From NCBI GenBank assembly GCA_937928545.1, contig CALGJQ010000036.1, positions 62,001-126,000 of the forward strand: DNA of 64,000 nucleotides. The letters run 5' to 3'. A program made the translations under genes and the position numbers. This document shows, piece by piece, positions 1-64,000 of this stretch. The stretch comes from an uncultured Verrucomicrobiales bacterium (GTDB taxonomy: Bacteria > Verrucomicrobiota > Verrucomicrobiia > Verrucomicrobiales > Akkermansiaceae). A model generated the notes under the pieces. That model was not told the origin of the DNA, did no database searches, and worked only from the letters and a program-made list of their open reading frames with translations. The number at the start of each line of letters is the position of its first letter. Position 1 is the first letter of the stretch.

Positions 1-690
1 AGCCCAGTAGACGGCGGCTTCGGCGATCTCTTCCGGAGTGACGAGTCGGCCGGAGGGAGCGGCGTATTCGGGGAGGGTTTCGGGCCAATCGGCGGGGAGG
101 CCGTCGTTGAGTTTTACTTGGTATTCGTTTTCGGTGAGGGTCCAGCCGACGTTGAGTTGATTAAAGCGAACCTTCTTTGGGCCGAAGGCATCGGAGAGGT
201 TTCGGGTCATGGTCATGAGGCCTCCCTTGCTGATGGAGTAGGCGAGGAGGTTGGCTTGTCCGCAGTGGGCGAGGACGCTGCCGATGTTGACGACGCAGCC
301 TTCGCTTTTCTCAAGAGCGGGCATGAGGGCGCGGATGAGTTGAAGGGGGGCGCGGAGATTGACGGCGATGATGCGGTCGAAGAATTCGACGTCAGTATCT
401 TGAAGATGGCCGCGAGTGGTGAAGGCGGCATTGTTGATGAGGCAGTCGAGGCGGCCGAAGGCGGCGAGGGCCTCGGTCGCGATTTGAGCGGGGGCTTCGG
501 GTGATTCGAGGTTGCCTTGGATGAAGGCCGTATTGTCATGGCCAAGTTCATCTCGCAGGGCGTTGGCGCGTTCTAAGTCACGGCCGTGGAGGATGACTTT
601 GGCACCTTCGCTGACGAAGAGTCGGGCCATCGCGGCGCCAATGCCGGTGGTGCTGCCAGTGATGAGGATGACTTGGTCTTGGAGTCTCAT
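1..690 (-). CDS. SDR family NAD(P)-dependent oxidoreductase (3' end outside window)
   Basis: Short-chain dehydrogenase/reductase that uses NAD(P)H to oxidise or reduce an unknown alcohol or ketone in the cytoplasm. The frame stays open from the ATG at 690 to the left edge (230 codons), so the C-terminus is missing. It shows the Rossmann motif TGSTTGIG at residues 11-18, NNAA at 86-89, N111, the catalytic serine near 138 and Y151-x-x-x-K155. The start codon lies 3 bases after the stop of the upstream FAD/Fe-S dehydrogenase gene, so the two are almost certainly co-transcribed and perhaps act on one pathway. The substrate cannot be read from sequence. Confidence 0.9.
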   Translation of the reverse strand, partial: MRLQDQVILITGSTTGIGAAMARLFVSEGAKVILHGRDLERANALRDELGHDNTAFIQGNLESPEAPAQIATEALAAFGRLDCLINNAAFTTRGHLQDTDVEFFDRIIAVNLRAPLQLIRALMPALEKSEGCVVNIGSVLAHCGQANLLAYSISKGGLMTMTRNLSDAFGPKKVRFNQLNVGWTLTENEYQVKLNDGLPADWPETLPEYAAPSGRLVTPEEIAEAAVYWA

Positions 691-693
691 GGT

Positions 694-3618
694 TTAGTCG
701 AGGAGGGCGTTGCGGAGGATTTGGGCGGGGTGGAGAGCTTTTCGTTCGGTGCCGTCGTGGATTTGGTGGCGGCAGGAGGTTCCGGGGGCGGCGATGAGGT
801 CATCTTGATCTGCGGCGCGGACGGCGGGAAGGAGAACGAGTTCGCCGATTTGATTGGAGATTTCGAAGTGTTCCTTTTCGTAGCCGAAGGATCCGGCCAT
901 GCCGCAGCAACCGCTGGGGATGACTTTGACTTGGTAGTTTTGTGGGAGGGCGAGGGCGGTTTCAGAGGCGGAGGTGCCAGCGAGCGCTTTTTGAAAACAG
1001 TGGCCGTGGAGGTGGACGGTTTTGCTTTCGCTGGTGAAGGAGGCGGAGGTGATGCGACCGGCGGCGGCTTCGCGAGTGAGGAATTCCTCAAGCATGAGGC
1101 AGTTTTTGGAGAGGTTTTTCGCTCGCTTGTCGGAGCAGAGGTCGAGGGCTTCGTCTCGGAAGGTGAGGATGGCGGAGGGCTCGATGCCGATGAGGGGGCT
1201 GTCTTCAGTGATCTTGTCGGAGAGGAGGCGGAGGTTCTCGTGGATGATTGCCTTGGCCTTGCGGAGGAAGCCTTTGGAGAGCCAAGTGCGGGCGCTTTCG
1301 AGGTGCTCGGGGATCTCGACGGAGTAGCCGAGTTGTTCGAGAAGTTCGACGGTTGCGATGCCGGCGGAGCAGTCGTGGTAGTTGGTGAACTCGTCGTTGA
1401 AGAGGTGGACCTTGCTTAGGGTTCCTGCATTGGGATGAGGTTTGTGGCTTTTGAACCACTTGGCGAGGGTTTGTTTTTGTACGAGGGGAATCGTACGTTG
1501 AGGGTGGAAGCCGGTGAGTTTGTTGAAGCTGCGTCGGAGGAGGGGGGTGCCGAAGAGGAAGTTCCAAGCCCAAGGCACGCGGGAGGCGAGGCTTTGGCTG
1601 CGGGTGAAGTTGGCGATGAGTTTTGAACGGAGAGGAGCGCCGTTGGCATCGTAGTCCTGTTGTTGGAATTCGGCCTTCATTTTGGCCATGTCGATGGTGG
1701 AGGGGCATTCCTTTTTGCAACCCTTACAAGAGAGACAGAGGTCGAGGACTTCGCGTAGCTCTTCGTTGGCGAGGGGATGTTGCTCGCGCGAGTTGGTGAT
1801 GACGTTGCGGAGGGTATTGGCGCGGGCGCGGGTGCTGTCTTTTTCATTCCGCGTGGCCATGTAGCTGGGACACATCGTGCCGCCTGCGAGGTGGATTTTT
1901 CGGCAGTCGCCGGAGCCGTTGCACATTTCCGCCGCGCCGAGAATGCCTTGGGTGGCGGACCAGTCGAAGATGGTTTCTACCTTGGCGGGCTTCGCTTCGA
2001 GGTCGTTGCGGAGGTGAGTGTTCATCGGCGGGGTGTCGACGATTTTTCCGGGGTTAAAGATGTTGTCGGGATCCCAGGTGCCTTTGACTTGTTCGACGAG
2101 GCGGTAGTTTTTTTCGCCGATCATTTGGGCGAGGAATTCTCCGCGGAGGCGTCCGTCGCCGTGTTCGCCGGAGAGGGAGCCTCGGTATTTTTTAACGAGG
2201 GTGGCGATGGTTTTGGCGACTTCGCGGAATTGATGAAGGCCCTCCGCAGTTTTTAGGTTGAGGATGGGGCGAAGGTGGATTTCGCCTGAGCCAGCGTGGG
2301 CGTAGTGGACGCATTCGAGGTTGAAACGTTCTTTGAGCTGGCTGTTGAACTCGGCGATGTATTCGGGGAGGTCGGCGACATCGACGGCGGTGTCTTCGAC
2401 GACGGGAGCGGGTTTGGCGTCGCCGGGCATGTTGGACATGAGGCCGAGGCCGGCTTTGCGGAGATCCCAGATTTTTTCGGTGTCAGGGCCGAAGAGGACG
2501 GGGTAGGCGTAGCCGAATCCGGCGGCGCGCATTTCGGATTCGAGGCGGTCGGTGACGGCGAGGACTTCTTCCTGCGATTGGCCGCGAATCTCGGTGACGA
2601 GGACCGCGCCGGGCTCGCCTTCGAGGAAGAAGCGGTTGGCGGAGTGCTCGAGACTGCGCTTGGTGCAATCGAGGATGTAGTGGTCGATGAGCTCAACCGC
2701 GAAGGGATCGTGGCGGATCGCGATTTGGGTGGCGCGGAGGGCTTGGTCGACGTTTTCGAACTGCGCGCATTGGAGGCCGGTGACGGGTGGCGGGAGTGGG
2801 TTGCAGTGGAGTTTGATCTCGGTGATGAAGCAGAGGGTGCCTTCGCTTCCTGCGATGAGCTTGCCGAAGTGGAAGGGCTTTTGGCTGCTGGGATCGAAGC
2901 AGGAGGCGTCGGAAAGAAGATCGAGGGCGTAGCCGGTGTTGCGGCGGGGGATGGAGGGTTTTGGGAATTCGCGGGTGATCTCGGCGCGGACTTCGGGTGG
3001 AGAAAGAAGGGCGTGAATTTCGCGGTAGAGGCGGGTTTCGAGGGTGTCGGGGCCTTGGCATTTGGCGGTGAATTCTTCGGCAGAAAGGGGAGCGAAGGTC
3101 GCTTTTGATCCATCGGCTAGGATGGCGGTGACTTCGAGGACGTGGTCGCGGACGCTGCCGTATTTGATGGAGTTGGAGCCACAGGAATTGTTGCCAAGCA
3201 TGCCGCCGAGCATGGCGCGATTTTGGGTGGAGGTCTCGGGGCCGAAGAGGAGGTCGTGAGGGAGGAGGGCGCGGTTGAGTTCGTTGCGAATGACGCCTGG
3301 TTGGACGCGCACGGAGTTTTCTGCGGCGTTGATTTCGAGGATCTCGGTGAAGTGCTTTGAAACATCGACGATGATGCCATTACCGACGACTTGGCCTGCG
3401 AGAGAGGTGCCGGCGGTGCGGGGGATGATGCCGATTTTGTGTTGGGAGGCGAAGCGGATGAGCTCGATGAGGTCGGCTTCGGACTTGGGGATGGCGACGG
3501 CTTGCGGGGTTTCTTGGTAGGCCGAGGCATCAGTGGCGTAGATGCCACGCATGAGGGAGTCAGTGTGCAGTTCACCATCGAGGCGGGTGGCCAAATCAGT
3601 GAAGGGTACGGAGTCCAT
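694..3618 (-). CDS. FAD-binding and Fe-S-binding dehydrogenase (YdiJ/D-2-hydroxyacid dehydrogenase type)
   Basis: A 974-residue fusion of an FAD-linked 2-hydroxyacid dehydrogenase (FAD_binding_4 plus FAD-oxidase C domain) with a GlpC/LutA-like Fe-S and CCG-domain half. The flavin loop is around residues 62-90 (PRTAGTSLAGQVVGNG) and a second glycine-rich segment (LGGMLGNNSCGSNS) follows. A ferredoxin-type cluster motif begins at C628 (CLSCKGCKKECP), and a CCG-type motif (PSGCCGMAGSFGYEKEH) lies near 903. Length and domain order resemble E. coli YdiJ (about 1018 aa), a D-2-hydroxyglutarate dehydrogenase; the substrate here is inferred only. The frame extends upstream of 3618, but that part overlaps the next gene out of phase and has no family similarity, so ATG 3618 (MDSVPFTDLATRL) is preferred. 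It heads the pair with the SDR gene. Confidence 0.92.
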   Translation of the reverse strand: MDSVPFTDLATRLDGELHTDSLMRGIYATDASAYQETPQAVAIPKSEADLIELIRFASQHKIGIIPRTAGTSLAGQVVGNGIIVDVSKHFTEILEINAAENSVRVQPGVIRNELNRALLPHDLLFGPETSTQNRAMLGGMLGNNSCGSNSIKYGSVRDHVLEVTAILADGSKATFAPLSAEEFTAKCQGPDTLETRLYREIHALLSPPEVRAEITREFPKPSIPRRNTGYALDLLSDASCFDPSSQKPFHFGKLIAGSEGTLCFITEIKLHCNPLPPPVTGLQCAQFENVDQALRATQIAIRHDPFAVELIDHYILDCTKRSLEHSANRFFLEGEPGAVLVTEIRGQSQEEVLAVTDRLESEMRAAGFGYAYPVLFGPDTEKIWDLRKAGLGLMSNMPGDAKPAPVVEDTAVDVADLPEYIAEFNSQLKERFNLECVHYAHAGSGEIHLRPILNLKTAEGLHQFREVAKTIATLVKKYRGSLSGEHGDGRLRGEFLAQMIGEKNYRLVEQVKGTWDPDNIFNPGKIVDTPPMNTHLRNDLEAKPAKVETIFDWSATQGILGAAEMCNGSGDCRKIHLAGGTMCPSYMATRNEKDSTRARANTLRNVITNSREQHPLANEELREVLDLCLSCKGCKKECPSTIDMAKMKAEFQQQDYDANGAPLRSKLIANFTRSQSLASRVPWAWNFLFGTPLLRRSFNKLTGFHPQRTIPLVQKQTLAKWFKSHKPHPNAGTLSKVHLFNDEFTNYHDCSAGIATVELLEQLGYSVEIPEHLESARTWLSKGFLRKAKAIIHENLRLLSDKITEDSPLIGIEPSAILTFRDEALDLCSDKRAKNLSKNCLMLEEFLTREAAAGRITSASFTSESKTVHLHGHCFQKALAGTSASETALALPQNYQVKVIPSGCCGMAGSFGYEKEHFEISNQIGELVLLPAVRAADQDDLIAAPGTSCRHQIHDGTERKALHPAQILRNALLD

Positions 3619-3676
3619 GCGGGGGAAAGCTTGGCACGAATGGGAGGAGTTTGGGAGAACAAGAAGGAGGAGCCTT

Positions 3677-4927
3677 TTACTTTGTTTTGATGGCCTTGTA
3701 GATGATGGGCTTGAGAGTTTTTTCGAGGTTCCAGTTGTAGGGGAGAGTTTGCTCCATGGTGACGACGACGAGGTCGTGTTTTGGGGAGATCCAGTAGTGG
3801 GTGGAAGCCATGCCGCCCCAGCCGTATTCGCCGATGGGAGCATGGGGGTCCCAGCGTTTGTCTTCGGAAATACGGACGTTGAAACCGAGTCCGAAGCCGA
3901 CGCCGTGACGGACTTCTTCGCCAAAGGAAATGGCGGGGATGGCATCGGAAAGTTGGTTGGTGGTCATGAGTTTGACGGACTTTTCTTTGAGGTAGCGTTT
4001 GCCTTGGAAGGTGCCGCGGTTGGCGATCATTTGGAGGAAGCGGGCGTAGTCATTGATGGTGGAGACGAGTCCGCCGCCGCCGGAGAGGTGGGCGGGTTTC
4101 TGGAGGAACTGGGAACTTTTTGCGGGTTCTACGGTGACGAGGAATCCTGCTTTTCCGCCGAAGACATCGGAGAGGCGAGAGGATTTTTCGGCGGGGACGT
4201 GGAAGGCGGTGTCGGGCATGCCGAGGGGCTTGAAGAAGCGGGTCTGGAGGAATTGATCGAAGGGCTGACCGGAGGCGACTTCGACGACGCGGGCGAGGAG
4301 GTCGGTGTTGATGCCGTAGACCCACTGGGTGCCGGGTTGGTAAAGAAGAGGGGTGGTGGAGATGGCAGTGGTCATCTCGGCGAGGGTTTTGTTACGGGCG
4401 AGAGGTTGGGCCTTTTGGTAAAGGGCATCGATGGGGTGGGGTGACCAGCCGTAGGAAAATCCGGCGGTGTGGCGGAGGAGGTCTCGAACGGTGGGGGCGG
4501 GGTCAGCGGGGATCGGGTCGCCGTTTTTTTGCCAGACGGTGAGGTTTTTGAGTTCGGGAAGGTGTTTTGAGATGGGGTCATCTAGGTCGAGCTTTCCTTC
4601 TTCGTGAAGCATCATGGCAGCGGCCGAGGTGATGCCTTTGGTCATGGAGTAGATGCGGAAGAGGGTGTCTTTTGTGATGGGCTTCTTTTCGGCGCGATTC
4701 GCGAGGCCGAATTGTTTTTGGTAAACGATTTGGCCTTTGCGGAGGACGATGACGGAGGCTCCGGCGAGGCGTTTGGTCTCGATGAGCTTTTCGACGGCGG
4801 GGTCGATTTTTGCGAGAGCCTCAGAGGACATGCCAAGGGTCTCGGGTTTTGAAAGGGAGAGTGGTTGGGATTTGGGTTCCTTTGCGGTGAGAGGGAGCAG
4901 GAGGAAGGGGAGGAGGAATTTGGTCAT
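3677..4927 (-). CDS. Secreted beta-lactamase-fold serine hydrolase (class C / EstB type)
   Basis: A 416-residue member of the beta-lactamase/penicillin-binding-protein-like family, which includes esterases and D-aminopeptidases. An N-terminal hydrophobic stretch (MTKFLLPFLLLPLTA) looks like a Sec signal peptide, so it probably acts in the periplasm. The nucleophile motif is S94-M-T-K97, the second conserved tyrosine is Y204 (YGINTDLLA), and the C-terminal region ends in HYWISPKHDLVVV, matching the usual order. There is no sign of a true antibiotic-resistance enzyme; esterase or peptidase activity is more likely. It lies 58 bases upstream of the FAD/Fe-S dehydrogenase start on the same strand and may share its transcript. 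Confidence 0.88.
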   Translation of the reverse strand: MTKFLLPFLLLPLTAKEPKSQPLSLSKPETLGMSSEALAKIDPAVEKLIETKRLAGASVIVLRKGQIVYQKQFGLANRAEKKPITKDTLFRIYSMTKGITSAAAMMLHEEGKLDLDDPISKHLPELKNLTVWQKNGDPIPADPAPTVRDLLRHTAGFSYGWSPHPIDALYQKAQPLARNKTLAEMTTAISTTPLLYQPGTQWVYGINTDLLARVVEVASGQPFDQFLQTRFFKPLGMPDTAFHVPAEKSSRLSDVFGGKAGFLVTVEPAKSSQFLQKPAHLSGGGGLVSTINDYARFLQMIANRGTFQGKRYLKEKSVKLMTTNQLSDAIPAISFGEEVRHGVGFGLGFNVRISEDKRWDPHAPIGEYGWGGMASTHYWISPKHDLVVVTMEQTLPYNWNLEKTLKPIIYKAIKTK

Positions 4928-5038
4928 GACGGTTGAAGGGGATCTAAGGTGACATCAATATTTCAGCAATGCCAGTAATGAGTCTGGGCACCTGAAGCGG
5001 AGGCTTTGGATTCCCAACATTTGTGTTATCTTAACGCT

Positions 5039-5248
5039 GTGGAAGGCACAAAAGAACTTATTTGCTCGATTGACGCTCGTAAGATCGAGCGAGCACGAGA
5101 GGCGTCAATGGAAGAGAAGATGTTGGATGGTCCACGTCTTTTTAGATTGTCTTGCCAAGCGATCAAAGCGGGCCTGCGTCTCGACCATCGTGAAGCCGAT
5201 GAAGAGAAATTGCACCAATTACTCATCGAACGAGTTTATCAGAAATGA
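5039..5248 (+). CDS. Small uncharacterised protein, first gene of a coupled pair
   Basis: A 69-residue charged helical protein starting at GTG 5039 (a TTG at 5006 in the same frame is a longer alternative). Its core, KIERAREASMEEKMLDGPRL followed by a segment ending near the LLIERV tail, resembles a family of about 80-residue proteins that I recall preceding nucleotidyltransferase-like genes in planctomycetes and verrucomicrobia (recollection, not searched). Its stop TGA overlaps an ATG (ATGA at 5245-5248), which indicates translational coupling to a downstream partner. That partner is only a 19-codon stub here. Function unknown. Confidence 0.6.
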   Translation: MEGTKELICSIDARKIERAREASMEEKMLDGPRLFRLSCQAIKAGLRLDHREADEEKLHQLLIERVYQK

Positions 5249-5304
5249 AATATGGTGAAGAGGCACCAGGATTTGACGAATCGATATTAGACAGATCGGC
5301 GTGA
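5245..5304 (+). pseudogene. 19-codon stub of the coupled downstream gene
   Basis: The ATG at 5245 overlaps the stop of the preceding small gene, the arrangement expected of a coupled operon partner. The frame reads MKYGEEAPGFDESILDRSA and then TGA at 5302-5304. The stop of the convergent endonuclease gene lies inside this stub at 5287-5289. The simplest reading is that insertion of the R-M cassette removed the body of this gene after about 15 codons. A genuine 19-residue peptide is possible but less likely. Confidence 0.45.
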
Positions 5305-6093
5305 ATATTTTTTGAGGTCAACTCCTGAAATATCAGACGCAGGGACGAGGCAATAATGTTTTTCATCCACGATTTGGACCTGATCATCAGCGACATCTAG
5401 TTCGAATACAGCGATGAGATTTTCGGTGATGAACTGTGTGGAGATAGCTCTACAGACAAGGTCTGGAAACTTCTCGGCGCAACAGCGAAGATCTTGCTGG
5501 GTTTGCACGACGGAGAGTTGATCTGAACCCCCTTTTGCTTGGACTGGGATGATGTATTGGCAGCCATTTCGGTCTACGCCGACGTAAACTTCATCGATCT
5601 CAACTTGTCCGGTTCCTTTGACCGAGGTGCGGAGATGGTTCTGCAGAGAATATGCTGCAATTCCCAAGAAAATATCAAGTAGCCGATTATATCGGACCTT
5701 GGCAAGCAGTGCTTGCTCATCTGTAAGAGAATAGGCGGAAATGATTTCCGGAGTGGAGTCGGGAATCTTGATTGCAATCAGGTTTGGATTCGGAAGAATT
5801 CTACTGATTTTCACGAGCTTGAAGAGGTATTTGGCGGAACCACCACCTTCAATAATCCACTCCATTCCCTTTGGTTGGGTTGCCAGAATAGAATCAGGCA
5901 GATTGTTTCGATACCGAAAGGAGTAGATCACATCACCAAGATTCTTCGGAAGGGATATTTTGAGCTTCTTTGCGGCTGTTGCCAAGTCAGGTCGAATAAA
6001 GGGGACGTTGGTTTGTCCTTTTTTGAATTTCGAAAAAAAGATTTCTTCGACAATTTTCTGATATCGATTTAGCGGCGGGATATTGGGAGGCAT
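5287..6093 (-). CDS. Type II restriction endonuclease (PD-(D/E)XK-like)
   Basis: A 268-residue protein directly downstream of a cytosine-5 DNA methyltransferase (3-base gap, same strand), so almost certainly the nuclease of a type II R-M system. Its candidate active site is the segment at 163-190: acidic E165, D167 and E168, then about 17 residues later PVQAKGG with Q185-x-K187, a known variant of the (D/E)xK half-site. Another conserved-looking segment is YNRLLDIF near 135-142. The sequence specificity cannot be read. Base composition is AT-richer than the flanks, as for many mobile R-M genes. No HNH or GIY-YIG motif is present. Confidence 0.75.
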   Translation of the reverse strand: MPPNIPPLNRYQKIVEEIFFSKFKKGQTNVPFIRPDLATAAKKLKISLPKNLGDVIYSFRYRNNLPDSILATQPKGMEWIIEGGGSAKYLFKLVKISRILPNPNLIAIKIPDSTPEIISAYSLTDEQALLAKVRYNRLLDIFLGIAAYSLQNHLRTSVKGTGQVEIDEVYVGVDRNGCQYIIPVQAKGGSDQLSVVQTQQDLRCCAEKFPDLVCRAISTQFITENLIAVFELDVADDQVQIVDEKHYCLVPASDISGVDLKKYSRRSV

Positions 6094-6096
6094 CGC

Positions 6097-7428
6097 TTAC
6101 TTGGAGATGAGTTTGAGTCTCTCTGCTTCAGTCTGAGCTTGAGTTCGCTTTTTTGCTCCACTTTTACGATCTCGCTTGGAGACTGGTGTAGGAATTCCCC
6201 AATACTTAGAAGCCTGACTCAGGTCCATTTTAAGGAGATTTGGGTCCCCAAGTGGCAGGGTGCGACGGGGTTTTGATATCTGCAAATTCATCGCTTGGAT
6301 CACTTGTAACGCGACAGCCCGAGCGAGCGGTGGAGGGACTGCGTTTCCGATCTGGCGTGCCCCATGCCATTTTGTGCGATGAAAGCGGAACCAGTCAGGA
6401 AATCCGTGTAGTCGTGCCATCTCACGGACAGTGATGCAACGGTCATTTGCGTAGTGGATGGGGCGAGGGCTAGTGAAAGCGCCGCGTGCCGCGTCTGTCC
6501 CTGCCCGTAGGGTATTCGATACTCCGTTTGGTGACAGTTTGAAAAATCGTGAGATGGGTTCTACCGAGCCGGGTTGAGTTTCAGAAAAACGATTTTTTGA
6601 AATGTCGGAATGTTGGGTTCGATAACTTGAGGTAAGAATATCTGGGTTCCATTTTCTTTTATAGCCCCAATGCCAAGAACTGGCCGTTTCACAGCGCATC
6701 TCTTTCGAGTAGGCAGAAGTTGAATTACCTACTTTTACATTCACTTCGTCAGACTCAAGCAGCTCTTGAAAATCATCGGCATTGGGGAGGTCTCCGATTG
6801 CTTCCGAGCAAGAGGGGCCAGTTGGGAGAAGTAGCTCGGATTTTTTCCCTGATTTTGTGGTGATTTGTTCTGGGTAGATGGGAACAGTGAGGCCTTTTTT
6901 TGATCCTAGCAGGAATAGTCGCTGGCGGTCTTGGGGGACACCATAAGAAGCGGCATTAAGAACCTGCCATTTTTGACGAACCTCATAACCGCTCTGCTCG
7001 AATTCCCCAATGAGCTCCTCAAGAAATTGGCGGTGCTTCCCGACGGTAAGACCTTTGACATTTTCGAAAATAAAATAGGAAGCGTCTAGCTCGTTGACGA
7101 TACGGACAAAATCTCGCACGAGTGAATTACGTGGATCGTCGAAGGCTCGTTGACCAATCAATGAAAATCCTTGGCAGGGAGCTCCTCCAAAGACTACATC
7201 GACGGGCTTTTGTTGTATCTTTGCAGCTTCTCGGATTTGGTCTCCGGTGATGTCTTGTACGGACTTCGGGAGAACGACACAGTCGGGGAAATTGAACTTA
7301 TGAATCGCTGCATGGACTGGATCAATTTCGACAGCTGCTACAACGTCGAATCCAGCCTGTTCAAAACCCAAGCTCATTCCACCAGCACCTGAAAAAAGAT
7401 CGACAGCAATTGGACGCTCGTTCATCAT
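6097..7428 (-). CDS. DNA (cytosine-5-)-methyltransferase
   Basis: Transfers methyl from S-adenosylmethionine to C5 of cytosine and so protects host DNA from the partner nuclease. It is 443 residues long with the family motifs in order: motif I DLFSGAGG at 10-17, motif IV PCQGFS with catalytic C85, motif VI ENVKG near 130, motif VIII QDRQR near 170, a variable target-recognition region at about 200-330, and motif X GNAVPPPLA near 380. The start is ATG 7428; ATG 7425 follows at once and is equally possible. The C-terminus carries a basic tail rich in K and R. It forms an operon with the nuclease gene and has the same AT-rich composition. Confidence 0.95.
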   Translation of the reverse strand: MMNERPIAVDLFSGAGGMSLGFEQAGFDVVAAVEIDPVHAAIHKFNFPDCVVLPKSVQDITGDQIREAAKIQQKPVDVVFGGAPCQGFSLIGQRAFDDPRNSLVRDFVRIVNELDASYFIFENVKGLTVGKHRQFLEELIGEFEQSGYEVRQKWQVLNAASYGVPQDRQRLFLLGSKKGLTVPIYPEQITTKSGKKSELLLPTGPSCSEAIGDLPNADDFQELLESDEVNVKVGNSTSAYSKEMRCETASSWHWGYKRKWNPDILTSSYRTQHSDISKNRFSETQPGSVEPISRFFKLSPNGVSNTLRAGTDAARGAFTSPRPIHYANDRCITVREMARLHGFPDWFRFHRTKWHGARQIGNAVPPPLARAVALQVIQAMNLQISKPRRTLPLGDPNLLKMDLSQASKYWGIPTPVSKRDRKSGAKKRTQAQTEAERLKLISK

Positions 7429-7483
7429 TACTAATCAAAAGAACAGTTATTATTCTGCGTGTCAATCATTCTGTAAAAAGTGA

Positions 7484-7499
7484 GTTGATTCAAGTCAAC
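7484..7499. promoter_or_regulatory. Palindrome upstream of the R-M operon
   Basis: The interval between the methyltransferase start and the NAD+ synthetase stop (7429-7628) is AT-rich and has no gene that I can support. It contains GTTGATTCAAGTCAAC, an inverted repeat with 5-base arms (GTTGA/TCAAC), about 56 bases upstream of the methyltransferase ATG. This is a plausible site for autoregulation or a controller protein, but no controller gene is present in the cassette, so the role is inference. Confidence 0.25.
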
Positions 7500-7628
7500 A
7501 AGTCGAAATGCGAACGCTATTGTCGCTGGTTTAACCATGGGGATTTGATTGTAAATTTTCGTTTCCTCCTGATGAAAATGGATTTTCACCGATCCAAGGA
7601 AGCTCGGGTTCTAGTTAGGTTTGCTATG

Positions 7629-9572
7629 TTAAAGTTCGGCCAGTTCTTCGGCGAAGCCGGAGGAGAGGATGGGGAAGCGGCACCAGGATTTTGGGTCGAG
7701 GTTGAGGTCGTCGACGTGGAAGGAGACGGCGTAGCGTTCGCGCTTCCATTGGTTGCGGGACCAGAGTTTGAAGAATTTGATGGTCCAAGCTTTCATGTCC
7801 TTCTTGCTGTGGTCGGGATGGTGGCGGAGGGCGAATTCCATGGCGGCCCTGGGGCCTTTTTTGTCGCGGATCGCGGCGCGCTCGATGGTGTCGAGGACGT
7901 CGTAGGGCATGAGGTCGCCTTCGTCGGTTTGCTTGTCCGCTTTGGGGCGGAGTTCGGCGGTGGGTTGTTGCTTATTGATGAAGCTGAGGTTGGTGTAAGG
8001 GCCGGTTTCTTCGAGGCCATCAGTTTCCATCCAGCGGAGCCATGAGCGGAGGTAGTCTTTATCAATGCCGGCGATGGGGCTGACGCCGCCGCTGGTGTCG
8101 CCATCCATGGTGGCGTAGCCGACGGCTGCTTCGGAGCGGTTGCTGGTGGAGAGGAGGAGGGCGTTGCGAATGTTGGCGAACATCCAGATGCCGGGGGCGC
8201 GGACGCGGGCTTGGATGTTTTGGCGGGTGAGGTCGTCTTTTTCCCAGCTGAGTTGGCGTTTGAGGACTTTTTCGATGGTGCTTTCGTAGCCTTCGACGAG
8301 GTTGTCGACTTCCCATTCGGCGTAGTCGCACTCGAGCATTTCCGCGACTTTTTGAGCGGCGGTGCGGGTGACTTCGCCACTGTTTTTAGTGCCTTGGTAT
8401 GCGCAGAAGAGGAGCTTCTTCATCCAAGTGGCTTTGGACTTGGGGAGCTTAAGGTAAGAGAGTCGTTGGCGGGTGGCTTCGGTGCCGAGCTCGTCGGTGG
8501 CGAGGTCGATCATGATTTTGGCGAAGCTGGCGACGGCGGCGGAATCTGCGCCTCCGCTGAGGGAGACGACGAAGCCATTTGACCAGCTTTTACGCATGTA
8601 GTCGAAGTAGGCGAGGGCCATGGCGCGGGTGAATTCTTCTTCCTTGGACATGGGGGCGACGGACTCGTGGCCATCGCGGCGGGTGACTTGGGGCCAGTCG
8701 AAGAAGAGTTCGATTTCGGGGCGGCCTTCGACGTCGACACGGCGGCTGGCGGTGCGGGCTTGGTGGAGGCGGTTGCGTTCGATATCGACCGATTTGACGG
8801 CGAGGGTGACTTCTTCAAAAGAGAAGCGGCGGCCCTCGGCGGTGATTTTTCCGTGGTCGGCGATGAGGCCTCCGCCGTCGAAGATGGCGCGGCCGGATTC
8901 GTTTCCGAGGAGGTTGGCGTAGACGTAGGCGACGCCGAAAGCGCGGGAGCCTTCGATGACGAATTGCTCGCGGACTTCTTGTTTGCCGAAGGCGAAGTGG
9001 GAGGCGGAGGGGTTGAGGATGATGTCGACTCCGGAGCCGGAGAAGTGGCGGCCGGGGCGATCGGCGACCCAAGCGTCTTCGCAGACTTCGAGGGCGATAC
9101 GGATGCCATCGAGGTTAAAAATGAGGTCGCCGGTGGGGAGGGTTTCGCCGTCGAAGTCTTCGGCGATGACAATGCCCTCGGGCCAGGCTTTGAACCAGCG
9201 GGGTTCGTAGTGGAGACCGTCGCCAGCGAGATTTTGTTTGGCGACGAGGCCGGCGATTTGTCCGTCGACGAGGAGGGCGACGGAGTTATACACCGCGTTT
9301 TTGACCCAGATGGGGAGGCCGACGGCGACGATCATGCCTTGGGTCTGAGGGGCGATTTCGAGGAGGCTGGCCCAGGCGCGGGTGGCGACTTCGTGAGAGA
9401 GGAAGTGGTCTTCACAACCGTATCCGGTGATGGCGAGCTCGGGGAGGCAGAGGACTGAGACCTCTGCGCTGCGTGCTTGGGAGATGGCTTCGAGGATGCG
9501 GCGGCGATTGCCGCTCCAGTCGAGAGGGATTTGGTTAAGGCAGCCTGTGCCTACGCGGATGGTGTCGGCCAT
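7629..9572 (-). CDS. nadE: Glutamine-dependent NAD+ synthetase
   Basis: Catalyses the last step of NAD biosynthesis, converting deamido-NAD to NAD with ammonia released from glutamine. The 647-residue length fits the two-domain class. The N-terminal nitrilase-type glutaminase has E45 (LPELAITGYG), K112 (VAKQNL) and nucleophile C164 (LEVCEDAW). The C-terminal ATP-pyrophosphatase synthetase domain has SGGADS at 339-344 and later segments such as TSNRSEAAVGY and LRPKADKQTDE. The product is cytoplasmic. The start ATG at 9572 leads straight into the nitrilase domain. It appears to be a single gene; nadB of the same pathway lies about 7 kb away rather than adjacent. Confidence 0.95.
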   Translation of the reverse strand: MADTIRVGTGCLNQIPLDWSGNRRRILEAISQARSAEVSVLCLPELAITGYGCEDHFLSHEVATRAWASLLEIAPQTQGMIVAVGLPIWVKNAVYNSVALLVDGQIAGLVAKQNLAGDGLHYEPRWFKAWPEGIVIAEDFDGETLPTGDLIFNLDGIRIALEVCEDAWVADRPGRHFSGSGVDIILNPSASHFAFGKQEVREQFVIEGSRAFGVAYVYANLLGNESGRAIFDGGGLIADHGKITAEGRRFSFEEVTLAVKSVDIERNRLHQARTASRRVDVEGRPEIELFFDWPQVTRRDGHESVAPMSKEEEFTRAMALAYFDYMRKSWSNGFVVSLSGGADSAAVASFAKIMIDLATDELGTEATRQRLSYLKLPKSKATWMKKLLFCAYQGTKNSGEVTRTAAQKVAEMLECDYAEWEVDNLVEGYESTIEKVLKRQLSWEKDDLTRQNIQARVRAPGIWMFANIRNALLLSTSNRSEAAVGYATMDGDTSGGVSPIAGIDKDYLRSWLRWMETDGLEETGPYTNLSFINKQQPTAELRPKADKQTDEGDLMPYDVLDTIERAAIRDKKGPRAAMEFALRHHPDHSKKDMKAWTIKFFKLWSRNQWKRERYAVSFHVDDLNLDPKSWCRFPILSSGFAEELAEL

Positions 9573-9680
9573 GGGGAGAGGGTGAGGGGTGAAGGATGAA
9601 GGTTCAATGTTGGAATTTGAGTGCTTGGCTGAGGGTTGATCTTTCGTAAGGCAGCTGAGCAGGAGGGGTGTGGTTGAGGG

Positions 9681-9727
9681 GTCTTGGGTTGGGGGTCTTG
9701 GGTTGGGGGGGACTCGGGCTAAAGCCC
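9681..9727. repeat. Tandem 14-bp repeat plus small palindrome
   Basis: In the 271-base gap 9573-9843, GTCTTGGGTTGGGG occurs twice without interruption (9681-9694 and 9695-9708). It is followed by GGGCT-AA-AGCCC (9716-9727), inside a phrase that resembles short dispersed palindromes seen near gene ends elsewhere in this window. No gene is evident in the rest of the gap. Confidence 0.6.
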
Positions 9728-9843
9728 AAGCTCCGTATTAGAATGGGGGATTGCTTTCTGGGGGGATGATTGAGAGTTTGGGGAATAATGATGCATGCGT
9801 ATTCTATGGTGTTTGGGGTTCTGAATGGTTTGGAGGTGCCGCG

Positions 9844-10584
9844 ATGTTAAGGTTGATTTTTTGTTGCTGTTTTATGGGGGGGGGATCTCTGGATGCGATT
9901 GTGTGGAGAGCTGATCTTTCTGAGGCGCCGAATGAGGCGAAGGGGGAGATGAAGCAGGTGGGGAAGGTGCACTTTTCGGTCTTGAAGGTTTTTGGGGCCT
10001 CGTGTGTGGCTTTGGGAGGTGAGTGGGTTTTGACTTGCCGTCATGGGACGGATCAGTGGTCGAAGGTGGGGATGTCGGTGAGTTTTCCGTCTTTAGGGGA
10101 GAAGAGCTATAAGGTTGAGAAGGTGATCTTTCCGGAGAAGGGGGATTTTGCTTTGTTGAAGGTGGATCGGAAAATTCCGAAGACTAAGGTGCTGAGTTTT
10201 TTTGAAGGGAAGATTGAGAAGGGGCAGAGGGTTTGGATTGGTGGGTTTGGAATTGCGGGTCCGACTGGGAGTGCGAAAGAAGGTGGGACATTTCATGCAG
10301 GGCACAACCGAGTGGATGGAATGCGGGGAGGGAAGATCTCGATTAGCCTGAGTAAGCCGGAGGATGAGACGGTGGAAAAAGATGAGGCGACGATTTCGAG
10401 ATTCGATAGTGGCTCGCCGATTTTTGTGGAGACGAAGGGAGGTTGGAAGTTGGCGGGGGTGGCTTCTACGGCATCGAACGGAGGTAATCCGGGATATGGA
10501 GATCGTGGCAACTATGCTCGTTTGAGCGATTTAGGGGATTGGCTTAAGGCGCAGATGGGGGTGGAGAGAGGGCGATCAAGGTAG
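9844..10584 (+). CDS. Secreted trypsin-like serine protease
   Basis: A 246-residue chymotrypsin-fold protease. From ATG 9844 there is a short hydrophobic, cysteine-rich leader (MLRLIFCCCFMGGGSLDAIV), so export is likely; an in-frame start at 9751 would add 31 residues with no leader character. The triad is visible in order: histidine in LTCRHGTD, aspartate in KGDFALLKVD, and serine in FDSGSPIF, where DSGSP stands for the usual GDSGGP. The second glycine of that motif is replaced. It stands alone between repeat-bearing gaps, with no obvious partner. The substrate is unknown. Confidence 0.75.
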   Translation: MLRLIFCCCFMGGGSLDAIVWRADLSEAPNEAKGEMKQVGKVHFSVLKVFGASCVALGGEWVLTCRHGTDQWSKVGMSVSFPSLGEKSYKVEKVIFPEKGDFALLKVDRKIPKTKVLSFFEGKIEKGQRVWIGGFGIAGPTGSAKEGGTFHAGHNRVDGMRGGKISISLSKPEDETVEKDEATISRFDSGSPIFVETKGGWKLAGVASTASNGGNPGYGDRGNYARLSDLGDWLKAQMGVERGRSR

Positions 10585-10593
10585 GGGGAGGTG

Positions 10594-10622
10594 AACCACG
10601 GAATACGCGGTTGACACGGAAC
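10594..10622 (+). repeat. CACGGA-type dispersed repeat phrase
   Basis: The gap 10585-10683 contains an ACCACGGAATACGCGG phrase followed by GACACGGAACG, with CACGGA occurring twice. It resembles low-complexity intergenic repeats common in planctomycete and verrucomicrobial genomes (recollection). It has no coding potential that I can support. Confidence 0.3.
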
Positions 10623-10683
10623 GTTGAGGGGAGCCGGGCTGGTTGAGCTTGCTTCGAAAGGAGGGATGGGAGATTTTTGACTT

Positions 10684-11700
10684 ATGGAAAAGAGACGACT
10701 GGGAACAAGCGGGATCGTGGTGAGTGAGATTTGCATGGGGACGATGACGTTTGGAACTCAGGCGGAGAAGGCGGAGAGTTTTAGGATCATGGATGAGTCG
10801 GTGGAGGCGGGGATTGATTTTTTTGATACGGCGGAGGTGTATCCGGTGCCGCCGACGGAGGAGCTGGCGGGCTTGACGGAGAAGTGGGTGGGGGAGTGGT
10901 TGAAAGGGAAGCCGAGGGAGTCGGTGATTATCGCGAGTAAGATAGCGGGTGCGGCGCATGGGTGGTTTTGCCCGCCGGTTCGTCATGGTAAGGCGGCGCT
11001 GGATCGAGTGCATTTGCGGAAAGCGCTGGAGGGGAGCTTGAAGAGATTAGGGACGGATTATTTGGATCTTTATCAGATTCACTGGCCGGATCACGGGATG
11101 CGAGCGGCGGATACGCTGGAGGTTTTGGACGAGTTTGTGAGGGAGGGGAAGGTGCGGACGATTGGGTTGAGTAATGATAATTCTTATGGGGTGATGAAGA
11201 GTTTGTGGACGAGCGAGGTGGAGGGGTTGACGAGGATTGATACTGTGCAGAATAATTTTTCGCTGAATAATCGGAGGGATGAGCATGAGTTGGCGGAGTG
11301 TCTGCGAAGGGAGAAGGTGAGTTTATTGCCCTATAGTCCGCTGGCTGGAGGGGTGCTGACGGGGAAGTATAATGAGGGGGTTCCGGATGGGGCGCGGTTT
11401 TCGGAGTATCTTAAGACGGGGGGAATGCGTCAGCGAGCGATGGCGACGCGTTTTGTGAATGAGGGGACGATTGCTTCGACGAAGGCCTTTGGTGAGATTG
11501 CGAAGGAGTTGGATCTGGATGTGACGACGCTGGCGACGGCTTGGAGCAAGCAGCATGATTATGTCGCTTCGACGATCGTGGGGGTGAGATCGGTGGAGCA
11601 AATGGCGCCGATTTTGAAGGCCGCGGGGCTTGTGTTGGAGGAGGGAACGCTTTCGAAAATCGATCAAGTCAGCAAAAAGATTCTTTATCCGATGGGATAG
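10684..11700 (+). CDS. NADP(H)-dependent aldo/keto reductase (Tas-like)
   Basis: A 338-residue cytosolic TIM-barrel oxidoreductase that reduces aldehydes or ketones with NADPH. The catalytic tetrad is clear: D48 and Y53 (FFDTAEVY), K86 (IASKIAG) and H133 (YQIHWPDH). The C-terminal cofactor region includes STIVGVRSVEQM. Length and the long insertion after the lysine fit the Tas/YghZ subgroup. It precedes the sugar cluster by about 50 bases on the same strand and could contribute to it. However, a palindrome that could be an operator lies between them, so it may be a separate transcript. Confidence 0.9.
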   Translation: MEKRRLGTSGIVVSEICMGTMTFGTQAEKAESFRIMDESVEAGIDFFDTAEVYPVPPTEELAGLTEKWVGEWLKGKPRESVIIASKIAGAAHGWFCPPVRHGKAALDRVHLRKALEGSLKRLGTDYLDLYQIHWPDHGMRAADTLEVLDEFVREGKVRTIGLSNDNSYGVMKSLWTSEVEGLTRIDTVQNNFSLNNRRDEHELAECLRREKVSLLPYSPLAGGVLTGKYNEGVPDGARFSEYLKTGGMRQRAMATRFVNEGTIASTKAFGEIAKELDLDVTTLATAWSKQHDYVASTIVGVRSVEQMAPILKAAGLVLEEGTLSKIDQVSKKILYPMG

Positions 11701-11722
11701 ATGTTTGTATTTTCCCTTGAAT

Positions 11723-11739
11723 AATTGTTGCGTGCAATT
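11723..11739. promoter_or_regulatory. Candidate LacI-type operator
   Basis: AATTG-TTGCGTG-CAATT is an inverted repeat with 5-base arms centred about 21 bases upstream of the GTG start at 11752. A LacI-family regulator is encoded two genes along, so this is a reasonable operator for the catabolic operon. Its position over the in-frame TTG at 11725 also argues that translation starts at 11752 rather than 11725. Inference only. Confidence 0.35.
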
Positions 11740-11751
11740 AGGGCTGTCTTT

Positions 11752-12693
11752 GTGAGTATTCAAGCGCGAGATCAGCAGAGAAAACTAGGCCGTAAGCCCG
11801 AGGGGATGGCGGCGTGTCTTTTGCCTTTTGAAGAGGATGGAAAGATCGCTAAGGAGGCCTATCAGGATGCAGTGCGTCGGACTGAAGAGGCGGGATTGAA
11901 GTGTGCGGTCAATATGGACACGGGCTATGCAAACTATTTGACCGATGAGGAAAGGAAGGATGTTTTGGATTGGACGCGCGAAGCTTTGGGACCTGATCGT
12001 CCCTTTGTTGCGGGAGTTTATGTGGAGGGCTTTGAGGGTGATCTATTGGATCTTTATCGAAGAGGAGCGGATGCGATTGCGGAAGTAGGGGGAACGCCGA
12101 TTGTCTTTCAGACGACGCGTTTTCATGATTGGTCGCCGGGTGAGATTGTGGATCTTTACCAAAAGATTTGTGAGCCGTATGAATCGGTCTTGGGTTTTGA
12201 GCTGGGAAAAATGTTTGCTCCGAATGGGATGATTTACTCTGAGGAAATAGTCCGTGGTTTGATGGAGATTCCTGCGATGAAGGGGATGAAGCACTCATCG
12301 TTGAGCCGAGGGGAAGAGCTGAAGCGTCTTGCCTTGCGCGATGAGCTGCGTCCGGATTTTAGGATTTATACTGGGAACGATCTTGGGATCGATATGATCG
12401 AGTATGGCTCGGATTACCTTTTAGGTCTGGCGGCTTTTTGTCCCGAGAAGTTTGCGGAGCGGGACCGTTTGTGGGCGGAAGGGAGTGAAGATTATTATGA
12501 GCTAAATGATGCGCTGCAGTATCTTGGGAACGTCGCGTTCCGTGATGCGGTGCCGGCTTACAAGCATAGCTGCGCGGTCTTTCAGCATCTTCTGGGTCGT
12601 ATTCCCTCAAGTGAGCCGCATCCGCAGTGTCCTCGTCGTCCGGATTGGGAGAGTGAGATTATGAGTGATTGCGTTGAGAGGCTTGGTTATTAA
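11752..12693 (+). CDS. Dihydrodipicolinate synthase family protein (aldolase/dehydratase)
   Basis: A 313-residue DapA-like TIM-barrel enzyme, a family of Schiff-base aldolases and dehydratases acting on 2-oxo acids. The candidate Schiff-base lysine is K180 in AMKGMKHSSLS, corresponding to the GIK-type motif. The N-terminus (SIQARDQQRKL) differs from classical DapA, and the context is sugar catabolism, so true DapA in lysine synthesis is unlikely. Start GTG 11752 is chosen; TTG 11725 is a less convincing alternative. It is the first gene of a tight same-strand run with the LacI regulator, isomerase and dehydrogenase, separated by about 5 bases or overlapping. Confidence 0.8.
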   Translation: MSIQARDQQRKLGRKPEGMAACLLPFEEDGKIAKEAYQDAVRRTEEAGLKCAVNMDTGYANYLTDEERKDVLDWTREALGPDRPFVAGVYVEGFEGDLLDLYRRGADAIAEVGGTPIVFQTTRFHDWSPGEIVDLYQKICEPYESVLGFELGKMFAPNGMIYSEEIVRGLMEIPAMKGMKHSSLSRGEELKRLALRDELRPDFRIYTGNDLGIDMIEYGSDYLLGLAAFCPEKFAERDRLWAEGSEDYYELNDALQYLGNVAFRDAVPAYKHSCAVFQHLLGRIPSSEPHPQCPRRPDWESEIMSDCVERLGY

Positions 12694-12698
12694 GCGAC

Positions 12699-13703
12699 AT
12701 GGCTGAATCTAAAAAGGGAGTGACGATGTCTGAGGTGGCTGAGAGAGTGGGAGTCTCTAAGGCGACGGTTTCACGTGCTCTTGGAGGATCTTCTTTGATC
12801 GGAAGTCAGGTTCGAGCGAAGGTGGAGCAAGTGGCTGATGAATTGGGTTACGTTCGGAAGACCCAGAAGCGTCATGCTGATCGTTCGATTTTGACGGTGA
12901 AGGTGGTGCTTCCTTCGGTAGATCAAACGAGTACGCAACTTTTTTACAGTTTTCGAAATCTCCTTGTTGGTTTGCGGGAAGGATTGAAGCCGTCGGTGGC
13001 AAATGTGATCGTGGAGACTAACCGGAGTGACTACCGTCCTTTTCCTCATAAAAAGGGAGGAGAAGTGGATGCTTTTGTTTTTGCGTTTCATCGACCCTCA
13101 TCGGAGGTTTTGACGGAGATTGAGGAGCGAGGAGCATCCTGTGTGGTTTTGAATCGGATTGTCCGAGGGGTGAGGCAAGTGGTGAGTGATCATCGTGATG
13201 CGCTTTATAAGATGGCGTGCCATCTGGCTGACCGGGGAGTGACGGGGAATTGTTGTTTTGTGAGTTACAGTGGGATCGACGATGTCTTGCGAGCCCGGCT
13301 TCAAGGCTTTGCGGAAGGTTGTGAGGATAGAGGAATCGACTTCGATCTAGACCGTGATTCATGGACCGCGGCAACGCCGAAGGATCTGACGCGTGAAGCG
13401 GTCAAGGAGCTTTACGATCGAGGGGTGCGCACTTTTGTGGGGGTGAATGATGTGGTGGGAATTATTTTAACGCAGCAGATCCGGACGCTGGATTTACGCA
13501 TCCCTGAAGATGTGCGAGTGACTGGCTGTGACCGAGGTCCAGTTCACGAGATTACCTATCCTCGACTGACGAGTGTGGATCTCTCGATCAAAACTTTGGC
13601 GAAGGAAGTGGGACGTTCACTTCAGTCTGAAATTGTTAAGAAGGAGAAGGCAAAGAATGTGCTTCTTGTGAAAGGGCGGATTTTGATCGGGGAAACAACT
13701 TAA
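12699..13703 (+). CDS. LacI family transcriptional regulator
   Basis: A 334-residue repressor with an N-terminal LacI helix-turn-helix (TMSEVAERVGVSKATVSRAL, about residues 9-28), a hinge helix (VEQVADELGYV), and a periplasmic-binding-protein-like effector domain. It lies inside the catabolic operon, 5 bases after the DapA-like gene and 5 bases before the isomerase, so it probably controls this operon in response to the substrate or an intermediate. The candidate operator at 11723-11739 fits autoregulation of the whole operon. The effector is unknown. Confidence 0.93.
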   Translation: MAESKKGVTMSEVAERVGVSKATVSRALGGSSLIGSQVRAKVEQVADELGYVRKTQKRHADRSILTVKVVLPSVDQTSTQLFYSFRNLLVGLREGLKPSVANVIVETNRSDYRPFPHKKGGEVDAFVFAFHRPSSEVLTEIEERGASCVVLNRIVRGVRQVVSDHRDALYKMACHLADRGVTGNCCFVSYSGIDDVLRARLQGFAEGCEDRGIDFDLDRDSWTAATPKDLTREAVKELYDRGVRTFVGVNDVVGIILTQQIRTLDLRIPEDVRVTGCDRGPVHEITYPRLTSVDLSIKTLAKEVGRSLQSEIVKKEKAKNVLLVKGRILIGETT

Positions 13704-13708
13704 AAGCG

Positions 13709-14530
13709 ATGAGCTACCAAGAACTTGCAGTACACACTTTTACGACCAAGCCGTGGTCGATTGATGAATGTATCGAGGGTTACGTGCGGCGGGGAATTGG
13801 GGGGATTTCAATTTGGCGTGAGACGCTTGAGGGGGAGGATTTGTGTGCGGTTGCGCAGCAGGTTAAGGATGCTGGCTTGAAAGGGGTCTCGCTGGTGCGA
13901 GGAGGATTTTTTACGGGGAAGACTGAGAAAGAGAGGCGTGATGCCTTGGAGGTGAATCGGCAAGCGATTCGAGAGGCTGAGATTTTGGAACTGCCGTCCT
14001 TGGTCCTCGTTTGCGGCGCGACGGTGGGTCAGACGCCTCGTCAAAATTACGAACAGATCCGTGACGGAATTGGGGAGCTGGCCGATGAAGCGGAGCGCCA
14101 TGGGGTGCGTCTTTTGGTGGAGCCTCTGCATCCGGTTTATGCGGGGGATCGATCGGGGATTTCCTCGCTCAAGGTGGCCAATGATCTTTGCGAAGAACTG
14201 AATCATACGAATGTGGGGATTGCGCTCGATGTGTATCACGTTTGGTGGGAGCACGATCTGGCGGAGCAGATCGAGCGGTGTGCTGCGGGCGGTTGGCTCG
14301 ATACCTATCACATCTGCGACTTTAAGCCGGATCAAAGCGACCTTCTATTGGATCGTGGGATCATGGGAGAGGGCTGTGCGGATCTAGTGGGTATCGATGA
14401 GATGATGATGGGGGCTGGCTTTGAGGGACTGCGTGAGGTGGAGATCTTTTCTTCGAAATGGTGGGAGCGGGATCAGGGAGAATTTCTGGATGAGATCCTG
14501 ACCGCCTACGACAAAATTTACCGAAAATAA
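13709..14530 (+). CDS. Sugar phosphate isomerase/epimerase (xylose isomerase-like TIM barrel)
   Basis: A 273-residue AP-endonuclease-2-like TIM barrel. Metal-ligand segments of the family are visible: LLVEPLHPV, IALDVYHVWWEHD, DTYHICDFKPD and LREVEIFSSKWW. Members isomerise or epimerise sugars, inositols or keto acids. Its last base overlaps the start of the downstream Gfo/Idh gene (TAATG), a sign of translational coupling, so isomerase and dehydrogenase probably act consecutively. The exact substrate cannot be assigned. Confidence 0.88.
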   Translation: MSYQELAVHTFTTKPWSIDECIEGYVRRGIGGISIWRETLEGEDLCAVAQQVKDAGLKGVSLVRGGFFTGKTEKERRDALEVNRQAIREAEILELPSLVLVCGATVGQTPRQNYEQIRDGIGELADEAERHGVRLLVEPLHPVYAGDRSGISSLKVANDLCEELNHTNVGIALDVYHVWWEHDLAEQIERCAAGGWLDTYHICDFKPDQSDLLLDRGIMGEGCADLVGIDEMMMGAGFEGLREVEIFSSKWWERDQGEFLDEILTAYDKIYRK

Positions 14531-15678
14531 TGAGCACAGAAACGACCGAGAGAATCGGAATTATCATGAACGGCGTCACGGGACGCATGGGAACGAATCA
14601 GCACCTTGTCCGCTCCATTCTTGCGATCCGTGAGCAAGGGGGCGTGCGTTTGGAGGATGGAACTTGCTTGATGCCTGACCCGATTTTGACGGGCCGTAAT
14701 GAGGAGAAGTTGAAAGCGCTCGCGGAGGAATATGGGGTGGAGAAATACTCGACCGATCTTGATGCTGTTTTGGCGGATGATTCCTATTCGGTATTTTTTG
14801 ATGCGTCTGGGACACCTTATCGAGTTGCTTTTCTGGAGCGTGCGATTGCGGCGGGGAAGCACATTTACTGTGAGAAGCCCACGGCGGTGGATCCGGCTGA
14901 GGCCTTCCGCATTGCGGAGGTCGCGGAGGCTGCTGGGGTGAAAAATGGCACGGTGCAGGATAAGCTGTGGCTTCCTGGGATTGTTGCTTTTCGGAAGTTG
15001 AAGGAAGAGGGCTTCTTTGGAGAAATCCTCTCCGTGCGTGGAGAGTTTGGGTACTGGGTTTTCTCCGGTCATGACGAGGCTCAACCTGCTCAGCGTCCGA
15101 GCTGGAACTACCGCGAGGAAGATGGTGGCGGGATCATCATCGATATGCACTGCCATTGGCGTTATGTGATCGATAATCTTTTCGGGGAGATCACGGAGGT
15201 CTTCACGCATGCTGCGACGCATCTTCCGGAGCGGATCGATGAAGATGGTAAAGCTTATGCCTGCACGGCAGATGACTCGGCTTATGCGCTTTTCAAAACT
15301 GAGACTGGAGTGCTTTGCCAATTTAACTCGTCATGGGATGTGCGTGTGCGCCGTGATGATCTCCTGACGATGCAGGTGGATGGAACGAAGGGGAGTGCGA
15401 TTGTGGGGCTTCGGAAGTGCTGGGCTCAGAGTGCCGATAAGACCCCTCGCCCGGTTTGGAATCCTGATGTTGATAGTCCGATTGACTACTACGCGGATTG
15501 GGAGGTGGTTGATCCGGGCCCTTGCGACAACGCCTTTAAGATTCAGTGGGAAATCTTCTTAAAGCACGTGGCGCGTGATGAGGCTTTTCCATGGACGCTG
15601 CGTGAAGGAGCAAAGGGCGTGGCTTTGGCGGCAAAATCTTGGGAGAGCCATCATGCGGGGTCTTGGATAAAAGTTTAG
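14530..15678 (+). CDS. Gfo/Idh/MocA family oxidoreductase
   Basis: A 382-residue NAD(P)-dependent sugar or cyclitol dehydrogenase. The N-terminal Rossmann segment is IIMNGVTGRMGTNQHL, an unusual version of the GxGxxG loop. The EKP signature of the family is seen in YCEKPTAVDP, and a conserved D-x-H-x-H element in IIDMHCHWRYVIDNLFG. It is translationally coupled to the isomerase by TAATG and is the last gene of the operon. With the DapA-like enzyme it suggests oxidation of a sugar to a sugar acid followed by dehydration or aldol cleavage (inference). Confidence 0.9.
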   Translation: MSTETTERIGIIMNGVTGRMGTNQHLVRSILAIREQGGVRLEDGTCLMPDPILTGRNEEKLKALAEEYGVEKYSTDLDAVLADDSYSVFFDASGTPYRVAFLERAIAAGKHIYCEKPTAVDPAEAFRIAEVAEAAGVKNGTVQDKLWLPGIVAFRKLKEEGFFGEILSVRGEFGYWVFSGHDEAQPAQRPSWNYREEDGGGIIIDMHCHWRYVIDNLFGEITEVFTHAATHLPERIDEDGKAYACTADDSAYALFKTETGVLCQFNSSWDVRVRRDDLLTMQVDGTKGSAIVGLRKCWAQSADKTPRPVWNPDVDSPIDYYADWEVVDPGPCDNAFKIQWEIFLKHVARDEAFPWTLREGAKGVALAAKSWESHHAGSWIKV

Positions 15679-15748
15679 AAAGTTTCTCTTTCGCTCTTGC
15701 GCGCGCCCCCATCCATCGGCGAAGCTTCTCTCAGCACACACGTTGTCC

Positions 15749-16045
15749 ATGGAAACTGTTCTACATTTGCCCGAAACCGAAAAAGCCTCTTCAATCAAAC
15801 AAGTGGTCTCAGCTTTGCAATCAGCTGGCTTGGAGCCGCAGCATGATAAGAAAGATTGGGGTGACTGGATTAACCTCCCACCAAACAAGACGGTCATCAG
15901 CATTGCTTCTGAGCGTGGGATGACGCGCTCCGCGACGGTGGAGTTTGCCGAGGGCGAAGATGATCATCTTGAGATCCCGATTATCACTGCTTTCCGAGAG
16001 CTGGGATGGTACGGCACGGATGAGGATGGGGAGTATCAGCTTTAG
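15749..16045 (+). CDS. Uncharacterised 98-residue acidic protein
   Basis: Reads METVLHLPETEK from ATG 15749; a TTG two codons upstream in frame is possible. The sequence is a plausible small globular alpha/beta protein (KQVVSALQSAG, then WGDWINLPPNKTVISI) with an acidic C-terminus. There is no signal peptide or membrane span, and I do not recognise the family. It lies 70 bases after the sugar operon. A weak hairpin with 6-base arms (16052-16068, AAACGC/GCGTTT) follows and could end its transcript. Confidence 0.6.
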   Translation: METVLHLPETEKASSIKQVVSALQSAGLEPQHDKKDWGDWINLPPNKTVISIASERGMTRSATVEFAEGEDDHLEIPIITAFRELGWYGTDEDGEYQL

Positions 16046-16077
16046 CTCAAGAAACGCAGAGCGCGTTTTACGATAGA

Positions 16078-16533
16078 GTGAGAAGGTTCATGGCATTCAT
16101 GTTCTTTCTGGGGATTCCTTGGAGTTTGCCAGTTATGAGCATGGTCATCACACCTGCGGGAATTTTTCAGCCGGAATATAACTATCAGGCTGACGATGTT
16201 ATTTTGAGTGTAGCGGCCTGTGTCTGTGGTCTGACGGGGATATTCATCTGGCTCGGGTATCGTTTCAGGTGGAAAGTTGGAAGGTTCCCGATCTTCTCAG
16301 TTCAACGATTCTGGATGCTCTCGTTTGGGCATCATTTAGCTTGGACTCTTATTTTGCCGTTTATCTTTTCTTTTGGAACCATGCCCGATTTTTGGGACTC
16401 ATTTTTTGACTTCTGGTTCATTGATGGCCCGCTTTTTCTGCAGCTGTGGATCGTGATAAACCTGTTGATTGCAGCGACTGGATTCTTCTTTGATGGTGAA
16501 GAGTCTGACCGAGAGGCGGCGGTTCCGCTTTAG
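16078..16533 (+). CDS. Small integral membrane protein
   Basis: A 151-residue hydrophobic protein with about four predicted membrane spans, including FMFFLGIPWSLPVMSMV, VAACVCGLTGIFIWLGY, HLAWTLILPFIFSF and LWIVINLLIAATGFFF, and an acidic C-terminus. GTG 16078 is used as start; ATG 16090 is an alternative. The family is not recognised. It converges on nadB, and the stop codons of both genes lie inside a shared hairpin. Confidence 0.6.
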   Translation: MRRFMAFMFFLGIPWSLPVMSMVITPAGIFQPEYNYQADDVILSVAACVCGLTGIFIWLGYRFRWKVGRFPIFSVQRFWMLSFGHHLAWTLILPFIFSFGTMPDFWDSFFDFWFIDGPLFLQLWIVINLLIAATGFFFDGEESDREAAVPL

Positions 16534-16556
16534 CTTTTTAGAGATCTTCTAAAAGC
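16533..16556. terminator. Bidirectional terminator between convergent genes
   Basis: The left arm GCTTTTTAGA and right arm TCTAAAAGC pair with one bulged T around a GATCT loop. The structure overlaps the stop codons of the membrane-protein gene (+) and nadB (-) and has T- and A-rich flanks, so it could end both transcripts. Confidence 0.5.
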
Positions 16557-18171
16557 GACGGAGGACGGTGTCTTGATCAAAGCGTTCCTCGCGACTCGGG
16601 TAGTCGAGGGTGTGATGTGAGCCACGCGATTCTTTGCGCAAAAGTGCGGAGTCCACGATGATAGAGGCGGTCGCGACGAGGTTGCGGAGTTCGAGGATGT
16701 CGGGGGTTAGGGTGTAGCCCCAGTAGAATTCCTTCACCTCACGGCGGAGGTTTTTTAAACGGTACCCAGCGCGGCGGAGGCGGTTATCGGTTCGGACGAT
16801 GGAAACGTAATCCTGCATAGTGCGGCGGAGTTCATCCCAGGCATGGTAGATGTTGACCAGTTCATCGGGGGGCGCGGCGTTACCACTTTCCCAGTCGGGG
16901 ATGGCTGGAGGGGAAGGGATCTCCTTTCCGGGAGGGTAGAGGCGCATGATTTCGGCAAGGGCGCGGCGGGCCATGACGTTGCCTTCGAGCAGGCTATTGG
17001 AAGCGAGACGATTGGCGCCATGTAGGCCGGTGCAGGCAACTTCGCCGACCGCATAGAGTCCACGGATGGAGGTTTTTCCGTGAAGGTCGGTGACGACGCC
17101 ACCGCATTGGTAGTGAGCAGCCGGGACCACGGGGATGGGCTTTTTGAGCGCGTTGTGGCCGAACTCGAGAAGGGTTTTGTGGATGAAAGGAAAGCGTTCG
17201 GTGAAGGTGTCGCCGAGAGGGGTGACATCGAGATAGACGCAGGTTGCGCCGGTGCGCTTAATTTCGGTATCGATGGCGCGGGCGACAATGTCACGCGGAG
17301 CAAGTGAGCCTCGGGGATCGTGATCATTAACGAACTCATGCCCTTCGTCATTAATCAAGACTGCGCCTTCGCCACGAACGGCTTCCGAAACGAGGAAGGA
17401 GCGAGCTTCCGGACCCGTCGCGGCGGGGTTGTAGAAACAGGTGGGGTGGAATTGGATGAACTCCATATTCGCGACCGAGGCTCCAGCACGCCATGACATG
17501 GCAAGGCCATCGCCAGTCGCGGAATCTGGGTTGGTGGTGTAGAGGTAAGTCTTTCCGCACCCTCCAGTCGCGAGGATGACGCGGGGGGATTCCATGACTT
17601 TGACCTGTTTGGATTTGGTGTCCAAGACGTAGGCGCCGAGGATTCGGTCATCGGTCACGGAGCCGAGTTTTCCGGTCGTAATGAGGTCGATGGCGTAGTG
17701 GTCTTCGAGGAGAGTGATGTTTTTATCCTTCTTGGCAGTCTCGACGAGAGAGGTGGCGATTTCACGTCCGGTGGTGTCTTTCGCGTGAAGAATACGGCGT
17801 TCGGAATGACCGCCTTCTTTGCCGAGGGAGTAGCGCTCGGGTTCATCGTGGTCTTCGTCAAAAGCGGTTCCCCATTCAACGAGTTCATCGATGGTCTCGG
17901 CACCTTCTTCAATGATCACGCGAACCGCTTCTTCGTCACAAAGTCCGGCTCCGGCATCGAGGGTGTCGGCGACGTGCTTCTCGCAATTGTCCTCTGGATC
18001 ACGGAGTCCTTCGGGAAGAACGGCGGAAATTCCGCCTTGAGCCCACGCGGTGTTTGATTCGAGGAGTTTGCCTTTGGTGATGACCGTTACGCTACCGTGC
18101 TCGGCAGCTTTGATGGCGAAAGAAAGTCCGGCCACACCAGAGCCGATCACGAGAAAGTCAGACATTTGCAA
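16549..18171 (-). CDS. nadB: L-aspartate oxidase
   Basis: Oxidises L-aspartate to iminoaspartate in de novo NAD synthesis, using FAD. The 540-residue length is typical. It shows the N-terminal dinucleotide motif VIGSGVAGLSFAIKAA, the substrate-region segments QFHPTCFYNP and GANRLASNSLLEG, and a C-terminal helical domain (DELRRTMQDYVSIVRT) shared with the succinate dehydrogenase/fumarate reductase flavoprotein family. The aspartate-oxidase reading is favoured over SdhA by length and by the C-terminal helix. ATG 18171 is used; ATG 18165 is an alternative. The partner nadA is not in the window. Confidence 0.93.
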   Translation of the reverse strand: MQMSDFLVIGSGVAGLSFAIKAAEHGSVTVITKGKLLESNTAWAQGGISAVLPEGLRDPEDNCEKHVADTLDAGAGLCDEEAVRVIIEEGAETIDELVEWGTAFDEDHDEPERYSLGKEGGHSERRILHAKDTTGREIATSLVETAKKDKNITLLEDHYAIDLITTGKLGSVTDDRILGAYVLDTKSKQVKVMESPRVILATGGCGKTYLYTTNPDSATGDGLAMSWRAGASVANMEFIQFHPTCFYNPAATGPEARSFLVSEAVRGEGAVLINDEGHEFVNDHDPRGSLAPRDIVARAIDTEIKRTGATCVYLDVTPLGDTFTERFPFIHKTLLEFGHNALKKPIPVVPAAHYQCGGVVTDLHGKTSIRGLYAVGEVACTGLHGANRLASNSLLEGNVMARRALAEIMRLYPPGKEIPSPPAIPDWESGNAAPPDELVNIYHAWDELRRTMQDYVSIVRTDNRLRRAGYRLKNLRREVKEFYWGYTLTPDILELRNLVATASIIVDSALLRKESRGSHHTLDYPSREERFDQDTVLRRF

Positions 18172-18211
18172 AAGAGATTCGGCTTGAATTGGTTACTTGG
18201 CAATTTGTTTT

Positions 18212-18700
18212 CTAGGGCAGCGAGCCTTCAAGAGAAAGTTCCAGAATGTGGCTGTTGGAGCTTTTGCCTATTTTTAAGAATCCCAAGTTCTCGTAGAAAG
18301 GAAGAAGTCCCTCGTTTGAATTCAGAACCTCAGTTTGAATGTTCTCGAATGAGTTATCTCGAGCCCAAACGAGGAGGGTATTGATGAGACTCTGTGCAAT
18401 TCCAGTTCCTCGATGAGCTGGGTGAAGCCAGACCTGAATGAGATCACCGGTATTAGGGAACTCTATATTTCGATAAATTGCGGCGAGACCGATGGGGGAA
18501 TTGTCTTTGAAGGCGAGAAAGGTGGCGCGATCTGATTCGCTTGCGCTGGAGCTTGTTTGTTCCTGCCAGCTCTCATTACTGCGGAGTAGGGCTTCTGCAA
18601 GAGTTGCGCAGAAGGCGTGCGGGGAATCGGCGAGAGCAGCAAGCCTAAGCTGTTTGTAGAGCTGGGCTTCGTCGTTTTGGACTCTACGAATAAGTGACAT
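18212..18700 (-). CDS. GNAT family N-acetyltransferase
   Basis: A 162-residue acetyl-CoA-dependent acetyltransferase. Motif A is visible as VWLHPAHRGTGIAQSLINTL, where RGTGIA binds the pyrophosphate of acetyl-CoA. The N-terminal segment LIRRVQNDEAQLYKQLRLAAL is typical of the fold's first strand and helix. The substrate (amine, amino acid or protein N-terminus) is unknown. Its start overlaps the end of the upstream membrane-protein gene by 17 bases, so the two are probably co-expressed. Confidence 0.85.
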   Translation of the reverse strand: MSLIRRVQNDEAQLYKQLRLAALADSPHAFCATLAEALLRSNESWQEQTSSSASESDRATFLAFKDNSPIGLAAIYRNIEFPNTGDLIQVWLHPAHRGTGIAQSLINTLLVWARDNSFENIQTEVLNSNEGLLPFYENLGFLKIGKSSNSHILELSLEGSLP

Positions 18701-19094
18701 AAAAATAGGCGAGTAGGATGAGGCGCGTGGTCCAGGCGATGGTGCGGATCCAGTTGGAGCGGACGAGGGAGGGGGCTTTTTCGGGGGTGAGTTTGGCGTG
18801 CTGGGGGACTTGGATGAAAGCGGTGGAGGCCCAGACGGTGGCGAGAAGGAGGGTGGGGATGAGGTGGTCTAGCCAGTTTCCGAGGAAGAGGCAGGCGGCG
18901 CAGGTGGTGGCTTCGAGAAACATGAAGGGGGCAATGACGTAGGTCACCTGGCTCATGTAGCGGGTGTGATAGTCATCGAAGGCCTGGCCCTCTAAACGGC
19001 CGAAGAGGGGGTAGATTGCGACTTGGACCATCCAGATGATACCAGTCATCGCAGCGCAGGCGATGAGCTGGATCAAGAGGAGGTTTTCGAGCAT
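18684..19094 (-). CDS. Small membrane protein, four spans
   Basis: A 136-residue protein with about four hydrophobic segments (LLLIQLIACAAMTGIIWMV, VIAPFMFLEATTCAACLFL, HLIPTLLLATVWASTAF and WTTRLILLAYFYVTY). There are scattered charged residues in the loops and a conserved-looking VPQHAKLTPEKAP segment. It resembles small DUF1772-like membrane proteins (recollection); function unknown. The 3' end overlaps the acetyltransferase gene. Immediately upstream lies the frameshifted small gene. Confidence 0.7.
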   Translation of the reverse strand: MLENLLLIQLIACAAMTGIIWMVQVAIYPLFGRLEGQAFDDYHTRYMSQVTYVIAPFMFLEATTCAACLFLGNWLDHLIPTLLLATVWASTAFIQVPQHAKLTPEKAPSLVRSNWIRTIAWTTRLILLAYFYVTYS

Positions 19095-19103
19095 CTCGGG
19101 GAC

Positions 19104-19363
19104 TCAGTTGAAAGTGCTGAGGAACTTTGAATGGGTGGGGTGACGGTCTGAAGTGAGTTGATTCACTGGGATGAGTTCTCTGAGTGTAGTTTTCTGCTGG
19201 TTGAGAATTTGCTGAACAACTTGGTCCTTCGTGCAGATTTCGATGAGGAATTTTAGTTCCTTAATGACTTGGCGCTCGGTGAGGTTTTCGATTTGGAGTT
19301 CATCGGCGAGGAGCGAAAAATACGAGGGAAGAAAGGCCTAATACTGACCTTATCTTTACTCAC
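19104..19363 (-). pseudogene. Frameshifted small gene coupled to the upstream 65-aa gene
   Basis: A GTG at 19363 overlaps the stop of the 65-residue gene (GTGA) and reads MSKDKVSIRPFFP before drifting into a frame that ends after about 36 codons. From about 19335 another frame on the same strand carries a convincing helical protein (SYFSLLADELQIENLTERQV, then KELKFLIEICTKDQVVQQIL) up to TGA 19104-19106. That second frame has a TAG at 19338-19340 and no start codon before its helical body. The two halves join at PFFP/SYF with a single-base shift. A decayed gene, a sequencing error, or frameshifting are the options. Confidence 0.45.
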
Positions 19364-19557
19364 TGTCCGACGGTTTCTTTGAGGTTGGCGATCTTAGCAC
19401 CTTTAAAAAACCCTTCTGGAAAGATGGAGTTTTCCTCCTGAATCTTAGCAGGATCTTCACCTGCATCGATCCGTGCTTGGTCGGAGGCACGCGCGGCTTC
19501 TTTCTCCTTGCGACGCTGGAGAAAAAACTCGGGGCCTTCCATGATGATCTTTGCCAT
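19360..19557 (-). CDS. Uncharacterised 65-residue protein
   Basis: A small charged protein beginning MAKIIMEGPEFFLQRRKEKE, with an amphipathic N-terminal helix rich in K, R and E and a C-terminal half with more hydrophobic residues. No signal peptide or known domain is recognised. Its stop overlaps the GTG of the frameshifted downstream frame, so the pair was once translationally coupled. Four small genes run in this direction here, perhaps as one transcript. Confidence 0.5.
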   Translation of the reverse strand: MAKIIMEGPEFFLQRRKEKEAARASDQARIDAGEDPAKIQEENSIFPEGFFKGAKIANLKETVGQ

Positions 19558-19631
19558 TTGCAGGGAGTTTACTGGAGAAGGGGTAATAGGTCAAATCTGC
19601 AATGGATTGTGAGGGGGCTTACCGTTTGAAA

Positions 19632-19646
19632 CGGGCGGGACGCCCG
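19632..19646. repeat. GC palindrome of dispersed type
   Basis: CGGGCG-GGA-CGCCCG is a perfect 6-base inverted repeat lying between the end of the large haem protein gene and the 65-residue gene. The surrounding phrase resembles short palindromic repeats common between genes in this phylum (recollection). It could also help terminate transcription, but no T-run follows on either strand. Confidence 0.4.
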
Positions 19647-19672
19647 CGCTCCCTGAGAAGATGAGATTTGCT

Positions 19673-22600
19673 CTACTTGTATTCCTTTAGGAAGGCGACG
19701 AGGTCGGCGACGTCTTGGGGGGTGAGGGCCATTTGGTCGGCGGAGAGCATGAGGGAGTGTTTGAGTTTGTAGGGTTTTTTACCTTTGAGGCGGCTGCGGG
19801 GGATCATTTGGGTGAGGCCGCCAGTGGACATCATGATGAGGGGGTCGCCGTCGTTGATGGCAAGGCCTTGGACTTGGCCGCCTTTTTTGAGGACGACGCC
19901 GGAGCCGGAGTAGCCGTGGGCGATGTCGGCTGAGGGATTGACAATGGAGCGAGCGATGACGTCGGGGGTTTGGCCTTCACCCCAGCCTTTGAGATTGGGT
20001 CCGTAGTTGACGCCGGTGCCATTGAACTCGTGACACATGACACAGCGCATGGAGGTGGTCTTTCCTTTTGCGGGATCGCCTGTGAGCTTTAGGACGTCGG
20101 CGACGGAGAATTTTGCTTTCTCGGGTTCAGGAGCGGTGATGGGAGTGACGACGATTTTTGCGGGGTCGTAGATGCCTCGTGTTTTGAGTTCGTCTGCGAT
20201 GTCGTATTTTTTCCATTCGCCATTTGCATTGCGGAGGAGCCAGTTGACGGCGTCGGCTTTGGTGGGGCTATCGGTCGCTAGATTGAGAGTGGCTTGGGCT
20301 GCTGACTTGTGGTCGATGAATCCGAGGGACTCGACAGCAAAGGCGCGTTGTTCGGGAGTGAGCGAGGGGTGCTTGGCGCGAGCTTCGAGGTCGGCGACGG
20401 CGGCGGAGGGCCAAAGGCGCCAAGTGAGTTTGGCAAATTGCTCAGACCATTCGTGAGGGGCACCGGGTTTCATGGCTTCTTTGATGGCGAGCCAGATTTC
20501 GTTTTCCTGATTGGCGGCACCGAGGCCGATGGCTTCGACGGCGTTTTTATCGGTGTGGTCGACTTGAGGGGCGAGCTTGGCGAAGAGGTGTTTTGTCTTT
20601 TCGGCAGGGAGGTCGCGGAGGGAGAGGGCGATGTCGCGGCGGAGGGCTGGGTCAGGATCGTTTGTGTAGTGCTGAGCGAGATCGATGATTCGTTCTGGAC
20701 TCTTGGACTCAATGTAGTGCCTTCTGAGAGCGCGGTAGGCGGTGAGTCGTTTTAGGGGATTGGGGTCTTCTCCAAGAATCAATCCGCAGGTGGTATAGGT
20801 GCTACTTTCGAATGGGGCGAGGAGCCAGATGGCTCTTGCTGCGAAGTAGGGGTTCTGGTCTCTCGCTAATTTCTGAAGGGCGGGGATGGCTTTTTCGCCC
20901 ATTTCTTTGAGGGCGGTGAAGCCGAGGAAGCGGGTGTTGATAGCAGGGCTTTTGAGGGCAGTGATGGCTCCTTCGACAGTTTTGAGATCGAAGGTGGGGA
21001 CGCTTGGTTTGAAGCCTTTTGGGGCGATGCGGTAGATGGTGCCGGAGCAGGAGTCATCGCGATCGCCGTGGCCTCCGACGCGTGGGTCATACCAGTCAGA
21101 GATGTAGAGGGCGCCATCGGGGCCGACGGTGATGTCGGAGGGGCGGAAGAGAATCTTGGTATCGTCGGCATCGGCTCCACCGCCGACGAAGTCGGAACCG
21201 GCGTATTGTTTGTTGGGGTTGGTGGTGGTGAGGTTGGCTTGTTCGAGTTTGAAGGTCGCGCCTTGGGGCTCGGGCTTGTAGTGGAAGATGGTATTTTTTC
21301 CGGGTTCGCAGGAGAAGAAGGAGCCGTTGTAGCTCTCGGGGAGGGCTCCGTTTTCATAGATGGTGACTCCGGTGGGTGAGCCGCCGCCGTAGATGTGGCC
21401 GGCGTCCATGGTGCCGGGGTCGTCTTGACGCCAGTGGGCGCGGCTGTGGTCTTGGCCGAGGCGTTTGACGGCTTTATACATTTGCTGGGCGTCGCGGGTG
21501 AAGTATCCGGCGCAGCCGTATTCGAGGATGTAGGAGACGCGGCAGGCGGGTGGATCGTCGTTGTCGTTTTGGAAGGCGTTGCCGAAGGAGTCGAGTGATT
21601 GTTCGTAGGAGTTTCGGTAGCCGTGGCCGACGATTTCGGCGTTGGTGCCGTCGGGGTTCATGCGGACGGTGAAGCCGGAGGTCCAGATGTGTCCGTCGTC
21701 GGAGCGTTTACCGGAAACCGCGAGGTGATCGACGGGCCATTCACCGCCGCCGCCTTTGTAGGGGCCGCCCATGTAGAAGTTTTTGCCGGAGTTGTCTTTG
21801 AAGACAGCACCGCAGTTTCCGTTGTTGAAGTAGAGTTTGCCATCGGGTCCGGCGGTGACGGAGTGGAGTGAGTGGTCGTGGTTTTTGGCGTTGAAGCCGG
21901 TGAGGAGGACTTCGCGTTTGTCGACGGCGGGGTCGAACTTGAGGTCACGGTTGACGTCGGTGTAGACGAGGAGTTCGGGTGGTTGGGAGACGTAGATGAC
22001 GTTGTCAAAGACGGCGACGCCGAGGGGGGCGACGAGGGCTTTTTCTTGGACAAAGGTGTGGGAAGTGTCGGCTTTGCCATCGCCAGTGGTATCTTGGAGG
22101 ACGGCGATGCGGTCTCCGCCGGGGCGGCGTCCGTTGTGGCGGCGGTAGTTGACTCCTTCGGCGACCCAGATGCGGCCGGCGTGATCGATGTCGATGTTGG
22201 TGGGGTTGTAGAGGTGTGGGGAGGTGGCCCAGACGGTGATTTCGAGATCGGCAGGGAGTTTGAATTGGGAGAGGTCAACCTTGGCGGGTGGGAGATCTGA
22301 TTCCCAGGGGGCGTTGGGATCTTTGGCGCTTTTTGGGGTGCGGACCGTGAATTGGACGGAGGCGTCGCTGGTTTTGCCTCCTTGAAGGGCTCCACCGTCG
22401 TCGATGCCAACTTGGGCGGTGAATTTGACGACGCCTTTGGGGACTTTGATTTTGATGGTGGATTCGGCGTGGGTTCCGAAGCCTCTTTTGTAGGTTTTGC
22501 CATCGATGGTGAGTGGTTTTCCTCCCGCAGATTTGTTGATTTCGAGATTTCCCCAAGCTTGTTTGTGGTCACTGATGAATTCTTTGGCGACGGGGATTTT

Positions 22601-22822
22601 GGTGCCGTCGGCCGTGTGGAAAGTGGGATCGATCCAGGAGGCCCAATCGTTGGCTTTGTTGCCGAGGTCGTGGACGTGGAGTTCGATGACTTCGGTGCCG
22701 GAGATGTCAGCGGAGATTTCGTGAAGACGTTGGGAGTCGGCCGCTTTGAGCTTGGGGCTTTTGGCAAAGTCCTTGGCGAGGAGAGGGGATGTTAGGAGGA
22801 GGAGAGAGAGGAGAGATCGCAT
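19673..22822 (-). CDS. PVC-type membrane-bound dehydrogenase with NPCBM, HEAT and cytochrome c domains
   Basis: A 1049-residue secreted protein. It has a signal peptide (MRSLLSLLLLTSPLLA), an NPCBM-like carbohydrate-binding domain at about 30-160 (RGFGTHAESTIKIKVP), then a beta-propeller dehydrogenase domain typical of planctomycetes and verrucomicrobia (IDIDHAGRIWVAEGVNYR, GPDGALYISDWYDPR). HEAT-like helical repeats span about 610-860, and a haem c domain at the C-terminus has MRCVMCHEFNGTG, where CVMCH is the CxxCH haem site. Family members are proposed to oxidise sugars or alcohols extracytoplasmically and pass electrons to the haem; the substrate here is unknown. It appears to be a single-gene unit. 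Confidence 0.92.
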   Translation of the reverse strand: MRSLLSLLLLTSPLLAKDFAKSPKLKAADSQRLHEISADISGTEVIELHVHDLGNKANDWASWIDPTFHTADGTKIPVAKEFISDHKQAWGNLEINKSAGGKPLTIDGKTYKRGFGTHAESTIKIKVPKGVVKFTAQVGIDDGGALQGGKTSDASVQFTVRTPKSAKDPNAPWESDLPPAKVDLSQFKLPADLEITVWATSPHLYNPTNIDIDHAGRIWVAEGVNYRRHNGRRPGGDRIAVLQDTTGDGKADTSHTFVQEKALVAPLGVAVFDNVIYVSQPPELLVYTDVNRDLKFDPAVDKREVLLTGFNAKNHDHSLHSVTAGPDGKLYFNNGNCGAVFKDNSGKNFYMGGPYKGGGGEWPVDHLAVSGKRSDDGHIWTSGFTVRMNPDGTNAEIVGHGYRNSYEQSLDSFGNAFQNDNDDPPACRVSYILEYGCAGYFTRDAQQMYKAVKRLGQDHSRAHWRQDDPGTMDAGHIYGGGSPTGVTIYENGALPESYNGSFFSCEPGKNTIFHYKPEPQGATFKLEQANLTTTNPNKQYAGSDFVGGGADADDTKILFRPSDITVGPDGALYISDWYDPRVGGHGDRDDSCSGTIYRIAPKGFKPSVPTFDLKTVEGAITALKSPAINTRFLGFTALKEMGEKAIPALQKLARDQNPYFAARAIWLLAPFESSTYTTCGLILGEDPNPLKRLTAYRALRRHYIESKSPERIIDLAQHYTNDPDPALRRDIALSLRDLPAEKTKHLFAKLAPQVDHTDKNAVEAIGLGAANQENEIWLAIKEAMKPGAPHEWSEQFAKLTWRLWPSAAVADLEARAKHPSLTPEQRAFAVESLGFIDHKSAAQATLNLATDSPTKADAVNWLLRNANGEWKKYDIADELKTRGIYDPAKIVVTPITAPEPEKAKFSVADVLKLTGDPAKGKTTSMRCVMCHEFNGTGVNYGPNLKGWGEGQTPDVIARSIVNPSADIAHGYSGSGVVLKKGGQVQGLAINDGDPLIMMSTGGLTQMIPRSRLKGKKPYKLKHSLMLSADQMALTPQDVADLVAFLKEYK

Positions 22823-22885
22823 GTGAGAGGGAATTTACGAAAGTGAGAGGAGGATGCTATCACTAATTGGAGAAATGGAGGTGGG

Positions 22886-22927
22886 GGGAAATGAACAAAT
22901 GAACGATTGCAGAATGAACAATTGAGC
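22886..22927 (+). repeat. Dispersed repeat, copy 1
   Basis: A 42-base unit containing ACGATTGCAGAATG and ending in GACAATTGA-like sequence recurs, with a few changes, in the same orientation at 53904-53943. Both copies sit between genes. Within the unit a GAACAA/GGACAA phrase is itself repeated. There is no coding potential. Confidence 0.65.
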
Positions 22928-22935
22928 TTGGATGA

Positions 22936-23045
22936 GGGGAGGGCTCACGCAGAGCAGCGGAGCAGCAGAGGGATTTTGGGGTGGCTTGGTTGAGGGGGAG
23001 GCTCACGCAGAGGCGAAGAGGCGCGGAGGATTTTTGGGGAATGGA
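22936..23045 (+). repeat. Two direct copies of a GGCTCACGCAGAG element
   Basis: Two imperfect copies of about 50 bases follow each other (from about 22936 and about 22991). Each has GAGG, then GGCTCACGCAGAG, a CGAGG/GCGGAG-rich stretch, and GGATTTTTGGGG. They fill most of the 235-base gap 22823-23057 together with the preceding repeat. They resemble CACGCAGAGGC-type intergenic repeats found in many bacteria (recollection). Confidence 0.6.
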
Positions 23046-23057
23046 TGAGGGAGAGGG

Positions 23058-23597
23058 CTATTTCCAAGAGTGGATGTCGTCATCGGTGCCGGGTTTTTTG
23101 TCGGGGCCGGGGGACCAGATGAGGACTTTGACGTCGGTGATGATTTCACTTGTTAAGGGGTCTTTGAGTTGGCGGTTGTAGTCGTAGTCGAGGAGGAGGT
23201 GGTAGGGGCTGCCCCAGGGGTCGAAGAGTTCGGCGTAGCTGCCATCTTTATTTCGGAGAAGGCCGTTTTCACCGTCTTTGGCTTCGTGAAAGACGAAGAG
23301 GTTACGTGATTTGTAGGATTCCTCAGTTGCGCTGACGGGAGCACAGATAGCGGTCATGAGGGTGTTGTTTCCTTTGCCGGTGGTGAGTTGCACCTCGTCG
23401 GTGTTTGAAGTGCTGCCGAGGGGGAGTTGTTGAAATTCTTCGTAGTAGTCGTCGCAGGCGAGGTGGAGCTTGCTCATCGCGTCTCTGGCGCTGGATCTAT
23501 CGCGGTTTTTTGCGGCTTTGAGATCTGCCCAGAATAGAGCTACGGCGAAGGAGCCGAGAAAAAGAATTGGAAAGAGGATGATTCGGGCGATCTTCAT
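23058..23597 (-). CDS. GspG-like (T2SG C-terminal) membrane-anchored protein
   Basis: A 179-residue protein with one N-terminal hydrophobic anchor (ARIILFPILFLGSFAVALFW) followed by a domain like the C-terminus of type II secretion major pseudopilins: YYEEFQQLPLGS, LFDPWGSPYHLLLDYDYN and a final SPGPDKKPGTDDDI. The classical pilin leader (G-F-x-x-x-E) is absent. The chosen start ATG 23597 overlaps the stop of the upstream paralogue (ATGA), so the pair is translationally coupled. Probably a secreted or periplasmic protein derived from pseudopilins rather than a working pilus subunit. Confidence 0.65.
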   Translation of the reverse strand: MKIARIILFPILFLGSFAVALFWADLKAAKNRDRSSARDAMSKLHLACDDYYEEFQQLPLGSTSNTDEVQLTTGKGNNTLMTAICAPVSATEESYKSRNLFVFHEAKDGENGLLRNKDGSYAELFDPWGSPYHLLLDYDYNRQLKDPLTSEIITDVKVLIWSPGPDKKPGTDDDIHSWK

Positions 23598-24262
23598 TTG
23601 GACTTGGCCCAATTGTAGATGTTGTCTTCGTTAGTCTCGTCGCTCCCAGATTTGCCATCGGGCCCGGTGGACCAGATAAGGACTTTGCGGTCATATAGAA
23701 TGTCATTTCCGATAGCCAAGGGTTCTCTGAGTTCTTGATCGTAGTCGTAGTTTAGGACGAGGTGATAGGGGTTTCCCCAGGGGTCAAAAAGCTCGGCAGC
23801 GTTTTCTATTCGGTGGAGTCCGTCTTTTTGTTCTTTGGCCATTTTGCAGTAAAAGAAGCTCGTCAATTTGTAGTTCTCTTCCTCAGCTGACTTTAAGCCA
23901 AGGAGCGCCGCCATGAAGGGGCTGCCGACTTGGGGAGAGGTGGAGGGAGTTGTCGTGATTTGAGCGCTGTCTGAGTTGGTTATTGAGCCAAGAGGGAGTT
24001 GTTGGTATTCCTCGTAATAATCCTCACAGGCTGTCGTGAGTTGCCCCATAACAGTTTGTGCGGACGTGATTTGGGCTCGCTCGTTTTGAAGCGTGCGGTT
24101 TGAGCGGGTGATTTCTCTTTTTGGGCTGCTTTCGACGGAGCCTTTTGATAATGAGTCTTCGGTCCTAAATGAGGAGCTGGATTCGTCGGGAGTGGGCTCG
24201 TTCTCATTGCAGGAAAGGAGCAGGAAACAAGGAGTGAGGAAGATTGCTTTTACGAACTTCAT
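23594..24262 (-). CDS. GspG-like lipoprotein, paralogue of the downstream gene
   Basis: A 222-residue protein starting at ATG 24262 with a lipobox leader (MKFVKAIFLTPCFLLLSC), so probably lipid-anchored. A serine-rich linker follows, then the same pseudopilin-like domain as its neighbour: YYEEYQQLPLGS, AAELFDPWGNPYHLVLNYDY and IWSTGPDGKSGSDE. The DPWG(N/S)PY and SxGPDGK elements are shared by both. The two differ in anchoring, lipid here and a transmembrane helix in the neighbour, and look like a tandem duplication that has diverged. Function unknown. Confidence 0.65.
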   Translation of the reverse strand: MKFVKAIFLTPCFLLLSCNENEPTPDESSSSFRTEDSLSKGSVESSPKREITRSNRTLQNERAQITSAQTVMGQLTTACEDYYEEYQQLPLGSITNSDSAQITTTPSTSPQVGSPFMAALLGLKSAEEENYKLTSFFYCKMAKEQKDGLHRIENAAELFDPWGNPYHLVLNYDYDQELREPLAIGNDILYDRKVLIWSTGPDGKSGSDETNEDNIYNWAKSK

Positions 24263-24346
24263 GATATGAGTGTCGCTTGGGAGGTGGAGGAGCGCAAAAG
24301 GAATCGAATCCTTGAATAGCGGAAGGTTTTGCGAGAAAGAGGGGGT

Positions 24347-25711
24347 GTGATTGACGAACTGCGTGCGCTTTTGGGTGAGGAGAAGGTTTCTGCGATGGCG
24401 GAGGTTTTGGAGGAGCATGGGACGGATCGGTGGAATTTTTCGTATTTGCCGGAGGTGGTGGTTTTTGCGGAGTGTCGGGATGATGTGGTGGCGGTGATGA
24501 AGTTTGCGAGTGAGCGGGAGATTCCGGTGACGACTCGTGGGGCAGGGATTGGTTATGTGGGAGGATGCGTGCCGGTGAAGGGGGGGATTGCGCTTTCGGT
24601 GGCGCGGATGAATGCGATTGTGGAGCTGGCGCCAGAGGATGGGGTGGTGGTGACCCAGCCGGGGGTGATTTTGAAGGAGCTGCAGGATGCGGCGAGCGAG
24701 ATTGGGTGGTATTATCCGCCGGATCCGGCTTCGTTGAAGGAGTGTTCGATCGGGGGGAACTTGGCGACGAATGCAGGTGGGCCGCGTTGTTTGAAGTACG
24801 GGGTGACTAAGAATTATGTGTTGGGCTTAGAGGTGGTTTTGGCGAGTGGTGAGGTTCTGAAGGTGGGGGGACGTTGTCATAAGAATAAGACGGGTTTTGA
24901 TTTGCTGCACTTGTTTGTGGGGAGCGAAGGGATGTTGGGGGTGATCACGGAGGCGACGCTGCGGATCATTCCGCATCCGCAGACGCGATCGATGTTGACG
25001 GCGACTTTTCCGGAGTTTGTGGATGCGGCGGGGGCGGTGCAGGCGATTTTGAATGCTGGGCATTTGCCGTCGGCGCTGGAGATTACGGATCAGTTTACGC
25101 TGAAGGCGGCGCGGGCTTATTTGGGGGAGGATTCTTTGCCGGCGGGGGAGGCGCATTTGATCGTAGAGATCGATGGGCGGGCGCGGGCGGTGGCGGGGGA
25201 GTTGGAGGAACTACGGGAAGTTTTGGAGGGGGCCGGTGCGCTTTCGACGGAGCTGCATGGTGATGCGGAGGCTTGTGAGAAGGTGTGGCAGCTGCGGAGG
25301 GATTTTTCTTATTCGTTGCGAGCGACGGGGCTGACGAAGTTGAATGAGGATATCGTGGTGCCGCGGTCGAAGTTGGTGGACTTGGCGAATTTCGCGGCAG
25401 GTTTAGAGGAGAAGACGGGGATTCCGGTGGCGTGCTTTGGGCATGCGGGGGATGGGAATATCCATACGAACTTGATGGTGGAGGATTATGATGATCCGGT
25501 GGTGAAGGAGAAGGCGGATGCGGCGCTGGATGTTTTGTTCACTTGGGTGCTAGAGAACGATGGGGTGATCACCGGTGAGCATGGGGTGGGCTTGGCGAAG
25601 AAGCGTTGGATCAAGGATGCGCTGGGAGAGGTGGGTTTTGCGACGCATTTGACGGTGAAGGATGCGCTGGATCCGAAGGGGATTTTGAATCCGGGGAAGT
25701 TCTTGGATTGA
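24347..25711 (+). CDS. FAD-linked 2-hydroxyacid oxidase (GlcD-like)
   Basis: A 454-residue flavoprotein of the glycolate oxidase GlcD/D-lactate dehydrogenase family. FAD-binding segments are RGAGIGYVGGCVPVKGG and GNLATNAGGPRCLKYGVT. The C-terminal cap has CFGHAGDGNIHTNL with metal/substrate histidines, and the family signature GEHGVGLAKKRW follows. It probably oxidises glycolate or D-lactate; no glcE or glcF partner is adjacent. Start GTG 24347 follows a purine-rich AGAGGGGG; TTG 24329 is an in-frame alternative. It is divergent from the GspG-like pair. Confidence 0.9.
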   Translation: MIDELRALLGEEKVSAMAEVLEEHGTDRWNFSYLPEVVVFAECRDDVVAVMKFASEREIPVTTRGAGIGYVGGCVPVKGGIALSVARMNAIVELAPEDGVVVTQPGVILKELQDAASEIGWYYPPDPASLKECSIGGNLATNAGGPRCLKYGVTKNYVLGLEVVLASGEVLKVGGRCHKNKTGFDLLHLFVGSEGMLGVITEATLRIIPHPQTRSMLTATFPEFVDAAGAVQAILNAGHLPSALEITDQFTLKAARAYLGEDSLPAGEAHLIVEIDGRARAVAGELEELREVLEGAGALSTELHGDAEACEKVWQLRRDFSYSLRATGLTKLNEDIVVPRSKLVDLANFAAGLEEKTGIPVACFGHAGDGNIHTNLMVEDYDDPVVKEKADAALDVLFTWVLENDGVITGEHGVGLAKKRWIKDALGEVGFATHLTVKDALDPKGILNPGKFLD

Positions 25712-25785
25712 TGGGGGAGCTTAGAAGGATCGGGGTAAGGATCGGAAGTTGACCTGAGCGAGAACAGGTGGGTAGTTTTAGAAAC

Positions 25786-26646
25786 ATGAAAAACTCTTGT
25801 TATCTTGGTCTCGGCGTTGCGCTCTTTTCGTCTCTTGTTTTTTCCCTGCCTAGTCCGGCAGAGGAGGACATGAGCAACCCGGTGATCAAGGTTGAGACCA
25901 AGAAGGATGAGAAGGGGAAGGAATCGATCTACATGTATATCGATGGGGTGAAAGTTCATGAGACGGATGTGACGAAGCAGCCTTTACCAAAAGTGGTGAC
26001 GCCGGGGGCCACGGCTACGGATGCTCCTTCGGACGCAATTGTTCTTTTCGATGGGACCGAGAAGTCTTTTAAGGAGAATTGGACCGACACCAAGGGGGGC
26101 GAAAGCAAGTGGAAGGTGGTGGATGGAGCTTTAGAGTCGGTGAAACGGGCTGGCTATCTTCAGACAGCGGCGAAGTTTGGCTCTTGCCAGCTGCACATTG
26201 AGTGGGCTTCTCCCAGTCAGGTTCAGGGGAAGGGGCAAGGCAGGGGGAATAGTGGTGTCTTTTTGATGGGGGCTTATGAGGTGCAAGTGCTCGATAGTTA
26301 CGAAAACCAGACCTATGCCGACGGACAGGCGGGGGCTCTTTATGGGCGTGCTAAGCCTCTGGTGAATGCCGCTCGCAAGCCGGGCGAATGGCAAAGCTAC
26401 GACATCATTTTTCATCGCCCGCTTTTTGATAAAGAGGGAAAGGTGACCCGTCGTGCAACGTTCACGGTCTTACACAACGGGGTCTTGATTCAAGATCATA
26501 CCGTTTTGAGTGGAGGTACGGGCTGGCGCGGACCTCATGCCGCGACGGATTACAAAGCCCACGCCGATAAGCTTCCGATTTCTCTTCAAGATCACGGGAA
26601 TCCCGTGCGCTTCCGAAACGTTTGGGTTCGGGAATTGAAAGACTAA
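25786..26646 (+). CDS. Secreted DUF1080 (3-keto-disaccharide hydrolase family) protein
   Basis: A 286-residue protein with a signal peptide (MKNSCYLGLGVALFSSLVFSLPSPAE) and a DUF1080 concanavalin-like domain: IVLFDGTEKSF, then GNSGVFLMGAYEVQVLDSY, GALYGRAKP, WQSYDIIFHRP, and the final FRNVWVREL. Some members hydrolyse 3-keto-glycosides; the exact substrate here is unknown. ATG 25786 is chosen over the in-frame GTG 25768 because it begins the signal peptide. A second DUF1080 protein occurs at 62870-63523. Confidence 0.88.
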   Translation: MKNSCYLGLGVALFSSLVFSLPSPAEEDMSNPVIKVETKKDEKGKESIYMYIDGVKVHETDVTKQPLPKVVTPGATATDAPSDAIVLFDGTEKSFKENWTDTKGGESKWKVVDGALESVKRAGYLQTAAKFGSCQLHIEWASPSQVQGKGQGRGNSGVFLMGAYEVQVLDSYENQTYADGQAGALYGRAKPLVNAARKPGEWQSYDIIFHRPLFDKEGKVTRRATFTVLHNGVLIQDHTVLSGGTGWRGPHAATDYKAHADKLPISLQDHGNPVRFRNVWVRELKD

Positions 26647-26678
26647 GGCCCAAGGAACATGCTGGAGATTTCCTAGGC

Positions 26679-26948
26679 TTATCTACTGACTGGTACGTCG
26701 AAGGTTCCGTGGGGTTTTCCGCTGCACTTCCAGTTACCGACTCGTCGGGCTGGAATGGTGGAAGCGAGAGCTGGGTCCTCAGAAGTGATGTTTCGGTTTG
26801 GAATTTCAGGAGTGAGTGCTGGTTCCTCGGCGGTGATGGTAACGTTGACTTCAAGGATGTTCTGGCAGCTGGGGCAAGGACCTGAGCTGAACATCGCTTC
26901 TGAGTTGAGTGGAGTTGTGCAAACGGGGCATTTAAAGCGCAATTTCAT
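26679..26948 (-). CDS. Small zinc-ribbon protein
   Basis: An 89-residue protein starting MKLRFKCPVC, with a four-cysteine zinc ribbon (C7, C10, C25, C28: CPVC and CPSC), followed by a low-complexity proline-rich tail ending in TFDVPVSR. The longer start at 27002 is possible but adds no domain. Such small ribbons often precede adaptor or nucleic-acid-binding roles, but none can be assigned here. It is divergent from the rhomboid gene and convergent with the DUF1080 gene. Confidence 0.5.
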   Translation of the reverse strand: MKLRFKCPVCTTPLNSEAMFSSGPCPSCQNILEVNVTITAEEPALTPEIPNRNITSEDPALASTIPARRVGNWKCSGKPHGTFDVPVSR

Positions 26949-27090
26949 AACAGTGAGAGGAATATCGAAGGTGTTTAGGGTTCCTTCAATATCTAATTTC
27001 ATTAATTTCCTACCTGTATTGGACGGAAGGAGGAGGTTTCGAAGAGGAATGCCTATTGCGTTGAGGGTGCTGCGGTGCAGGTTATTGGCG

Positions 27091-27921
27091 ATGACGACGA
27101 GTGAGCTTTCGGACGCGCCAAACTATGGTTTGGTAACGGTGGCTCGATTTGAAAAACTGGCCGATGCGCAAGAGCACGCCTTGGTGGTGCTTGCGATGAA
27201 TTTGGATTGCCTGATCACGGTGGATGAATCGGGATATCTCATTCATGGCGAGGAAGCCTTTGTGGCGGCGATTCATGAAGAATTTCGGCTTTATGACGAG
27301 GAGCAGAAGTCGAAGCCGGAGCCTGCGGTCATTCCGGTTTTTAGATCTGGAGTTGAGCTTGCTTTGGTTTGGATCGGGATTTTGTTGTACTGCTTCGCCC
27401 GACAATTGGAGGATCCAGCCCTAACAGAGCGTTTTTTGAATTCGGCGGAAGCGGTGGTGGGGGGAGGGGAAATTTATCGCTCTTTCACGGCCCTTTTTCT
27501 GCATGCTGATATGGAGCATTTGATGGGGAATGCGGTGTTTGGGCTTATTTTTGGAGTTTTTGCGGCAAATTCATTCGGTCCTTTTCGCGGATGGGGTCTT
27601 GTTTTACTGAGTGGCTTTCTTGGAAATTTCTTAAACGCTTGGCTTCATTTTCCAGATGCCTTTCGCTCATTGGGTGCTTCAACGGCGGTTTTTGGGGCGC
27701 TCGGTTTATTGGTGGGATCGGGGTTGGATGCGGCCTGGAGGGCTCGTTCTTATCGCAAGGGGATTAGGGCCTTTGCTCCCTTGATGGCGGGGCTCATGAT
27801 TTTTACGATGAATGGAATCGGTCAGCCTGGGACGGATACGCTGGCTCATATGACAGGGATGCTATTTGGAATCTTACTTGGTTTTCCGGTCGCGACTCTT
27901 TTGGCCAGGAAGGAAGGATAG
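27091..27921 (+). CDS. Rhomboid family intramembrane serine protease
   Basis: A 276-residue polytopic membrane protease that cleaves transmembrane substrates. The catalytic dyad is S197 (SLGASTAVFG, the GxS motif) and H253 (TLAHMTGML). The helix-2 signature is H143-L-M-G-N147 (HADMEHLMGN). The N-terminal about 80 residues are soluble and carry an extra domain before the first span (GVELALVWIGILLYCFA). ATG 27091 is used; longer in-frame starts lie upstream but read through sequence without conserved features. No substrate is evident nearby. Confidence 0.88.
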   Translation: MTTSELSDAPNYGLVTVARFEKLADAQEHALVVLAMNLDCLITVDESGYLIHGEEAFVAAIHEEFRLYDEEQKSKPEPAVIPVFRSGVELALVWIGILLYCFARQLEDPALTERFLNSAEAVVGGGEIYRSFTALFLHADMEHLMGNAVFGLIFGVFAANSFGPFRGWGLVLLSGFLGNFLNAWLHFPDAFRSLGASTAVFGALGLLVGSGLDAAWRARSYRKGIRAFAPLMAGLMIFTMNGIGQPGTDTLAHMTGMLFGILLGFPVATLLARKEG

Positions 27922-28014
27922 ATTTTGGATTTCGCTTGAGATGAAAGATTCTTTGATTCTTTCGTTTTCATTTCCGAGAACCTATGGCAAAGCTGATGGC
28001 CTCCTCTTTTTCCT

Positions 28015-28923
28015 ATGTCCCAATCGATAGAAGATATCACCGCTATTTTAAGCGCAACTCCTGAACTGACCGTTTCTGAGCCCGAGCCCGGATTCCCAGT
28101 CATCGATGTTCAAACCCCTGTTTCGTCAGCGACGATCGCCTTGCATGGTGCACAAGTTTTGACTTGGGCGCCTACGGATCATCCTCCAGTTCTTTATGTG
28201 AGCCCGAAAGCTCGCATGACTCCTGGAACGGCTTTGCGTGGTGGAATTCCGATTTGTTGGCCTTGGTTTGGAAATCATCCAGAAGACCCTTCGAAGCCGT
28301 CACATGGCTTTGCTCGCACTCGTTTTTGGGAGCTTGTTTCCGGCGAGCTGGTGGGGAAAGTTGCGACGATTGTTTTTAAGCTTCTACCTGATGAGGAAAC
28401 GAAGGCTCTCTTTCCGTATGACTTTGAGCTGACTGCAACGATCCGAATTGCCGACAAGTTGCGGGTGAAGTTGAATATGAAGAATACGGGTGAGGAAGTC
28501 TACAAGGTGAGTAGTGCGCTGCACACGTATCTTTCTCTTGGTGACATCGAAAGGATTCAGTTGGAGGGTGTGAAAGGTTCTCATTACGTCGATCAGCTGA
28601 GTGACGACAAGGAGCCCATCTATCAGGAAAAGAACCTCCAAATTAGGGGTGAGGTCGATCGTATTTATCAATCGATGTCCTCGGTTCTGATCCGCGATCT
28701 TGATCGATTCCGTTCGGTCTTTGTCGATAAGGCGGGATCGCGTTCGACGGTGGTTTGGAATCCGTGGAAGGAGCGATCGAAAGAGATCAACGACCTTCCG
28801 GATAAGGCTTATCGGGAGTTTGTCTGTGTGGAATGCGCAAATGCTGGCACTGATAAACCGACCTTGCATCCCAACGGTTCTCATACCTTGGAGACGGTGA
28901 TCGGATTACGTCCGCTCACTTAG
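28015..28923 (+). CDS. D-hexose-6-phosphate mutarotase (YeaD-like)
   Basis: A 302-residue aldose-1-epimerase-fold enzyme that interconverts alpha- and beta-hexose 6-phosphates (EC 5.1.3.15). Recognisable segments are LHGAQVLTWAP, GGIPICWPWFGNHP, SHGFARTRFWEL and ALHTYLSLGD, the last carrying the conserved histidine of the family. The C-terminus includes VVWNPWKERS and REFVCVECAN. It probably works in the cytoplasm beside glycolysis and sugar storage. Its neighbours are unrelated to it. Confidence 0.92.
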   Translation: MSQSIEDITAILSATPELTVSEPEPGFPVIDVQTPVSSATIALHGAQVLTWAPTDHPPVLYVSPKARMTPGTALRGGIPICWPWFGNHPEDPSKPSHGFARTRFWELVSGELVGKVATIVFKLLPDEETKALFPYDFELTATIRIADKLRVKLNMKNTGEEVYKVSSALHTYLSLGDIERIQLEGVKGSHYVDQLSDDKEPIYQEKNLQIRGEVDRIYQSMSSVLIRDLDRFRSVFVDKAGSRSTVVWNPWKERSKEINDLPDKAYREFVCVECANAGTDKPTLHPNGSHTLETVIGLRPLT

Positions 28924-28938
28924 GGTGGAGACGTGAGA

Positions 28939-28979
28939 AAGCCCCGCCGTGATAGCACCGAAAAATCACAGCGAGGCTT
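28939..28979 (-). terminator. Terminator between convergent genes
   Basis: Arms of 15 bases (28939-28953 and 28965-28979) surround an 11-base loop. On the + strand two C-A mismatches occur. On the minus-strand RNA these become G-U pairs, so the stem is complete only for the thioredoxin-gene direction. That favours a terminator for the 29026-29484 gene. Confidence 0.6.
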
Positions 28980-29025
28980 ATATCTCGTGACCCACCGGAG
29001 TGGATCGGGGGAGAGTGGTTAAAAT

Positions 29026-29484
29026 TTACTGGAAGCTCTTTGCTTTGAGAGAGGACTGAATACCGGCGAGATAAGCCTTGGCACCACCTCCATTGTAGCC
29101 AGACATGGACTTAAAGACTTTACCCTTCGAGTCCATCAACATGACGGTAGGGTAGCTATTGATTTTGTATTTCTTGGCAACTTTCTTGTTCGCTGCAGCG
29201 GCGTCTTCGGGGAGCTTCTTCTTTTCTGGGAAGTCTAAAACGACGACGACAAAGTCCTTCTCAATTCCGGTTTGGAAGCTCTTCTTGGCGAAGACATCTT
29301 TGTTCAGTTTGATGCATGGAGGGCACCAATCGGAGCCGGTAAATTTGACGAGCAGGTTTTTGTTTTCAGCGGCGGCCTTCTTCTTTCCTGCTTCAAAGTT
29401 GGTGAGGTAGTCCCCTGCATTAGCGATGCTGACGGTAAGGGCAGCGACGAGAGCGAAAAGGGGGGCTTTCAATGTTTTCATCAT
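29026..29484 (-). CDS. Secreted thioredoxin-family protein
   Basis: A 152-residue protein with a signal peptide (MMKTLKAPLFALVAALTVSI, then ANA) and a thioredoxin-like domain. The active-site motif is C54-P-P-C57 in FTGSDWCPPCIKL. The cis-proline segment is SYPTVMLMDSKGK. It probably reduces or isomerises disulfides in the periplasm. It is unpaired with a membrane reductase in this window. The gene ends at a strong hairpin, so it is likely monocistronic. Confidence 0.9.
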   Translation of the reverse strand: MMKTLKAPLFALVAALTVSIANAGDYLTNFEAGKKKAAAENKNLLVKFTGSDWCPPCIKLNKDVFAKKSFQTGIEKDFVVVVLDFPEKKKLPEDAAAANKKVAKKYKINSYPTVMLMDSKGKVFKSMSGYNGGGAKAYLAGIQSSLKAKSFQ

Positions 29485-29558
29485 GTTAGTAGGCGTGTTT
29501 CAGAGGGTTTTTATTCCAAAATTGTCGAAGTTTTTTTTCGGCCTGCTATTCGAAGGGG

Positions 29559-30149
29559 GTGAAACAACGTGTTATTGTCGCTACTCGGAACGCTCATAAG
29601 GTAGAGGAAATCAGGGCGATTCTCTCGGATTGTGAAGTGCTCGATCTTTCGGCAATTGAAGATCCTCCCGAGGTGGAAGAAACTGGCACGACCTTTGTTG
29701 AGAATGCGGCTTTGAAGGCAGAAGCGATCAGCGCCCTTACTGATGCGCTCGTGCTTTCGGATGATTCCGGACTCGAAGTGGATGCGCTCGATGGGGAGCC
29801 TGGTGTCTATTCGGCCCGTTATGCGGGGGAGGATGGCAATGATGCTTTGAACAATGCGAAGCTCTTGCGTGAGTTGAGTGGGAAAAAAGAACGAAGTGCT
29901 CGTTTCCGCTGCGTGATTTGCCTTGCCAGAAAGGGTGAGGTTTTGGCGGATTTTTCAGGAGCAGTGGAAGGGCGGATTTTGGAAGGAGAAAGCGGTGCCG
30001 GCGGGTTCGGCTATGATCCATTGTTCGCGCCCGATGGCTACGAGCAATCCTTCGCTGAACTCGGTGAAGAAGTGAAGAATGGGATGAGCCACCGCGCTCG
30101 GGCGTTGGAAGGAGTGGTGGCTTGGTTGTCTTCGATACGGCCTATTTAA
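29559..30149 (+). CDS. rdgB: XTP/dITP diphosphatase (non-canonical purine NTP pyrophosphatase)
   Basis: Removes XTP, ITP and dITP from the nucleotide pool, preventing incorporation of deaminated bases. The 196-residue length matches RdgB/HAM1. The N-terminal signature is VIVATRNAHKVEEI, the catalytic acidic cluster is SDDSGLEVDAL, and later segments are GVYSARYAG, GFGYDPLF and the MSHRARAL lysine/arginine region. Start GTG 29559 follows GAAGGGG. It converges on the rhamnosidase-like gene, and the two overlap by 8 bases at their stops. Confidence 0.93.
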   Translation: MKQRVIVATRNAHKVEEIRAILSDCEVLDLSAIEDPPEVEETGTTFVENAALKAEAISALTDALVLSDDSGLEVDALDGEPGVYSARYAGEDGNDALNNAKLLRELSGKKERSARFRCVICLARKGEVLADFSGAVEGRILEGESGAGGFGYDPLFAPDGYEQSFAELGEEVKNGMSHRARALEGVVAWLSSIRPI

Positions 30150-31767
30150 TCAGGATGGAGTAGGATCCTGAATGGCTGATCAAGCTGACGACGGTGTCGG
30201 TACGTGAGGCTTGATCGATGCCCAGGGCCTCTGCAAGGGGCTTTCCACTTTCAGTGATTTTCTGATCCTTCGTGCATGGAAGGATAATGCGGGCAAATGA
30301 TCCTGGGGGAGTCGAGAAATCAACTTTTAGGCCACCGTTTTCTAGCTTCTCCCAGCGGACCGTGATTTTTCCGGCCACTGAGTCGTAAGATGCTTGAACC
30401 CACGTGAGGCTGTCTCCGCTTGGGATACGGGGCGCGATTTTGACGTTTGTGAAGCCAGCGGAGGAGGCATCGATGCCGGCTAGGAAGCTCATGAGCCACT
30501 CGCTGACTCCGTTTCCGATGAAGGAACTTTTTTGCTCGTCTGTCAGCTGAGTGAGGAGGTCGATTGCTTTGTCCTGATTGTTAGTGAGGCTGAGCACGCT
30601 GGGGAGGAAGTAGGCGCCGATGGGGCCGACTTTAAGTCCATCTTTTTCGATTGAAGCTAGGAGGGAATCGATGATTATTTTTTGATTCTCTTTCTTGAGG
30701 ACGGCGCTGCGAAGAGCGAGAAGGTGGGCGCTTTGAGAAGCAACTTTCAGGTTACCATCTTCTTTGAGGAATTGATGGGTGAAGCTTTTCCGAATGCGTG
30801 CGGCGTAGTCTTGAAAGCGGATGACGTTGAGGGGTTGCTGCGCAGGGAGAGCGAGCTCGCGGGTTAAGCGGGTGGTGAATCCGAGGTAGCAAAGGTCGAG
30901 GAATTCTGCAGGGATCCCTTCGCGGGCTTTTAGGTCGCCCCAATTTGTTCCTTTGAAGGCTTTGTCGGCATTTTCGCGAGCGATCATGTGCTTTTCGAAG
31001 TGGGTCCAACGCTTTTTGACAAGATCGTGGTCGCCACCCATCCACCAGACGGGGTGATTGACGGTGATACCGGATTCTGAGGACAGGGCTCCGACAGATT
31101 TTGAGCCGGGTTTGATGGGGAAGAAGCCTTCCTTCGTGCGACTCTTATCCATCTGATGAATCCACTCGTTCAGGTGTGGGAGGGCATCGAAATGGTAAAG
31201 GATGGCTCTTGCGGAGCGGTGGACTTCTAAACCGGTGCCGAGTTCGGCAAGTCCGCCTTTTGAGGTCTTGGCAATCTGAGCGTCGAGTTTTTTGACGCTT
31301 TCTTGGTAGAGGGAGTTGAGTGCTTCTGAGCTGCTTTCGAAAGTTGAGATTCGAGCAGGTTTAAGGAGTTCCATTTTTCCGCCGACGGTGAAACTTGCGG
31401 GATCACTCCAGTCGCTTTCGGTCTCTTTTTCATCGTGAACTTTGACTTTCCAATGAACGTCTTGGCCTTCTTTGAGGGGTTTTCCGCCCCATGTGATGAG
31501 GTGTTTTGATGCTCTCTTTTGAAGTTTTGAATCCCAAAGGTCAGCAGCTTCTGGAGTGAGTTTGTCAGCTGAAGAAGCGGCGAGGATGTGGTATTTTTTT
31601 TGTCTCTTGGTCCGCTCGGTTGAGCTGAGTTTCCAGCTGAGGCGCGGGGTGTTGCTGACGCCGCTGGGGTTTGATTGGAAATCCACTTTGAGCCCGTCAA
31701 TCTGCAATGGTGCTGCGTGCCCAAGGATGAGAGATAGGAAAAGGATGGAGAAAATGCCTCGTTTCAT
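30142..31767 (-). CDS. Shortened alpha-L-rhamnosidase-like secreted protein
   Basis: A 540-residue protein with a signal peptide (MKRGIFSILFLSLILGHAAP) and an N-terminal region typical of GH78 rhamnosidases: the NPSGVSNTPRLSWKLSSTER segment, then YHILAASSADKL and DLWDSKLQ. The C-terminus resembles the beta-sandwich end of the family (GASYDSVAGKITVRWEK). The middle is short, and the acidic motif D-x-P-Q-R-D-E-R-x-G usually found in GH78 is not visible. It may therefore be a non-catalytic or binding form, or a diverged enzyme. Full-length relatives are usually about 900 residues. Confidence 0.6.
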   Translation of the reverse strand: MKRGIFSILFLSLILGHAAPLQIDGLKVDFQSNPSGVSNTPRLSWKLSSTERTKRQKKYHILAASSADKLTPEAADLWDSKLQKRASKHLITWGGKPLKEGQDVHWKVKVHDEKETESDWSDPASFTVGGKMELLKPARISTFESSSEALNSLYQESVKKLDAQIAKTSKGGLAELGTGLEVHRSARAILYHFDALPHLNEWIHQMDKSRTKEGFFPIKPGSKSVGALSSESGITVNHPVWWMGGDHDLVKKRWTHFEKHMIARENADKAFKGTNWGDLKAREGIPAEFLDLCYLGFTTRLTRELALPAQQPLNVIRFQDYAARIRKSFTHQFLKEDGNLKVASQSAHLLALRSAVLKKENQKIIIDSLLASIEKDGLKVGPIGAYFLPSVLSLTNNQDKAIDLLTQLTDEQKSSFIGNGVSEWLMSFLAGIDASSAGFTNVKIAPRIPSGDSLTWVQASYDSVAGKITVRWEKLENGGLKVDFSTPPGSFARIILPCTKDQKITESGKPLAEALGIDQASRTDTVVSLISHSGSYSILIK

Positions 31768-31892
31768 TGAGGGATAAGAAAACCTTCCTGACTGGGTTTC
31801 GCAAGTCGTATCCAATTTTTCCCGACCGTTGGCTAGGCGGAAGGATTAGGAGCTCAAAGATTGAACAGGGCAATGGCTTAGGACTTAGGGGC

Positions 31893-33836
31893 TCAAAATC
31901 TCAGGGGCTTCTTCATCCTGTATGTTGAAAGGTCGTTTTTGAGCTGAGAGCTGAGAGTTTTCTCCGAAATTTTCAGGGCCTCAACGCAGAGAGTTTCGGC
32001 TTTTTTAAATTCACCTAGGTTGGCGTGGGCGGCGGCCGCTGTTCTTAGAAATAGTGCTCGGTCTTTCCCTGGTGCTTGGAGAAGAGGGGCGATGACCTTC
32101 TTTGCAAGGGGAGCATTTCGAATTTCCTCTGAAGGAGCGGTGCAAAGAATCCAAGCGATATTATTTCGAGCGACTAACTGTTGTGAATCTTTCCGGACCG
32201 CTTTTTGGTAAGCGTTGAGAGCCTCCTGCCAATTGCCCATTGCTTGGTGAATGAGCCCTTCGCAGAAAAGCAAGACAGGATCTTGAGGCTTGGACTTGAG
32301 TGCGGTTTTAGTGGCTGAGAGGGCTGCTTCGGCTTCTCCAATTTGTATGGCCGAAAATGTGAGTAAGCTGACGTTTGCTGATTCAGTTGGCTCAAGTTTG
32401 ATAAGCTGGGTCAGGACAGGGAAAGCTTCACGGTGTTGTCCTTGATCGTATAGAATTCGGGAAAGCTCCTTGAGTGATAGGAGGTGATTGGGCTGGGTAG
32501 CGAGAGTCTGCCGATAGGCAGAAATGGCTTTTTCTTCTTCCCCAATTTTGAAATGGAGGCGAGCCAAGCTGAAATTCAGTTCGAAAACGGGACGGGAGCG
32601 AAGTGGAGCAGTGCCATTTTTGGAAGCTGAAATCTCAGCATTCAGATAAGTGATGGCTTCTCCGGTCAAACCTTCGTCGTGCATTAGTAAGGCAATTTTA
32701 CTGGGATCGACGCCGCGTGGTTGCTTCCACCAGAGGCCAGGATAGGGAATGGACGCTGCTAGCCGGTCCATTTCACTGAGGTTGAGTAAAGCTAAGTCTT
32801 CCACGATCTGGAGTGGGGTAACCGGCCCTCGGTAAACGACCGCGACTCTGCCTTGCTCATCCAGAAGAAAACTAGTCGGGGTCATGAGTGGGAGGTGGAT
32901 GGCTGAGATGGCCTGCTGAAAGGCGTCAATGCTTCCAACTTCCCTTGGCTTGAGATTCCATTGCGGGAAAGAAACACCGAGTTCATTGAGCTTCTCGAGA
33001 GCTAGTTGCTCATCTGAGTCGACGTTCATTAGCTGTATGTTCAATCCTGCATCAGCGAAGACCTTAGGGCTCTGAGACCAGGTTTTGAGTTCGTCGAGAC
33101 AGACCGGGCAGCTGGCCGACCAGAGGGAGATTAGATTTGGTTTGGCCTTTTCCTTCTTAGGAAGGGCGAAAGGGAAAAGGGGGCGGTTGGCGATGATGAG
33201 TCGCCCGGCGTTCGTAAGAGAAGGTGCTTCAAGTGCGCCTGGCGTTAGGGGGAAACGATCTTTAGTTGGAGCAGTCCAGGCGACCGGATCACGCCCTTCG
33301 TTCACTCGGTATTTTCCCCCTGCTTCAATTTGAGATAACTCCTGTTGTGTTCCTTGTGGCCATATGATGCGAGTTGAGATGATGTTCCGGTAATTTCCCA
33401 AACCAAAGTGGACCCAGGATGAGGACTGGGAAAGATAAGTCCCGCCTGCAGACAGGGTCCGAGATTGTTTGATTTCGTCCCCGTTTGGATCGCGGCTGAC
33501 AATGGTAATGCGAGCGCCAACGGCATTTCGATTTCCTACGGAGCCCTTTAGAAATAGAGAAACTGAGGAATTTTCGGTATTTTGATCATTGCGAAGGAAT
33601 CGCACGGTAGGGGCCGTCCGATTCACCATCCAGATATCGAGATCTCCATCAAAATCCCAATCAACGAATCCGAGGGCGCGGGAATCATCGATGAAGTTAA
33701 ACCCGGTAGCTGCGGAAACATCGGCAAAGCGAGTTGTGCCATCGCGTTGAGCGAGATTTAGGAAGCATGAATTTGGTTCACGGCCGCTGAGTGATTTGCC
33801 TCGGGCGAGGAGTCGGGTGATGGCTGCCCAGCCCAT
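31893..33836 (-). CDS. ASPIC/UnbV, redoxin and TPR protein (C-terminal part of a UGA-split CRTAC protein)
   Basis: From ATG 33836 this reads 647 residues. It has the end of an FG-GAP propeller (FVDWDFDGDLDIWMVNR), an ASPIC/UnbV domain (VGARITIVS, then WVHFGLGNYRNI), and a TlpA-like redoxin with a CxxC site in LWSASCPVCLDEL. A run of TPRs with a final TPR-like tail follows. The frame is continuous, upstream of its ATG, with the next gene except for one UGA at 33909-33911; the 24 codons between read SFFWRRVAAQSPEKITPQLG, then DDYL, as expected of the CRTAC family. It is likely the second half of one protein. GGAG 12 bases before the ATG could allow independent start. Confidence 0.8.
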   Translation of the reverse strand: MGWAAITRLLARGKSLSGREPNSCFLNLAQRDGTTRFADVSAATGFNFIDDSRALGFVDWDFDGDLDIWMVNRTAPTVRFLRNDQNTENSSVSLFLKGSVGNRNAVGARITIVSRDPNGDEIKQSRTLSAGGTYLSQSSSWVHFGLGNYRNIISTRIIWPQGTQQELSQIEAGGKYRVNEGRDPVAWTAPTKDRFPLTPGALEAPSLTNAGRLIIANRPLFPFALPKKEKAKPNLISLWSASCPVCLDELKTWSQSPKVFADAGLNIQLMNVDSDEQLALEKLNELGVSFPQWNLKPREVGSIDAFQQAISAIHLPLMTPTSFLLDEQGRVAVVYRGPVTPLQIVEDLALLNLSEMDRLAASIPYPGLWWKQPRGVDPSKIALLMHDEGLTGEAITYLNAEISASKNGTAPLRSRPVFELNFSLARLHFKIGEEEKAISAYRQTLATQPNHLLSLKELSRILYDQGQHREAFPVLTQLIKLEPTESANVSLLTFSAIQIGEAEAALSATKTALKSKPQDPVLLFCEGLIHQAMGNWQEALNAYQKAVRKDSQQLVARNNIAWILCTAPSEEIRNAPLAKKVIAPLLQAPGKDRALFLRTAAAAHANLGEFKKAETLCVEALKISEKTLSSQLKNDLSTYRMKKPLRF

Positions 33837-33880
33837 GAGGTAGTCGTCTCCGAGCTGGGGTGTGATTTTTTCGGGTGATT

Positions 33881-33911
33881 GCGCCGCGACCCGGCGCCAG
33901 AAGAAACTTCA
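33881..33911 (-). other. In-frame UGA followed by a GC hairpin
   Basis: The TGA at 33911-33909 is the only stop between two halves of one otherwise continuous reading frame. Eleven bases after it (33897-33881) is a perfect hairpin, GCGCCG-GGTCG-CGGCGC. The loop begins 18 bases after the UGA and has G at both of its first two positions. Loop position and the loop GG fit the general form of bacterial SECIS elements, but such stems arise by chance in GC-rich coding sequence. Confidence 0.45.
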
Positions 33912-35759
33912 CAAGTCAGCGGGGTCCTCGCCGGTCATAAAGCCATTGGCGACGAGGATATCCTCCCATCCATCATTGTTTATATCGACCATTCGGGAAG
34001 CCCAGGCCCAGCGCCCAAGAGTGATGCCGGCGTCTTCACTGATATCGTCAAAGCCTCCAGAGCGACCGCTGAGTAAGGTGTTTCCACGACTCATTCTAAG
34101 GAAGTGATCCCGAGTTTCTGAGGTGGCTTCCGTCATGAACTGAGATTGGGTGGTGATTCGATTGCCGGCTCCCGAGAACATGTTGCTTACGTGGATATCG
34201 GGAAATCCGTCATTGTTAGGATCACCCCAAGAGGCCGACATGCTGGGTGAGAGGTCTTCTGATCCCGTTTGCGGGGCAACATCACGAAATTTTAGTGATC
34301 CTTCATCGCTCACGTTTTCGTAGAGGTTATTTCTTCCGAAGTCGTTGGCGACATAGAGGTCGAGGTCTCCGTCGAGGTCGTAGTCAGCCCATGCTGCAGA
34401 AAGGGACCAGCGGGTGTTGTTGTGATGAAAGCCTGATTGCGTTGTTTGGTCTTCAAAGTTCCAATCTCCTAAATTTCGGAGGAAGAGGTTTTCACCGCCG
34501 TTGTTGGCATCATGCATCGGAAGGGGAATGTGATGTTTGTAGTCTCCTAGGCCGCCCCAAACGCTTCCATATCCGCACACAAATATGTCAAGAAAGCCGT
34601 CATTGTCGGGATCCGCCGCCGCCATTCCAAATGGAGCTCCCTTGGCCTTGATTTCGAAGCGCTTTGTGAAGCGGGCCGTTCCGTCGTTTTCCATGAAGAC
34701 AATTCCATTGGGAATATTTAGGACGAGATCGTTGTCGTCGTCTTGATCAAGATCGATGATCAGGACGGTTCTGGTGTCATTTAGGAAGTTGGCTCGTGAT
34801 TCTTCACTGTGATCAAGAAGTCTGCCGTCTGTGCTTTGTAAGAGGATGCGGTTGGGGATTCCTCCGGTTTGGCAAAAATAGAGGTCATCAAGTCCGTCCC
34901 CATTGAGATCACCGATGCTGAGACCATTGTATCCATTGGTAGAAACTCCTAAGTCTTTATCGACTGAGCGTATCCAATGTGGGAGTCCGCGGGAGAGCTG
35001 ATCACGGACTTCTTCTTGCGGCAGAAGAGACTCTGTGCAGTCGAGAAAGAGTCGGGATGATGAGGCCTGGCTCCGAATTTCTTGGTAGCGAATTCGCTCA
35101 ATGGATTGAATCAAGGGGAGCTCATCTCGTGTCCATTTGACGTTCCACTCGGTATTGATCTGAACGCTTTCGCCTTCTTGCTTATGTCCGTCTAAGAGAA
35201 CGATCACTTTTGTGCTTATCGAAAACTCGGAGGGATGCACGCGATAGATCTTAAACTTGGAGTGAGGGTGCTCGAACTCGTCTAGAATTTTGCCAAGAGA
35301 ATCTAAGGCTTTCGTTGGACGAGTTGTGAGACTCTTTTGTCTAGAGCTGTCGCTGGGTGCATTTTGGTCCTCTAGGACTCGGAAGCCATTTTGATGATAG
35401 GCTACGGTAAGGTCTGAGGGGAGAGGCCGGAGGAGAGTTGACTGAGCATTCGGAGTGAAGAGATTCTCGAAATTTCTATTCCCGTTTGCTGTTTTTTGGG
35501 TGAGTGATACACCTAATGTTTTGAGACGTTTTCCCGCCATGGATTCAAAAACTTCGGTATCCCAGCCATCAACTTTGGGATCAATACGATTCAGCTCCTC
35601 TTTCAGTTTTTGGCTGAATCCATTTTCAATCGCTTGGGGTGGAATGGCTTCCTTTGTTTCCGTCTCATGAGTTGGCTGGGCGGTTTCCTTGCACGAAGGA
35701 AGGAAGATGAGTCCCAGTCCGATGAGGATTGAGGTGATAGGCTGAGTGGAAAAAGTCAT
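33909..35759 (-). CDS. CRTAC-type FG-GAP lipoprotein (N-terminal part of a UGA-split protein)
   Basis: A 616-residue product from ATG 35759, with a lipobox leader (TSILIGLGLIFLPSCKE), so it is probably membrane-anchored by a lipid. After a helical N-terminal region it contains an FG-GAP/VCBS beta-propeller whose calcium-binding blades are seen in GDLNGDGLDDLYF, DLDQDDDNDLVLN, ADPDNDGFLDIFVC, DYDLDGDLDLYVAND, GDPNNDGFPDIHVSN and DINNDGWEDILVANGF. It ends ...GEDPADL at UGA 33911. The following codons continue the same family in frame, so this is the first part of the adjacent ASPIC/redoxin/TPR protein, or a recently split gene. Confidence 0.85.
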   Translation of the reverse strand: MTFSTQPITSILIGLGLIFLPSCKETAQPTHETETKEAIPPQAIENGFSQKLKEELNRIDPKVDGWDTEVFESMAGKRLKTLGVSLTQKTANGNRNFENLFTPNAQSTLLRPLPSDLTVAYHQNGFRVLEDQNAPSDSSRQKSLTTRPTKALDSLGKILDEFEHPHSKFKIYRVHPSEFSISTKVIVLLDGHKQEGESVQINTEWNVKWTRDELPLIQSIERIRYQEIRSQASSSRLFLDCTESLLPQEEVRDQLSRGLPHWIRSVDKDLGVSTNGYNGLSIGDLNGDGLDDLYFCQTGGIPNRILLQSTDGRLLDHSEESRANFLNDTRTVLIIDLDQDDDNDLVLNIPNGIVFMENDGTARFTKRFEIKAKGAPFGMAAADPDNDGFLDIFVCGYGSVWGGLGDYKHHIPLPMHDANNGGENLFLRNLGDWNFEDQTTQSGFHHNNTRWSLSAAWADYDLDGDLDLYVANDFGRNNLYENVSDEGSLKFRDVAPQTGSEDLSPSMSASWGDPNNDGFPDIHVSNMFSGAGNRITTQSQFMTEATSETRDHFLRMSRGNTLLSGRSGGFDDISEDAGITLGRWAWASRMVDINNDGWEDILVANGFMTGEDPADL

Positions 35760-35789
35760 TGAGGAGATGAAACGAGAGTGCTGGCACAA

Positions 35790-35820
35790 AAATACCCAAT
35801 CTTGAATAGATTGGGTATTT
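35790..35820 (-). terminator. Intrinsic terminator after the PEP-CTERM gene
   Basis: AAATACCCAATC and GATTGGGTATTT form a perfect 12-base stem around TTGAATA. On the minus strand the stem is followed by a T-run (TTTTTG), the standard form of an intrinsic terminator. It lies just past the stop of the PEP-CTERM gene and before the CRTAC gene start, separating the two transcription units. Confidence 0.75.
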
Positions 35821-35851
35821 GAAAAAATAAAGATATCGCGCTTTTGGCTGA

Positions 35852-36649
35852 CTACCTTCTGCGTCTGCGAAGGAGGCAGAGACTTCCTAAGCCAGCAAGA
35901 AGAGCTGAGGTTGGCTCAGGAACTTCTGAGAAGCTCGCGCCAAAGTTACCGATAACGATTTGCTCGTCACCTACTTGTTCTGAAGCGCCATTTCCATCCG
36001 TCAACTTCCCGATGATTTCGATGGTCACTGTGCCAGCACCGGAAACTGCGATGTTGTCGAAGGCTGGATCAGCGCCGAGGTCGTAGAGAGCGTCGTGGCC
36101 CCATCCATCCATTCGAGTGCTAATAAATTCGCTGCCATTGGTATCAGTGTCGGCCCAGCCTTCAAGGATCACGCTGGCAGGCGCGCTACTTAAGTAAGTG
36201 CCGACATCTAAGGGGGCACCTCCATCACGGTCTCTTGCAGTGAGATCAACGTTGATGACCGTGGTGCCATTGATTTTGACTTCTATCCCGTCGTTATGAG
36301 TGTGGTCAATACCTCCTCCTGCTCCGACGATGAGTTTGTCGATGCTTACTTCATCGAAGGCGGCCAAGCCCGTGAGCGTGATGGTCGCCGTAGAGGACAG
36401 GCCAGTGATCTCCTGCATAAAAAGACGGTCGCCTGTGACTGAACTGTGAGTGGCTTTGATGTCAACAAAGGTGTGACTCCCACCTGGGTCAGTGGTTTCC
36501 CAGCCTCCTTGAGTCCATGACCCAAGGACTTTTGAGGTCACAGAACCACCAGTGATGGTGTCTGTCACCCAGTCGGTTTCGAATGTGGCAACCACTGCTG
36601 CGTTTGTTGCTCCTGTGGCGAGAGCGAGTGTCATTAGTGTGTATTTCAT
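35852..36649 (-). CDS. PEP-CTERM sorting-signal protein
   Basis: A 265-residue secreted protein. The N-terminal signal peptide is MKYTLMTLALATGATNA. The C-terminus is the PEP-CTERM tripartite signal: VPEP (EVPEPTSALLAG), a hydrophobic stretch, and the basic end LLRRRRR. Family members are recognised by an exosortase and anchored or released with exopolysaccharide. The body is Thr/Ser/Gly/Asp-rich and has no catalytic domain that I recognise. ATG 36649 is used as start. No exosortase is in the window. Confidence 0.88.
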   Translation of the reverse strand: MKYTLMTLALATGATNAAVVATFETDWVTDTITGGSVTSKVLGSWTQGGWETTDPGGSHTFVDIKATHSSVTGDRLFMQEITGLSSTATITLTGLAAFDEVSIDKLIVGAGGGIDHTHNDGIEVKINGTTVINVDLTARDRDGGAPLDVGTYLSSAPASVILEGWADTDTNGSEFISTRMDGWGHDALYDLGADPAFDNIAVSGAGTVTIEIIGKLTDGNGASEQVGDEQIVIGNFGASFSEVPEPTSALLAGLGSLCLLRRRRR

Positions 36650-36815
36650 AAGATTCCAATGACTCTCGCAGCCTAGGAAGAGCAATTCAACTGAAAAGGT
36701 GGCTTTTATGATCGGAGTTGTCGGGTTCTCGAAAGAAAAAATTCAGGGGTGGGAGGCAACTGGTTGACGAGCAATGCAGTAGGCTTTTCAGCGGACACCG
36801 TGGCGTTCGCATTTT

Positions 36816-38042
36816 TTGTTTAGGGATGAGATTAGGAAAGCGATTGACCGAGAGGGAGAGGTGGGGTCTTGTTGCGAAATAATGTTGGAGCGACTGGGAA
36901 AGCACTTTGATAATTTGAGGAAAGAGACCCTGCGGGAGCCAGTGGAAGGTGGCTTTATCAAATATCCTTACGGGGTGCCGGCGGGGTTTTATGATCAACT
37001 GTGGGATTGGGATGGTTTCTTTATTTGTCGGCATTTGGCGGATCGGCCGGATGAGCCCAAGCCGGAGTATTTTCAGTATTGGGTTCTCAATTTCCTCTCG
37101 GCCTATCGTGAGGTGGGGTATCCGCCGGGTTGTGTGACGAATGAGAAGCCGGAAACGGAGCGGCGGGGGTTTTCGTTAAAACCCTTTATGGCGCAGGCGG
37201 CCTTGCATGGGTCGGGGGAGGGATTCGAGTGGTTGCGGGAGAGCTTTGATGAAATTGTTGAGATCGTCACGAGGCGGGAGAAGAGCAATCGGGATGAAGC
37301 GACGGGGCTCTATTTCTGGGATGATGCGATGCAGTCGGGGGCGGATAACAATGCGGCTGATTCTAATTTGCCGGAGCTGAAGGGCTTGTTTTTGTCCTGC
37401 GATCTCAATGCTTTTCAATTTCAAGAGTATGATGCCTTGGCGCGGATTGCGGAAGAGTTAGGGGAAGATGGTGCGCGTTTTCGGGCGGAGGCGGAATCGA
37501 TCAAGGCGGGGATGCAGGAGCATCTTTGGAATGAGACGCTGGGATCCTTTGATAATCGTCGACGCGATACGGGGGCTTTCGTGAACTGTGTGAGCTATTC
37601 GTGTTTTGTGCCGCTGTGGGCGGGGCTGGCGAGCAAGGAACAGGCGGCTTCGATGGTGACGAGCTATCTTTTGAACGAAGATCACCTCATGACGCAGTGG
37701 GGTGCGCGGAGTCTCTCGAAACAGGACCGGGCTTATAATAACGTCAACATCATCATCCCGTATTCAAACTGGTGCGGGCCGATTTGGCCGATCGCGAACT
37801 ACTTTTACTTTTGTGCGCTCAAGAATTATGGTTTCGAGGCTGAAGCGAAAGAGCTAGCGGAGCGATTGGCGGGATTAGTGCTGGCAGATCTGGATGCGAT
37901 CGGGTCGATGCATGAGAACTATTGTGCTGAGACTGGAAAGCCATTGGCCCCTTCGATCGACCAAGCTCCGCGCTTTGTGGAGGGGGGCTTTATTGGGTGG
38001 AACTTGCTGGTGCAGGATTTGCTGGAGCAGTCGGCTTCGTAG
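36816..38042 (+). CDS. (alpha/alpha)6-barrel glycoside hydrolase (MGH1/trehalase-like)
   Basis: A 408-residue cytoplasmic-looking enzyme of the GH15/37/63 barrel group. Typical segments are AGFYDQLWDWDGFFICRHL near 56-74, SGADNN with the candidate catalytic acid D177, IPYSNWCGPIWPIANYFYF, and MHENYCAETGKP near the candidate base glutamate. Such proteins trim glucosyl or mannosyl ends of small glycans or glycogen-like chains. The start is uncertain: TTG 36816 gives the N-terminus MFRDEIRKAI; ATG 36882 would be shorter. Its 3' end overlaps the deacetylase gene by 53 bases. Confidence 0.75.
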   Translation: MFRDEIRKAIDREGEVGSCCEIMLERLGKHFDNLRKETLREPVEGGFIKYPYGVPAGFYDQLWDWDGFFICRHLADRPDEPKPEYFQYWVLNFLSAYREVGYPPGCVTNEKPETERRGFSLKPFMAQAALHGSGEGFEWLRESFDEIVEIVTRREKSNRDEATGLYFWDDAMQSGADNNAADSNLPELKGLFLSCDLNAFQFQEYDALARIAEELGEDGARFRAEAESIKAGMQEHLWNETLGSFDNRRRDTGAFVNCVSYSCFVPLWAGLASKEQAASMVTSYLLNEDHLMTQWGARSLSKQDRAYNNVNIIIPYSNWCGPIWPIANYFYFCALKNYGFEAEAKELAERLAGLVLADLDAIGSMHENYCAETGKPLAPSIDQAPRFVEGGFIGWNLLVQDLLEQSAS

Positions 38043-39126
38043 GATGTGCGTCGAGGTGCTTTAAGACGCCTTTTTTGATCTTCGACCAAGTCTTGGTGTG
38101 GAAGAGGGCGATGGGTTGCTCGGCGATGCCGTAAGGGCCTTGGCGGACGCCGTAGCGTTTTCCTTTTTTGGCGGCTTGGAGTGATTTGTAAGCTTGGGTG
38201 GAGCTGCCGTTATCGAAGTCTTTAGAATCCTGTGTTTCTCCGAGGGAGATGAGGCCGAATTCGGTGAAGAGCTTATCAAGCTCGGCCTTGGCGGTTTTGT
38301 CCCGAGGTTCGGCAAGAAAGGGGAAGCGGAAGTAGCGAAGGCGGGGGAGGTCGGGGCGCTCGGCGGCGTAGGCTTCTTCGAGACATTCTTCGATGAAGCG
38401 GATGCCGACGAAGCACATTTCCATTTTAGAGGTCCCTTTTTTGAAGCGGGACATGTTTTGGTGGAAGGCAGTATGGTTGAAGACCTCGCAGATGTAGAGG
38501 TCGCCTTTTTTCAGTCTGAGGAGTTCTCTGACGCCGGTGATGAAGGCGGCGCGTTGCGAGTTGAGGAGTTCGAGAACGAGTTCCTTTTGTTTTGCTTGGT
38601 CGGAGGTGCGCCGGAGGATGATATCGAGTGATTTCTCGGAAACAGCGGGGACGTTGGCAAAGAAGATGGCGCGGACTCCACGTTTTTGCAGGTCTTTGGC
38701 GATGTCCATGGCGCTGGAGTGACCGCGATCGGTGGGGAGGATTTGGTCGTCGAAGGTGAGGATAGCCCGGTGAGCTTGTTGCTCCTCGCCGATCATGACG
38801 GTGCGCTGGATAAGGCGGCGGTAGGAGCCGGTGGGCTTATCGCCAACGCGGCCGAGATTGTAGCCTTTTTGAAAGAGTTTTTCGGGATCAGAAGCTGGGG
38901 AGATTTTAGGAACGGCCGGGACAACTGGGACGGCGGGTTCTTCCGGTTTTTTGGGCATCTCTTCCGCTTCCTCGATGACGATGGCTTTTGGGATTTCCTC
39001 CGTGGCCGGGATCGTGGGAGTTGTTTCCGTGCCAGGTGCGGGGTCTGCGGGAGCGGGCGGCTCGAGAGGAGGGACTTCCTGAGCGGGTAAAAGGCTCAGC
39101 GTGAGAATGTAAATTAGGGGTTTCAT
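37990..39126 (-). CDS. Polysaccharide deacetylase family protein
   Basis: A 378-residue secreted protein with a signal peptide (MKPLIYILTLSLLPAQE) and a proline/glutamate-rich linker of about 60 residues. A NodB-like domain follows: TFDD with D126 and D127, the metal-binding H218-TAF-H222 motif, and RFPF. It probably removes acetyl groups from peptidoglycan or an exopolysaccharide. The terminal 53 bases overlap the convergent glycoside hydrolase gene. It directly adjoins the next gene upstream (zero-base gap), so the two are co-transcribed. Confidence 0.82.
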   Translation of the reverse strand: MKPLIYILTLSLLPAQEVPPLEPPAPADPAPGTETTPTIPATEEIPKAIVIEEAEEMPKKPEEPAVPVVPAVPKISPASDPEKLFQKGYNLGRVGDKPTGSYRRLIQRTVMIGEEQQAHRAILTFDDQILPTDRGHSSAMDIAKDLQKRGVRAIFFANVPAVSEKSLDIILRRTSDQAKQKELVLELLNSQRAAFITGVRELLRLKKGDLYICEVFNHTAFHQNMSRFKKGTSKMEMCFVGIRFIEECLEEAYAAERPDLPRLRYFRFPFLAEPRDKTAKAELDKLFTEFGLISLGETQDSKDFDNGSSTQAYKSLQAAKKGKRYGVRQGPYGIAEQPIALFHTKTWSKIKKGVLKHLDAHPTKPTAPANPAPASSTQ

Positions 39127-40053
39127 TTACTCGGTTTCTTCAGCTTCTTCTTCGGCGGATTTTCCTTCGATGAGCCTTGTGAATTGTTTGATCCACTTGG
39201 GTGCTGATTTATGGGTGAGATTTTTTTCAAGATGCGCAAGCATGCGGAGCGCGGCTGCTCTTTGATCGCCGTGATCGAAAAGGTCAATCTCCATGCTCCA
39301 GGTGAGGTCTTGGCGACCTTCGGCAAGCCACTTTTCGAAGGCGGGCTTGCGGTCTTTGTCAGCACTGGCCTCGTTGGTCCATTGTTCCAAGAGGAGGCCT
39401 TCGTGTTCGATTCGCTTGAGCCATCCTTTGCGCAGGGCGTCGAGAGTTTTGGTGCTGCGGAGGGGGGGGAGGATGATTTGGTCGTAGATTTGCTCGATCT
39501 CGAGGGGTGAATCTGGGAGCTGGTCGACCTCGACATCGTCGATTTCATAAGCCTTAGCGAAGATGGATTCGAGGACAGGGCTTTTGAGGACTTGTTGCTG
39601 ATCTTTGAGGTCTTCGGCATCGCGAAGGATGGCTTCGATCATGCTGATGCTTTGAGAGGAGAGAGAGGTGAGGTCCTTGCTTTGGGTTGCTTCAAGGCTG
39701 AGGACGAGCCAGTTGAGTTGGTGGCGGAGAGCGAGGCGGAAGCCTGGGCTATCTGTTCTTTCCTTGTGGCGATTCTTCCAATCGCGGAACTCGCTGGCCT
39801 TTTTTGCGAGGTCGGTGTAGCGGACTTTTTCGACACAGTCGAGGTAGAGGGAGTGAGCGGCGGCTGAGCTTTCGCGGGCTTTTTTGAAGGCGGCGAGGGC
39901 GACGCCGTAGCGTCCTTTTACGGTGCTGTCGGATCCTTCTTGGATGACCTTAAGTTTCTCGAGAAGGAGTTCTCGGTCGATATCACTCAGGGGTTTTTCT
40001 TGCCCGAGGAGGGGTTGGGCAACGAGGAGAGCGAGAGCGGCGAGACGTTTCAT
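39127..40053 (-). CDS. Secreted uncharacterised helical protein
   Basis: A 308-residue protein with a signal peptide (MKRLAALALLVAQPLLGQ), rich in helices and charged residues, probably a periplasmic scaffold. No known domain is recognised. Its stop TAA touches the deacetylase start (cat 39124-39126, TAA 39129-39127), a tight operon link that suggests a shared cell-wall or secreted-polysaccharide role. ATG 40053 is used; a longer in-frame start at 40107 is possible but would hide the signal peptide. Confidence 0.7.
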   Translation of the reverse strand: MKRLAALALLVAQPLLGQEKPLSDIDRELLLEKLKVIQEGSDSTVKGRYGVALAAFKKARESSAAAHSLYLDCVEKVRYTDLAKKASEFRDWKNRHKERTDSPGFRLALRHQLNWLVLSLEATQSKDLTSLSSQSISMIEAILRDAEDLKDQQQVLKSPVLESIFAKAYEIDDVEVDQLPDSPLEIEQIYDQIILPPLRSTKTLDALRKGWLKRIEHEGLLLEQWTNEASADKDRKPAFEKWLAEGRQDLTWSMEIDLFDHGDQRAAALRMLAHLEKNLTHKSAPKWIKQFTRLIEGKSAEEEAEETE

Positions 40054-40061
40054 TGGGAAAT

Positions 40062-42314
40062 CTAGCGGGTGTGAGATGGAGCTTTTAGCAATGCTCCTGA
40101 ATTCCAATAGATGGTTTTGTTAACTTTGTCGAAGTTGTATTTTCCGGAGCGATTGCAGGAAGGGCGGTCTTTGAAGTGTTGGCTGACGGCTTTACGGTAT
40201 TGGGCCTTGTCGGGCATGGACTTACGGGAGGGGTCGAGGTAGAGGCCGATTTTTTGGAACGGGATTTTTGGGAGCCAAGTGGGTGGATTTTTCTTGGGGC
40301 GGAAGTCGAGGTGATCGGGGTTTTGGAAAAGTTCGCTAGGATCGATGGTGCGGGAGTTTTCGAAGGTGAGAGCGCCTTTTGGGACCATGGGGTGGCCATA
40401 GGTGAGTCCGCTGTTGGGGGAGAATTTGGGGTGGTCGGGTGTGCGGCTTTCGTTCATTTGGGAACCGAGGGTGTTGGTGACTTTGTTTTCGATGGGGAGG
40501 AAGCGTCGCTCGTCTGGCTGGTTCATGACTTTGGCGAAGACGGGGTATTTGGTCCACGGAGATTTGTTCCAGCCCTTTTGGCCGACGACTTTTTCGCAGC
40601 GCCAGAGGTAGTCGTGTTTGTCGCCGCGTTTGAGTTCGCCTGTTTCGAATTTTGAGAGGTTGGCGATGCGTTGTTTGACATTACCGATGACGCGGATCCA
40701 GACTCCGTAGTTCCCTTTCATGAAGATGTTGCCATCGATTTTGTGGCCGCTGCCGCCGTTGATGGCGAGGGATCCGTGGCCGGCTTTGTAGAAGATGTTT
40801 TCGATGATTTCGCGGCCGGAGTCGTGGTCGTCGAGCATGATGCCGGAGCGGGTCATGAGTCCGTCGGTGGACATGATGTGGTGGATGAAGTTGTGCTGGA
40901 TGCGGGTGCCGTAGCCCCAGAATTCGGCACCGGAGTAGAGGGTTGCACCGTCGCCTTCTTCGAATCCGATGTTGAAAAATTCGTTTTGCTCGATGAGGTG
41001 GTCGTTTCCCTTGAAGATGAGGGCTTGGCCGGGGAGGTTGTGCATGAGGTTGTTGCGGAAGAGGTTGCCGGTGCCGCTGAGGCCGACGGTGGGGGCGACG
41101 CCGGTGAGCTTATCGAGGTAGAAGTGGCAGTTTGAGATTTCGTTTTTGCCGGGAGTGATTTCTTTTTCGTTGGCGCGGCCTCCGGTGAGGCGAGCGAAGC
41201 GGGTGACGTCGTAAACATCACAGGCGTGGGCGCGGTTGCTGGTGCCACTGATTGAGAGGGCGGTGGCGGTGGAGTTGCGGAGGGTGAAGCCGTTGATGGA
41301 GCAATTTGAGCCGCCGGAGATTTCTACGATGTCACCTTTGACGACGCCTTGGACGGTGAGGCCGTGGAAGTGGAGGTTTTGGGTGTTCTTAAGACGGAGG
41401 AAGCCATGGGCGGTGGCGACGACGAGGCGGGAGGATTTGGTGAGAGGTGAAGTTGGCCAAAGGTAGAGGGCTTTTTCTTTGGGGTCGAAGAACCATTCGC
41501 CGGGGGAGTCGATCTCGCAAAGGAGGTGGAAGACGGCGTGGCGGGACTGGAAGTCCTCGATCATGTGTTTGAGGCCGTAGCGGGATTCGGTGAGGAATTG
41601 AAGGTGGCCGTTTTCGGGGTCGACGGAGCGGAGGGGAATGGTTTCGCGATACCATTGAGCGCTGAGGTAGCCGTAGCTGAGGGCGCGGCGATGGGTTTCG
41701 ATTTCCTGCTGCCATTGGGACCAAGAGCCGGCGGGTTTTTCGAGGAAGGTGAAGGTGGCTCCGTTTGGTTTTTCCCAAGTGCCTTTGACGGGGGATTTTT
41801 GGAAGCGGGTGGGCTCGTCTTCGTGGATCAGTTTTGTGGCGTGAGCGAAGCCGACGTTGGGGAAGCGGGAGGGGTGGAGGAGGTCATTGCCCTGCATGAT
41901 GAGGGCGCCGATGGGGGATCGGTTTGAAAGAGTTTTGGCGATGGTGGGATCGGTGATGGGGATGCGGATCACTTTGCCGAGGGCGGCGGCGGAGAGTTTT
42001 TTGGGGTCGTTGACGGGGGCGAATTGGTCAAGGGAAATGGGCATGGAGCCATCGAAGATGACTTTTCCTTTTGCGCGGTAGGTGATGGGGAATTCGGCGC
42101 TGCCGCCGTCTTTGGGGCCGAATTGAGTGGCCTTGTGGAAGGGGTAGATGCCTGGATTTATGGTGACTTGGACGGGACGGTCTTTAGAGAGAGTCTGGAT
42201 TTGGAGGCGGGCGGCTTCGAGGGTGGGGAAGCCGTCCTTGCCGACGGTAAGTTGATGTGGGGAGGCGAAGCTAAGGCCGGAAAGTGAGAGAAGAAGTGAG
42301 CAAATTTTCTGCAT
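40062..42314 (-). CDS. Secreted right-handed parallel beta-helix protein
   Basis: A 750-residue protein with a signal peptide (MQKICSLLLSLSGLSFAS), then a first block that matches polysaccharide-lyase-type beta-helix proteins: GFPTLEAARLQIQTLSKDRP and TINPGIYPFHKATQFGPKDG. Many imperfect turns follow, with asparagine-rich ladders (NLHFHGLTVQG, NEFFNIGFEEGDGATLYSG). A pectate-lyase-like or other carbohydrate-active role is probable; the catalytic site is not clear. The C-terminus has a separate segment with several cysteines. It precedes the deacetylase/helical pair and likely shares their transcript. Confidence 0.82.
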   Translation of the reverse strand: MQKICSLLLSLSGLSFASPHQLTVGKDGFPTLEAARLQIQTLSKDRPVQVTINPGIYPFHKATQFGPKDGGSAEFPITYRAKGKVIFDGSMPISLDQFAPVNDPKKLSAAALGKVIRIPITDPTIAKTLSNRSPIGALIMQGNDLLHPSRFPNVGFAHATKLIHEDEPTRFQKSPVKGTWEKPNGATFTFLEKPAGSWSQWQQEIETHRRALSYGYLSAQWYRETIPLRSVDPENGHLQFLTESRYGLKHMIEDFQSRHAVFHLLCEIDSPGEWFFDPKEKALYLWPTSPLTKSSRLVVATAHGFLRLKNTQNLHFHGLTVQGVVKGDIVEISGGSNCSINGFTLRNSTATALSISGTSNRAHACDVYDVTRFARLTGGRANEKEITPGKNEISNCHFYLDKLTGVAPTVGLSGTGNLFRNNLMHNLPGQALIFKGNDHLIEQNEFFNIGFEEGDGATLYSGAEFWGYGTRIQHNFIHHIMSTDGLMTRSGIMLDDHDSGREIIENIFYKAGHGSLAINGGSGHKIDGNIFMKGNYGVWIRVIGNVKQRIANLSKFETGELKRGDKHDYLWRCEKVVGQKGWNKSPWTKYPVFAKVMNQPDERRFLPIENKVTNTLGSQMNESRTPDHPKFSPNSGLTYGHPMVPKGALTFENSRTIDPSELFQNPDHLDFRPKKNPPTWLPKIPFQKIGLYLDPSRKSMPDKAQYRKAVSQHFKDRPSCNRSGKYNFDKVNKTIYWNSGALLKAPSHTR

Positions 42315-42366
42315 GAAGCAGTTACGGGGGGACAGAGAGAATCTGTCAGACAAATTCTTGCAGGAA

Positions 42367-42419
42367 GGACACTTTGGAAAGTGTCCTGCGAAATGTTGGC
42401 GACGCTCTGGAGAGCGTCG
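42367..42419. repeat. Tandem pair of palindromes with GG apex
   Basis: Two perfect 9-base inverted repeats, each with a two-base GG loop, lie 14 bases apart: GGACACTTT-GG-AAAGTGTCC (42367-42386) and CGACGCTCT-GG-AGAGCGTCG (42400-42419). They sit in the gap between yidC (stop at 42431) and the beta-helix gene. Their shared architecture suggests a REP-like repeat family; a terminator role is possible but no T-run follows. Confidence 0.7.
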
Positions 42420-42430
42420 TTCCTTGCTGA

Positions 42431-44263
42431 TTAGCCGCCGGTTTTAGGGCCGCGGGGCTTTTTGGGCTTGGCTTTCTTTTGGCCAGGGCGGGCTTTTGCT
42501 TGGCCTTTGCGTTGCTTTTGAGCTTCTTCGGCTTTGTCGGCCATTTTCTGCATCCAGCTTTTTTTGCCGGCGTTTTTGGCGGTCTTGAGCTCGGGTTCAG
42601 GCATTTTCTGCATGAGCCAAGTCTGGCCGATCGAGAAGATGTTTTGGACAGTCCAGTAGAGGGCGAGGGCGGAGGCGAAGTTGTAACAGAAGAAGAAGAA
42701 AATGAGCGGCATGAGCATGAAGATGCGCTGCTGCATTTTGTCGCCGGTCTTTGGCGTGATCTGCATCTGGAGGAACATCGTGACCGCCATGAGAATGGGG
42801 AGGATGTTGATGGGGATGCCGAGGACGTGGCCGACGGTGTCGGGTTGGGAGAGGTCATCGACCCAGCCGAGGAAGGGTTGGTTCCGGAGTTCCACGGCGT
42901 ATTGGAGCATGTTGTAGAAGCCGAAGAAGATGGGAATTTGGGCGAGCATAGGAAGGCAGCCTCCCATCGGGTTCACGCCGTATGTCTTGTAGAGCTTCAT
43001 CATCTCCTGATTCATCTTGTTGGGATTATCAGGGTATTTTTCTTTGAGCGCTTTGATCTTGGGCTGGAGCTTAGACATCCGCTTCATGGTGCGGGTGGAC
43101 TTGGCGTGCAGCGGCCACATGATGGTGCGGATGATGAGAGTGGTGACGACGATGGCCCATCCCCAGGCCCAACCTTCACCGCCGAAGATGCGAGCGAGGA
43201 AGTTAAGGAGCAGATTGAGCCAGTGACTGATCAAGCCGAAGAAGCCGTAGTCCATGACGTCTTTTTTCTCACCATCGAGGCTGCGGATGAGGGAGTTGTT
43301 CTTGGGCCCCATGAAAATGTCGAAGACGTAGGTGCGGGACTCGCCGGCGGGGATCGCTTCGTCGCGGAGAGAGAGGTTTGTGTTAAAGGAGTTCCCGGTT
43401 TCGTTACCGCGTTCTTCGGGGAGCTCGGCGGTTTTTTGGACGGCGCGGAAGGTGGCGGGATAGGGTTCTTGAGGGCTGACAATGGTGGCGAAGAATTGAT
43501 TCTCTACTCCTGCGAAATTTAGTTGGCCGAACGATTGGCGAAATTCGGTTGGGTCTGCTCCGAAGAAGGAGCTGAAGTATCCGCTGGTTTCAGAATCAAA
43601 GTCGCCATTGTCATCCCAAAAGAAGTTGAGGTATCTTGGCTGCTCCTTTTGGTGGACGGGGGCGGCGGAGCCACTGAAGATGGCGACGTCGCTGAGGGAG
43701 ATTTCGCCAGCGGTCGGGTTGGTAAGTTTCAGAGTGAAGGTCAGACGGTGGTCACTGCCTGGGCCATCGGTGACGGCGGTCCAGGTTTTGGTGACGTCGA
43801 GGTTGTTTGAGGTTTTGCCGGTGAAAGTGACGGAGTCGCCTTCGCCTGGGACTAGGCTGTAGTAGCCTTTTTCGAGGGATTCGCCGGAGTAGCGGGTGAG
43901 GGCACCGAGGCGGTTACGCCCGAGGTCGTTCATGGTGACGTTGCTGTCGCCGTGGACTGCTTTTTCTTCGAGGAGTTCAGTTTTAACAATACCACCTTCG
44001 AGGGAGGAGAGGGTGAAGGTGTTGGTAGGAGTGGTGATCTCGTGGCTTTCCTCGCTGCCGAGTTCTTCGGGGATGGGGAGCTTTTCGACGGTGAGCTCGG
44101 CGGGTTTTTCTTCGGGAGCGGCGGCGGCCTGTTCGGCGGCTTTTTGTTTTTCCTCAGCAATCCGTTGTTCCCGCAACATTTGTGCGTTTTGGGACGATTG
44201 GTACATGCTGATTGCGAGTAATATCCCGCAGAGGGTGACGACGATCCAAGCTTTACGATCCAT
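42431..44263 (-). CDS. yidC: Membrane protein insertase YidC
   Basis: Inserts and folds proteins in the inner membrane, alone or with SecYEG. The 610-residue length includes the Gram-negative periplasmic domain. Segments include a first span (WIVVTLCGILLAISMYQ), the large soluble domain, then a conserved span block (GWGWAIVVTTLIIRTIMWPLHAKSTRTM) with the groove arginine region. GCLPMLAQIPIFFGFYNML, and IFFFFCYNFASALALYWT, follow. The C-terminus is basic (KKAKPKKPRGPKTGG), as in ribosome-binding YidC. It is the last gene of the rpmH-rnpA-yidD-yidC run. Confidence 0.96.
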   Translation of the reverse strand: MDRKAWIVVTLCGILLAISMYQSSQNAQMLREQRIAEEKQKAAEQAAAAPEEKPAELTVEKLPIPEELGSEESHEITTPTNTFTLSSLEGGIVKTELLEEKAVHGDSNVTMNDLGRNRLGALTRYSGESLEKGYYSLVPGEGDSVTFTGKTSNNLDVTKTWTAVTDGPGSDHRLTFTLKLTNPTAGEISLSDVAIFSGSAAPVHQKEQPRYLNFFWDDNGDFDSETSGYFSSFFGADPTEFRQSFGQLNFAGVENQFFATIVSPQEPYPATFRAVQKTAELPEERGNETGNSFNTNLSLRDEAIPAGESRTYVFDIFMGPKNNSLIRSLDGEKKDVMDYGFFGLISHWLNLLLNFLARIFGGEGWAWGWAIVVTTLIIRTIMWPLHAKSTRTMKRMSKLQPKIKALKEKYPDNPNKMNQEMMKLYKTYGVNPMGGCLPMLAQIPIFFGFYNMLQYAVELRNQPFLGWVDDLSQPDTVGHVLGIPINILPILMAVTMFLQMQITPKTGDKMQQRIFMLMPLIFFFFCYNFASALALYWTVQNIFSIGQTWLMQKMPEPELKTAKNAGKKSWMQKMADKAEEAQKQRKGQAKARPGQKKAKPKKPRGPKTGG

Positions 44264-44272
44264 GATCAGTAT

Positions 44273-44545
44273 TTAGTGAGTGGGAGAATTTTGAGATGAG
44301 GAGTTTTGCGCCTCGGTTGATGGGACGGGGTCATAACCGCAGCCACCCCAAGGATGACAGCGTAAAATCCGGCGAATGCCGAGGTAGCTGCCTTTGAGGG
44401 AGCCGTGGGAGTTGACCGCTTCGAGAAAGTAGTGGGAGCAGGAGGGGGTGAAGCGGCAGCCGCAGTTTGGTCCTCCAATCGCGTGGAGGACGGGGCGGAT
44501 GAGGATTTGGTAGCCTCTGATGATCAAGCGGATGAGGAATTTCAT
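44273..44545 (-). CDS. yidD: Membrane protein insertion efficiency factor YidD
   Basis: A 90-residue protein that helps insert YidC/Sec substrates at the cytoplasmic face. The conserved core is present: [15 protein letters not shown], then [17 protein letters not shown] with the cysteine ladder of the family. Start ATG 44545 overlaps the rnpA stop (ATGA), indicating coupling. An in-frame start nine codons upstream is less likely. Downstream yidC follows after 9 bases. Confidence 0.93.
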
Positions 44546-44907
44546 GCGGGATCTGGGGCAGGTTCTTGCCAAATTTTGAGTTTTTTGGCGCTTTTAATCC
44601 AATCGGCCTCGAGTTCCTGAAAAGTGGCTTGGGCGGCGCGCCAGCGGGCGATGGTGACGACCATGTGCTTTTCGGAGAGATGGTCACCGTGCTTGCGGAT
44701 GATTTCGCGGAAGCGGCGGCGGAGGAGGTTCCGAGTGACGGCTTTGCCAGCCTTTTTTGAGGTGATGAGGCCAAAGCGTCGGTCGGAAAGGGAGGGGTCG
44801 TGCAGGGTTCCGAGCACGAGGTAACGACCGGCGGTGGATTGGCCTTTTTGACGGACGACCTGAAATTCGCCCCATTGGCGCATGCGCCGTTGACGAGTCA
44901 GGTCCAT
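44542..44907 (-). CDS. rnpA: Ribonuclease P protein component
   Basis: A 121-residue basic protein subunit of RNase P, which matures tRNA 5' ends. The RNR motif region is seen in [20 protein letters not shown], the RNA-binding helix of the family. The N-terminus is [11 protein letters not shown]. It is 57 bases after rpmH, the standard rpmH-rnpA-yidD-yidC order. Overlap with yidD (ATGA) couples their translation. Confidence 0.94.
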
Positions 44908-44964
44908 GACCGTGTGAGTGAGTGCAAGTGAAGGAGGCTGCGACCGCGGAGGGACGCCACCAGC

Positions 44965-45150
44965 TTACTTGGTGTTGTTCTGCACCGTGTGGCGCTTGAA
45001 GTGGATCTCGGCTCCTTTTGGAAGGAGGCGCTTGCGACCCTTACGGCGACGGCTTTTGATGATGCCGCGGCCAGCCTTAGTGGCCATGCGGGCACGGAAA
45101 CCGTGTTGCTTCTTGCGGGTGCGCTTGGAAGGCTGGTAAGTCATTTTCAT
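44965..45150 (-). CDS. rpmH: 50S ribosomal protein L34
   Basis: A 61-residue highly basic ribosomal protein. The core [18 protein letters not shown] followed by [16 protein letters not shown] matches L34, with an unusually extended C-terminus ([17 protein letters not shown]) compared with the usual 44-50 residues. ATG 45150 or 45144 could be the start. It heads the conserved block and is preceded by a TTGACA-like promoter. No dnaA or oriC is seen upstream. Confidence 0.96.
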
Positions 45151-45208
45151 GGCCGTATAAAAAAGGTAAAGTGTTTGAGAAATCGCGGCCTAATGGCGCG
45201 GGACGCGG

Positions 45209-45236
45209 AGACTAGCGGGAGGAAGTGGCTTGTCAA
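45209..45236 (-). promoter_or_regulatory. Candidate promoter of the rpmH operon
   Basis: On the minus strand TTGACA (45236-45231) and TAGTCT (45214-45209) are separated by 16 bases, a good -35 and a 4/6 -10, placed about 58 bases before the L34 start. The remaining gap 45151-45412 has no gene; it contains TTCCAAA-AAG-TTTGGAA near 45254 and no clear DnaA boxes. Confidence 0.4.
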
Positions 45237-45412
45237 CCCATCGTGAGATTTTTTCCAAAAAGTTTGGAAGAGGTGGGGTGTGGCTATTTGGCGGGGAGAG
45301 CTGCGACTGAGCGGAAGTTGGTTGATTTGGCCTAATCGGTGAGTTTTTTTCCTTGGCGCAACTTTATTGTGTTCACTGTCACAGATGAGGATGGAGGGCG
45401 TATGGAAGAGTG

Positions 45413-46042
45413 ATGAAGCTAAAATTACTTTTCAAAAGCAGAATGAAATTCAGAAGTCTTAAGCGCAGAGTGATCCGGGGACTGGTGGGAGGCTTGTCCC
45501 TCACTTTGATGTCGAGTTGTGGGAGTATGCCGAATGCAAGTTTTGGACAAGTGCTTGGTGGATTGGCCTTGGGGGCGCAGATGGTGGGGCCTCAATATGG
45601 TGCTCAATTGAGTCCAGTGACGATGATGTCCGCTGCTAGTTTAGCGGCAGGCGGGGGGTCAAAGCCTAGTGGCTTTCCTGGTTCTCCGAGCGGAGGGCGT
45701 TCGAGCGGGACTGCTGCGAGTAGTGGGGGAATGAATCATGAGGGAACGCTCGATCAGTCTGGTTTGGCTGATATGAAGAAGCAATTAAGGGCATACGGGG
45801 ATGGGATGGCTTACGATGTACAGTTTAACTTTGGCGAAGCGAGCAAGGGCTGGACGACGCTACATGGTGTTCCTCGGGACACGGCGCTTTCTGCAATTAA
45901 GCGGGGAAGTATGATCACAGCGGCAAGTGTGGAGAAGTATAATGGGCTGATTCGTCGTCCTTATCGGCCTTATGTCGGGATGAAGTTGGATGTGAAAACC
46001 CATGGGAGTCATCTCCCTTATCGGAATGTGACTCAGCCATAG
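45413..46042 (+). CDS. Glycine-rich lipoprotein of unknown function
   Basis: A 209-residue product. A basic region and hydrophobic stretch end at a lipobox (LSLTLMSSCGS), so probably a lipoprotein. It has a low-complexity Gly/Ser segment (GGGSKPSGFPGSPSGGRSS) and a C-terminal domain (YDVQFNFGEASKGWTTLHG) that I do not recognise. ATG 45413 is used; GTG 45410 and ATG 45443 are possible. It is followed by another secreted gene in the same direction. Confidence 0.65.
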   Translation: MKLKLLFKSRMKFRSLKRRVIRGLVGGLSLTLMSSCGSMPNASFGQVLGGLALGAQMVGPQYGAQLSPVTMMSAASLAAGGGSKPSGFPGSPSGGRSSGTAASSGGMNHEGTLDQSGLADMKKQLRAYGDGMAYDVQFNFGEASKGWTTLHGVPRDTALSAIKRGSMITAASVEKYNGLIRRPYRPYVGMKLDVKTHGSHLPYRNVTQP

Positions 46043-46101
46043 GTTGAGGGGAGGTTGAAGGTTGAGGTCTCTGGGCTAGGATGATATTCGGTGTTTTCAA
46101 T

Positions 46102-47631
46102 ATGAAGTTGGTCTTGTTTTGGATCTTGCCGGGGTTAAGTGCTGCTGGGTTTTATGATCTTGGGGTGATGGCTGGTCCCGGGGATTTGGTTGGAGGCGGG
46201 GTCTTGAATTCGGTGGGGGTTGAGTGTTCGGTGGGAAGTGGGGGAGATGTCGTGTTTTCGGGGGGGGTGTCGGAAGGTGGGTTGGTTGGGGAGGTGGCGA
46301 TGGTGGGGCGGTCTGGTGGTGTGGTGGAGCGGATCTCGGATGGGGGGCTGGATGGGCGGCGGTTTAATTTTGTGCAGTTGAGTGAGAGTGGGGCTGCAAT
46401 TGGGCGGGAGCGGGATGGGTCGGACTATGCAATTCAGCTTTATAACTGGAAGGAGCCGGTGGAGGTTTTGACGGCGGTTACGACTGAGACGGGGGTGTTC
46501 GATTTTGTGACGCTGCCGACGGTGGCGGGGGATGGCGGGTTTTCTTTTGCGGGCTTATTTGTGGGTGGGACAGAAGTTCAGCTCTATGTGAATGGGGTGG
46601 CGGAGACCGTTTTAAATGGAGGAGGGCATCGGCCGATGGCGGCGAATGGCGGGAAGTGTCTGGTTCGAAATGGTGGGGTGACTGATGGGTGGATTTCGGT
46701 TTATGGCGGTGGTGAGATGGTGGTGGCAGATGCGGGGACAAGTGGGTGGGCAGAGGTGGGACGGATGCCTGGGATTTCTGAAGATGGGGAGGCCGTGGCT
46801 TTTTTTGGGAAGAAGGGTGGAGTGGGCGATGAAGAGGAGGTTTTTGTGGCGCTGCGGGGAAGTGATGGTGCCAGCTATGGTTCAGCGGTGGCCTTGACTA
46901 GCTTGACTGTGGCGAGCGGGGTGCCGGTGGGTTTTGACAGTTCGGAGTTTGATCTGGGAGGTGATGGTCGACGGGTGGGGTGTGCGGTAGATGGCGATGT
47001 TTTGACGGTGGTGTTTGTGGGGACGCCTGCTGCGGGGTCGGTGGGGATGAGTTATGTGGTGGAGGGGCAGTCCTTTACGATCGGGGCTGGTGAAGGGGTG
47101 TGGGCGATGCGGGTGGAGTTGACGGAGGATGGGATGGGAGAACCGACGCTGGGAACTGCGGTGGATATTTTTCCGGTGGTGCAGGTTGGAGATTTGATCG
47201 ATGGTTCAGCAGTGACGTCGTTGTTTTTGTCGGATCCTCTGGCGGGGTGCGGCGGCCTTGCTTTTTATGCAGGGACTGCGGGAGGTGGGCGGATCGTAAG
47301 GGCTCAGCGGCGTCTGCTGGATGGAGATGGGGACGGGTTGCCGGATGTCTTGGAGCTTGCTTTGGGGTCATCGCCCAGTGATGCGGGGAGTCGCCCGAAT
47401 TTTGAGTGGGACGTTTTTGAGGTGGGGGCGGAGACTGCTTTGCAGCTGCGGTTTTCCCGAGTGATCGGGAGTGGTGCACAAGTGGAGCAATCGGCGGATC
47501 TGATGAGCTGGTCGGCGCTGGGGGTGACTGAGATTGTGACGGGGGTGGGTGGAGCCGGGGAGTTGGTGACGGCGACAGCGATTGGCGGGGAGCGTTTGTT
47601 TTTGCGAGTGCGGGTAGGGTGTTCCAATTAG
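46102..47631 (+). CDS. Secreted G-rich protein with a calcium-binding C-terminal repeat
   Basis: A 509-residue protein with a signal peptide (MKLVLFWILPGLSAAG), very rich in Gly, Val and Ser, with beta-propeller-like repeats (VFSGGVSEGGLVGEVAM). Near the C-terminus it has a thrombospondin-type-3-like calcium loop (LLDGDGDGLPDVLELALGSS, then PSDAGSRPN) of a kind common in verrucomicrobial secreted proteins. ATG 46102 is used; an earlier in-frame ATG at 46081 is possible. It converges on the kinase gene with a 4-base overlap at the stops. Confidence 0.7.
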   Translation: MKLVLFWILPGLSAAGFYDLGVMAGPGDLVGGGVLNSVGVECSVGSGGDVVFSGGVSEGGLVGEVAMVGRSGGVVERISDGGLDGRRFNFVQLSESGAAIGRERDGSDYAIQLYNWKEPVEVLTAVTTETGVFDFVTLPTVAGDGGFSFAGLFVGGTEVQLYVNGVAETVLNGGGHRPMAANGGKCLVRNGGVTDGWISVYGGGEMVVADAGTSGWAEVGRMPGISEDGEAVAFFGKKGGVGDEEEVFVALRGSDGASYGSAVALTSLTVASGVPVGFDSSEFDLGGDGRRVGCAVDGDVLTVVFVGTPAAGSVGMSYVVEGQSFTIGAGEGVWAMRVELTEDGMGEPTLGTAVDIFPVVQVGDLIDGSAVTSLFLSDPLAGCGGLAFYAGTAGGGRIVRAQRRLLDGDGDGLPDVLELALGSSPSDAGSRPNFEWDVFEVGAETALQLRFSRVIGSGAQVEQSADLMSWSALGVTEIVTGVGGAGELVTATAIGGERLFLRVRVGCSN

Positions 47632-49844
47632 AATGGAGCTTCTGGTCGATTTAGAATTTCGAGGGCTGATTTTAGGCCCTCGGTGGCTGGTGGGTGGTTG
47701 GGGTTGTCTTTGAGGAGTTGTTGGAAATGATCACGGGCGGTGGTGGCTTTTTGCTGGGCTTCTTCTGCGCGGGTGAGATGGGTGAGGATGGTGGCAGAGA
47801 GGAGTTGCTGGTTGGCGAGGAGGAGACGGTGGTTTCCGTTTTTTTCTTCGAGGTCGAGTTTGTGTTGCCATGTGTATGTGGCTTTTTCTGATTCGATGAG
47901 GGCCTTAGGATAGTTGCCGAGTTTTTGGTGGATTTGCGCTAGGAAGCCTCGAGATTCACCAACTGCTCCGTGGATTTCGGGTTCTTCGCCTCGGCGTTTT
48001 GCTGATTGAAGGCCTGCGGTGACGGCTTCTTGTGCGCGAGCTAGAGCAGCTTTTGGGTCTGACTTTATGAGTTGGCTGAGGAGGGCGGTAAGTCCCTCGG
48101 CTTTGATGCGTGGAGTGGCGTGGTGGTCGGGAAAGCGCTGAGCGAAGGTGAGTGATGAATGATAGGCATTTTGGGCTGCTTGAAGGGCGGCTTTTGGGTC
48201 ATCGAGCTGCTCGAGTGCGATGGCGTGGTTCCGGTAGCATCTTTGAACGTTGGAGATCCATTGGACATCGGGGTTTGGTTCTTTGCTATTGATAAGATGG
48301 ATGGAAACGGCTTTTTCAAAGTAGGGCGCGGCGGCGGCGGGGTCGTTCATTTTGATTTCACACCACCCAGTTCCGTTTAGAGCTTGGCCGTAGTGGAAGC
48401 GTTTCCAGGGATCGTTCGGGGCGAGGTCTGAGATTTTTTCCCGAAGTTGGAGGCATTTTTTTCCGGCGTCGCGGGCGGCGGGGAAGTCGCCCGCTGTTTC
48501 GAGCATTTTCATGGCAAGGGCGTAGCCGTCGGCTCTACGGATGAGGTTTTCGGGAGTGTCGTTTTCAGCTAAGGGAACTTTGTCGAGGTAGCTGACGATT
48601 CCTTTTGCGGAGGAGATGAGGGGTTTGAAGTTTCCGGTTTTTCGGGCTTCGGGGTAGAGCTTAGAGACGACTTGGCCGAGGAGTTCTTCGCTAGCATTTT
48701 TAACGGTTTCCATGTCGTTACGGGCGAGGGTGGCCTGGCGTGCTTGGTGGAGGCTGAGGAGGGTGGCGGCGAGGAGGGTGAGGATGATGGCACTGGTGGT
48801 GGCGAGGAGGATGCGGTGGCGTTTGGCAAATTTACGGAGTTGGTAGGAGCGGGATGGGGGACGTGCGACGATGGTTTCGTCGTTGAGGAAATGGGTGAGA
48901 TCGGTGGTGAGGTCGTTGACGGTTTGGTAGCGGCGAGCGGGGTCTTTTTCGAGGGCTCGCATGACGATCCAGTCGAGGTCTTTTGGGAGAGGGGATTTTT
49001 TTGTGAGGGTGCTGGGGCGGGGTGGGAGCTCGGTGGTGATGATGTGTTCGAGCTGGGTGTGGGTGGCGTTTTTGAGGCGGGAGGGATCGAAAGGGGGTAG
49101 AGTGGTGAGGAGCTGGTAGAGGAGGGCGCCGAGGCTGTAGATGTCGGTGCGGATGTCGATGGGGTTTTGGGAGTCGAGTTGCTCGGGAGCCATGTAGGCA
49201 GGGGTGCCGAGGAGGCGACCTGGGAGGGTGATGAGGGTTTCTTCGGTAACGCGGAGGTCGAGGGATTTGGCGATGCCGAAGTCGATGATTTTTGGCTCGC
49301 CGCCGGAGATGAGGATGTTGGTGGGTTTGAGGTCGCGGTGGATGATTCCGCGCTGGTGGGCGTGGATGAGGGCTTGGCAAATTTTGAGGAAGAGGGAGAT
49401 TTTTTCGGTGAGGTCGAGGGGGTGTTTTTCGAGGTGTTCAGGGAGAGTGGGGCCGTCGGCGAGGTCCATGACGAAGTAGGGCCGGCCTTGGGGGGTGATG
49501 CCTCCATCGAGGATGCGGGCGATGTGGGGGTGATCGAGGTGGGCTAGGATTTGGCGCTCGGCTTCGAAGCGGTTTAGGACTTCGAGGGAGTCCATGCCGG
49601 GCTTGATGATTTTTACGGCGACGAAGCGGGAGACGGGTTCTTTTTGTTCGGCACGGTAGACGATGCCCATGCCGCCGCGGCCGAGTTCTTCGAGGAGGAG
49701 GTAGCGGTCATCGAGGAGGTCGCCGGGGCTATGAGAGGGGTGTTTTTTCTGAAGGGGGGAGGTGAGGCAGGTGGGGCAGAGTCCGCCGCCGAGGAGATCT
49801 GAGCTGGGTTTTCCGCAGCTGAGGCAGGAAGGGGAAGCGCTCAT
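47628..49844 (-). CDS. Membrane-anchored Ser/Thr protein kinase with zinc ribbon and TPR
   Basis: A 738-residue kinase. An N-terminal zinc ribbon has C7, C10, C23 and C26. The kinase domain shows LGRGGMGIVYRAE, K78, the HRDLKPTN loop with D171 and N176, and D188-F-G. A membrane span lies near 340-365 (LLATTSAIILTLLAATLLSL). A TPR-like helical domain fills the C-terminus and is probably extracytoplasmic. It is divergent from an ECF sigma factor, an arrangement typical of planctomycete and verrucomicrobial sigma-kinase pairs. It likely phosphorylates the sigma factor or a partner (inference). Confidence 0.9.
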   Translation of the reverse strand: MSASPSCLSCGKPSSDLLGGGLCPTCLTSPLQKKHPSHSPGDLLDDRYLLLEELGRGGMGIVYRAEQKEPVSRFVAVKIIKPGMDSLEVLNRFEAERQILAHLDHPHIARILDGGITPQGRPYFVMDLADGPTLPEHLEKHPLDLTEKISLFLKICQALIHAHQRGIIHRDLKPTNILISGGEPKIIDFGIAKSLDLRVTEETLITLPGRLLGTPAYMAPEQLDSQNPIDIRTDIYSLGALLYQLLTTLPPFDPSRLKNATHTQLEHIITTELPPRPSTLTKKSPLPKDLDWIVMRALEKDPARRYQTVNDLTTDLTHFLNDETIVARPPSRSYQLRKFAKRHRILLATTSAIILTLLAATLLSLHQARQATLARNDMETVKNASEELLGQVVSKLYPEARKTGNFKPLISSAKGIVSYLDKVPLAENDTPENLIRRADGYALAMKMLETAGDFPAARDAGKKCLQLREKISDLAPNDPWKRFHYGQALNGTGWCEIKMNDPAAAAPYFEKAVSIHLINSKEPNPDVQWISNVQRCYRNHAIALEQLDDPKAALQAAQNAYHSSLTFAQRFPDHHATPRIKAEGLTALLSQLIKSDPKAALARAQEAVTAGLQSAKRRGEEPEIHGAVGESRGFLAQIHQKLGNYPKALIESEKATYTWQHKLDLEEKNGNHRLLLANQQLLSATILTHLTRAEEAQQKATTARDHFQQLLKDNPNHPPATEGLKSALEILNRPEAPF

Positions 49845-49927
49845 TTAGGGTGAGCTTAAAGAGGGTGGGAATATCTGTCGAATGGGAAGTGTTTTGGACT
49901 GGATGCTGGTGTGTGAAAATCGTAGAT

Positions 49928-50665
49928 ATGGGGGTGATCGAGACCAACTGGCGTGAGCATAAATTTCCGACGACGCGATGGAGTTTGATTGGGCGAGTGC
50001 GGGAGGGCGATGAGGACGAGGCGCTGAAGGCCTATGGTGAGGTGAGTCGCATTTATTGGATGCCGCTTTATGCGCTGGCGCGATTTAGGGGGTGGTCACC
50101 GGAGGATGCGGAGGATGCGGTGCAGGGATTTTTGGGAGGGCTGAGAGAGGGGAAGTTTTTTGAGAAGGTGGATGAGGAGGAAGGGAAGCTGCGGACGTAT
50201 TTGCGGAGGTGTTTTGAGAATTATTTGGCGAGCCTTTGGCGGAAGGGGCAAGGAGAGAAGGCGGGTGGTGGGAAGGTGCATTTTAGTATAGATGCGGAGA
50301 TGGCCGAGATGAGTTTTGGTTCATTGGAGGCACCGGGGATGGACCTGACGAGTCTGTATGATCGGCAGTGGGCGCTTGCGCTTTTACGCCATGTGCTGGG
50401 GAAGGTTGAGGAGGCTTATGTGCAGCGTGGGGAGGTGAAGGTGTTTGAGGCCTTGAGTCCCTATTTGCGGTTTGACGCGGATAGGGAGTCGATGGAGGAG
50501 ATCTCAGTGAGGCTGGGGAAGCCGAATGGGACGGTGAGACAATCACTGAGCCGGATGCGGGCGCGGTATCGCGAGGCGGTGAAGGAGGAGATCCGCGAGA
50601 CCGTTGATAATGAAGATTTAGCGGGCGAGGAGTTAGATTATTTGATGGGGATTTTTGGGGGGTGA
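49928..50665 (+). CDS. ECF-type RNA polymerase sigma factor
   Basis: A 245-residue sigma-70-family factor. Region 2-like (YWMPLYALARFRGWSPEDAE, then AVQGFLGGL) and region 4-like segments (ISVRLGKPNGTVRQSLSRMR, an HTH) are present. The longer in-frame start at 49850 lacks sigma similarity, so ATG 49928 is preferred. It is divergent from the zinc-ribbon kinase (83-base gap), and the pair probably forms a signalling module. The promoter it recognises cannot be read. Confidence 0.85.
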   Translation: MGVIETNWREHKFPTTRWSLIGRVREGDEDEALKAYGEVSRIYWMPLYALARFRGWSPEDAEDAVQGFLGGLREGKFFEKVDEEEGKLRTYLRRCFENYLASLWRKGQGEKAGGGKVHFSIDAEMAEMSFGSLEAPGMDLTSLYDRQWALALLRHVLGKVEEAYVQRGEVKVFEALSPYLRFDADRESMEEISVRLGKPNGTVRQSLSRMRARYREAVKEEIRETVDNEDLAGEELDYLMGIFGG

Positions 50666-50678
50666 GGGGGAGTGTGAT

Positions 50679-51020
50679 CTAACGTCCCTTCGAAGATGCT
50701 CTTTGAAGGTCGGCTTCGATATTTTTGTCAGCTTGTTCAGCAAAGATACGCTTAAGCTCTTCGACAGAGGTTGCTCCCTCTGGGATGTCAGGGAGTTTTC
50801 CCGAGTAATTTTCGTGGTTGCGATTGCGTACTCGATTTCGTTCGGCGGTATCGTCGGGGTCTGCCCAGTTGACTAAGCCGACTGGGCGAGAAGTGGAGGG
50901 TTGAGGTTGCGTGTTTGGGGCTGGGGGAGGGGTTGTACTTTGGTTACTGGAACAAGAAGTGAGGCTGATGATCGCTGGAAAGATGATTTTGGAGAGGTGG
51001 CGTTTGAGTGTCGTTTTCAT
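50679..51020 (-). CDS. Small lipoprotein
   Basis: A 113-residue protein with a lipobox leader (KIIFPAIISLTSCSS), a proline-rich linker (TPPPAPNTQPQPSTSRP) and a charged helical C-terminus. No domain is recognised. It lies 7 bases after the alpha-oxoamine synthase stop, so it is the last gene of a FadL-synthase-lipoprotein operon. It converges on the sigma factor gene (13-base gap). Confidence 0.7.
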   Translation of the reverse strand: MKTTLKRHLSKIIFPAIISLTSCSSNQSTTPPPAPNTQPQPSTSRPVGLVNWADPDDTAERNRVRNRNHENYSGKLPDIPEGATSVEELKRIFAEQADKNIEADLQRASSKGR

Positions 51021-51027
51021 TTTGATT

Positions 51028-52338
51028 TTAAGTTGTTAGAGATTGTTGGTTAGCTCGTGATGGTTCGGAATTAGTAGCATTTTTTAGGGCTTGAGAGAGG
51101 GCGTGGGCAGCTTGTTGGATTTCTTGTTCGGTGTGGGTGGCCATAACTTGGAAGCGGAAGCGGGCTTTGCCGCGGGGGACAGCGGGGAACTCGACGAGGT
51201 TGGCGATGAGGTTGTTGGCTTCGGCGTTGCGGGAGGTTTTACGAGCGAGGGTTTCGTTGCCGACGTAGGTGGGGACGATGGGTGAGGGGAGACCGCCGAG
51301 TTGGAAGCCTTGTTGGGAGAGGTGAGCGCGGAGGGAGTTGATGTTTTTTAGGAGTTTTTGACGGAGGATGAGGCCTGGGTTGCTGAATGCGATTTCATGG
51401 CATTTGTTGGCGATAGCAGTTTGGACTGGGCTTTGGGCGTTCGAGAAAATGTGGGTTGGTGAGAAGTAGCGGAGGTATTGTGTGGCATCGGCGGAGCAGG
51501 CGACGAAGCCGCCGTTGCAGGCGAAGGTTTTCGAGAAGGAGCCCATGATGAGGTCGGGGTAGTTTTCGGGGGTGGTGCTTTCTAGGAGGCCGAGGCCTTG
51601 GGTGCCCATGGAGCCGAAGTCGTGGGCGATATCGAGGATGGAGGTGGCTTGGAATTCGCGGCAGAGTTGGATGAATGCGGGGAGGTCGGGGGAGTCGGAG
51701 TCCATGGAGAAGAGGGATTCGGTGACGACGAAGAGGGGGAGTTTTGCGTCTTGGGCGCGGAGGGCGATGAGTTTTTGGCGGAGGTCTTCTAGGTTGTTGT
51801 GGGAGAATTTGGTGACGTTGGAGGTATTGTGGCGGGCCCCTTCTTGGAGGCAGTTGTGGCTGAGTTCATCGATGAGGACGTGATCGCTGGGGCGGATGAG
51901 GCCGGCGAGGATGCCGAAGCCGGCGGCCCATCCGGTGGGGTAGATGATGGCGGATTCTTTGTTGAGGGTTTGGGCAAGGTTGTTTTCGAGTTCGAGGAGG
52001 ATGTTGGTGCGGCCGGTGAGGACGGGGGAGCCTGCGGAGTGGATGCCGTGTTGCTGGATGGCGTCTTGGGCGGCGGCGATGACTTCGGGATGGCTGGCGA
52101 GCCCGAGGTAGTCTTGGGAGCCGAAGTTGAGGCAGGTGCGGGGGTTTTGGTTGAATTCATCTCCGATGGTGACGGTGGAGGAGGAGAGGCCGGTGGTGAC
52201 TCGGGCGTAGGGCCAGACGTTTTCTTGGCGGCGGGATTTGACCCATTGGTGGAAGGGGTGCATGCGCTCTTCGTGCTTGTGGCCACGGAGCTTAACGTAG
52301 TGGAGGAGGCTGCCGGTGTAGGGATTTGGTGAGGACAT
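51028..52338 (-). CDS. Alpha-oxoamine synthase family PLP enzyme (AONS/serine palmitoyltransferase-like)
   Basis: A 436-residue fold-type I PLP enzyme that condenses an amino acid with an acyl-CoA or acyl-ACP. Typical segments: NFGSQDYLGLASHPEV, GSPVLTGRTNILLELE, TGWAAGFGILAGL, DELSHNCLQEGAR and LDIAHDFGSMG, with the Schiff-base lysine in MGSFSKTFACNGG. It could make 8-amino-7-oxononanoate (BioF), 2-amino-3-ketobutyrate or a sphingoid-base precursor. Its operon with a FadL-type porin suggests long-chain acyl substrates (inference). No bio genes are nearby. Confidence 0.85.
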   Translation of the reverse strand: MSSPNPYTGSLLHYVKLRGHKHEERMHPFHQWVKSRRQENVWPYARVTTGLSSSTVTIGDEFNQNPRTCLNFGSQDYLGLASHPEVIAAAQDAIQQHGIHSAGSPVLTGRTNILLELENNLAQTLNKESAIIYPTGWAAGFGILAGLIRPSDHVLIDELSHNCLQEGARHNTSNVTKFSHNNLEDLRQKLIALRAQDAKLPLFVVTESLFSMDSDSPDLPAFIQLCREFQATSILDIAHDFGSMGTQGLGLLESTTPENYPDLIMGSFSKTFACNGGFVACSADATQYLRYFSPTHIFSNAQSPVQTAIANKCHEIAFSNPGLILRQKLLKNINSLRAHLSQQGFQLGGLPSPIVPTYVGNETLARKTSRNAEANNLIANLVEFPAVPRGKARFRFQVMATHTEQEIQQAAHALSQALKNATNSEPSRANQQSLTT

Positions 52339-52353
52339 GTGGGTGATGATTTT

Positions 52354-53574
52354 TTAAAATGATCCGCTGAAGCCGAGCGAGAGGGTGTGGAAGGGGCCGC
52401 CGACTTTGCCGGTGAAGGCGTCACTATTTCCGCCGTTTGCGAGGGTGCGAAGGGTGCCTTTGTTCTCGATAAGGTATGAGTATCCGAGGTCGAGGCGGGT
52501 GGCGGGGGTGATTTGGTAGGAGAGGCCGGTGGAGAGGGAGAGGCGGTCGTCATCCGGGATGCGGAGAGTACGGTTGCTGGTATCGACGGGGCTTTGGTCC
52601 CAGGCGATGCCGACGCGGGCGGTGAAGTGGTCGTTGAGCTGGTAGGTGGTGCCGAAGGAGAGGCGGAGGGTGTCGTTCCAATTTTGGGGGCGGGAAAGGG
52701 AGGGATCGATGAGGGGGTTGATCTGGGGAGTGAGATTTTTGAAGCGGCTCCAGTTGGTCCAGAGGATGTCGGCATGGATGGCCCAGCGGTCGGTGAGTTC
52801 GTGGTAGGCGCTGAGTTGGAGGGTATCGGGGAGGTCGAGGGGGAGGGAGGCGGGCTGCTTGCCGGTGAGGGGGGCGAAGCTGGTTCCGAGGGTGGCCTTT
52901 CCTTGGAGGTCGAGCTTGATGGGGCTGCGGTAGGAGAGGCCGAAGCGGGTGTGTGAGGTGGGCTGGTAGAGGATGCCGAATTGGTAGCCGGTAGCCCAGT
53001 CGTCTCCGGTGAGGTTGAAGAGGGGTGCGCCGGAGCCGGGGGTGAGGGAGGAGATTTCGCCTTCGGCGTAGGTGATGTTGAGGCTGGCTCCGAGGGTCCA
53101 GTTTTGGTTAAGGCGGAGAGCTAGGGCAGGGCTGAAGTTTGCGTTGCGGAGTTCGGTGAGTTCGGTAATGCTACCAGCGGCGAAGTCAGGGGAGTAGTCG
53201 GTAAGGGAACCGTGGGAGGCGTAGATGCCGAGTCCGGCGGCGAGGCGTGAGTTGATTTTACGGGTGAGGTAGGCGAAGGGAACAAGGGTGTCATCGACGA
53301 CGCTTCTCTCGGAGATGGGGCCGGTGAGTCCGGTGCCTTGGGCTCCGACTTTGGGGACGATGAGGCTGGAGCCTATGGTGTAGGACCAGTCATCGAGGAT
53401 GATGATGGAGGCGGGGTTCCAGCCGAGGGCGGAGGCGTCATCTGCGATGGCTGCTTCGCCAGAGTAGGCACGCCCGAGACCGGAGGCGGAACGCTCGGAG
53501 AGTTGGAAGCCGGCGCCGAGAAGGGGGGCGGTGAGGATGAGGGAGATTCCGATTAGGTGGAAGAGGGAGGCCAT
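52354..53574 (-). CDS. OmpP1/FadL family outer-membrane porin
   Basis: A 406-residue beta-barrel with a signal peptide (MASLFHLIGISLILTAPLLG) and the family N-terminal plug: GAGFQLSERSASGLGRAYSG and ADDASALGWNPASI. The C-terminus ends in HTLSLGFSGSF with the terminal aromatic residue needed for assembly. Members carry long-chain fatty acids or hydrophobic compounds across the outer membrane. It precedes the alpha-oxoamine synthase by 15 bases, so the two and the lipoprotein form one operon. Confidence 0.92.
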   Translation of the reverse strand: MASLFHLIGISLILTAPLLGAGFQLSERSASGLGRAYSGEAAIADDASALGWNPASIIILDDWSYTIGSSLIVPKVGAQGTGLTGPISERSVVDDTLVPFAYLTRKINSRLAAGLGIYASHGSLTDYSPDFAAGSITELTELRNANFSPALALRLNQNWTLGASLNITYAEGEISSLTPGSGAPLFNLTGDDWATGYQFGILYQPTSHTRFGLSYRSPIKLDLQGKATLGTSFAPLTGKQPASLPLDLPDTLQLSAYHELTDRWAIHADILWTNWSRFKNLTPQINPLIDPSLSRPQNWNDTLRLSFGTTYQLNDHFTARVGIAWDQSPVDTSNRTLRIPDDDRLSLSTGLSYQITPATRLDLGYSYLIENKGTLRTLANGGNSDAFTGKVGGPFHTLSLGFSGSF

Positions 53575-53677
53575 TTCCTCTCCTTACGTTGTGAGGCGTG
53601 AGGTGTGACAGCCTTTTGAAACTGTTTGCATTTTCTTACCGCTTTTACTTGGGAAGCCCCGTGCTAGGCTTCACCCG

Positions 53678-53902
53678 ATGTCGGCGGAAGATTCATTAGC
53701 GGTCTCTTTGTTAGTCATTTTGGTGATCGCGGCGGTGACCTTGATGACGATTCTGTATTCCCTTTTTAAGAATGCGGGGAAGAGAGATGAGCTGGAGGAG
53801 CTTTTGGCAGACGACGAGGAGGACCGGAAAGAAGAACTCGCGGGTGGGGAGACTGAGACGCGGGAGCCTTGGGAGAAAGATTCTGATTGGTGGAAGGAGT
53901 GA
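53678..53902 (+). CDS. Small single-span membrane protein
   Basis: A 74-residue protein with one transmembrane helix near the N-terminus (SLLVILVIAAVTLMTILYSL) and a strongly acidic cytoplasmic tail (LEELLADDEEDRKEELAGGE) ending WEKDSDWWKE. The family is not recognised. It is divergent from the FadL gene. A dispersed repeat begins at its stop. Confidence 0.6.
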   Translation: MSAEDSLAVSLLVILVIAAVTLMTILYSLFKNAGKRDELEELLADDEEDRKEELAGGETETREPWEKDSDWWKE

Positions 53903-53903
53903 C

Positions 53904-53943
53904 GGGAATGAACAATTGGACGATTGCAGAATGGACAATTGAA
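53904..53943 (+). repeat. Dispersed repeat, copy 2
   Basis: A 40-base relative of the element at 22886-22927, sharing GGGAATGAACAA, ACGATTGCAGAATG and ACAATTGA in the same order and orientation. It starts one base after the stop of the small membrane-protein gene. Confidence 0.65.
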
Positions 53944-54002
53944 GACCTAGGTTGAGGGAATGAGTCTTGGGTTGGGGACTGAGAGTTGAAGAGTGTAGTG
54001 AT

Positions 54003-55214
54003 TTACTGCTCTTCCTCGCCGAGGAGATATTTGGAGGCTTGCTCGACGTCTTTGTCGCCACGGCCGGAGAGGTTGGCGATGATGATGTCGTCCTTGGACA
54101 TGGAGCCGGCGACTTTGGAGACGTGGGCCATGGCGTGGGCGCTTTCGAGGGCAGGGATGATGCCTTCGGTGTAGGAAAGTTCGCGGAAAGCGGCGAGGGC
54201 CTCGTCGTCCGTGGCGAAGGTGTATTCGGCGCGGCCGATGTCTTGAAGGTAGGCGTGCTCGGGGCCAACGGCGGCGTAGTCGAGTCCGGCGGAGACGGAG
54301 TGGGTGAGTTCGATCTGGCCGTCGTCGTTTGCGAGGAGCCAGGTTTTGGAGCCTTGGAGGACACCGAGTTTTCCGCCTTGGAAGCGGGCGGCGTGGCGCT
54401 CGGGGATGATGCCATCGCCTCCGGCTTCGACGCCGACGAGGCGGACGTCGGTGTCATCGAGGAAGGGGTGAAAGAGGCCCATGGCGTTTGAGCCGCCGCC
54501 GACGCAGGCGACGAGGAGTTCGGGAAGGCGGCCTTCTTTCTGAAGGATTTGTTCGCGGGCTTCGAGCCCGATGACGCGATGGAAGTCGCGCACCATCATA
54601 GGGAAAGGATGAGGGCCGAGGGCGGAGCCGAGGATGTAGTGAGTGTCTTCTACGGTGGAGACCCAGTCGCGCATCGATTCGTTGACGGCTTCTTTGAGGG
54701 TGGCTTGGCCAGCGACGACGGGGACGACTTTTGCACCCATGAGGCGCATGCGGGTGACGTTGAGGGCCTGGCGTTCCATATCGACGGCACCCATGTAGAC
54801 GGTGCAGTCCATGCCGAAGCGGGCGCAGACGGTGGCGGTGGCGACGCCGTGTTGGCCGGCTCCGGTTTCGGCGATGATGCGTTTTTTGCCGAGGCGTTTG
54901 GCGAGGAGGATCTGGCCGATGGCGTTGTTGATTTTATGAGCTCCGGTGTGGAGGAGGTCTTCGCGCTTGAGGTAGATTTTGGCTCCGCCGAGTTTTTCGG
55001 TCCAGCGCTCGGCGAAGTAGAGTGGGGTGGGGCGACCGCAGTAGTTGTGGAGGAGGTCGTCGAGTTCGGCTTGGAAGGCGGGGTCTGCTTTGGCTGATTC
55101 GTAGGCGGCGCTGAGGTCATCGAGCGGCGTCATGAGGGTTTCGGGCGCGAAACAACCGCCGAATTGACCGAAGTGACCTGTTGCGTCTGGGACGGTGGGT
55201 GCCTGGGTGCTCAT
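54003..55214 (-). CDS. trpB: Tryptophan synthase beta chain
   Basis: Condenses indole with L-serine to form tryptophan, with PLP. The 403-residue length is standard for TrpB1. The PLP lysine lies in [10 protein letters not shown], the substrate/cation segments in [12 protein letters not shown], the glycine-rich phosphate loop in [15 protein letters not shown], and the C-terminal serine region in SGRGDKDVE. The alpha subunit trpA and other trp genes are not in the window, which is unusual. A TA pair lies upstream, divergent from purN. Confidence 0.97.
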
Positions 55215-55256
55215 GCGGCGAAGGTAGCCGAAGAGTGGGAAATGGCACGAGGAAAT

Positions 55257-55655
55257 TTAGGCTTCGCAGGTGACGGTGCGGAGCCAGGCGGCGAAGGATT
55301 CCTCGGTGTGTTCGCCGGCGGCGAGGGCCAGATAGTGTGGGTATTTTTCAATCTCGCCGATCGAGAAGGTTCGTCCGTTCAGGTTCAGGAATAGCTCACA
55401 GGTGATGGCCGCAGTCCTTTTGTTCCCGTCGATGAACGGATGATTTTTTGCAAGGCCGAAGGCGTAGGCTGCGGCAAGTTGGCACAAGTCTACTTCTCCT
55501 CCACCGTATTCGACAAGTTGGCGGGGGCGGTTGAGAGCTGATTCCAACATTCCAGAGTCTCTGATGCCCTCACCTCCTCCGTGCTCCGCGAGTTGAGCGG
55601 CGTGAAACATGTGAACGACCTCTTCGAGGACCCACTCGATTTTCTCGATGTCCAT
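55257..55655 (-). CDS. Fic/Doc-family death-on-curing toxin
   Basis: A 132-residue toxin of the Doc family, kinases of elongation factor Tu in the known cases. The Fic core motif is HPFIDGNKR (72-80), followed by TAAITCELFLNLNG. The upstream helix (GMLESALNRPRQLVEYGG) is typical. Its start overlaps the antitoxin stop by one base (TAATG). With the AbrB-type partner it forms a probable type II toxin-antitoxin module, although Doc more often pairs with Phd. Confidence 0.92.
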   Translation of the reverse strand: MDIEKIEWVLEEVVHMFHAAQLAEHGGGEGIRDSGMLESALNRPRQLVEYGGGEVDLCQLAAAYAFGLAKNHPFIDGNKRTAAITCELFLNLNGRTFSIGEIEKYPHYLALAAGEHTEESFAAWLRTVTCEA

Positions 55656-55879
55656 TACTCAGCAAGTTTTCTGAGGAGATTGCGATTTTCACGCATGATA
55701 CGATTGGCTGCTTCCATCTGACGATCGATTTGATCATCGAAGGCGGAAAGGTTGAGGCCGTTTGTTGTTTCAGTCACGGTGAGGGTGTCGCCCTTGGAGA
55801 CGCGGAGTTTTTCGAGGAGTTCTTTGGGCAGGATGACGCCGGCGGAGTTTCCGATTGCGGTGATTTTGAGCTTGGTCAT
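55655..55879 (-). CDS. AbrB/MazE-type antitoxin
   Basis: A 74-residue swapped-hairpin DNA-binding protein: KLKITAIGNSAGVILPKELL and the SKGDTLTVTET strand are typical of AbrB/SpoVT-like antitoxins. Its C-terminus (DRQMEAANRIMRENRNLLRK) would bind the toxin. It precedes and overlaps the Doc gene, as expected for the first gene of a TA operon. It is probably autoregulated through the repeats just upstream. Confidence 0.9.
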   Translation of the reverse strand: MTKLKITAIGNSAGVILPKELLEKLRVSKGDTLTVTETTNGLNLSAFDDQIDRQMEAANRIMRENRNLLRKLAE

Positions 55880-55886
55880 GATGTGA

Positions 55887-55906
55887 TTATAACGAATGTT
55901 ATAACG
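55887..55906. promoter_or_regulatory. Candidate TA autoregulation site
   Basis: Just upstream of the antitoxin ATG, TTATAACG occurs twice (55887-55894 and 55899-55906) with a 12-base period. The larger AT-rich block has palindromic ends (GATTA/TAATC). The spacing of about one helical turn and the position next to the start fit an AbrB-type operator and a -10 region. Confidence 0.5.
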
Positions 55907-55951
55907 TAATCAAGAGGTGATTTTTTGAGCAAGAGGACTTAGAAAGAAGGA

Positions 55952-56485
55952 ATGGCGCGTATTGCAGTGATGGGTTCGGGGGCGGGGACGAATTTGGAGG
56001 CTCTTTATGAAGAATTTGGGGAGGAGATCGTGCTGGTGGTTTTGGATCAAGCTGAGGCAGGGATTCTGAAGAAGGCGGAGCGGTTTGGGATTAAGGTGGT
56101 GGTTGAGGAGGGGGGAGAAGATCTATGGGAGCGGATTTTGGGTCATTTGGATGGGATTGATTTGGTGTGTTTGGCGGGCTTTATGAAATTGGTGAAGGAG
56201 CCTTTATTGGGAGCGTTTGAGGGAAGGATTTTGAATATTCATCCGTCCTTGTTGCCGAAGTATCCGGGGAAGGAAGCGTGGGTGCAGGCGATTGAGGATG
56301 GGGCAGAGGAATCGGGATGTACGGTACACTTCGTAGATGCGGGAATGGATACGGGGGAGGTGGTTTTACAGGCGAGGGTTCCAGTATTAGCGGGTGATAC
56401 GCCGGAGACTTTGCATGCTCGGATTCAGGTGGAGGAGCATCGGATTTACCCGCTAGCGGTGAGGCGGTGTTTGTCTCGGATTTAA
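55952..56485 (+). CDS. purN: Phosphoribosylglycinamide formyltransferase
   Basis: Transfers a formyl group from 10-formyltetrahydrofolate to GAR in purine synthesis. The 177-residue length is a little shorter than usual (about 200). The catalytic residues N95 and H97 (NIHPSLLPKYPG) and D133 are visible, with the N-terminal loop MGSGAGTNLEAL. It stands alone, away from other pur genes. A strong terminator follows and is shared with the convergent gene. Confidence 0.92.
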   Translation: MARIAVMGSGAGTNLEALYEEFGEEIVLVVLDQAEAGILKKAERFGIKVVVEEGGEDLWERILGHLDGIDLVCLAGFMKLVKEPLLGAFEGRILNIHPSLLPKYPGKEAWVQAIEDGAEESGCTVHFVDAGMDTGEVVLQARVPVLAGDTPETLHARIQVEEHRIYPLAVRRCLSRI

Positions 56486-56507
56486 AATTGGGTGAGATCT
56501 ATAAAGT

Positions 56508-56541
56508 AAAGAGGCCTGCGGATTACTCCACAGGCCTCTTT
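56508..56541. terminator. Bidirectional terminator between purN and a secreted-protein gene
   Basis: AAAGAGGCCTG and CAGGCCTCTTT form a perfect 11-base stem around a 12-base loop. The A/T ends provide T-runs in both directions, so it can stop purN (+) and the convergent gene at 56572 (-). Confidence 0.75.
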
Positions 56542-56571
56542 GGTGAGTTGCTTTTGAAAAGCGGGTAGAAG

Positions 56572-57087
56572 TTATTTTTGCTCCTTCGCTTTTTCTTCGT
56601 CAGTTTTGAAATACTTATTCATGGTCTCTTCGCTCTCCTGCATGGTCTCGCCGAATTTTTGCATCATCGGTCCGATTTTCATAGCGAGGGCAGGGTCTAG
56701 CTTTTGCATGCCCATCATGACGGGCATCATTTTTTCATTCATGGCCTTTTCTTTGAACTCAAGCTTCTTGCTGAGGGCAGTGCGGGCAGCATTGTCAGGG
56801 ACGGGGAGTTTGTTGAGTTCGGCTTCTTCCGTTTTGATTTTTTTTGCAATCTCTGCGAGTTTTACTTCGGCTGCAGCGAGGCTGGCTTCGTCTTTGATGC
56901 TGCCCATGATTTCTGGAAGGGCTCCGATCACATCAAAGATTTTGAAGGCTTGCTTCTCAAGAGGGGTTTCGGCTTTGGGCTCTTCTACCTTTTCCTCAGT
57001 GGCAGGTTTTTCTGGAGCGGCGGTCTGAGCAGGAAGGATCGCAATCGAGCAAGCGCAGAGGGCGAGGATAGTGAATTTGATTTTCAT
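56572..57087 (-). CDS. Secreted helical protein of unknown function
   Basis: A 171-residue protein with a signal peptide (MKIKFTILALCACSIAILPA, then QTA) and a long charged helical domain rich in K, E and M, reminiscent of periplasmic helical-bundle proteins. No domain is recognised. It ends at the shared terminator and is the only gene between purN and the E2 gene. Confidence 0.65.
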   Translation of the reverse strand: MKIKFTILALCACSIAILPAQTAAPEKPATEEKVEEPKAETPLEKQAFKIFDVIGALPEIMGSIKDEASLAAAEVKLAEIAKKIKTEEAELNKLPVPDNAARTALSKKLEFKEKAMNEKMMPVMMGMQKLDPALAMKIGPMMQKFGETMQESEETMNKYFKTDEEKAKEQK

Positions 57088-57364
57088 AATTTTATTTGGG
57101 TGAGTTATTCGCCCTTGAGAAAAAACTTAGAAGGCCTTTGCGGCAGATTCTAGTATAAAAGTGGTCGCGTTTTATATTGTTGTTTCACGCTACTGAATAA
57201 GAAGTCCCCATTTTTGTTGCCGACGCCGAGGTCGGTGAGGCCGTCGCCATGGGGAGGCGTGGGATGGGCGATATGTTTGGGATTAAATGGAGTGGTAGGG
57301 TGCGCGAAAAAAAAAGCCCGACTCTTGCGAGGCGGGCTTTTGTTGGGAATTGAGAGTTTAGCTT
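57088..57364. other. Intergenic stretch with calcium-loop-like remnant
   Basis: No gene that I can support. On the minus strand a frame near 57185-57260 reads HGDGLTDLGVGNKNGDF, like the DxDxDG loops of verrucomicrobial secreted proteins, but it has no start or domain context. A TATAAAACG/TTTTATA AT-rich patch near 57160 could be the promoter of the 56572-57087 gene. A terminator closes the stretch. Confidence 0.4.
57311..57341 (-). terminator. Terminator of the E2 gene
   Basis: AAAAGCCCG and CGGGCTTTT form a 9-base stem. On the minus strand the stem is followed by a run of T (nine A on the + strand at 57307-57315), a standard intrinsic terminator about 24 bases after the E2 stop. Confidence 0.8.
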
Positions 57365-58732
57365 TTAAACGAGCATGAGGGCGGGGTTCTCGAGAAGGCG
57401 TTTGATCTCGCCGAGGAACTTGGCGGCGACGGCTCCGTCGACGACGCGGTGGTCGCAGCTGACGCCGAGGTTCATGCGGAGGCCGGGGACGATGGCGCCG
57501 TCTTTGACGACGGGCTTTTCGATGATGCCGCCGACGCTGAGGATGGCGGCTTGGGGTGGGTTGACGATGGCGTCGAATGATTCGATGCCCCACGCGCCGA
57601 GGTTAGAGATGGTGACGGTGCCGCCATCGAACTCGTTGGGATGAAGTTTGCCGTCGCGGGCGCGGACGGCCATTTCCTTAATCTCGGTGGAGATGGCGAG
57701 GAGTGATTTTTGTTCGGCGTTTTTGACGACGGGAGTGACGAGGCCATCATCGACCGCGATGGCAACGGAGACTCCGACGTGGGCGAACTGGACGATGTGG
57801 TCGCCGTTGAAGGAGGCATTGGCCTCAGGGACGGCGACGGAAGCATTAATGAGTGCTTTGACGACGAAGTCGTTTACGGAGTATTTGTTTCCGTGAGTGG
57901 CTTCGGCTTGCGCGTTGATTTGTTTGCGCAGGTTCATGAGAGGGCCAGCATCGACTTCGAGGTGAAGGTAGAAGTGAGGGATGGTGGTCTTCGAGGTGAG
58001 AAGACGCTCGGCGATGATTTTACGCATGCCGGAGAGTTGGATCTTTTGGTCTTCGCCCGAGGCAACGGGTGAGATGGCGGCGGGCGCGGGCGCTGGTGCT
58101 GGTGTAGCAGGGGGTGAGCTTGCGGTGGCGGCGACTGCGACTGCAGCAGCGCCAGCACCAAGAGCGGCGGCACCAGCTGCGGCGGCGATGGGGGCAGCGG
58201 AAGTTCCTGAGCTAGCGGTGGCGGGAGCGCCTACGACGTCGGCTTTGACGATGCGTCCGCCGGGTCCGGTTCCGGTTAAGCTTGAGAGGTCGACGCCTTC
58301 GGCTTCGGCAATTTTTTTGGCGAGCGGGGAGGCTTTGATTCGGCCGCTGGAGGTCGTTGTGGCGGGTTGAGAATTTTGGACAACGGCTGCGGCTTGCTCG
58401 AGAGCTTGGGTGGCGGCTGGGGGAGCAGCAGCGGCTGGTGCGGCTGGTGTGGCTGGTGTGGCGGCGGGAGCAGGGGCGGCTCCGGCTTCTTCGCCGTCTT
58501 CGAGGAGGACTGCGATGGCAGATCCCACGGGGGCTTTGCCTCCTTCGGCGACGGAGATCTGAGAGAGGACGCCTTCGTCAAAGGCTTCCATTTCCATGGT
58601 TGCTTTGTCGGTTTCGATCTCAGCGATGATGTCGCCGATTTCGATTTCGTCGCCTTCCTTCTTTAGCCAACGGACGACGGTTCCTTCGGTCATCGTGTCG
58701 GAGAGCTTTGGCATTTCAATTTGGATCGGCAT
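57365..58732 (-). CDS. Pyruvate dehydrogenase complex dihydrolipoamide acetyltransferase (E2)
   Basis: A 455-residue core subunit that moves the acetyl group to CoA. The lipoyl domain has K43 in EIETDKATMEMEAF, then an Ala/Pro-rich linker. The E1/E3-binding domain has RIKASPLAKKIAEAEGVDL and GTGPGGRIVKADV, and a second Ala/Pro linker follows. The acyltransferase domain ends in SCDHRVVDGAVAAKF with H428 and D432. The E1 and E3 genes are not in the window. The gene starts only 23 bases after a terminator on the same strand. Confidence 0.95.
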   Translation of the reverse strand: MPIQIEMPKLSDTMTEGTVVRWLKKEGDEIEIGDIIAEIETDKATMEMEAFDEGVLSQISVAEGGKAPVGSAIAVLLEDGEEAGAAPAPAATPATPAAPAAAAPPAATQALEQAAAVVQNSQPATTTSSGRIKASPLAKKIAEAEGVDLSSLTGTGPGGRIVKADVVGAPATASSGTSAAPIAAAAGAAALGAGAAAVAVAATASSPPATPAPAPAPAAISPVASGEDQKIQLSGMRKIIAERLLTSKTTIPHFYLHLEVDAGPLMNLRKQINAQAEATHGNKYSVNDFVVKALINASVAVPEANASFNGDHIVQFAHVGVSVAIAVDDGLVTPVVKNAEQKSLLAISTEIKEMAVRARDGKLHPNEFDGGTVTISNLGAWGIESFDAIVNPPQAAILSVGGIIEKPVVKDGAIVPGLRMNLGVSCDHRVVDGAVAAKFLGEIKRLLENPALMLV

Positions 58733-58755
58733 AATCGTGAGAGTGTTGGTGAATT

Positions 58756-58777
58756 AAAAAACCCCGCCGGGGCGGGG
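58756..58777 (-). terminator. Terminator just upstream of the E2 gene
   Basis: CCCCGCC-GG-GGCGGGG is a perfect 7-base stem with a T-run of six on the minus strand (58761-58756). It is placed to end the HTH gene at 58841-59338, but it lies just 23 bases before the E2 start. Either an E2 promoter overlaps it (a TTGTCT/TGCTAT-like pair lies before the stem) or it acts as an attenuator. Confidence 0.75.
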
Positions 58778-58840
58778 GAGGGATAGCAGAGCAGAGGACT
58801 TTAATAAAAGACAATTCCACGCGTCATGCTTGAGGAGCAT

Positions 58841-59338
58841 CTAGCTGACGGCGGAGAATTTTTGGCGAGCTAGGCGGCCCATGAGATCTCGGACTTCATG
58901 ATGGCCTTGTTCGGTGAGGCGGAAAGTTTTGTGAGCGTGGAGATCTTCGCCAGCGACGAACTCGATGACGCCTTTCTTTTCGAGGTTTTCGACCGTGCTG
59001 GTGGTGTTGGAGGGTTTCCGTCCGTAACTATCAAGGGTGACATTGAGGGAGCGGGTGTCGAGGAGTTCGACGTTTTCGCGATGTTTGAAAAAGCTGCCAA
59101 GGAGAACGCACTCGGGGCCATTAAGAGTGAGACTAGAATTATCGAGGAGGCGCCTAACTTCTCGAAGTTCGTCGGAAGTTCGTTGGTCTTGATGCTCGCC
59201 GATTTTCTCGCTGCCGCCTTCGACGGTTTCCTTTGCTTCTACGACCTTCTGGACGACATCCACCGCTAAGCGGGCACCGGGTAATTCTAGGGACCAGGTG
59301 AGATCGGCTATTTTTTTGAGAGTGGATGAATCGCTCAT
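58841..59338 (-). CDS. Winged-helix-like regulatory protein
   Basis: A 165-residue protein from ATG 59338. It has an N-terminal helical region and a C-terminal winged-helix-like domain: GSFFKHRENVELLDTRSLNV, then RKPSNTTSTVENLEKKGVI and KTFRLTEQGHHEVRDLMG. This resembles HTH domains that use a short variant recognition helix. It probably binds DNA or RNA, but the family is not recognised. A divergent 166-base AT-rich region separates it from the coiled-coil gene, and its own terminator follows. Confidence 0.55.
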   Translation of the reverse strand: MSDSSTLKKIADLTWSLELPGARLAVDVVQKVVEAKETVEGGSEKIGEHQDQRTSDELREVRRLLDNSSLTLNGPECVLLGSFFKHRENVELLDTRSLNVTLDSYGRKPSNTTSTVENLEKKGVIEFVAGEDLHAHKTFRLTEQGHHEVRDLMGRLARQKFSAVS

Positions 59339-59504
59339 GAGTGGGAAATTAGTAAAAAAGTGAGCAAAATGCAAGTTATTTCGGAAAACTGTAATAAAAA
59401 AACATGATAAATTAGATGAAAGCTCTAAACTTCTGGACGAATGAGAGTTTTTTGGTAACTTAGCCTTCGTCAAGAGACATTCCCAATCCCTGAGCAATAA
59501 GACC

Positions 59505-60107
59505 ATGAAATCCACTAGAATCCCCAAATCATCATTATCAGAAGTTGCTCAGCCAGCGAATCCTCTCTCGCGAGGTTTTTCTCCAATTCAGGAAACTAAG
59601 ATTGATGGGAAAGTTAGGGTTGAAGATATTAGTCGTAAAGTCTCTGAGGTTTGTGCGGATGATGATGGGGTGGCTTTACGCTTAAAAGATGAGTTTTCGG
59701 AGGAATTGATCGCTTCGGTGGTGAAGGAATGTCGGGAAATGGTCTCGGAAAACTCCATGACGAGCGAGAATTGGACGGCAATTAGAGGTTTTTTGAGCGA
59801 TGAGCTCTGGGAATTTAGTCGGCTGAAGGAAGAATTAGTCCAAGCTGAGCGGAAATGTGGGATGGTGCAGCAAAAAGCGAGTGAGATTTCCGAGTTTGGT
59901 AAATCTGGGAACGGTGACGAGATGAAGAATCGTCTGATGGCTTGTGCGATGCTGCTGGCAGAAACTGAGATGCGCCGAGACAATCTTTCGGAGCGGATCT
60001 CGATGATTATTGATCAGTTTACGAAGAAGATTTTGTCAGATTTGACTGGGAGCGAAGCGCACACTGGGTTGGAGTTGAGGCTGCGTGCTGTTTTCGGAAG
60101 CCTCTAA
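59505..60107 (+). CDS. Coiled-coil protein of unknown function
   Basis: A 200-residue charged helical protein with a disordered N-terminus (TRIPKSSLSEVAQPANPLSR) and long coiled-coil-like segments rich in E, K, L and M (VKECREMVSENSMTSENWTA, EFSRLKEELVQAERK). It has no leader or membrane span. The family is not recognised. It is divergent from the winged-helix gene, and the pair may be functionally linked (inference). Confidence 0.55.
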   Translation: MKSTRIPKSSLSEVAQPANPLSRGFSPIQETKIDGKVRVEDISRKVSEVCADDDGVALRLKDEFSEELIASVVKECREMVSENSMTSENWTAIRGFLSDELWEFSRLKEELVQAERKCGMVQQKASEISEFGKSGNGDEMKNRLMACAMLLAETEMRRDNLSERISMIIDQFTKKILSDLTGSEAHTGLELRLRAVFGSL

Positions 60108-60118
60108 CTTAGACTTTC

Positions 60119-60547
60119 CTAATCCCCATTTTGGTGTTCTTGCACGGCACGGTGGATATCGCCGTGAAGGGTCACGCGGCAAACTCGGGGTGTGCCCAGT
60201 TCGTAGAGAAATTGCTGACCGAGAAAGGTCTTTTGGTGTTTTACGAGGCGAATCGCGGACCAGGGGAAAAAGAGAGGGGGATGGCAAATGCGAAAGATGG
60301 GGAAGACGGCCATATGGATACCGGCTGGGCTGGTGTGAAAGGTGATGCAGCCTCGGTATCTTCCAAAGCGTCCTAAGATGATGCTTTGTCCGGGGTAGCG
60401 AGTTCCTTCTGCTGAGCGCCGTGCACGGTTTCGCTTGGCGAGGTCGTTCCAACCGAAGAGGGAGATGATTTTACATGCGGCGATCCAGATGATCGCAAAT
60501 GACCCTACAGAAATGAGGGCAATTGAGATGGTGGCGGAAGCGAGCAT
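60119..60547 (-). CDS. Single-span membrane protein
   Basis: A 142-residue protein with one N-terminal hydrophobic helix (TISIALISVGSFAIIWIAAC), then a basic linker (AKRNRARRSAEGTRYP) and a beta-rich C-terminal domain (HMAVFPIFRICHPPLFFPWS, LGTPRVCRVTL). The family is not recognised. It follows the DUF4112 gene by 12 bases on the same strand, so the two are probably co-transcribed and perhaps form one membrane complex. Confidence 0.55.
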   Translation of the reverse strand: MLASATISIALISVGSFAIIWIAACKIISLFGWNDLAKRNRARRSAEGTRYPGQSIILGRFGRYRGCITFHTSPAGIHMAVFPIFRICHPPLFFPWSAIRLVKHQKTFLGQQFLYELGTPRVCRVTLHGDIHRAVQEHQNGD

Positions 60548-60559
60548 GATGAATTCAAT

Positions 60560-61039
60560 CTAGGTCCAGATCATCCGTGCGCCGTAAAAGGCGACGACTC
60601 CGATAAGCGAAAAGACAATGGCGACGACTGCAATGAGAATGAAGACGGGGCCCCAGCCGGCGCTTTCGGCTTCTTCGCCGTGAGTTTCATCGAGATGGGC
60701 GCGGAGGAGGGTGTGGTTGCGGCTGTTTGATTTATACCAGAAGGAAAAGAGGTCGCCGAGAATGGGGATGGCACCGACGAGGGCGTTGAGGGTCCAATTG
60801 GCCATCATGCGAAGATAGACGCTTTTGGGGACGTTCTTTTTTGCGCCCGCCGCGAGGAGGGTGAGGCCAGCGGTGGAGGTGGCGAAGTCGCCGAACCAAG
60901 GAATGAGGCCGATGATGGGGTCGAGGCCGATTCGTTTTTCGGTGCCGGGGATTTTAATGAAATCATCGAGGAGAAAAGCGACCCACTTTGAAATGGTGGC
61001 TTTGATCTTGGGTTGATCCTTCTTCTCTTCGCTTAGCAC
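60560..61039 (-). CDS. DUF4112 membrane protein
   Basis: A 159-residue protein with the DUF4112 signature IGLDPIIGLIPWFGDFA and NALVGAIPILGDLFSFWYKS, plus a C-terminal span (PVFILIAVVAIVFSLIGVVA). Members are small membrane proteins of unknown role. It is the first gene of a two-gene unit with the single-span membrane protein. Upstream is the FKBP gene, about 80 bases away on the same strand. Confidence 0.85.
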   Translation of the reverse strand: MLSEEKKDQPKIKATISKWVAFLLDDFIKIPGTEKRIGLDPIIGLIPWFGDFATSTAGLTLLAAGAKKNVPKSVYLRMMANWTLNALVGAIPILGDLFSFWYKSNSRNHTLLRAHLDETHGEEAESAGWGPVFILIAVVAIVFSLIGVVAFYGARMIWT

Positions 61040-61118
61040 GCCTTAGAATTACTCTTTTCTGAAGTTTCGCAAAAGCGGGAATGTTAGGAAATGTGATTTC
61101 GAAAGAGAGCTGAGATCG

Positions 61119-61553
61119 CTATTGGCGGAAGTCGATGAGCTCGATGTCGAAGATGAGTTCGCCACCGGGTTTGCCGCCGCTGGGGTTTTCTCCGTAGGCG
61201 AGTTTGGCGGGAATCCAGAAGCGACGTTTTTCGCCACGGGTCATGAGTTGGAGTCCTTCGGTCCAGCCATCGATGACTTGGTCGAGAGGGAATTCGGAGG
61301 GTTTGCCGCGTGGGATGGAGCTGTCGAAAACTTTGCCATCGAGCGTCATGCCGGTGTAGTGCGCGGTGACGGTGGAGAGGGAGTTGGGAGTGGGGCCGCC
61401 GTTTCCAGGGCGGAGGACTTTTGATTTCAGGCCGGTGTAGGTTTGGGTGACGCCGGCTGGGAGGGGGACTTTTTTGGGAGGTTCCTTCATTTGATGATTG
61501 CAGGAAGAGAGGGTGAGAATTGCGAGGAGGGGGAGGGTTTTGCGACCGGACAT
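61119..61553 (-). CDS. FKBP-type peptidyl-prolyl isomerase lipoprotein
   Basis: A 144-residue protein with a lipobox leader (TLPLLAILTLSSCNH), so it is probably an outer-membrane or periplasmic lipoprotein. The FKBP domain shows VTAHYTGMTLDGKVFDSS, the P-x-E-F-x-L-x-x-V-I-x-G-W region (EFPLDQVIDGWTEGL), RRFWIPAKLAYGE, and the final LIFDIELIDF. It catalyses proline cis/trans isomerisation during folding of exported proteins. Confidence 0.93.
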   Translation of the reverse strand: MSGRKTLPLLAILTLSSCNHQMKEPPKKVPLPAGVTQTYTGLKSKVLRPGNGGPTPNSLSTVTAHYTGMTLDGKVFDSSIPRGKPSEFPLDQVIDGWTEGLQLMTRGEKRRFWIPAKLAYGENPSGGKPGGELIFDIELIDFRQ

Positions 61554-61624
61554 GAAGGGAGAATGGGGCTTTGGAGGAGGGAATCAATGATTGGTTTCGA
61601 TGCGGGCCTGTGCGAGCTTGGGGG

Positions 61625-62827
61625 ATGAGGCGATTTTTTAGAGCGGGAGCGTGCTTGGCGATGAGTGTGGGGTCGATGTGGGCCAAGCCGATGAAGGTTT
61701 ACGTTCTAACGGGGCAGTCGAATATGGAAGGGCATGCAAAGATTTCTTCTTTCGATCACATTGGGATGGATCCGAAGACGGCCCCGATTTTAAAAAAGAT
61801 GCGGGATGCGAAAGGGGAGCCGCGCGTTTTGGATGATGTTTATATTAGCTACCGAACCGGGAAAGAGGAAGATGCGCCGGGGGTGGGGAAGCTGACGGCG
61901 GGATTTGGTTCGCGGAGGGTTGCGACCGAGGATGGAGGCAAGATCGGACCGGAGTTCACCTTTGGAATTTATGCGAGGAAGTTGGCGGGAGAGCCGATTC
62001 TAATTATTAAGGCGGCGTGGGGAGGGAAGTCGATCCACACCGATTTCCGTCCACCGAGCGCGGGGCCATATGAATTTAACGAGTCGGAGTTAGCGAAGTT
62101 TGAGAAGCAGGGAAAGGACTTGGCTGAGGTCAAGGCGGAGAGGGAAAAGAAGACGGGAGTGTATTATCGAATGATGATGGAGCACGTGAAAGCGGTGCTG
62201 GCTGATCCGGGCAAGGTGCATCCCGGCTACGATAAAGAAGAAGGGTATGAGCTTGCGGGGATGGTTTGGTTTCAGGGGTGGAATGACATGGTGGCGGGTG
62301 ACGTTTATCCAAAGCGAGGAGAGGCGGGAGGCTACGACAAGTATAGCGAGGTTTTGGCGCACTTTATTCGCGACGTGCGGAAGGACTTGGGGGTTCCCAA
62401 GTTGCCCTTTGTCATCGGGGTGATGGGAACGAGCGGCCCGACTAAGGACTATGGAAAGAATCAACAGCGCTACAAAGCGACTCACCAAAACTTCCGTGAT
62501 GCGATGGCGGCTCCGGCATCGATGCCAGAATTTAAAGGGAACGTGACGGCGGTTTTGACCGAGAATTATTGGGATCCGGAGCTGGATGAAGTTTCCGAGA
62601 AGAAGAATGTGCTGAATTCGAAAGAGAAGGAGCTTCGTAAGGAGGGAGTTTCGAAAAAAGAGATCGCGGAGACGATGGAGAAGCTCCGCGCGGAAATTTA
62701 CAGTGAGCGTGACTTGAGGCTTTTAGAAGGAATCACGAACGCCGATTACCACTACAAAGGTTCTGGCAAGATCATGGCGCAGATCGGCAAGGCTTTTGCG
62801 GAAGCAGTGCACGACTTGGGTCAGTAA
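61625..62827 (+). CDS. Secreted SASA-domain (sialate O-acetylesterase-like) esterase
   Basis: A 400-residue SGNH-type carbohydrate esterase with a signal peptide (MRRFFRAGACLAMSVGSMWA). The catalytic GQSNMEG motif is near residue 30, and the block with the remaining triad includes IKAAWGGKSIHTDFRPP and VWFQGWNDM. Members remove acetyl groups from sugars, not only from sialic acid, which is not expected here. The start ATG 61625 gives the signal peptide; an earlier in-frame ATG at 61571 does not. Confidence 0.9.
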   Translation: MRRFFRAGACLAMSVGSMWAKPMKVYVLTGQSNMEGHAKISSFDHIGMDPKTAPILKKMRDAKGEPRVLDDVYISYRTGKEEDAPGVGKLTAGFGSRRVATEDGGKIGPEFTFGIYARKLAGEPILIIKAAWGGKSIHTDFRPPSAGPYEFNESELAKFEKQGKDLAEVKAEREKKTGVYYRMMMEHVKAVLADPGKVHPGYDKEEGYELAGMVWFQGWNDMVAGDVYPKRGEAGGYDKYSEVLAHFIRDVRKDLGVPKLPFVIGVMGTSGPTKDYGKNQQRYKATHQNFRDAMAAPASMPEFKGNVTAVLTENYWDPELDEVSEKKNVLNSKEKELRKEGVSKKEIAETMEKLRAEIYSERDLRLLEGITNADYHYKGSGKIMAQIGKAFAEAVHDLGQ

Positions 62828-62869
62828 ACTCGGAGAGTTGGAGGGAGTTGGGGCGCGAGCGAGTGCGCG

Positions 62870-63523
62870 CTACAGTTCCTTGATGCGGAGGTTGCGGAAC
62901 TTGTAGGTCTGGCCTTTTTCGCCGTGGTGCTGGATGCCGATGGGGCCGCTGGCATCCTTATCGTCTGTGACATCGGTGGTGACGACGCCGTTGACTTCGA
63001 CCTTGAGTGAGTTGCCTTGGCAGGTGATGCGGTAGGTGTTCCAGTCGTTGCGTTTGAAGGTGTCTCCGGCGCGTTCGCGGAAGGCGGCTTCGCTGTCCTT
63101 GTCGCCTTTGATGGGGCTGATGAACCACAGGCGGCGGCCTTCGTCGTAGAGTCCGCCGGACCAGTTGCGGTCGGAGCCATCGACTTCAGTTTGGTAGCCG
63201 TAAACTCTGTTGGGCTTGACGTGGGCGCGGAACATGAAGCCGGAGTTTGCAGTGCCAGCGGGAAGAAGAATATCGCCCTCGAAGACGAAGTCGGAGTAGG
63301 TTTTTTCGGTGACGAGGAAGAACTTCTTATCACCGATGAGGTGGAGTTCGCCATCGACCACTTCGGCCGTTCCCCATTCGTAGGGATTGTTCCAGCCGTC
63401 GGTGGATTTGCCATCAAAGAGGTCGGTCCATTCGTCGACAGGAGGGGAGTCGACGGTGGCGTCTTCTTCCTTCTTGCAGGATGAAAAAAGGAGGACGAAA
63501 GGTAAGAGGAGAAGTGGCTTCAT
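62870..63523 (-). CDS. DUF1080 lipoprotein (3-keto-disaccharide hydrolase family)
   Basis: A 217-residue protein with a lipobox leader (LLLLPFVLLFSSCKK), so it is probably lipid-anchored. The DUF1080 domain is seen in WTDLFDGKSTDGW, FVFEGDILLPAGTANSGFMF, GYQTEVDGSDRNWSGGLYDE, RNDWNTYRITCQG and the final YKFRNLRIKEL. It converges on the SASA gene; both are secreted carbohydrate-directed proteins and may act on the same substrates (inference). Confidence 0.9.
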   Translation of the reverse strand: MKPLLLLPFVLLFSSCKKEEDATVDSPPVDEWTDLFDGKSTDGWNNPYEWGTAEVVDGELHLIGDKKFFLVTEKTYSDFVFEGDILLPAGTANSGFMFRAHVKPNRVYGYQTEVDGSDRNWSGGLYDEGRRLWFISPIKGDKDSEAAFRERAGDTFKRNDWNTYRITCQGNSLKVEVNGVVTTDVTDDKDASGPIGIQHHGEKGQTYKFRNLRIKEL

Positions 63524-63783
63524 GGGCGGAGATTAAGAGATGGAAAGCGAATGAGGAGAATTATTTCTTTAGATGGGGGCTCTTGATTTCGGACGTTTTT
63601 CCTAGTCTGAAGTCTGTTTGATGATGGAAAATCACCTTTCTGTCCAAAAAAGGTCCCTTTCTCGGAAATTTTCCCCTATCGGGAAATGAATTTTATGGGA
63701 TGTTGTGTGGAGTTGATGGCTGCGCCTGAGGATCAAGCTTTCCACCGCATCTATTCTCTAGTCCCCCAGTTCACCCTATATTT

Positions 63784-64000
63784 ATGTCGTCTCCTGTAGA
63801 AAAAGGTATGCTCAAATGCGAAGAGGATCCGCAGGTGTCGAAGCGCGCAGTGAGTTCAGTTTCGGGCAAGGAGCTGGGACTTCCAGAGGTGTCGTATGAT
63901 TTTCGGGGCGACCGTTTTTGGCGAAAAATTCCCGGTTGGGGTGAGGTGACGGCGGCGGAATTTGGGGATTATGCATGGCAGCAGCGAAACAGTGTGACTT
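63784..64000 (+). CDS. KamA/lysine 2,3-aminomutase-like protein (5' part only)
   Basis: From ATG 63784 the frame is open to the right edge (72 codons). After a variable N-terminus it reads YDFRGDRFWRKIPGWGEVTA and FGDYAWQQRNSVT, which matches the N-terminal segment of KamA-family radical-SAM aminomutases (W-x-x-x-x-W and the W-Q-x-x-N element). The radical-SAM cluster would be beyond the edge, so this is a family call only. The 260-base gap before it (63524-63783) has no other gene; it carries a TTTCCC-CTATC-GGGAAA palindrome at 63670-63686 that could be a promoter or operator. Confidence 0.75.
   Translation, partial: MSSPVEKGMLKCEEDPQVSKRAVSSVSGKELGLPEVSYDFRGDRFWRKIPGWGEVTAAEFGDYAWQQRNSVT

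Follow-up and report, generated by a model that had tools for sequence, protein, structure and literature searches.

The analysed DNA, referred to here as the window, is a stretch of 64,000 nucleotides from an uncultured Verrucomicrobiales bacterium (contig CALGJQ010000036.1). On its minus strand, ORF translation from 35759 to 31893 gave 616 codons, a TGA (33911–33909), 671 further codons and a terminal TGA. This bore out the initial annotation, in which a lipoprotein and a redoxin/TPR protein had been placed in one reading frame with that TGA as the sole break. If the UGA is read as selenocysteine (Sec), the complete gene (31893–35759) would encode 1,288 aa with Sec617, and the frame is similarly unbroken in homologues of three phyla. 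The protein begins with a signal peptide and likely lipobox (LPS-Cys23; 35691–35759, minus strand like all features of the gene), recognized in the translation with the motif judged by eye. A CRTAC-type FG-GAP beta-propeller (aa 240–730; 33570–35042) was identified by Pfam FG-GAP_3, an AlphaFold2 model and a match to murine CRTAC1. The in-frame UGA, the putative Sec codon (aa 617; 33909–33911), falls at a predicted helix start. Further downstream are a UnbV_ASPIC domain (Pfam PF07593, aa 746–815; 33315–33524), a TlpA/ResA-like thioredoxin domain (aa about 870–987; 32799–33152) whose CxxC is formed by Cys884 and Cys887, and a TPR region detected with Pfam (aa about 1061–1270; 31950–32579). An FG-GAP propeller followed by ASPIC/UnbV is the arrangement of CRTAC1/ASPIC-UnbV proteins.

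The previously proposed architecture of lipobox, propeller, ASPIC/UnbV, redoxin and TPR was thus recovered, except that the redoxin match is weak in the window gene (Redoxin, E 7e-4, under the Pfam cut-off, with the motif WSASCPVC present) but clear in homologues (AhpC-TSA/Redoxin, E about 1e-11 to 1e-13). The window CxxC and the homologue matches together identify a thioredoxin-like domain of the TlpA-like oxidoreductase type. In Pfam searches the order propeller, ASPIC, AhpC-TSA/Redoxin, TPR was common to the members tested from other phyla. A WCxxC-type motif was present in 78 of 80 long homologues, about 260–290 residues C-terminal of Sec, and the CxxC domain was absent from 19 short members. 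The AlphaFold2 model of the propeller had a pLDDT of 91.7, with Sec as the first residue of a helix (378–388, model numbering), and the nearest solved structure was murine CRTAC1 (PDB 9etn; Z 43.5, rmsd 2.3 over 445 residues, 19 % identity). Two further propeller cysteines, at window aa 296 and 395 (C57 and C156 of the model), were retained by 29 and 24 of 34 members, respectively, and are possible partners of Sec. A small secreted thioredoxin-like protein (SDWCPPC) is encoded 2.4 kb further downstream, likewise on the minus strand (29026–29484), and is a possible reductant partner. The downstream neighbour (30142–31815, minus strand) has, as judged by eye, the look of an alpha-L-rhamnosidase-type protein. 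Pfam annotation of genes neighbouring family members revealed no shared partner and gave no hint of a substrate.

A total of 84,980 species genomes were scanned with the region around the UGA site, and homologues were found in Verrucomicrobiota, Planctomycetota and Acidobacteriota. Aligned homologues were broken at the identical place, D-L-*-S-F-F-W-R-Q-V-V, and identity ran on across the UGA. The stop was TGA in 73 of 73 first homologues and later in 113 of 113; with loci from whole genomes added to the scan homologues, all 145 distinct homologous stops were TGA, with no TAA or TAG. Agreement of this kind in three phyla goes far beyond chance and would hardly be expected of ordinary termination. 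It had been stated beforehand that a stop at this position in homologues would count against a single gene. Such a stop was found, but it is always UGA followed by a SECIS-like hairpin, which supports recoding. Residues directly after the UGA were among the best conserved. Between the TGA and the ATG at 33836 lie 24 codons of family sequence, as had been claimed, and the first 12 of them are identical in amino acids to those of the closest homologue. As dN/dS reached saturation when computed across each entire half, amino-acid conservation was used instead. Some subfamilies had U-S-C, U-T-C or U-N-C at the site, a UxC spacing that is listed for other selenoproteins (PMC13188914). A divergent subfamily of the same genus (L155, L156, L162, L168 and L171) reads TAPKxxATEVDL-U-SCFW, with Cys two residues after Sec, and has its own hairpin. 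At L160, L161, L162 and L168, a pair of TGA-bearing members is found in close proximity, one on each strand.

A SECIS-like hairpin (GCGCCG-GGUCG-CGGCGC; 33881–33897, apical loop 33887–33891) was found by folding and covariation 17 nt 3′ of the UGA, with a 6-bp stem, loop GGUCG and a folding energy of −11.4 kcal/mol for the hairpin alone. Across 59 distinct sequences, the bases paired in 97.5 % of stem cells, and changes on both sides occurred in 23 cells compared with 1.1 in shuffles; stem pair 18–28 was seen as AU, GU, GC, CG and UG. The window gene departs from the usual GCGAC/GUCGC stem in having GCGCC/GGCGC, alongside a Val-Ser to Ala-Ala replacement. Codon choice in the stem was strongly fixed (GTC, GTG, TCG). 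Of 145 TGA sites, 105 had the full 6-bp stem, whereas none of the 18 sense-codon homologues that keep the protein motif had it; at the remaining 40 TGA sites the exact register was missing, with a shifted hairpin in some subfamilies. Published bSECIS rules specify a hairpin 16–37 nt after the UGA, G in the first two loop positions and an MFE of −7.5 kcal/mol or lower (PMC13188914), and the window gene conforms to them. In lenient form these rules fitted 96 of 113 TGA sites compared with 130 of 678 control positions taken from these genes, but they also passed nine of 18 sense sites, and only the strict stem separated TGA from sense. The GU of the loop is confounded with an invariant Val codon. 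Since single-sequence folding z-scores were unremarkable, the case for the hairpin rests on covariation and on presence/absence. No Rfam match was obtained at the site.

Homologues with a sense codon at the site read as one continuous frame. Among the 18 that bear the motif, Cys occupied the exact site in two, a paralogue in the window's own genome (L120, DDYCSTFWR) and a locus of another genome (L153 in G004). Cys counterparts therefore exist but are few. The other 16 motif-bearing sense homologues (L203–L218) are paralogues from Planctomycetota in which the site is occupied by E, Q, N, H, R or A, and several of their genomes hold TGA copies too. Non-Sec forms lie mostly in a few clades, and a quick tree, to which no formal test was applied, indicated about six changes between Sec and non-Sec.

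The search of the window genome for Sec genes, suggested in the initial annotation, recovered selA (480 bits), selB (319 bits), selD (381 bits) and a tRNA-SeC with anticodon tca, so the machinery for Sec insertion is encoded in the same genome as the gene. SelB scored over its curated cut-off in 33 of 36 gene-bearing genomes compared with seven of the 195 genomes in a phylum sample, within which the UGA gene was seen only in the window's genome. The three gene-bearing genomes with no SelB over the cut-off (G227, G250 and G257), and genus members G005 and G008, which likewise had none, are probably incomplete or divergent, yet G257 has eight matches. Sec-type SelD itself carries an in-frame TGA, and one such codon was present in SelD of the window genome (L108, G000:C13:27449-28378). 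Near selA, a 126-aa frame (L106/L107, G000:C5:11411-11764) matches two pieces of SelA and is perhaps a truncated SelA duplicate.

Four explanations of the break had been offered without a choice between them. Two of these, a recent nonsense mutation and a read error, were ruled out because the TGA is conserved across phyla; the same codon is found in a 72 %-identical homologue from another assembly as well as in all three phyla, leaving the probability of either negligible. A third was that the UGA is a true stop, with two separate, coupled proteins and the second translated from the ATG at 33834–33836 or nearby. Gene finders would indeed call two genes, and a stop stands at the same place in many homologues; however, that stop is always TGA, and the proposed restart codon is not conserved, with many homologues having no Met within 45–60 codons 3′ of the site. 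Conservation in the 12 codons that follow the UGA is among the highest, the split would, according to the model, fall within the propeller fold, sense-codon homologues are continuous and the full stem is gone wherever the UGA is gone. Two separate proteins are accordingly highly improbable, and restart at this ATG was not upheld.

The fourth explanation, recoding of the UGA, was strongly supported, and specifically as Sec. Insertion of another amino acid, Trp or that of a near-cognate suppressor, could draw on a single distant Bacteroidota homologue (L069) that aligns Trp at the site, but no TGG was present at the site among motif-bearing homologues, and the covarying hairpin tracks the UGA. 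The complete Sec machinery is moreover strongly associated with the gene, Cys counterparts exist, and TGA terminates ordinary genes of the window (four of 30 ORFs of 300 aa or more), which together make such recoding about as improbable as a true stop. In a variant that is compatible with a selenoprotein, Sec insertion would be incomplete by design, and the availability of selenium would determine how much propeller-only form is made relative to the full selenoprotein. In characterized bacterial systems termination and UGA decoding compete, and the short form would retain the signal peptide; against this, termination would cut the modelled propeller before its last blade and the short form may not fold. 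Regulation of this kind is considered unlikely.

Conservation of the TGA, a covarying hairpin that is lost in sense homologues, Sec machinery in the genome and the existence of Cys counterparts together indicate that the gene encodes one selenoprotein in which the UGA at 33911–33909 is read as Sec, with an estimated probability of roughly 0.93. This comparative sequence evidence suggests that selenium is actually inserted into the protein. SelB and tRNA-Sec(UCA) would insert Sec at the UGA, guided by the SECIS hairpin 17 nt downstream, and the hairpin stretch would double as coding sequence for the conserved peptide WRxVV. The product would be an exported lipoprotein composed of a CRTAC1-like propeller, ASPIC/UnbV, a TlpA-like CxxC domain and TPRs, with Sec617 predicted as the first residue of a helix within a propeller loop.

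The helix-start position of Sec, the fused CxxC domain and the UxC motifs point to an extracytoplasmic selenol oxidoreductase. Sec617 may be its catalytic centre, re-reduced by the CxxC domain of the same chain, although the odds of this are put at slightly less than even. Against this function, short members are without the CxxC domain, which indicates that it is dispensable in some members, and non-redox residues replace Sec in paralogues. In sense homologues E, Q, N, H, R or A are commoner than Cys, which is unusual for a redox Sec. A more speculative and rather doubtful proposal is that these proteins represent a new kind of selenium active site, in which a calcium-loop beta-propeller bears on its face a Sec whose chemistry Cys can rarely take over. 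Such a site might handle peroxide or metals and be recharged in cis by the thioredoxin domain of the same protein; the family would have expanded to as many as about 18 copies per genome, forming a set of extracytoplasmic selenoenzymes.

The domain was present in 23 of 27 genomes of the genus, with up to 18 matches per genome and exactly one TGA in nearly every listed copy, and the gene was found in 80 of 294 sampled genomes of Planctomycetota. The published maximum for a bacterial selenoproteome is about 46 per genome (PMC12013277), and a genome bearing as many as about 18 of these genes would have one of the larger bacterial selenoproteomes. No FG-GAP, CRTAC or UnbV entry, and no motif D-L-U-S-x-x-W-R, is contained in a catalogue of 119 prokaryotic selenoprotein families published in 2026 (PMC13188914, Table 1); there is no NCBIfam Sec model at the site. 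Full-text searches of the open-licence literature returned no earlier report of an UnbV, FG-GAP or CRTAC1 selenoprotein, and a mention elsewhere is possible. The main text of a Porphyra–Planctomycetes selenoprotein study names no FG-GAP, CRTAC or ASPIC protein (PMC4807772). Sequence comparison indicates what is apparently a large, new selenoprotein family, absent from the catalogue, that has a known fold and is represented in at least three bacterial phyla. The rarity of Cys counterparts would help explain why it was overlooked by methods based on Cys/Sec pairs, a reliance that is conceded as a limitation by the deep-Sep authors (PMC12013277), and standard gene finding splits these genes in two. 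The scaffold, previously unlisted as a Sec carrier, would carry Sec in roughly a quarter of the sampled Planctomycetota, as well as in Verrucomicrobiota and Acidobacteriota. The proposed activity provides a testable role for the bacterial ASPIC/UnbV–CRTAC architecture, for which no assigned function was found.

The gene shares with bacterial bSECIS selenoproteins, such as the E. coli formate dehydrogenase FdhF, an in-frame UGA, a G-looped hairpin at the published distance and selA/B/C/D; it differs from them in its uncatalogued CRTAC/ASPIC scaffold and in the rarity of Cys counterparts. FG-GAP proteins annotated as 'CRTAC1 family protein' adjoin hydrazine-synthase-like genes in a report that makes no mention of selenocysteine (PMC12758564), and they share a broad annotation with the Sec group. 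With the extracytoplasmic thioredoxins TlpA and ResA the likeness lies in the C-terminal WCxxC-type domain and its AhpC-TSA/Redoxin match, but here this domain is fused behind a Sec-bearing propeller and the window's own copy scores weakly. The propeller and ASPIC domain are shared with CRTAC1/ASPIC-UnbV proteins (PF13517 and PF07593; PDB 9etn), whereas identity to CRTAC1 is 19 % and the bacterial members add a putative Sec within a loop of their propeller and, in many cases, TPRs and a CxxC domain of the TlpA type.
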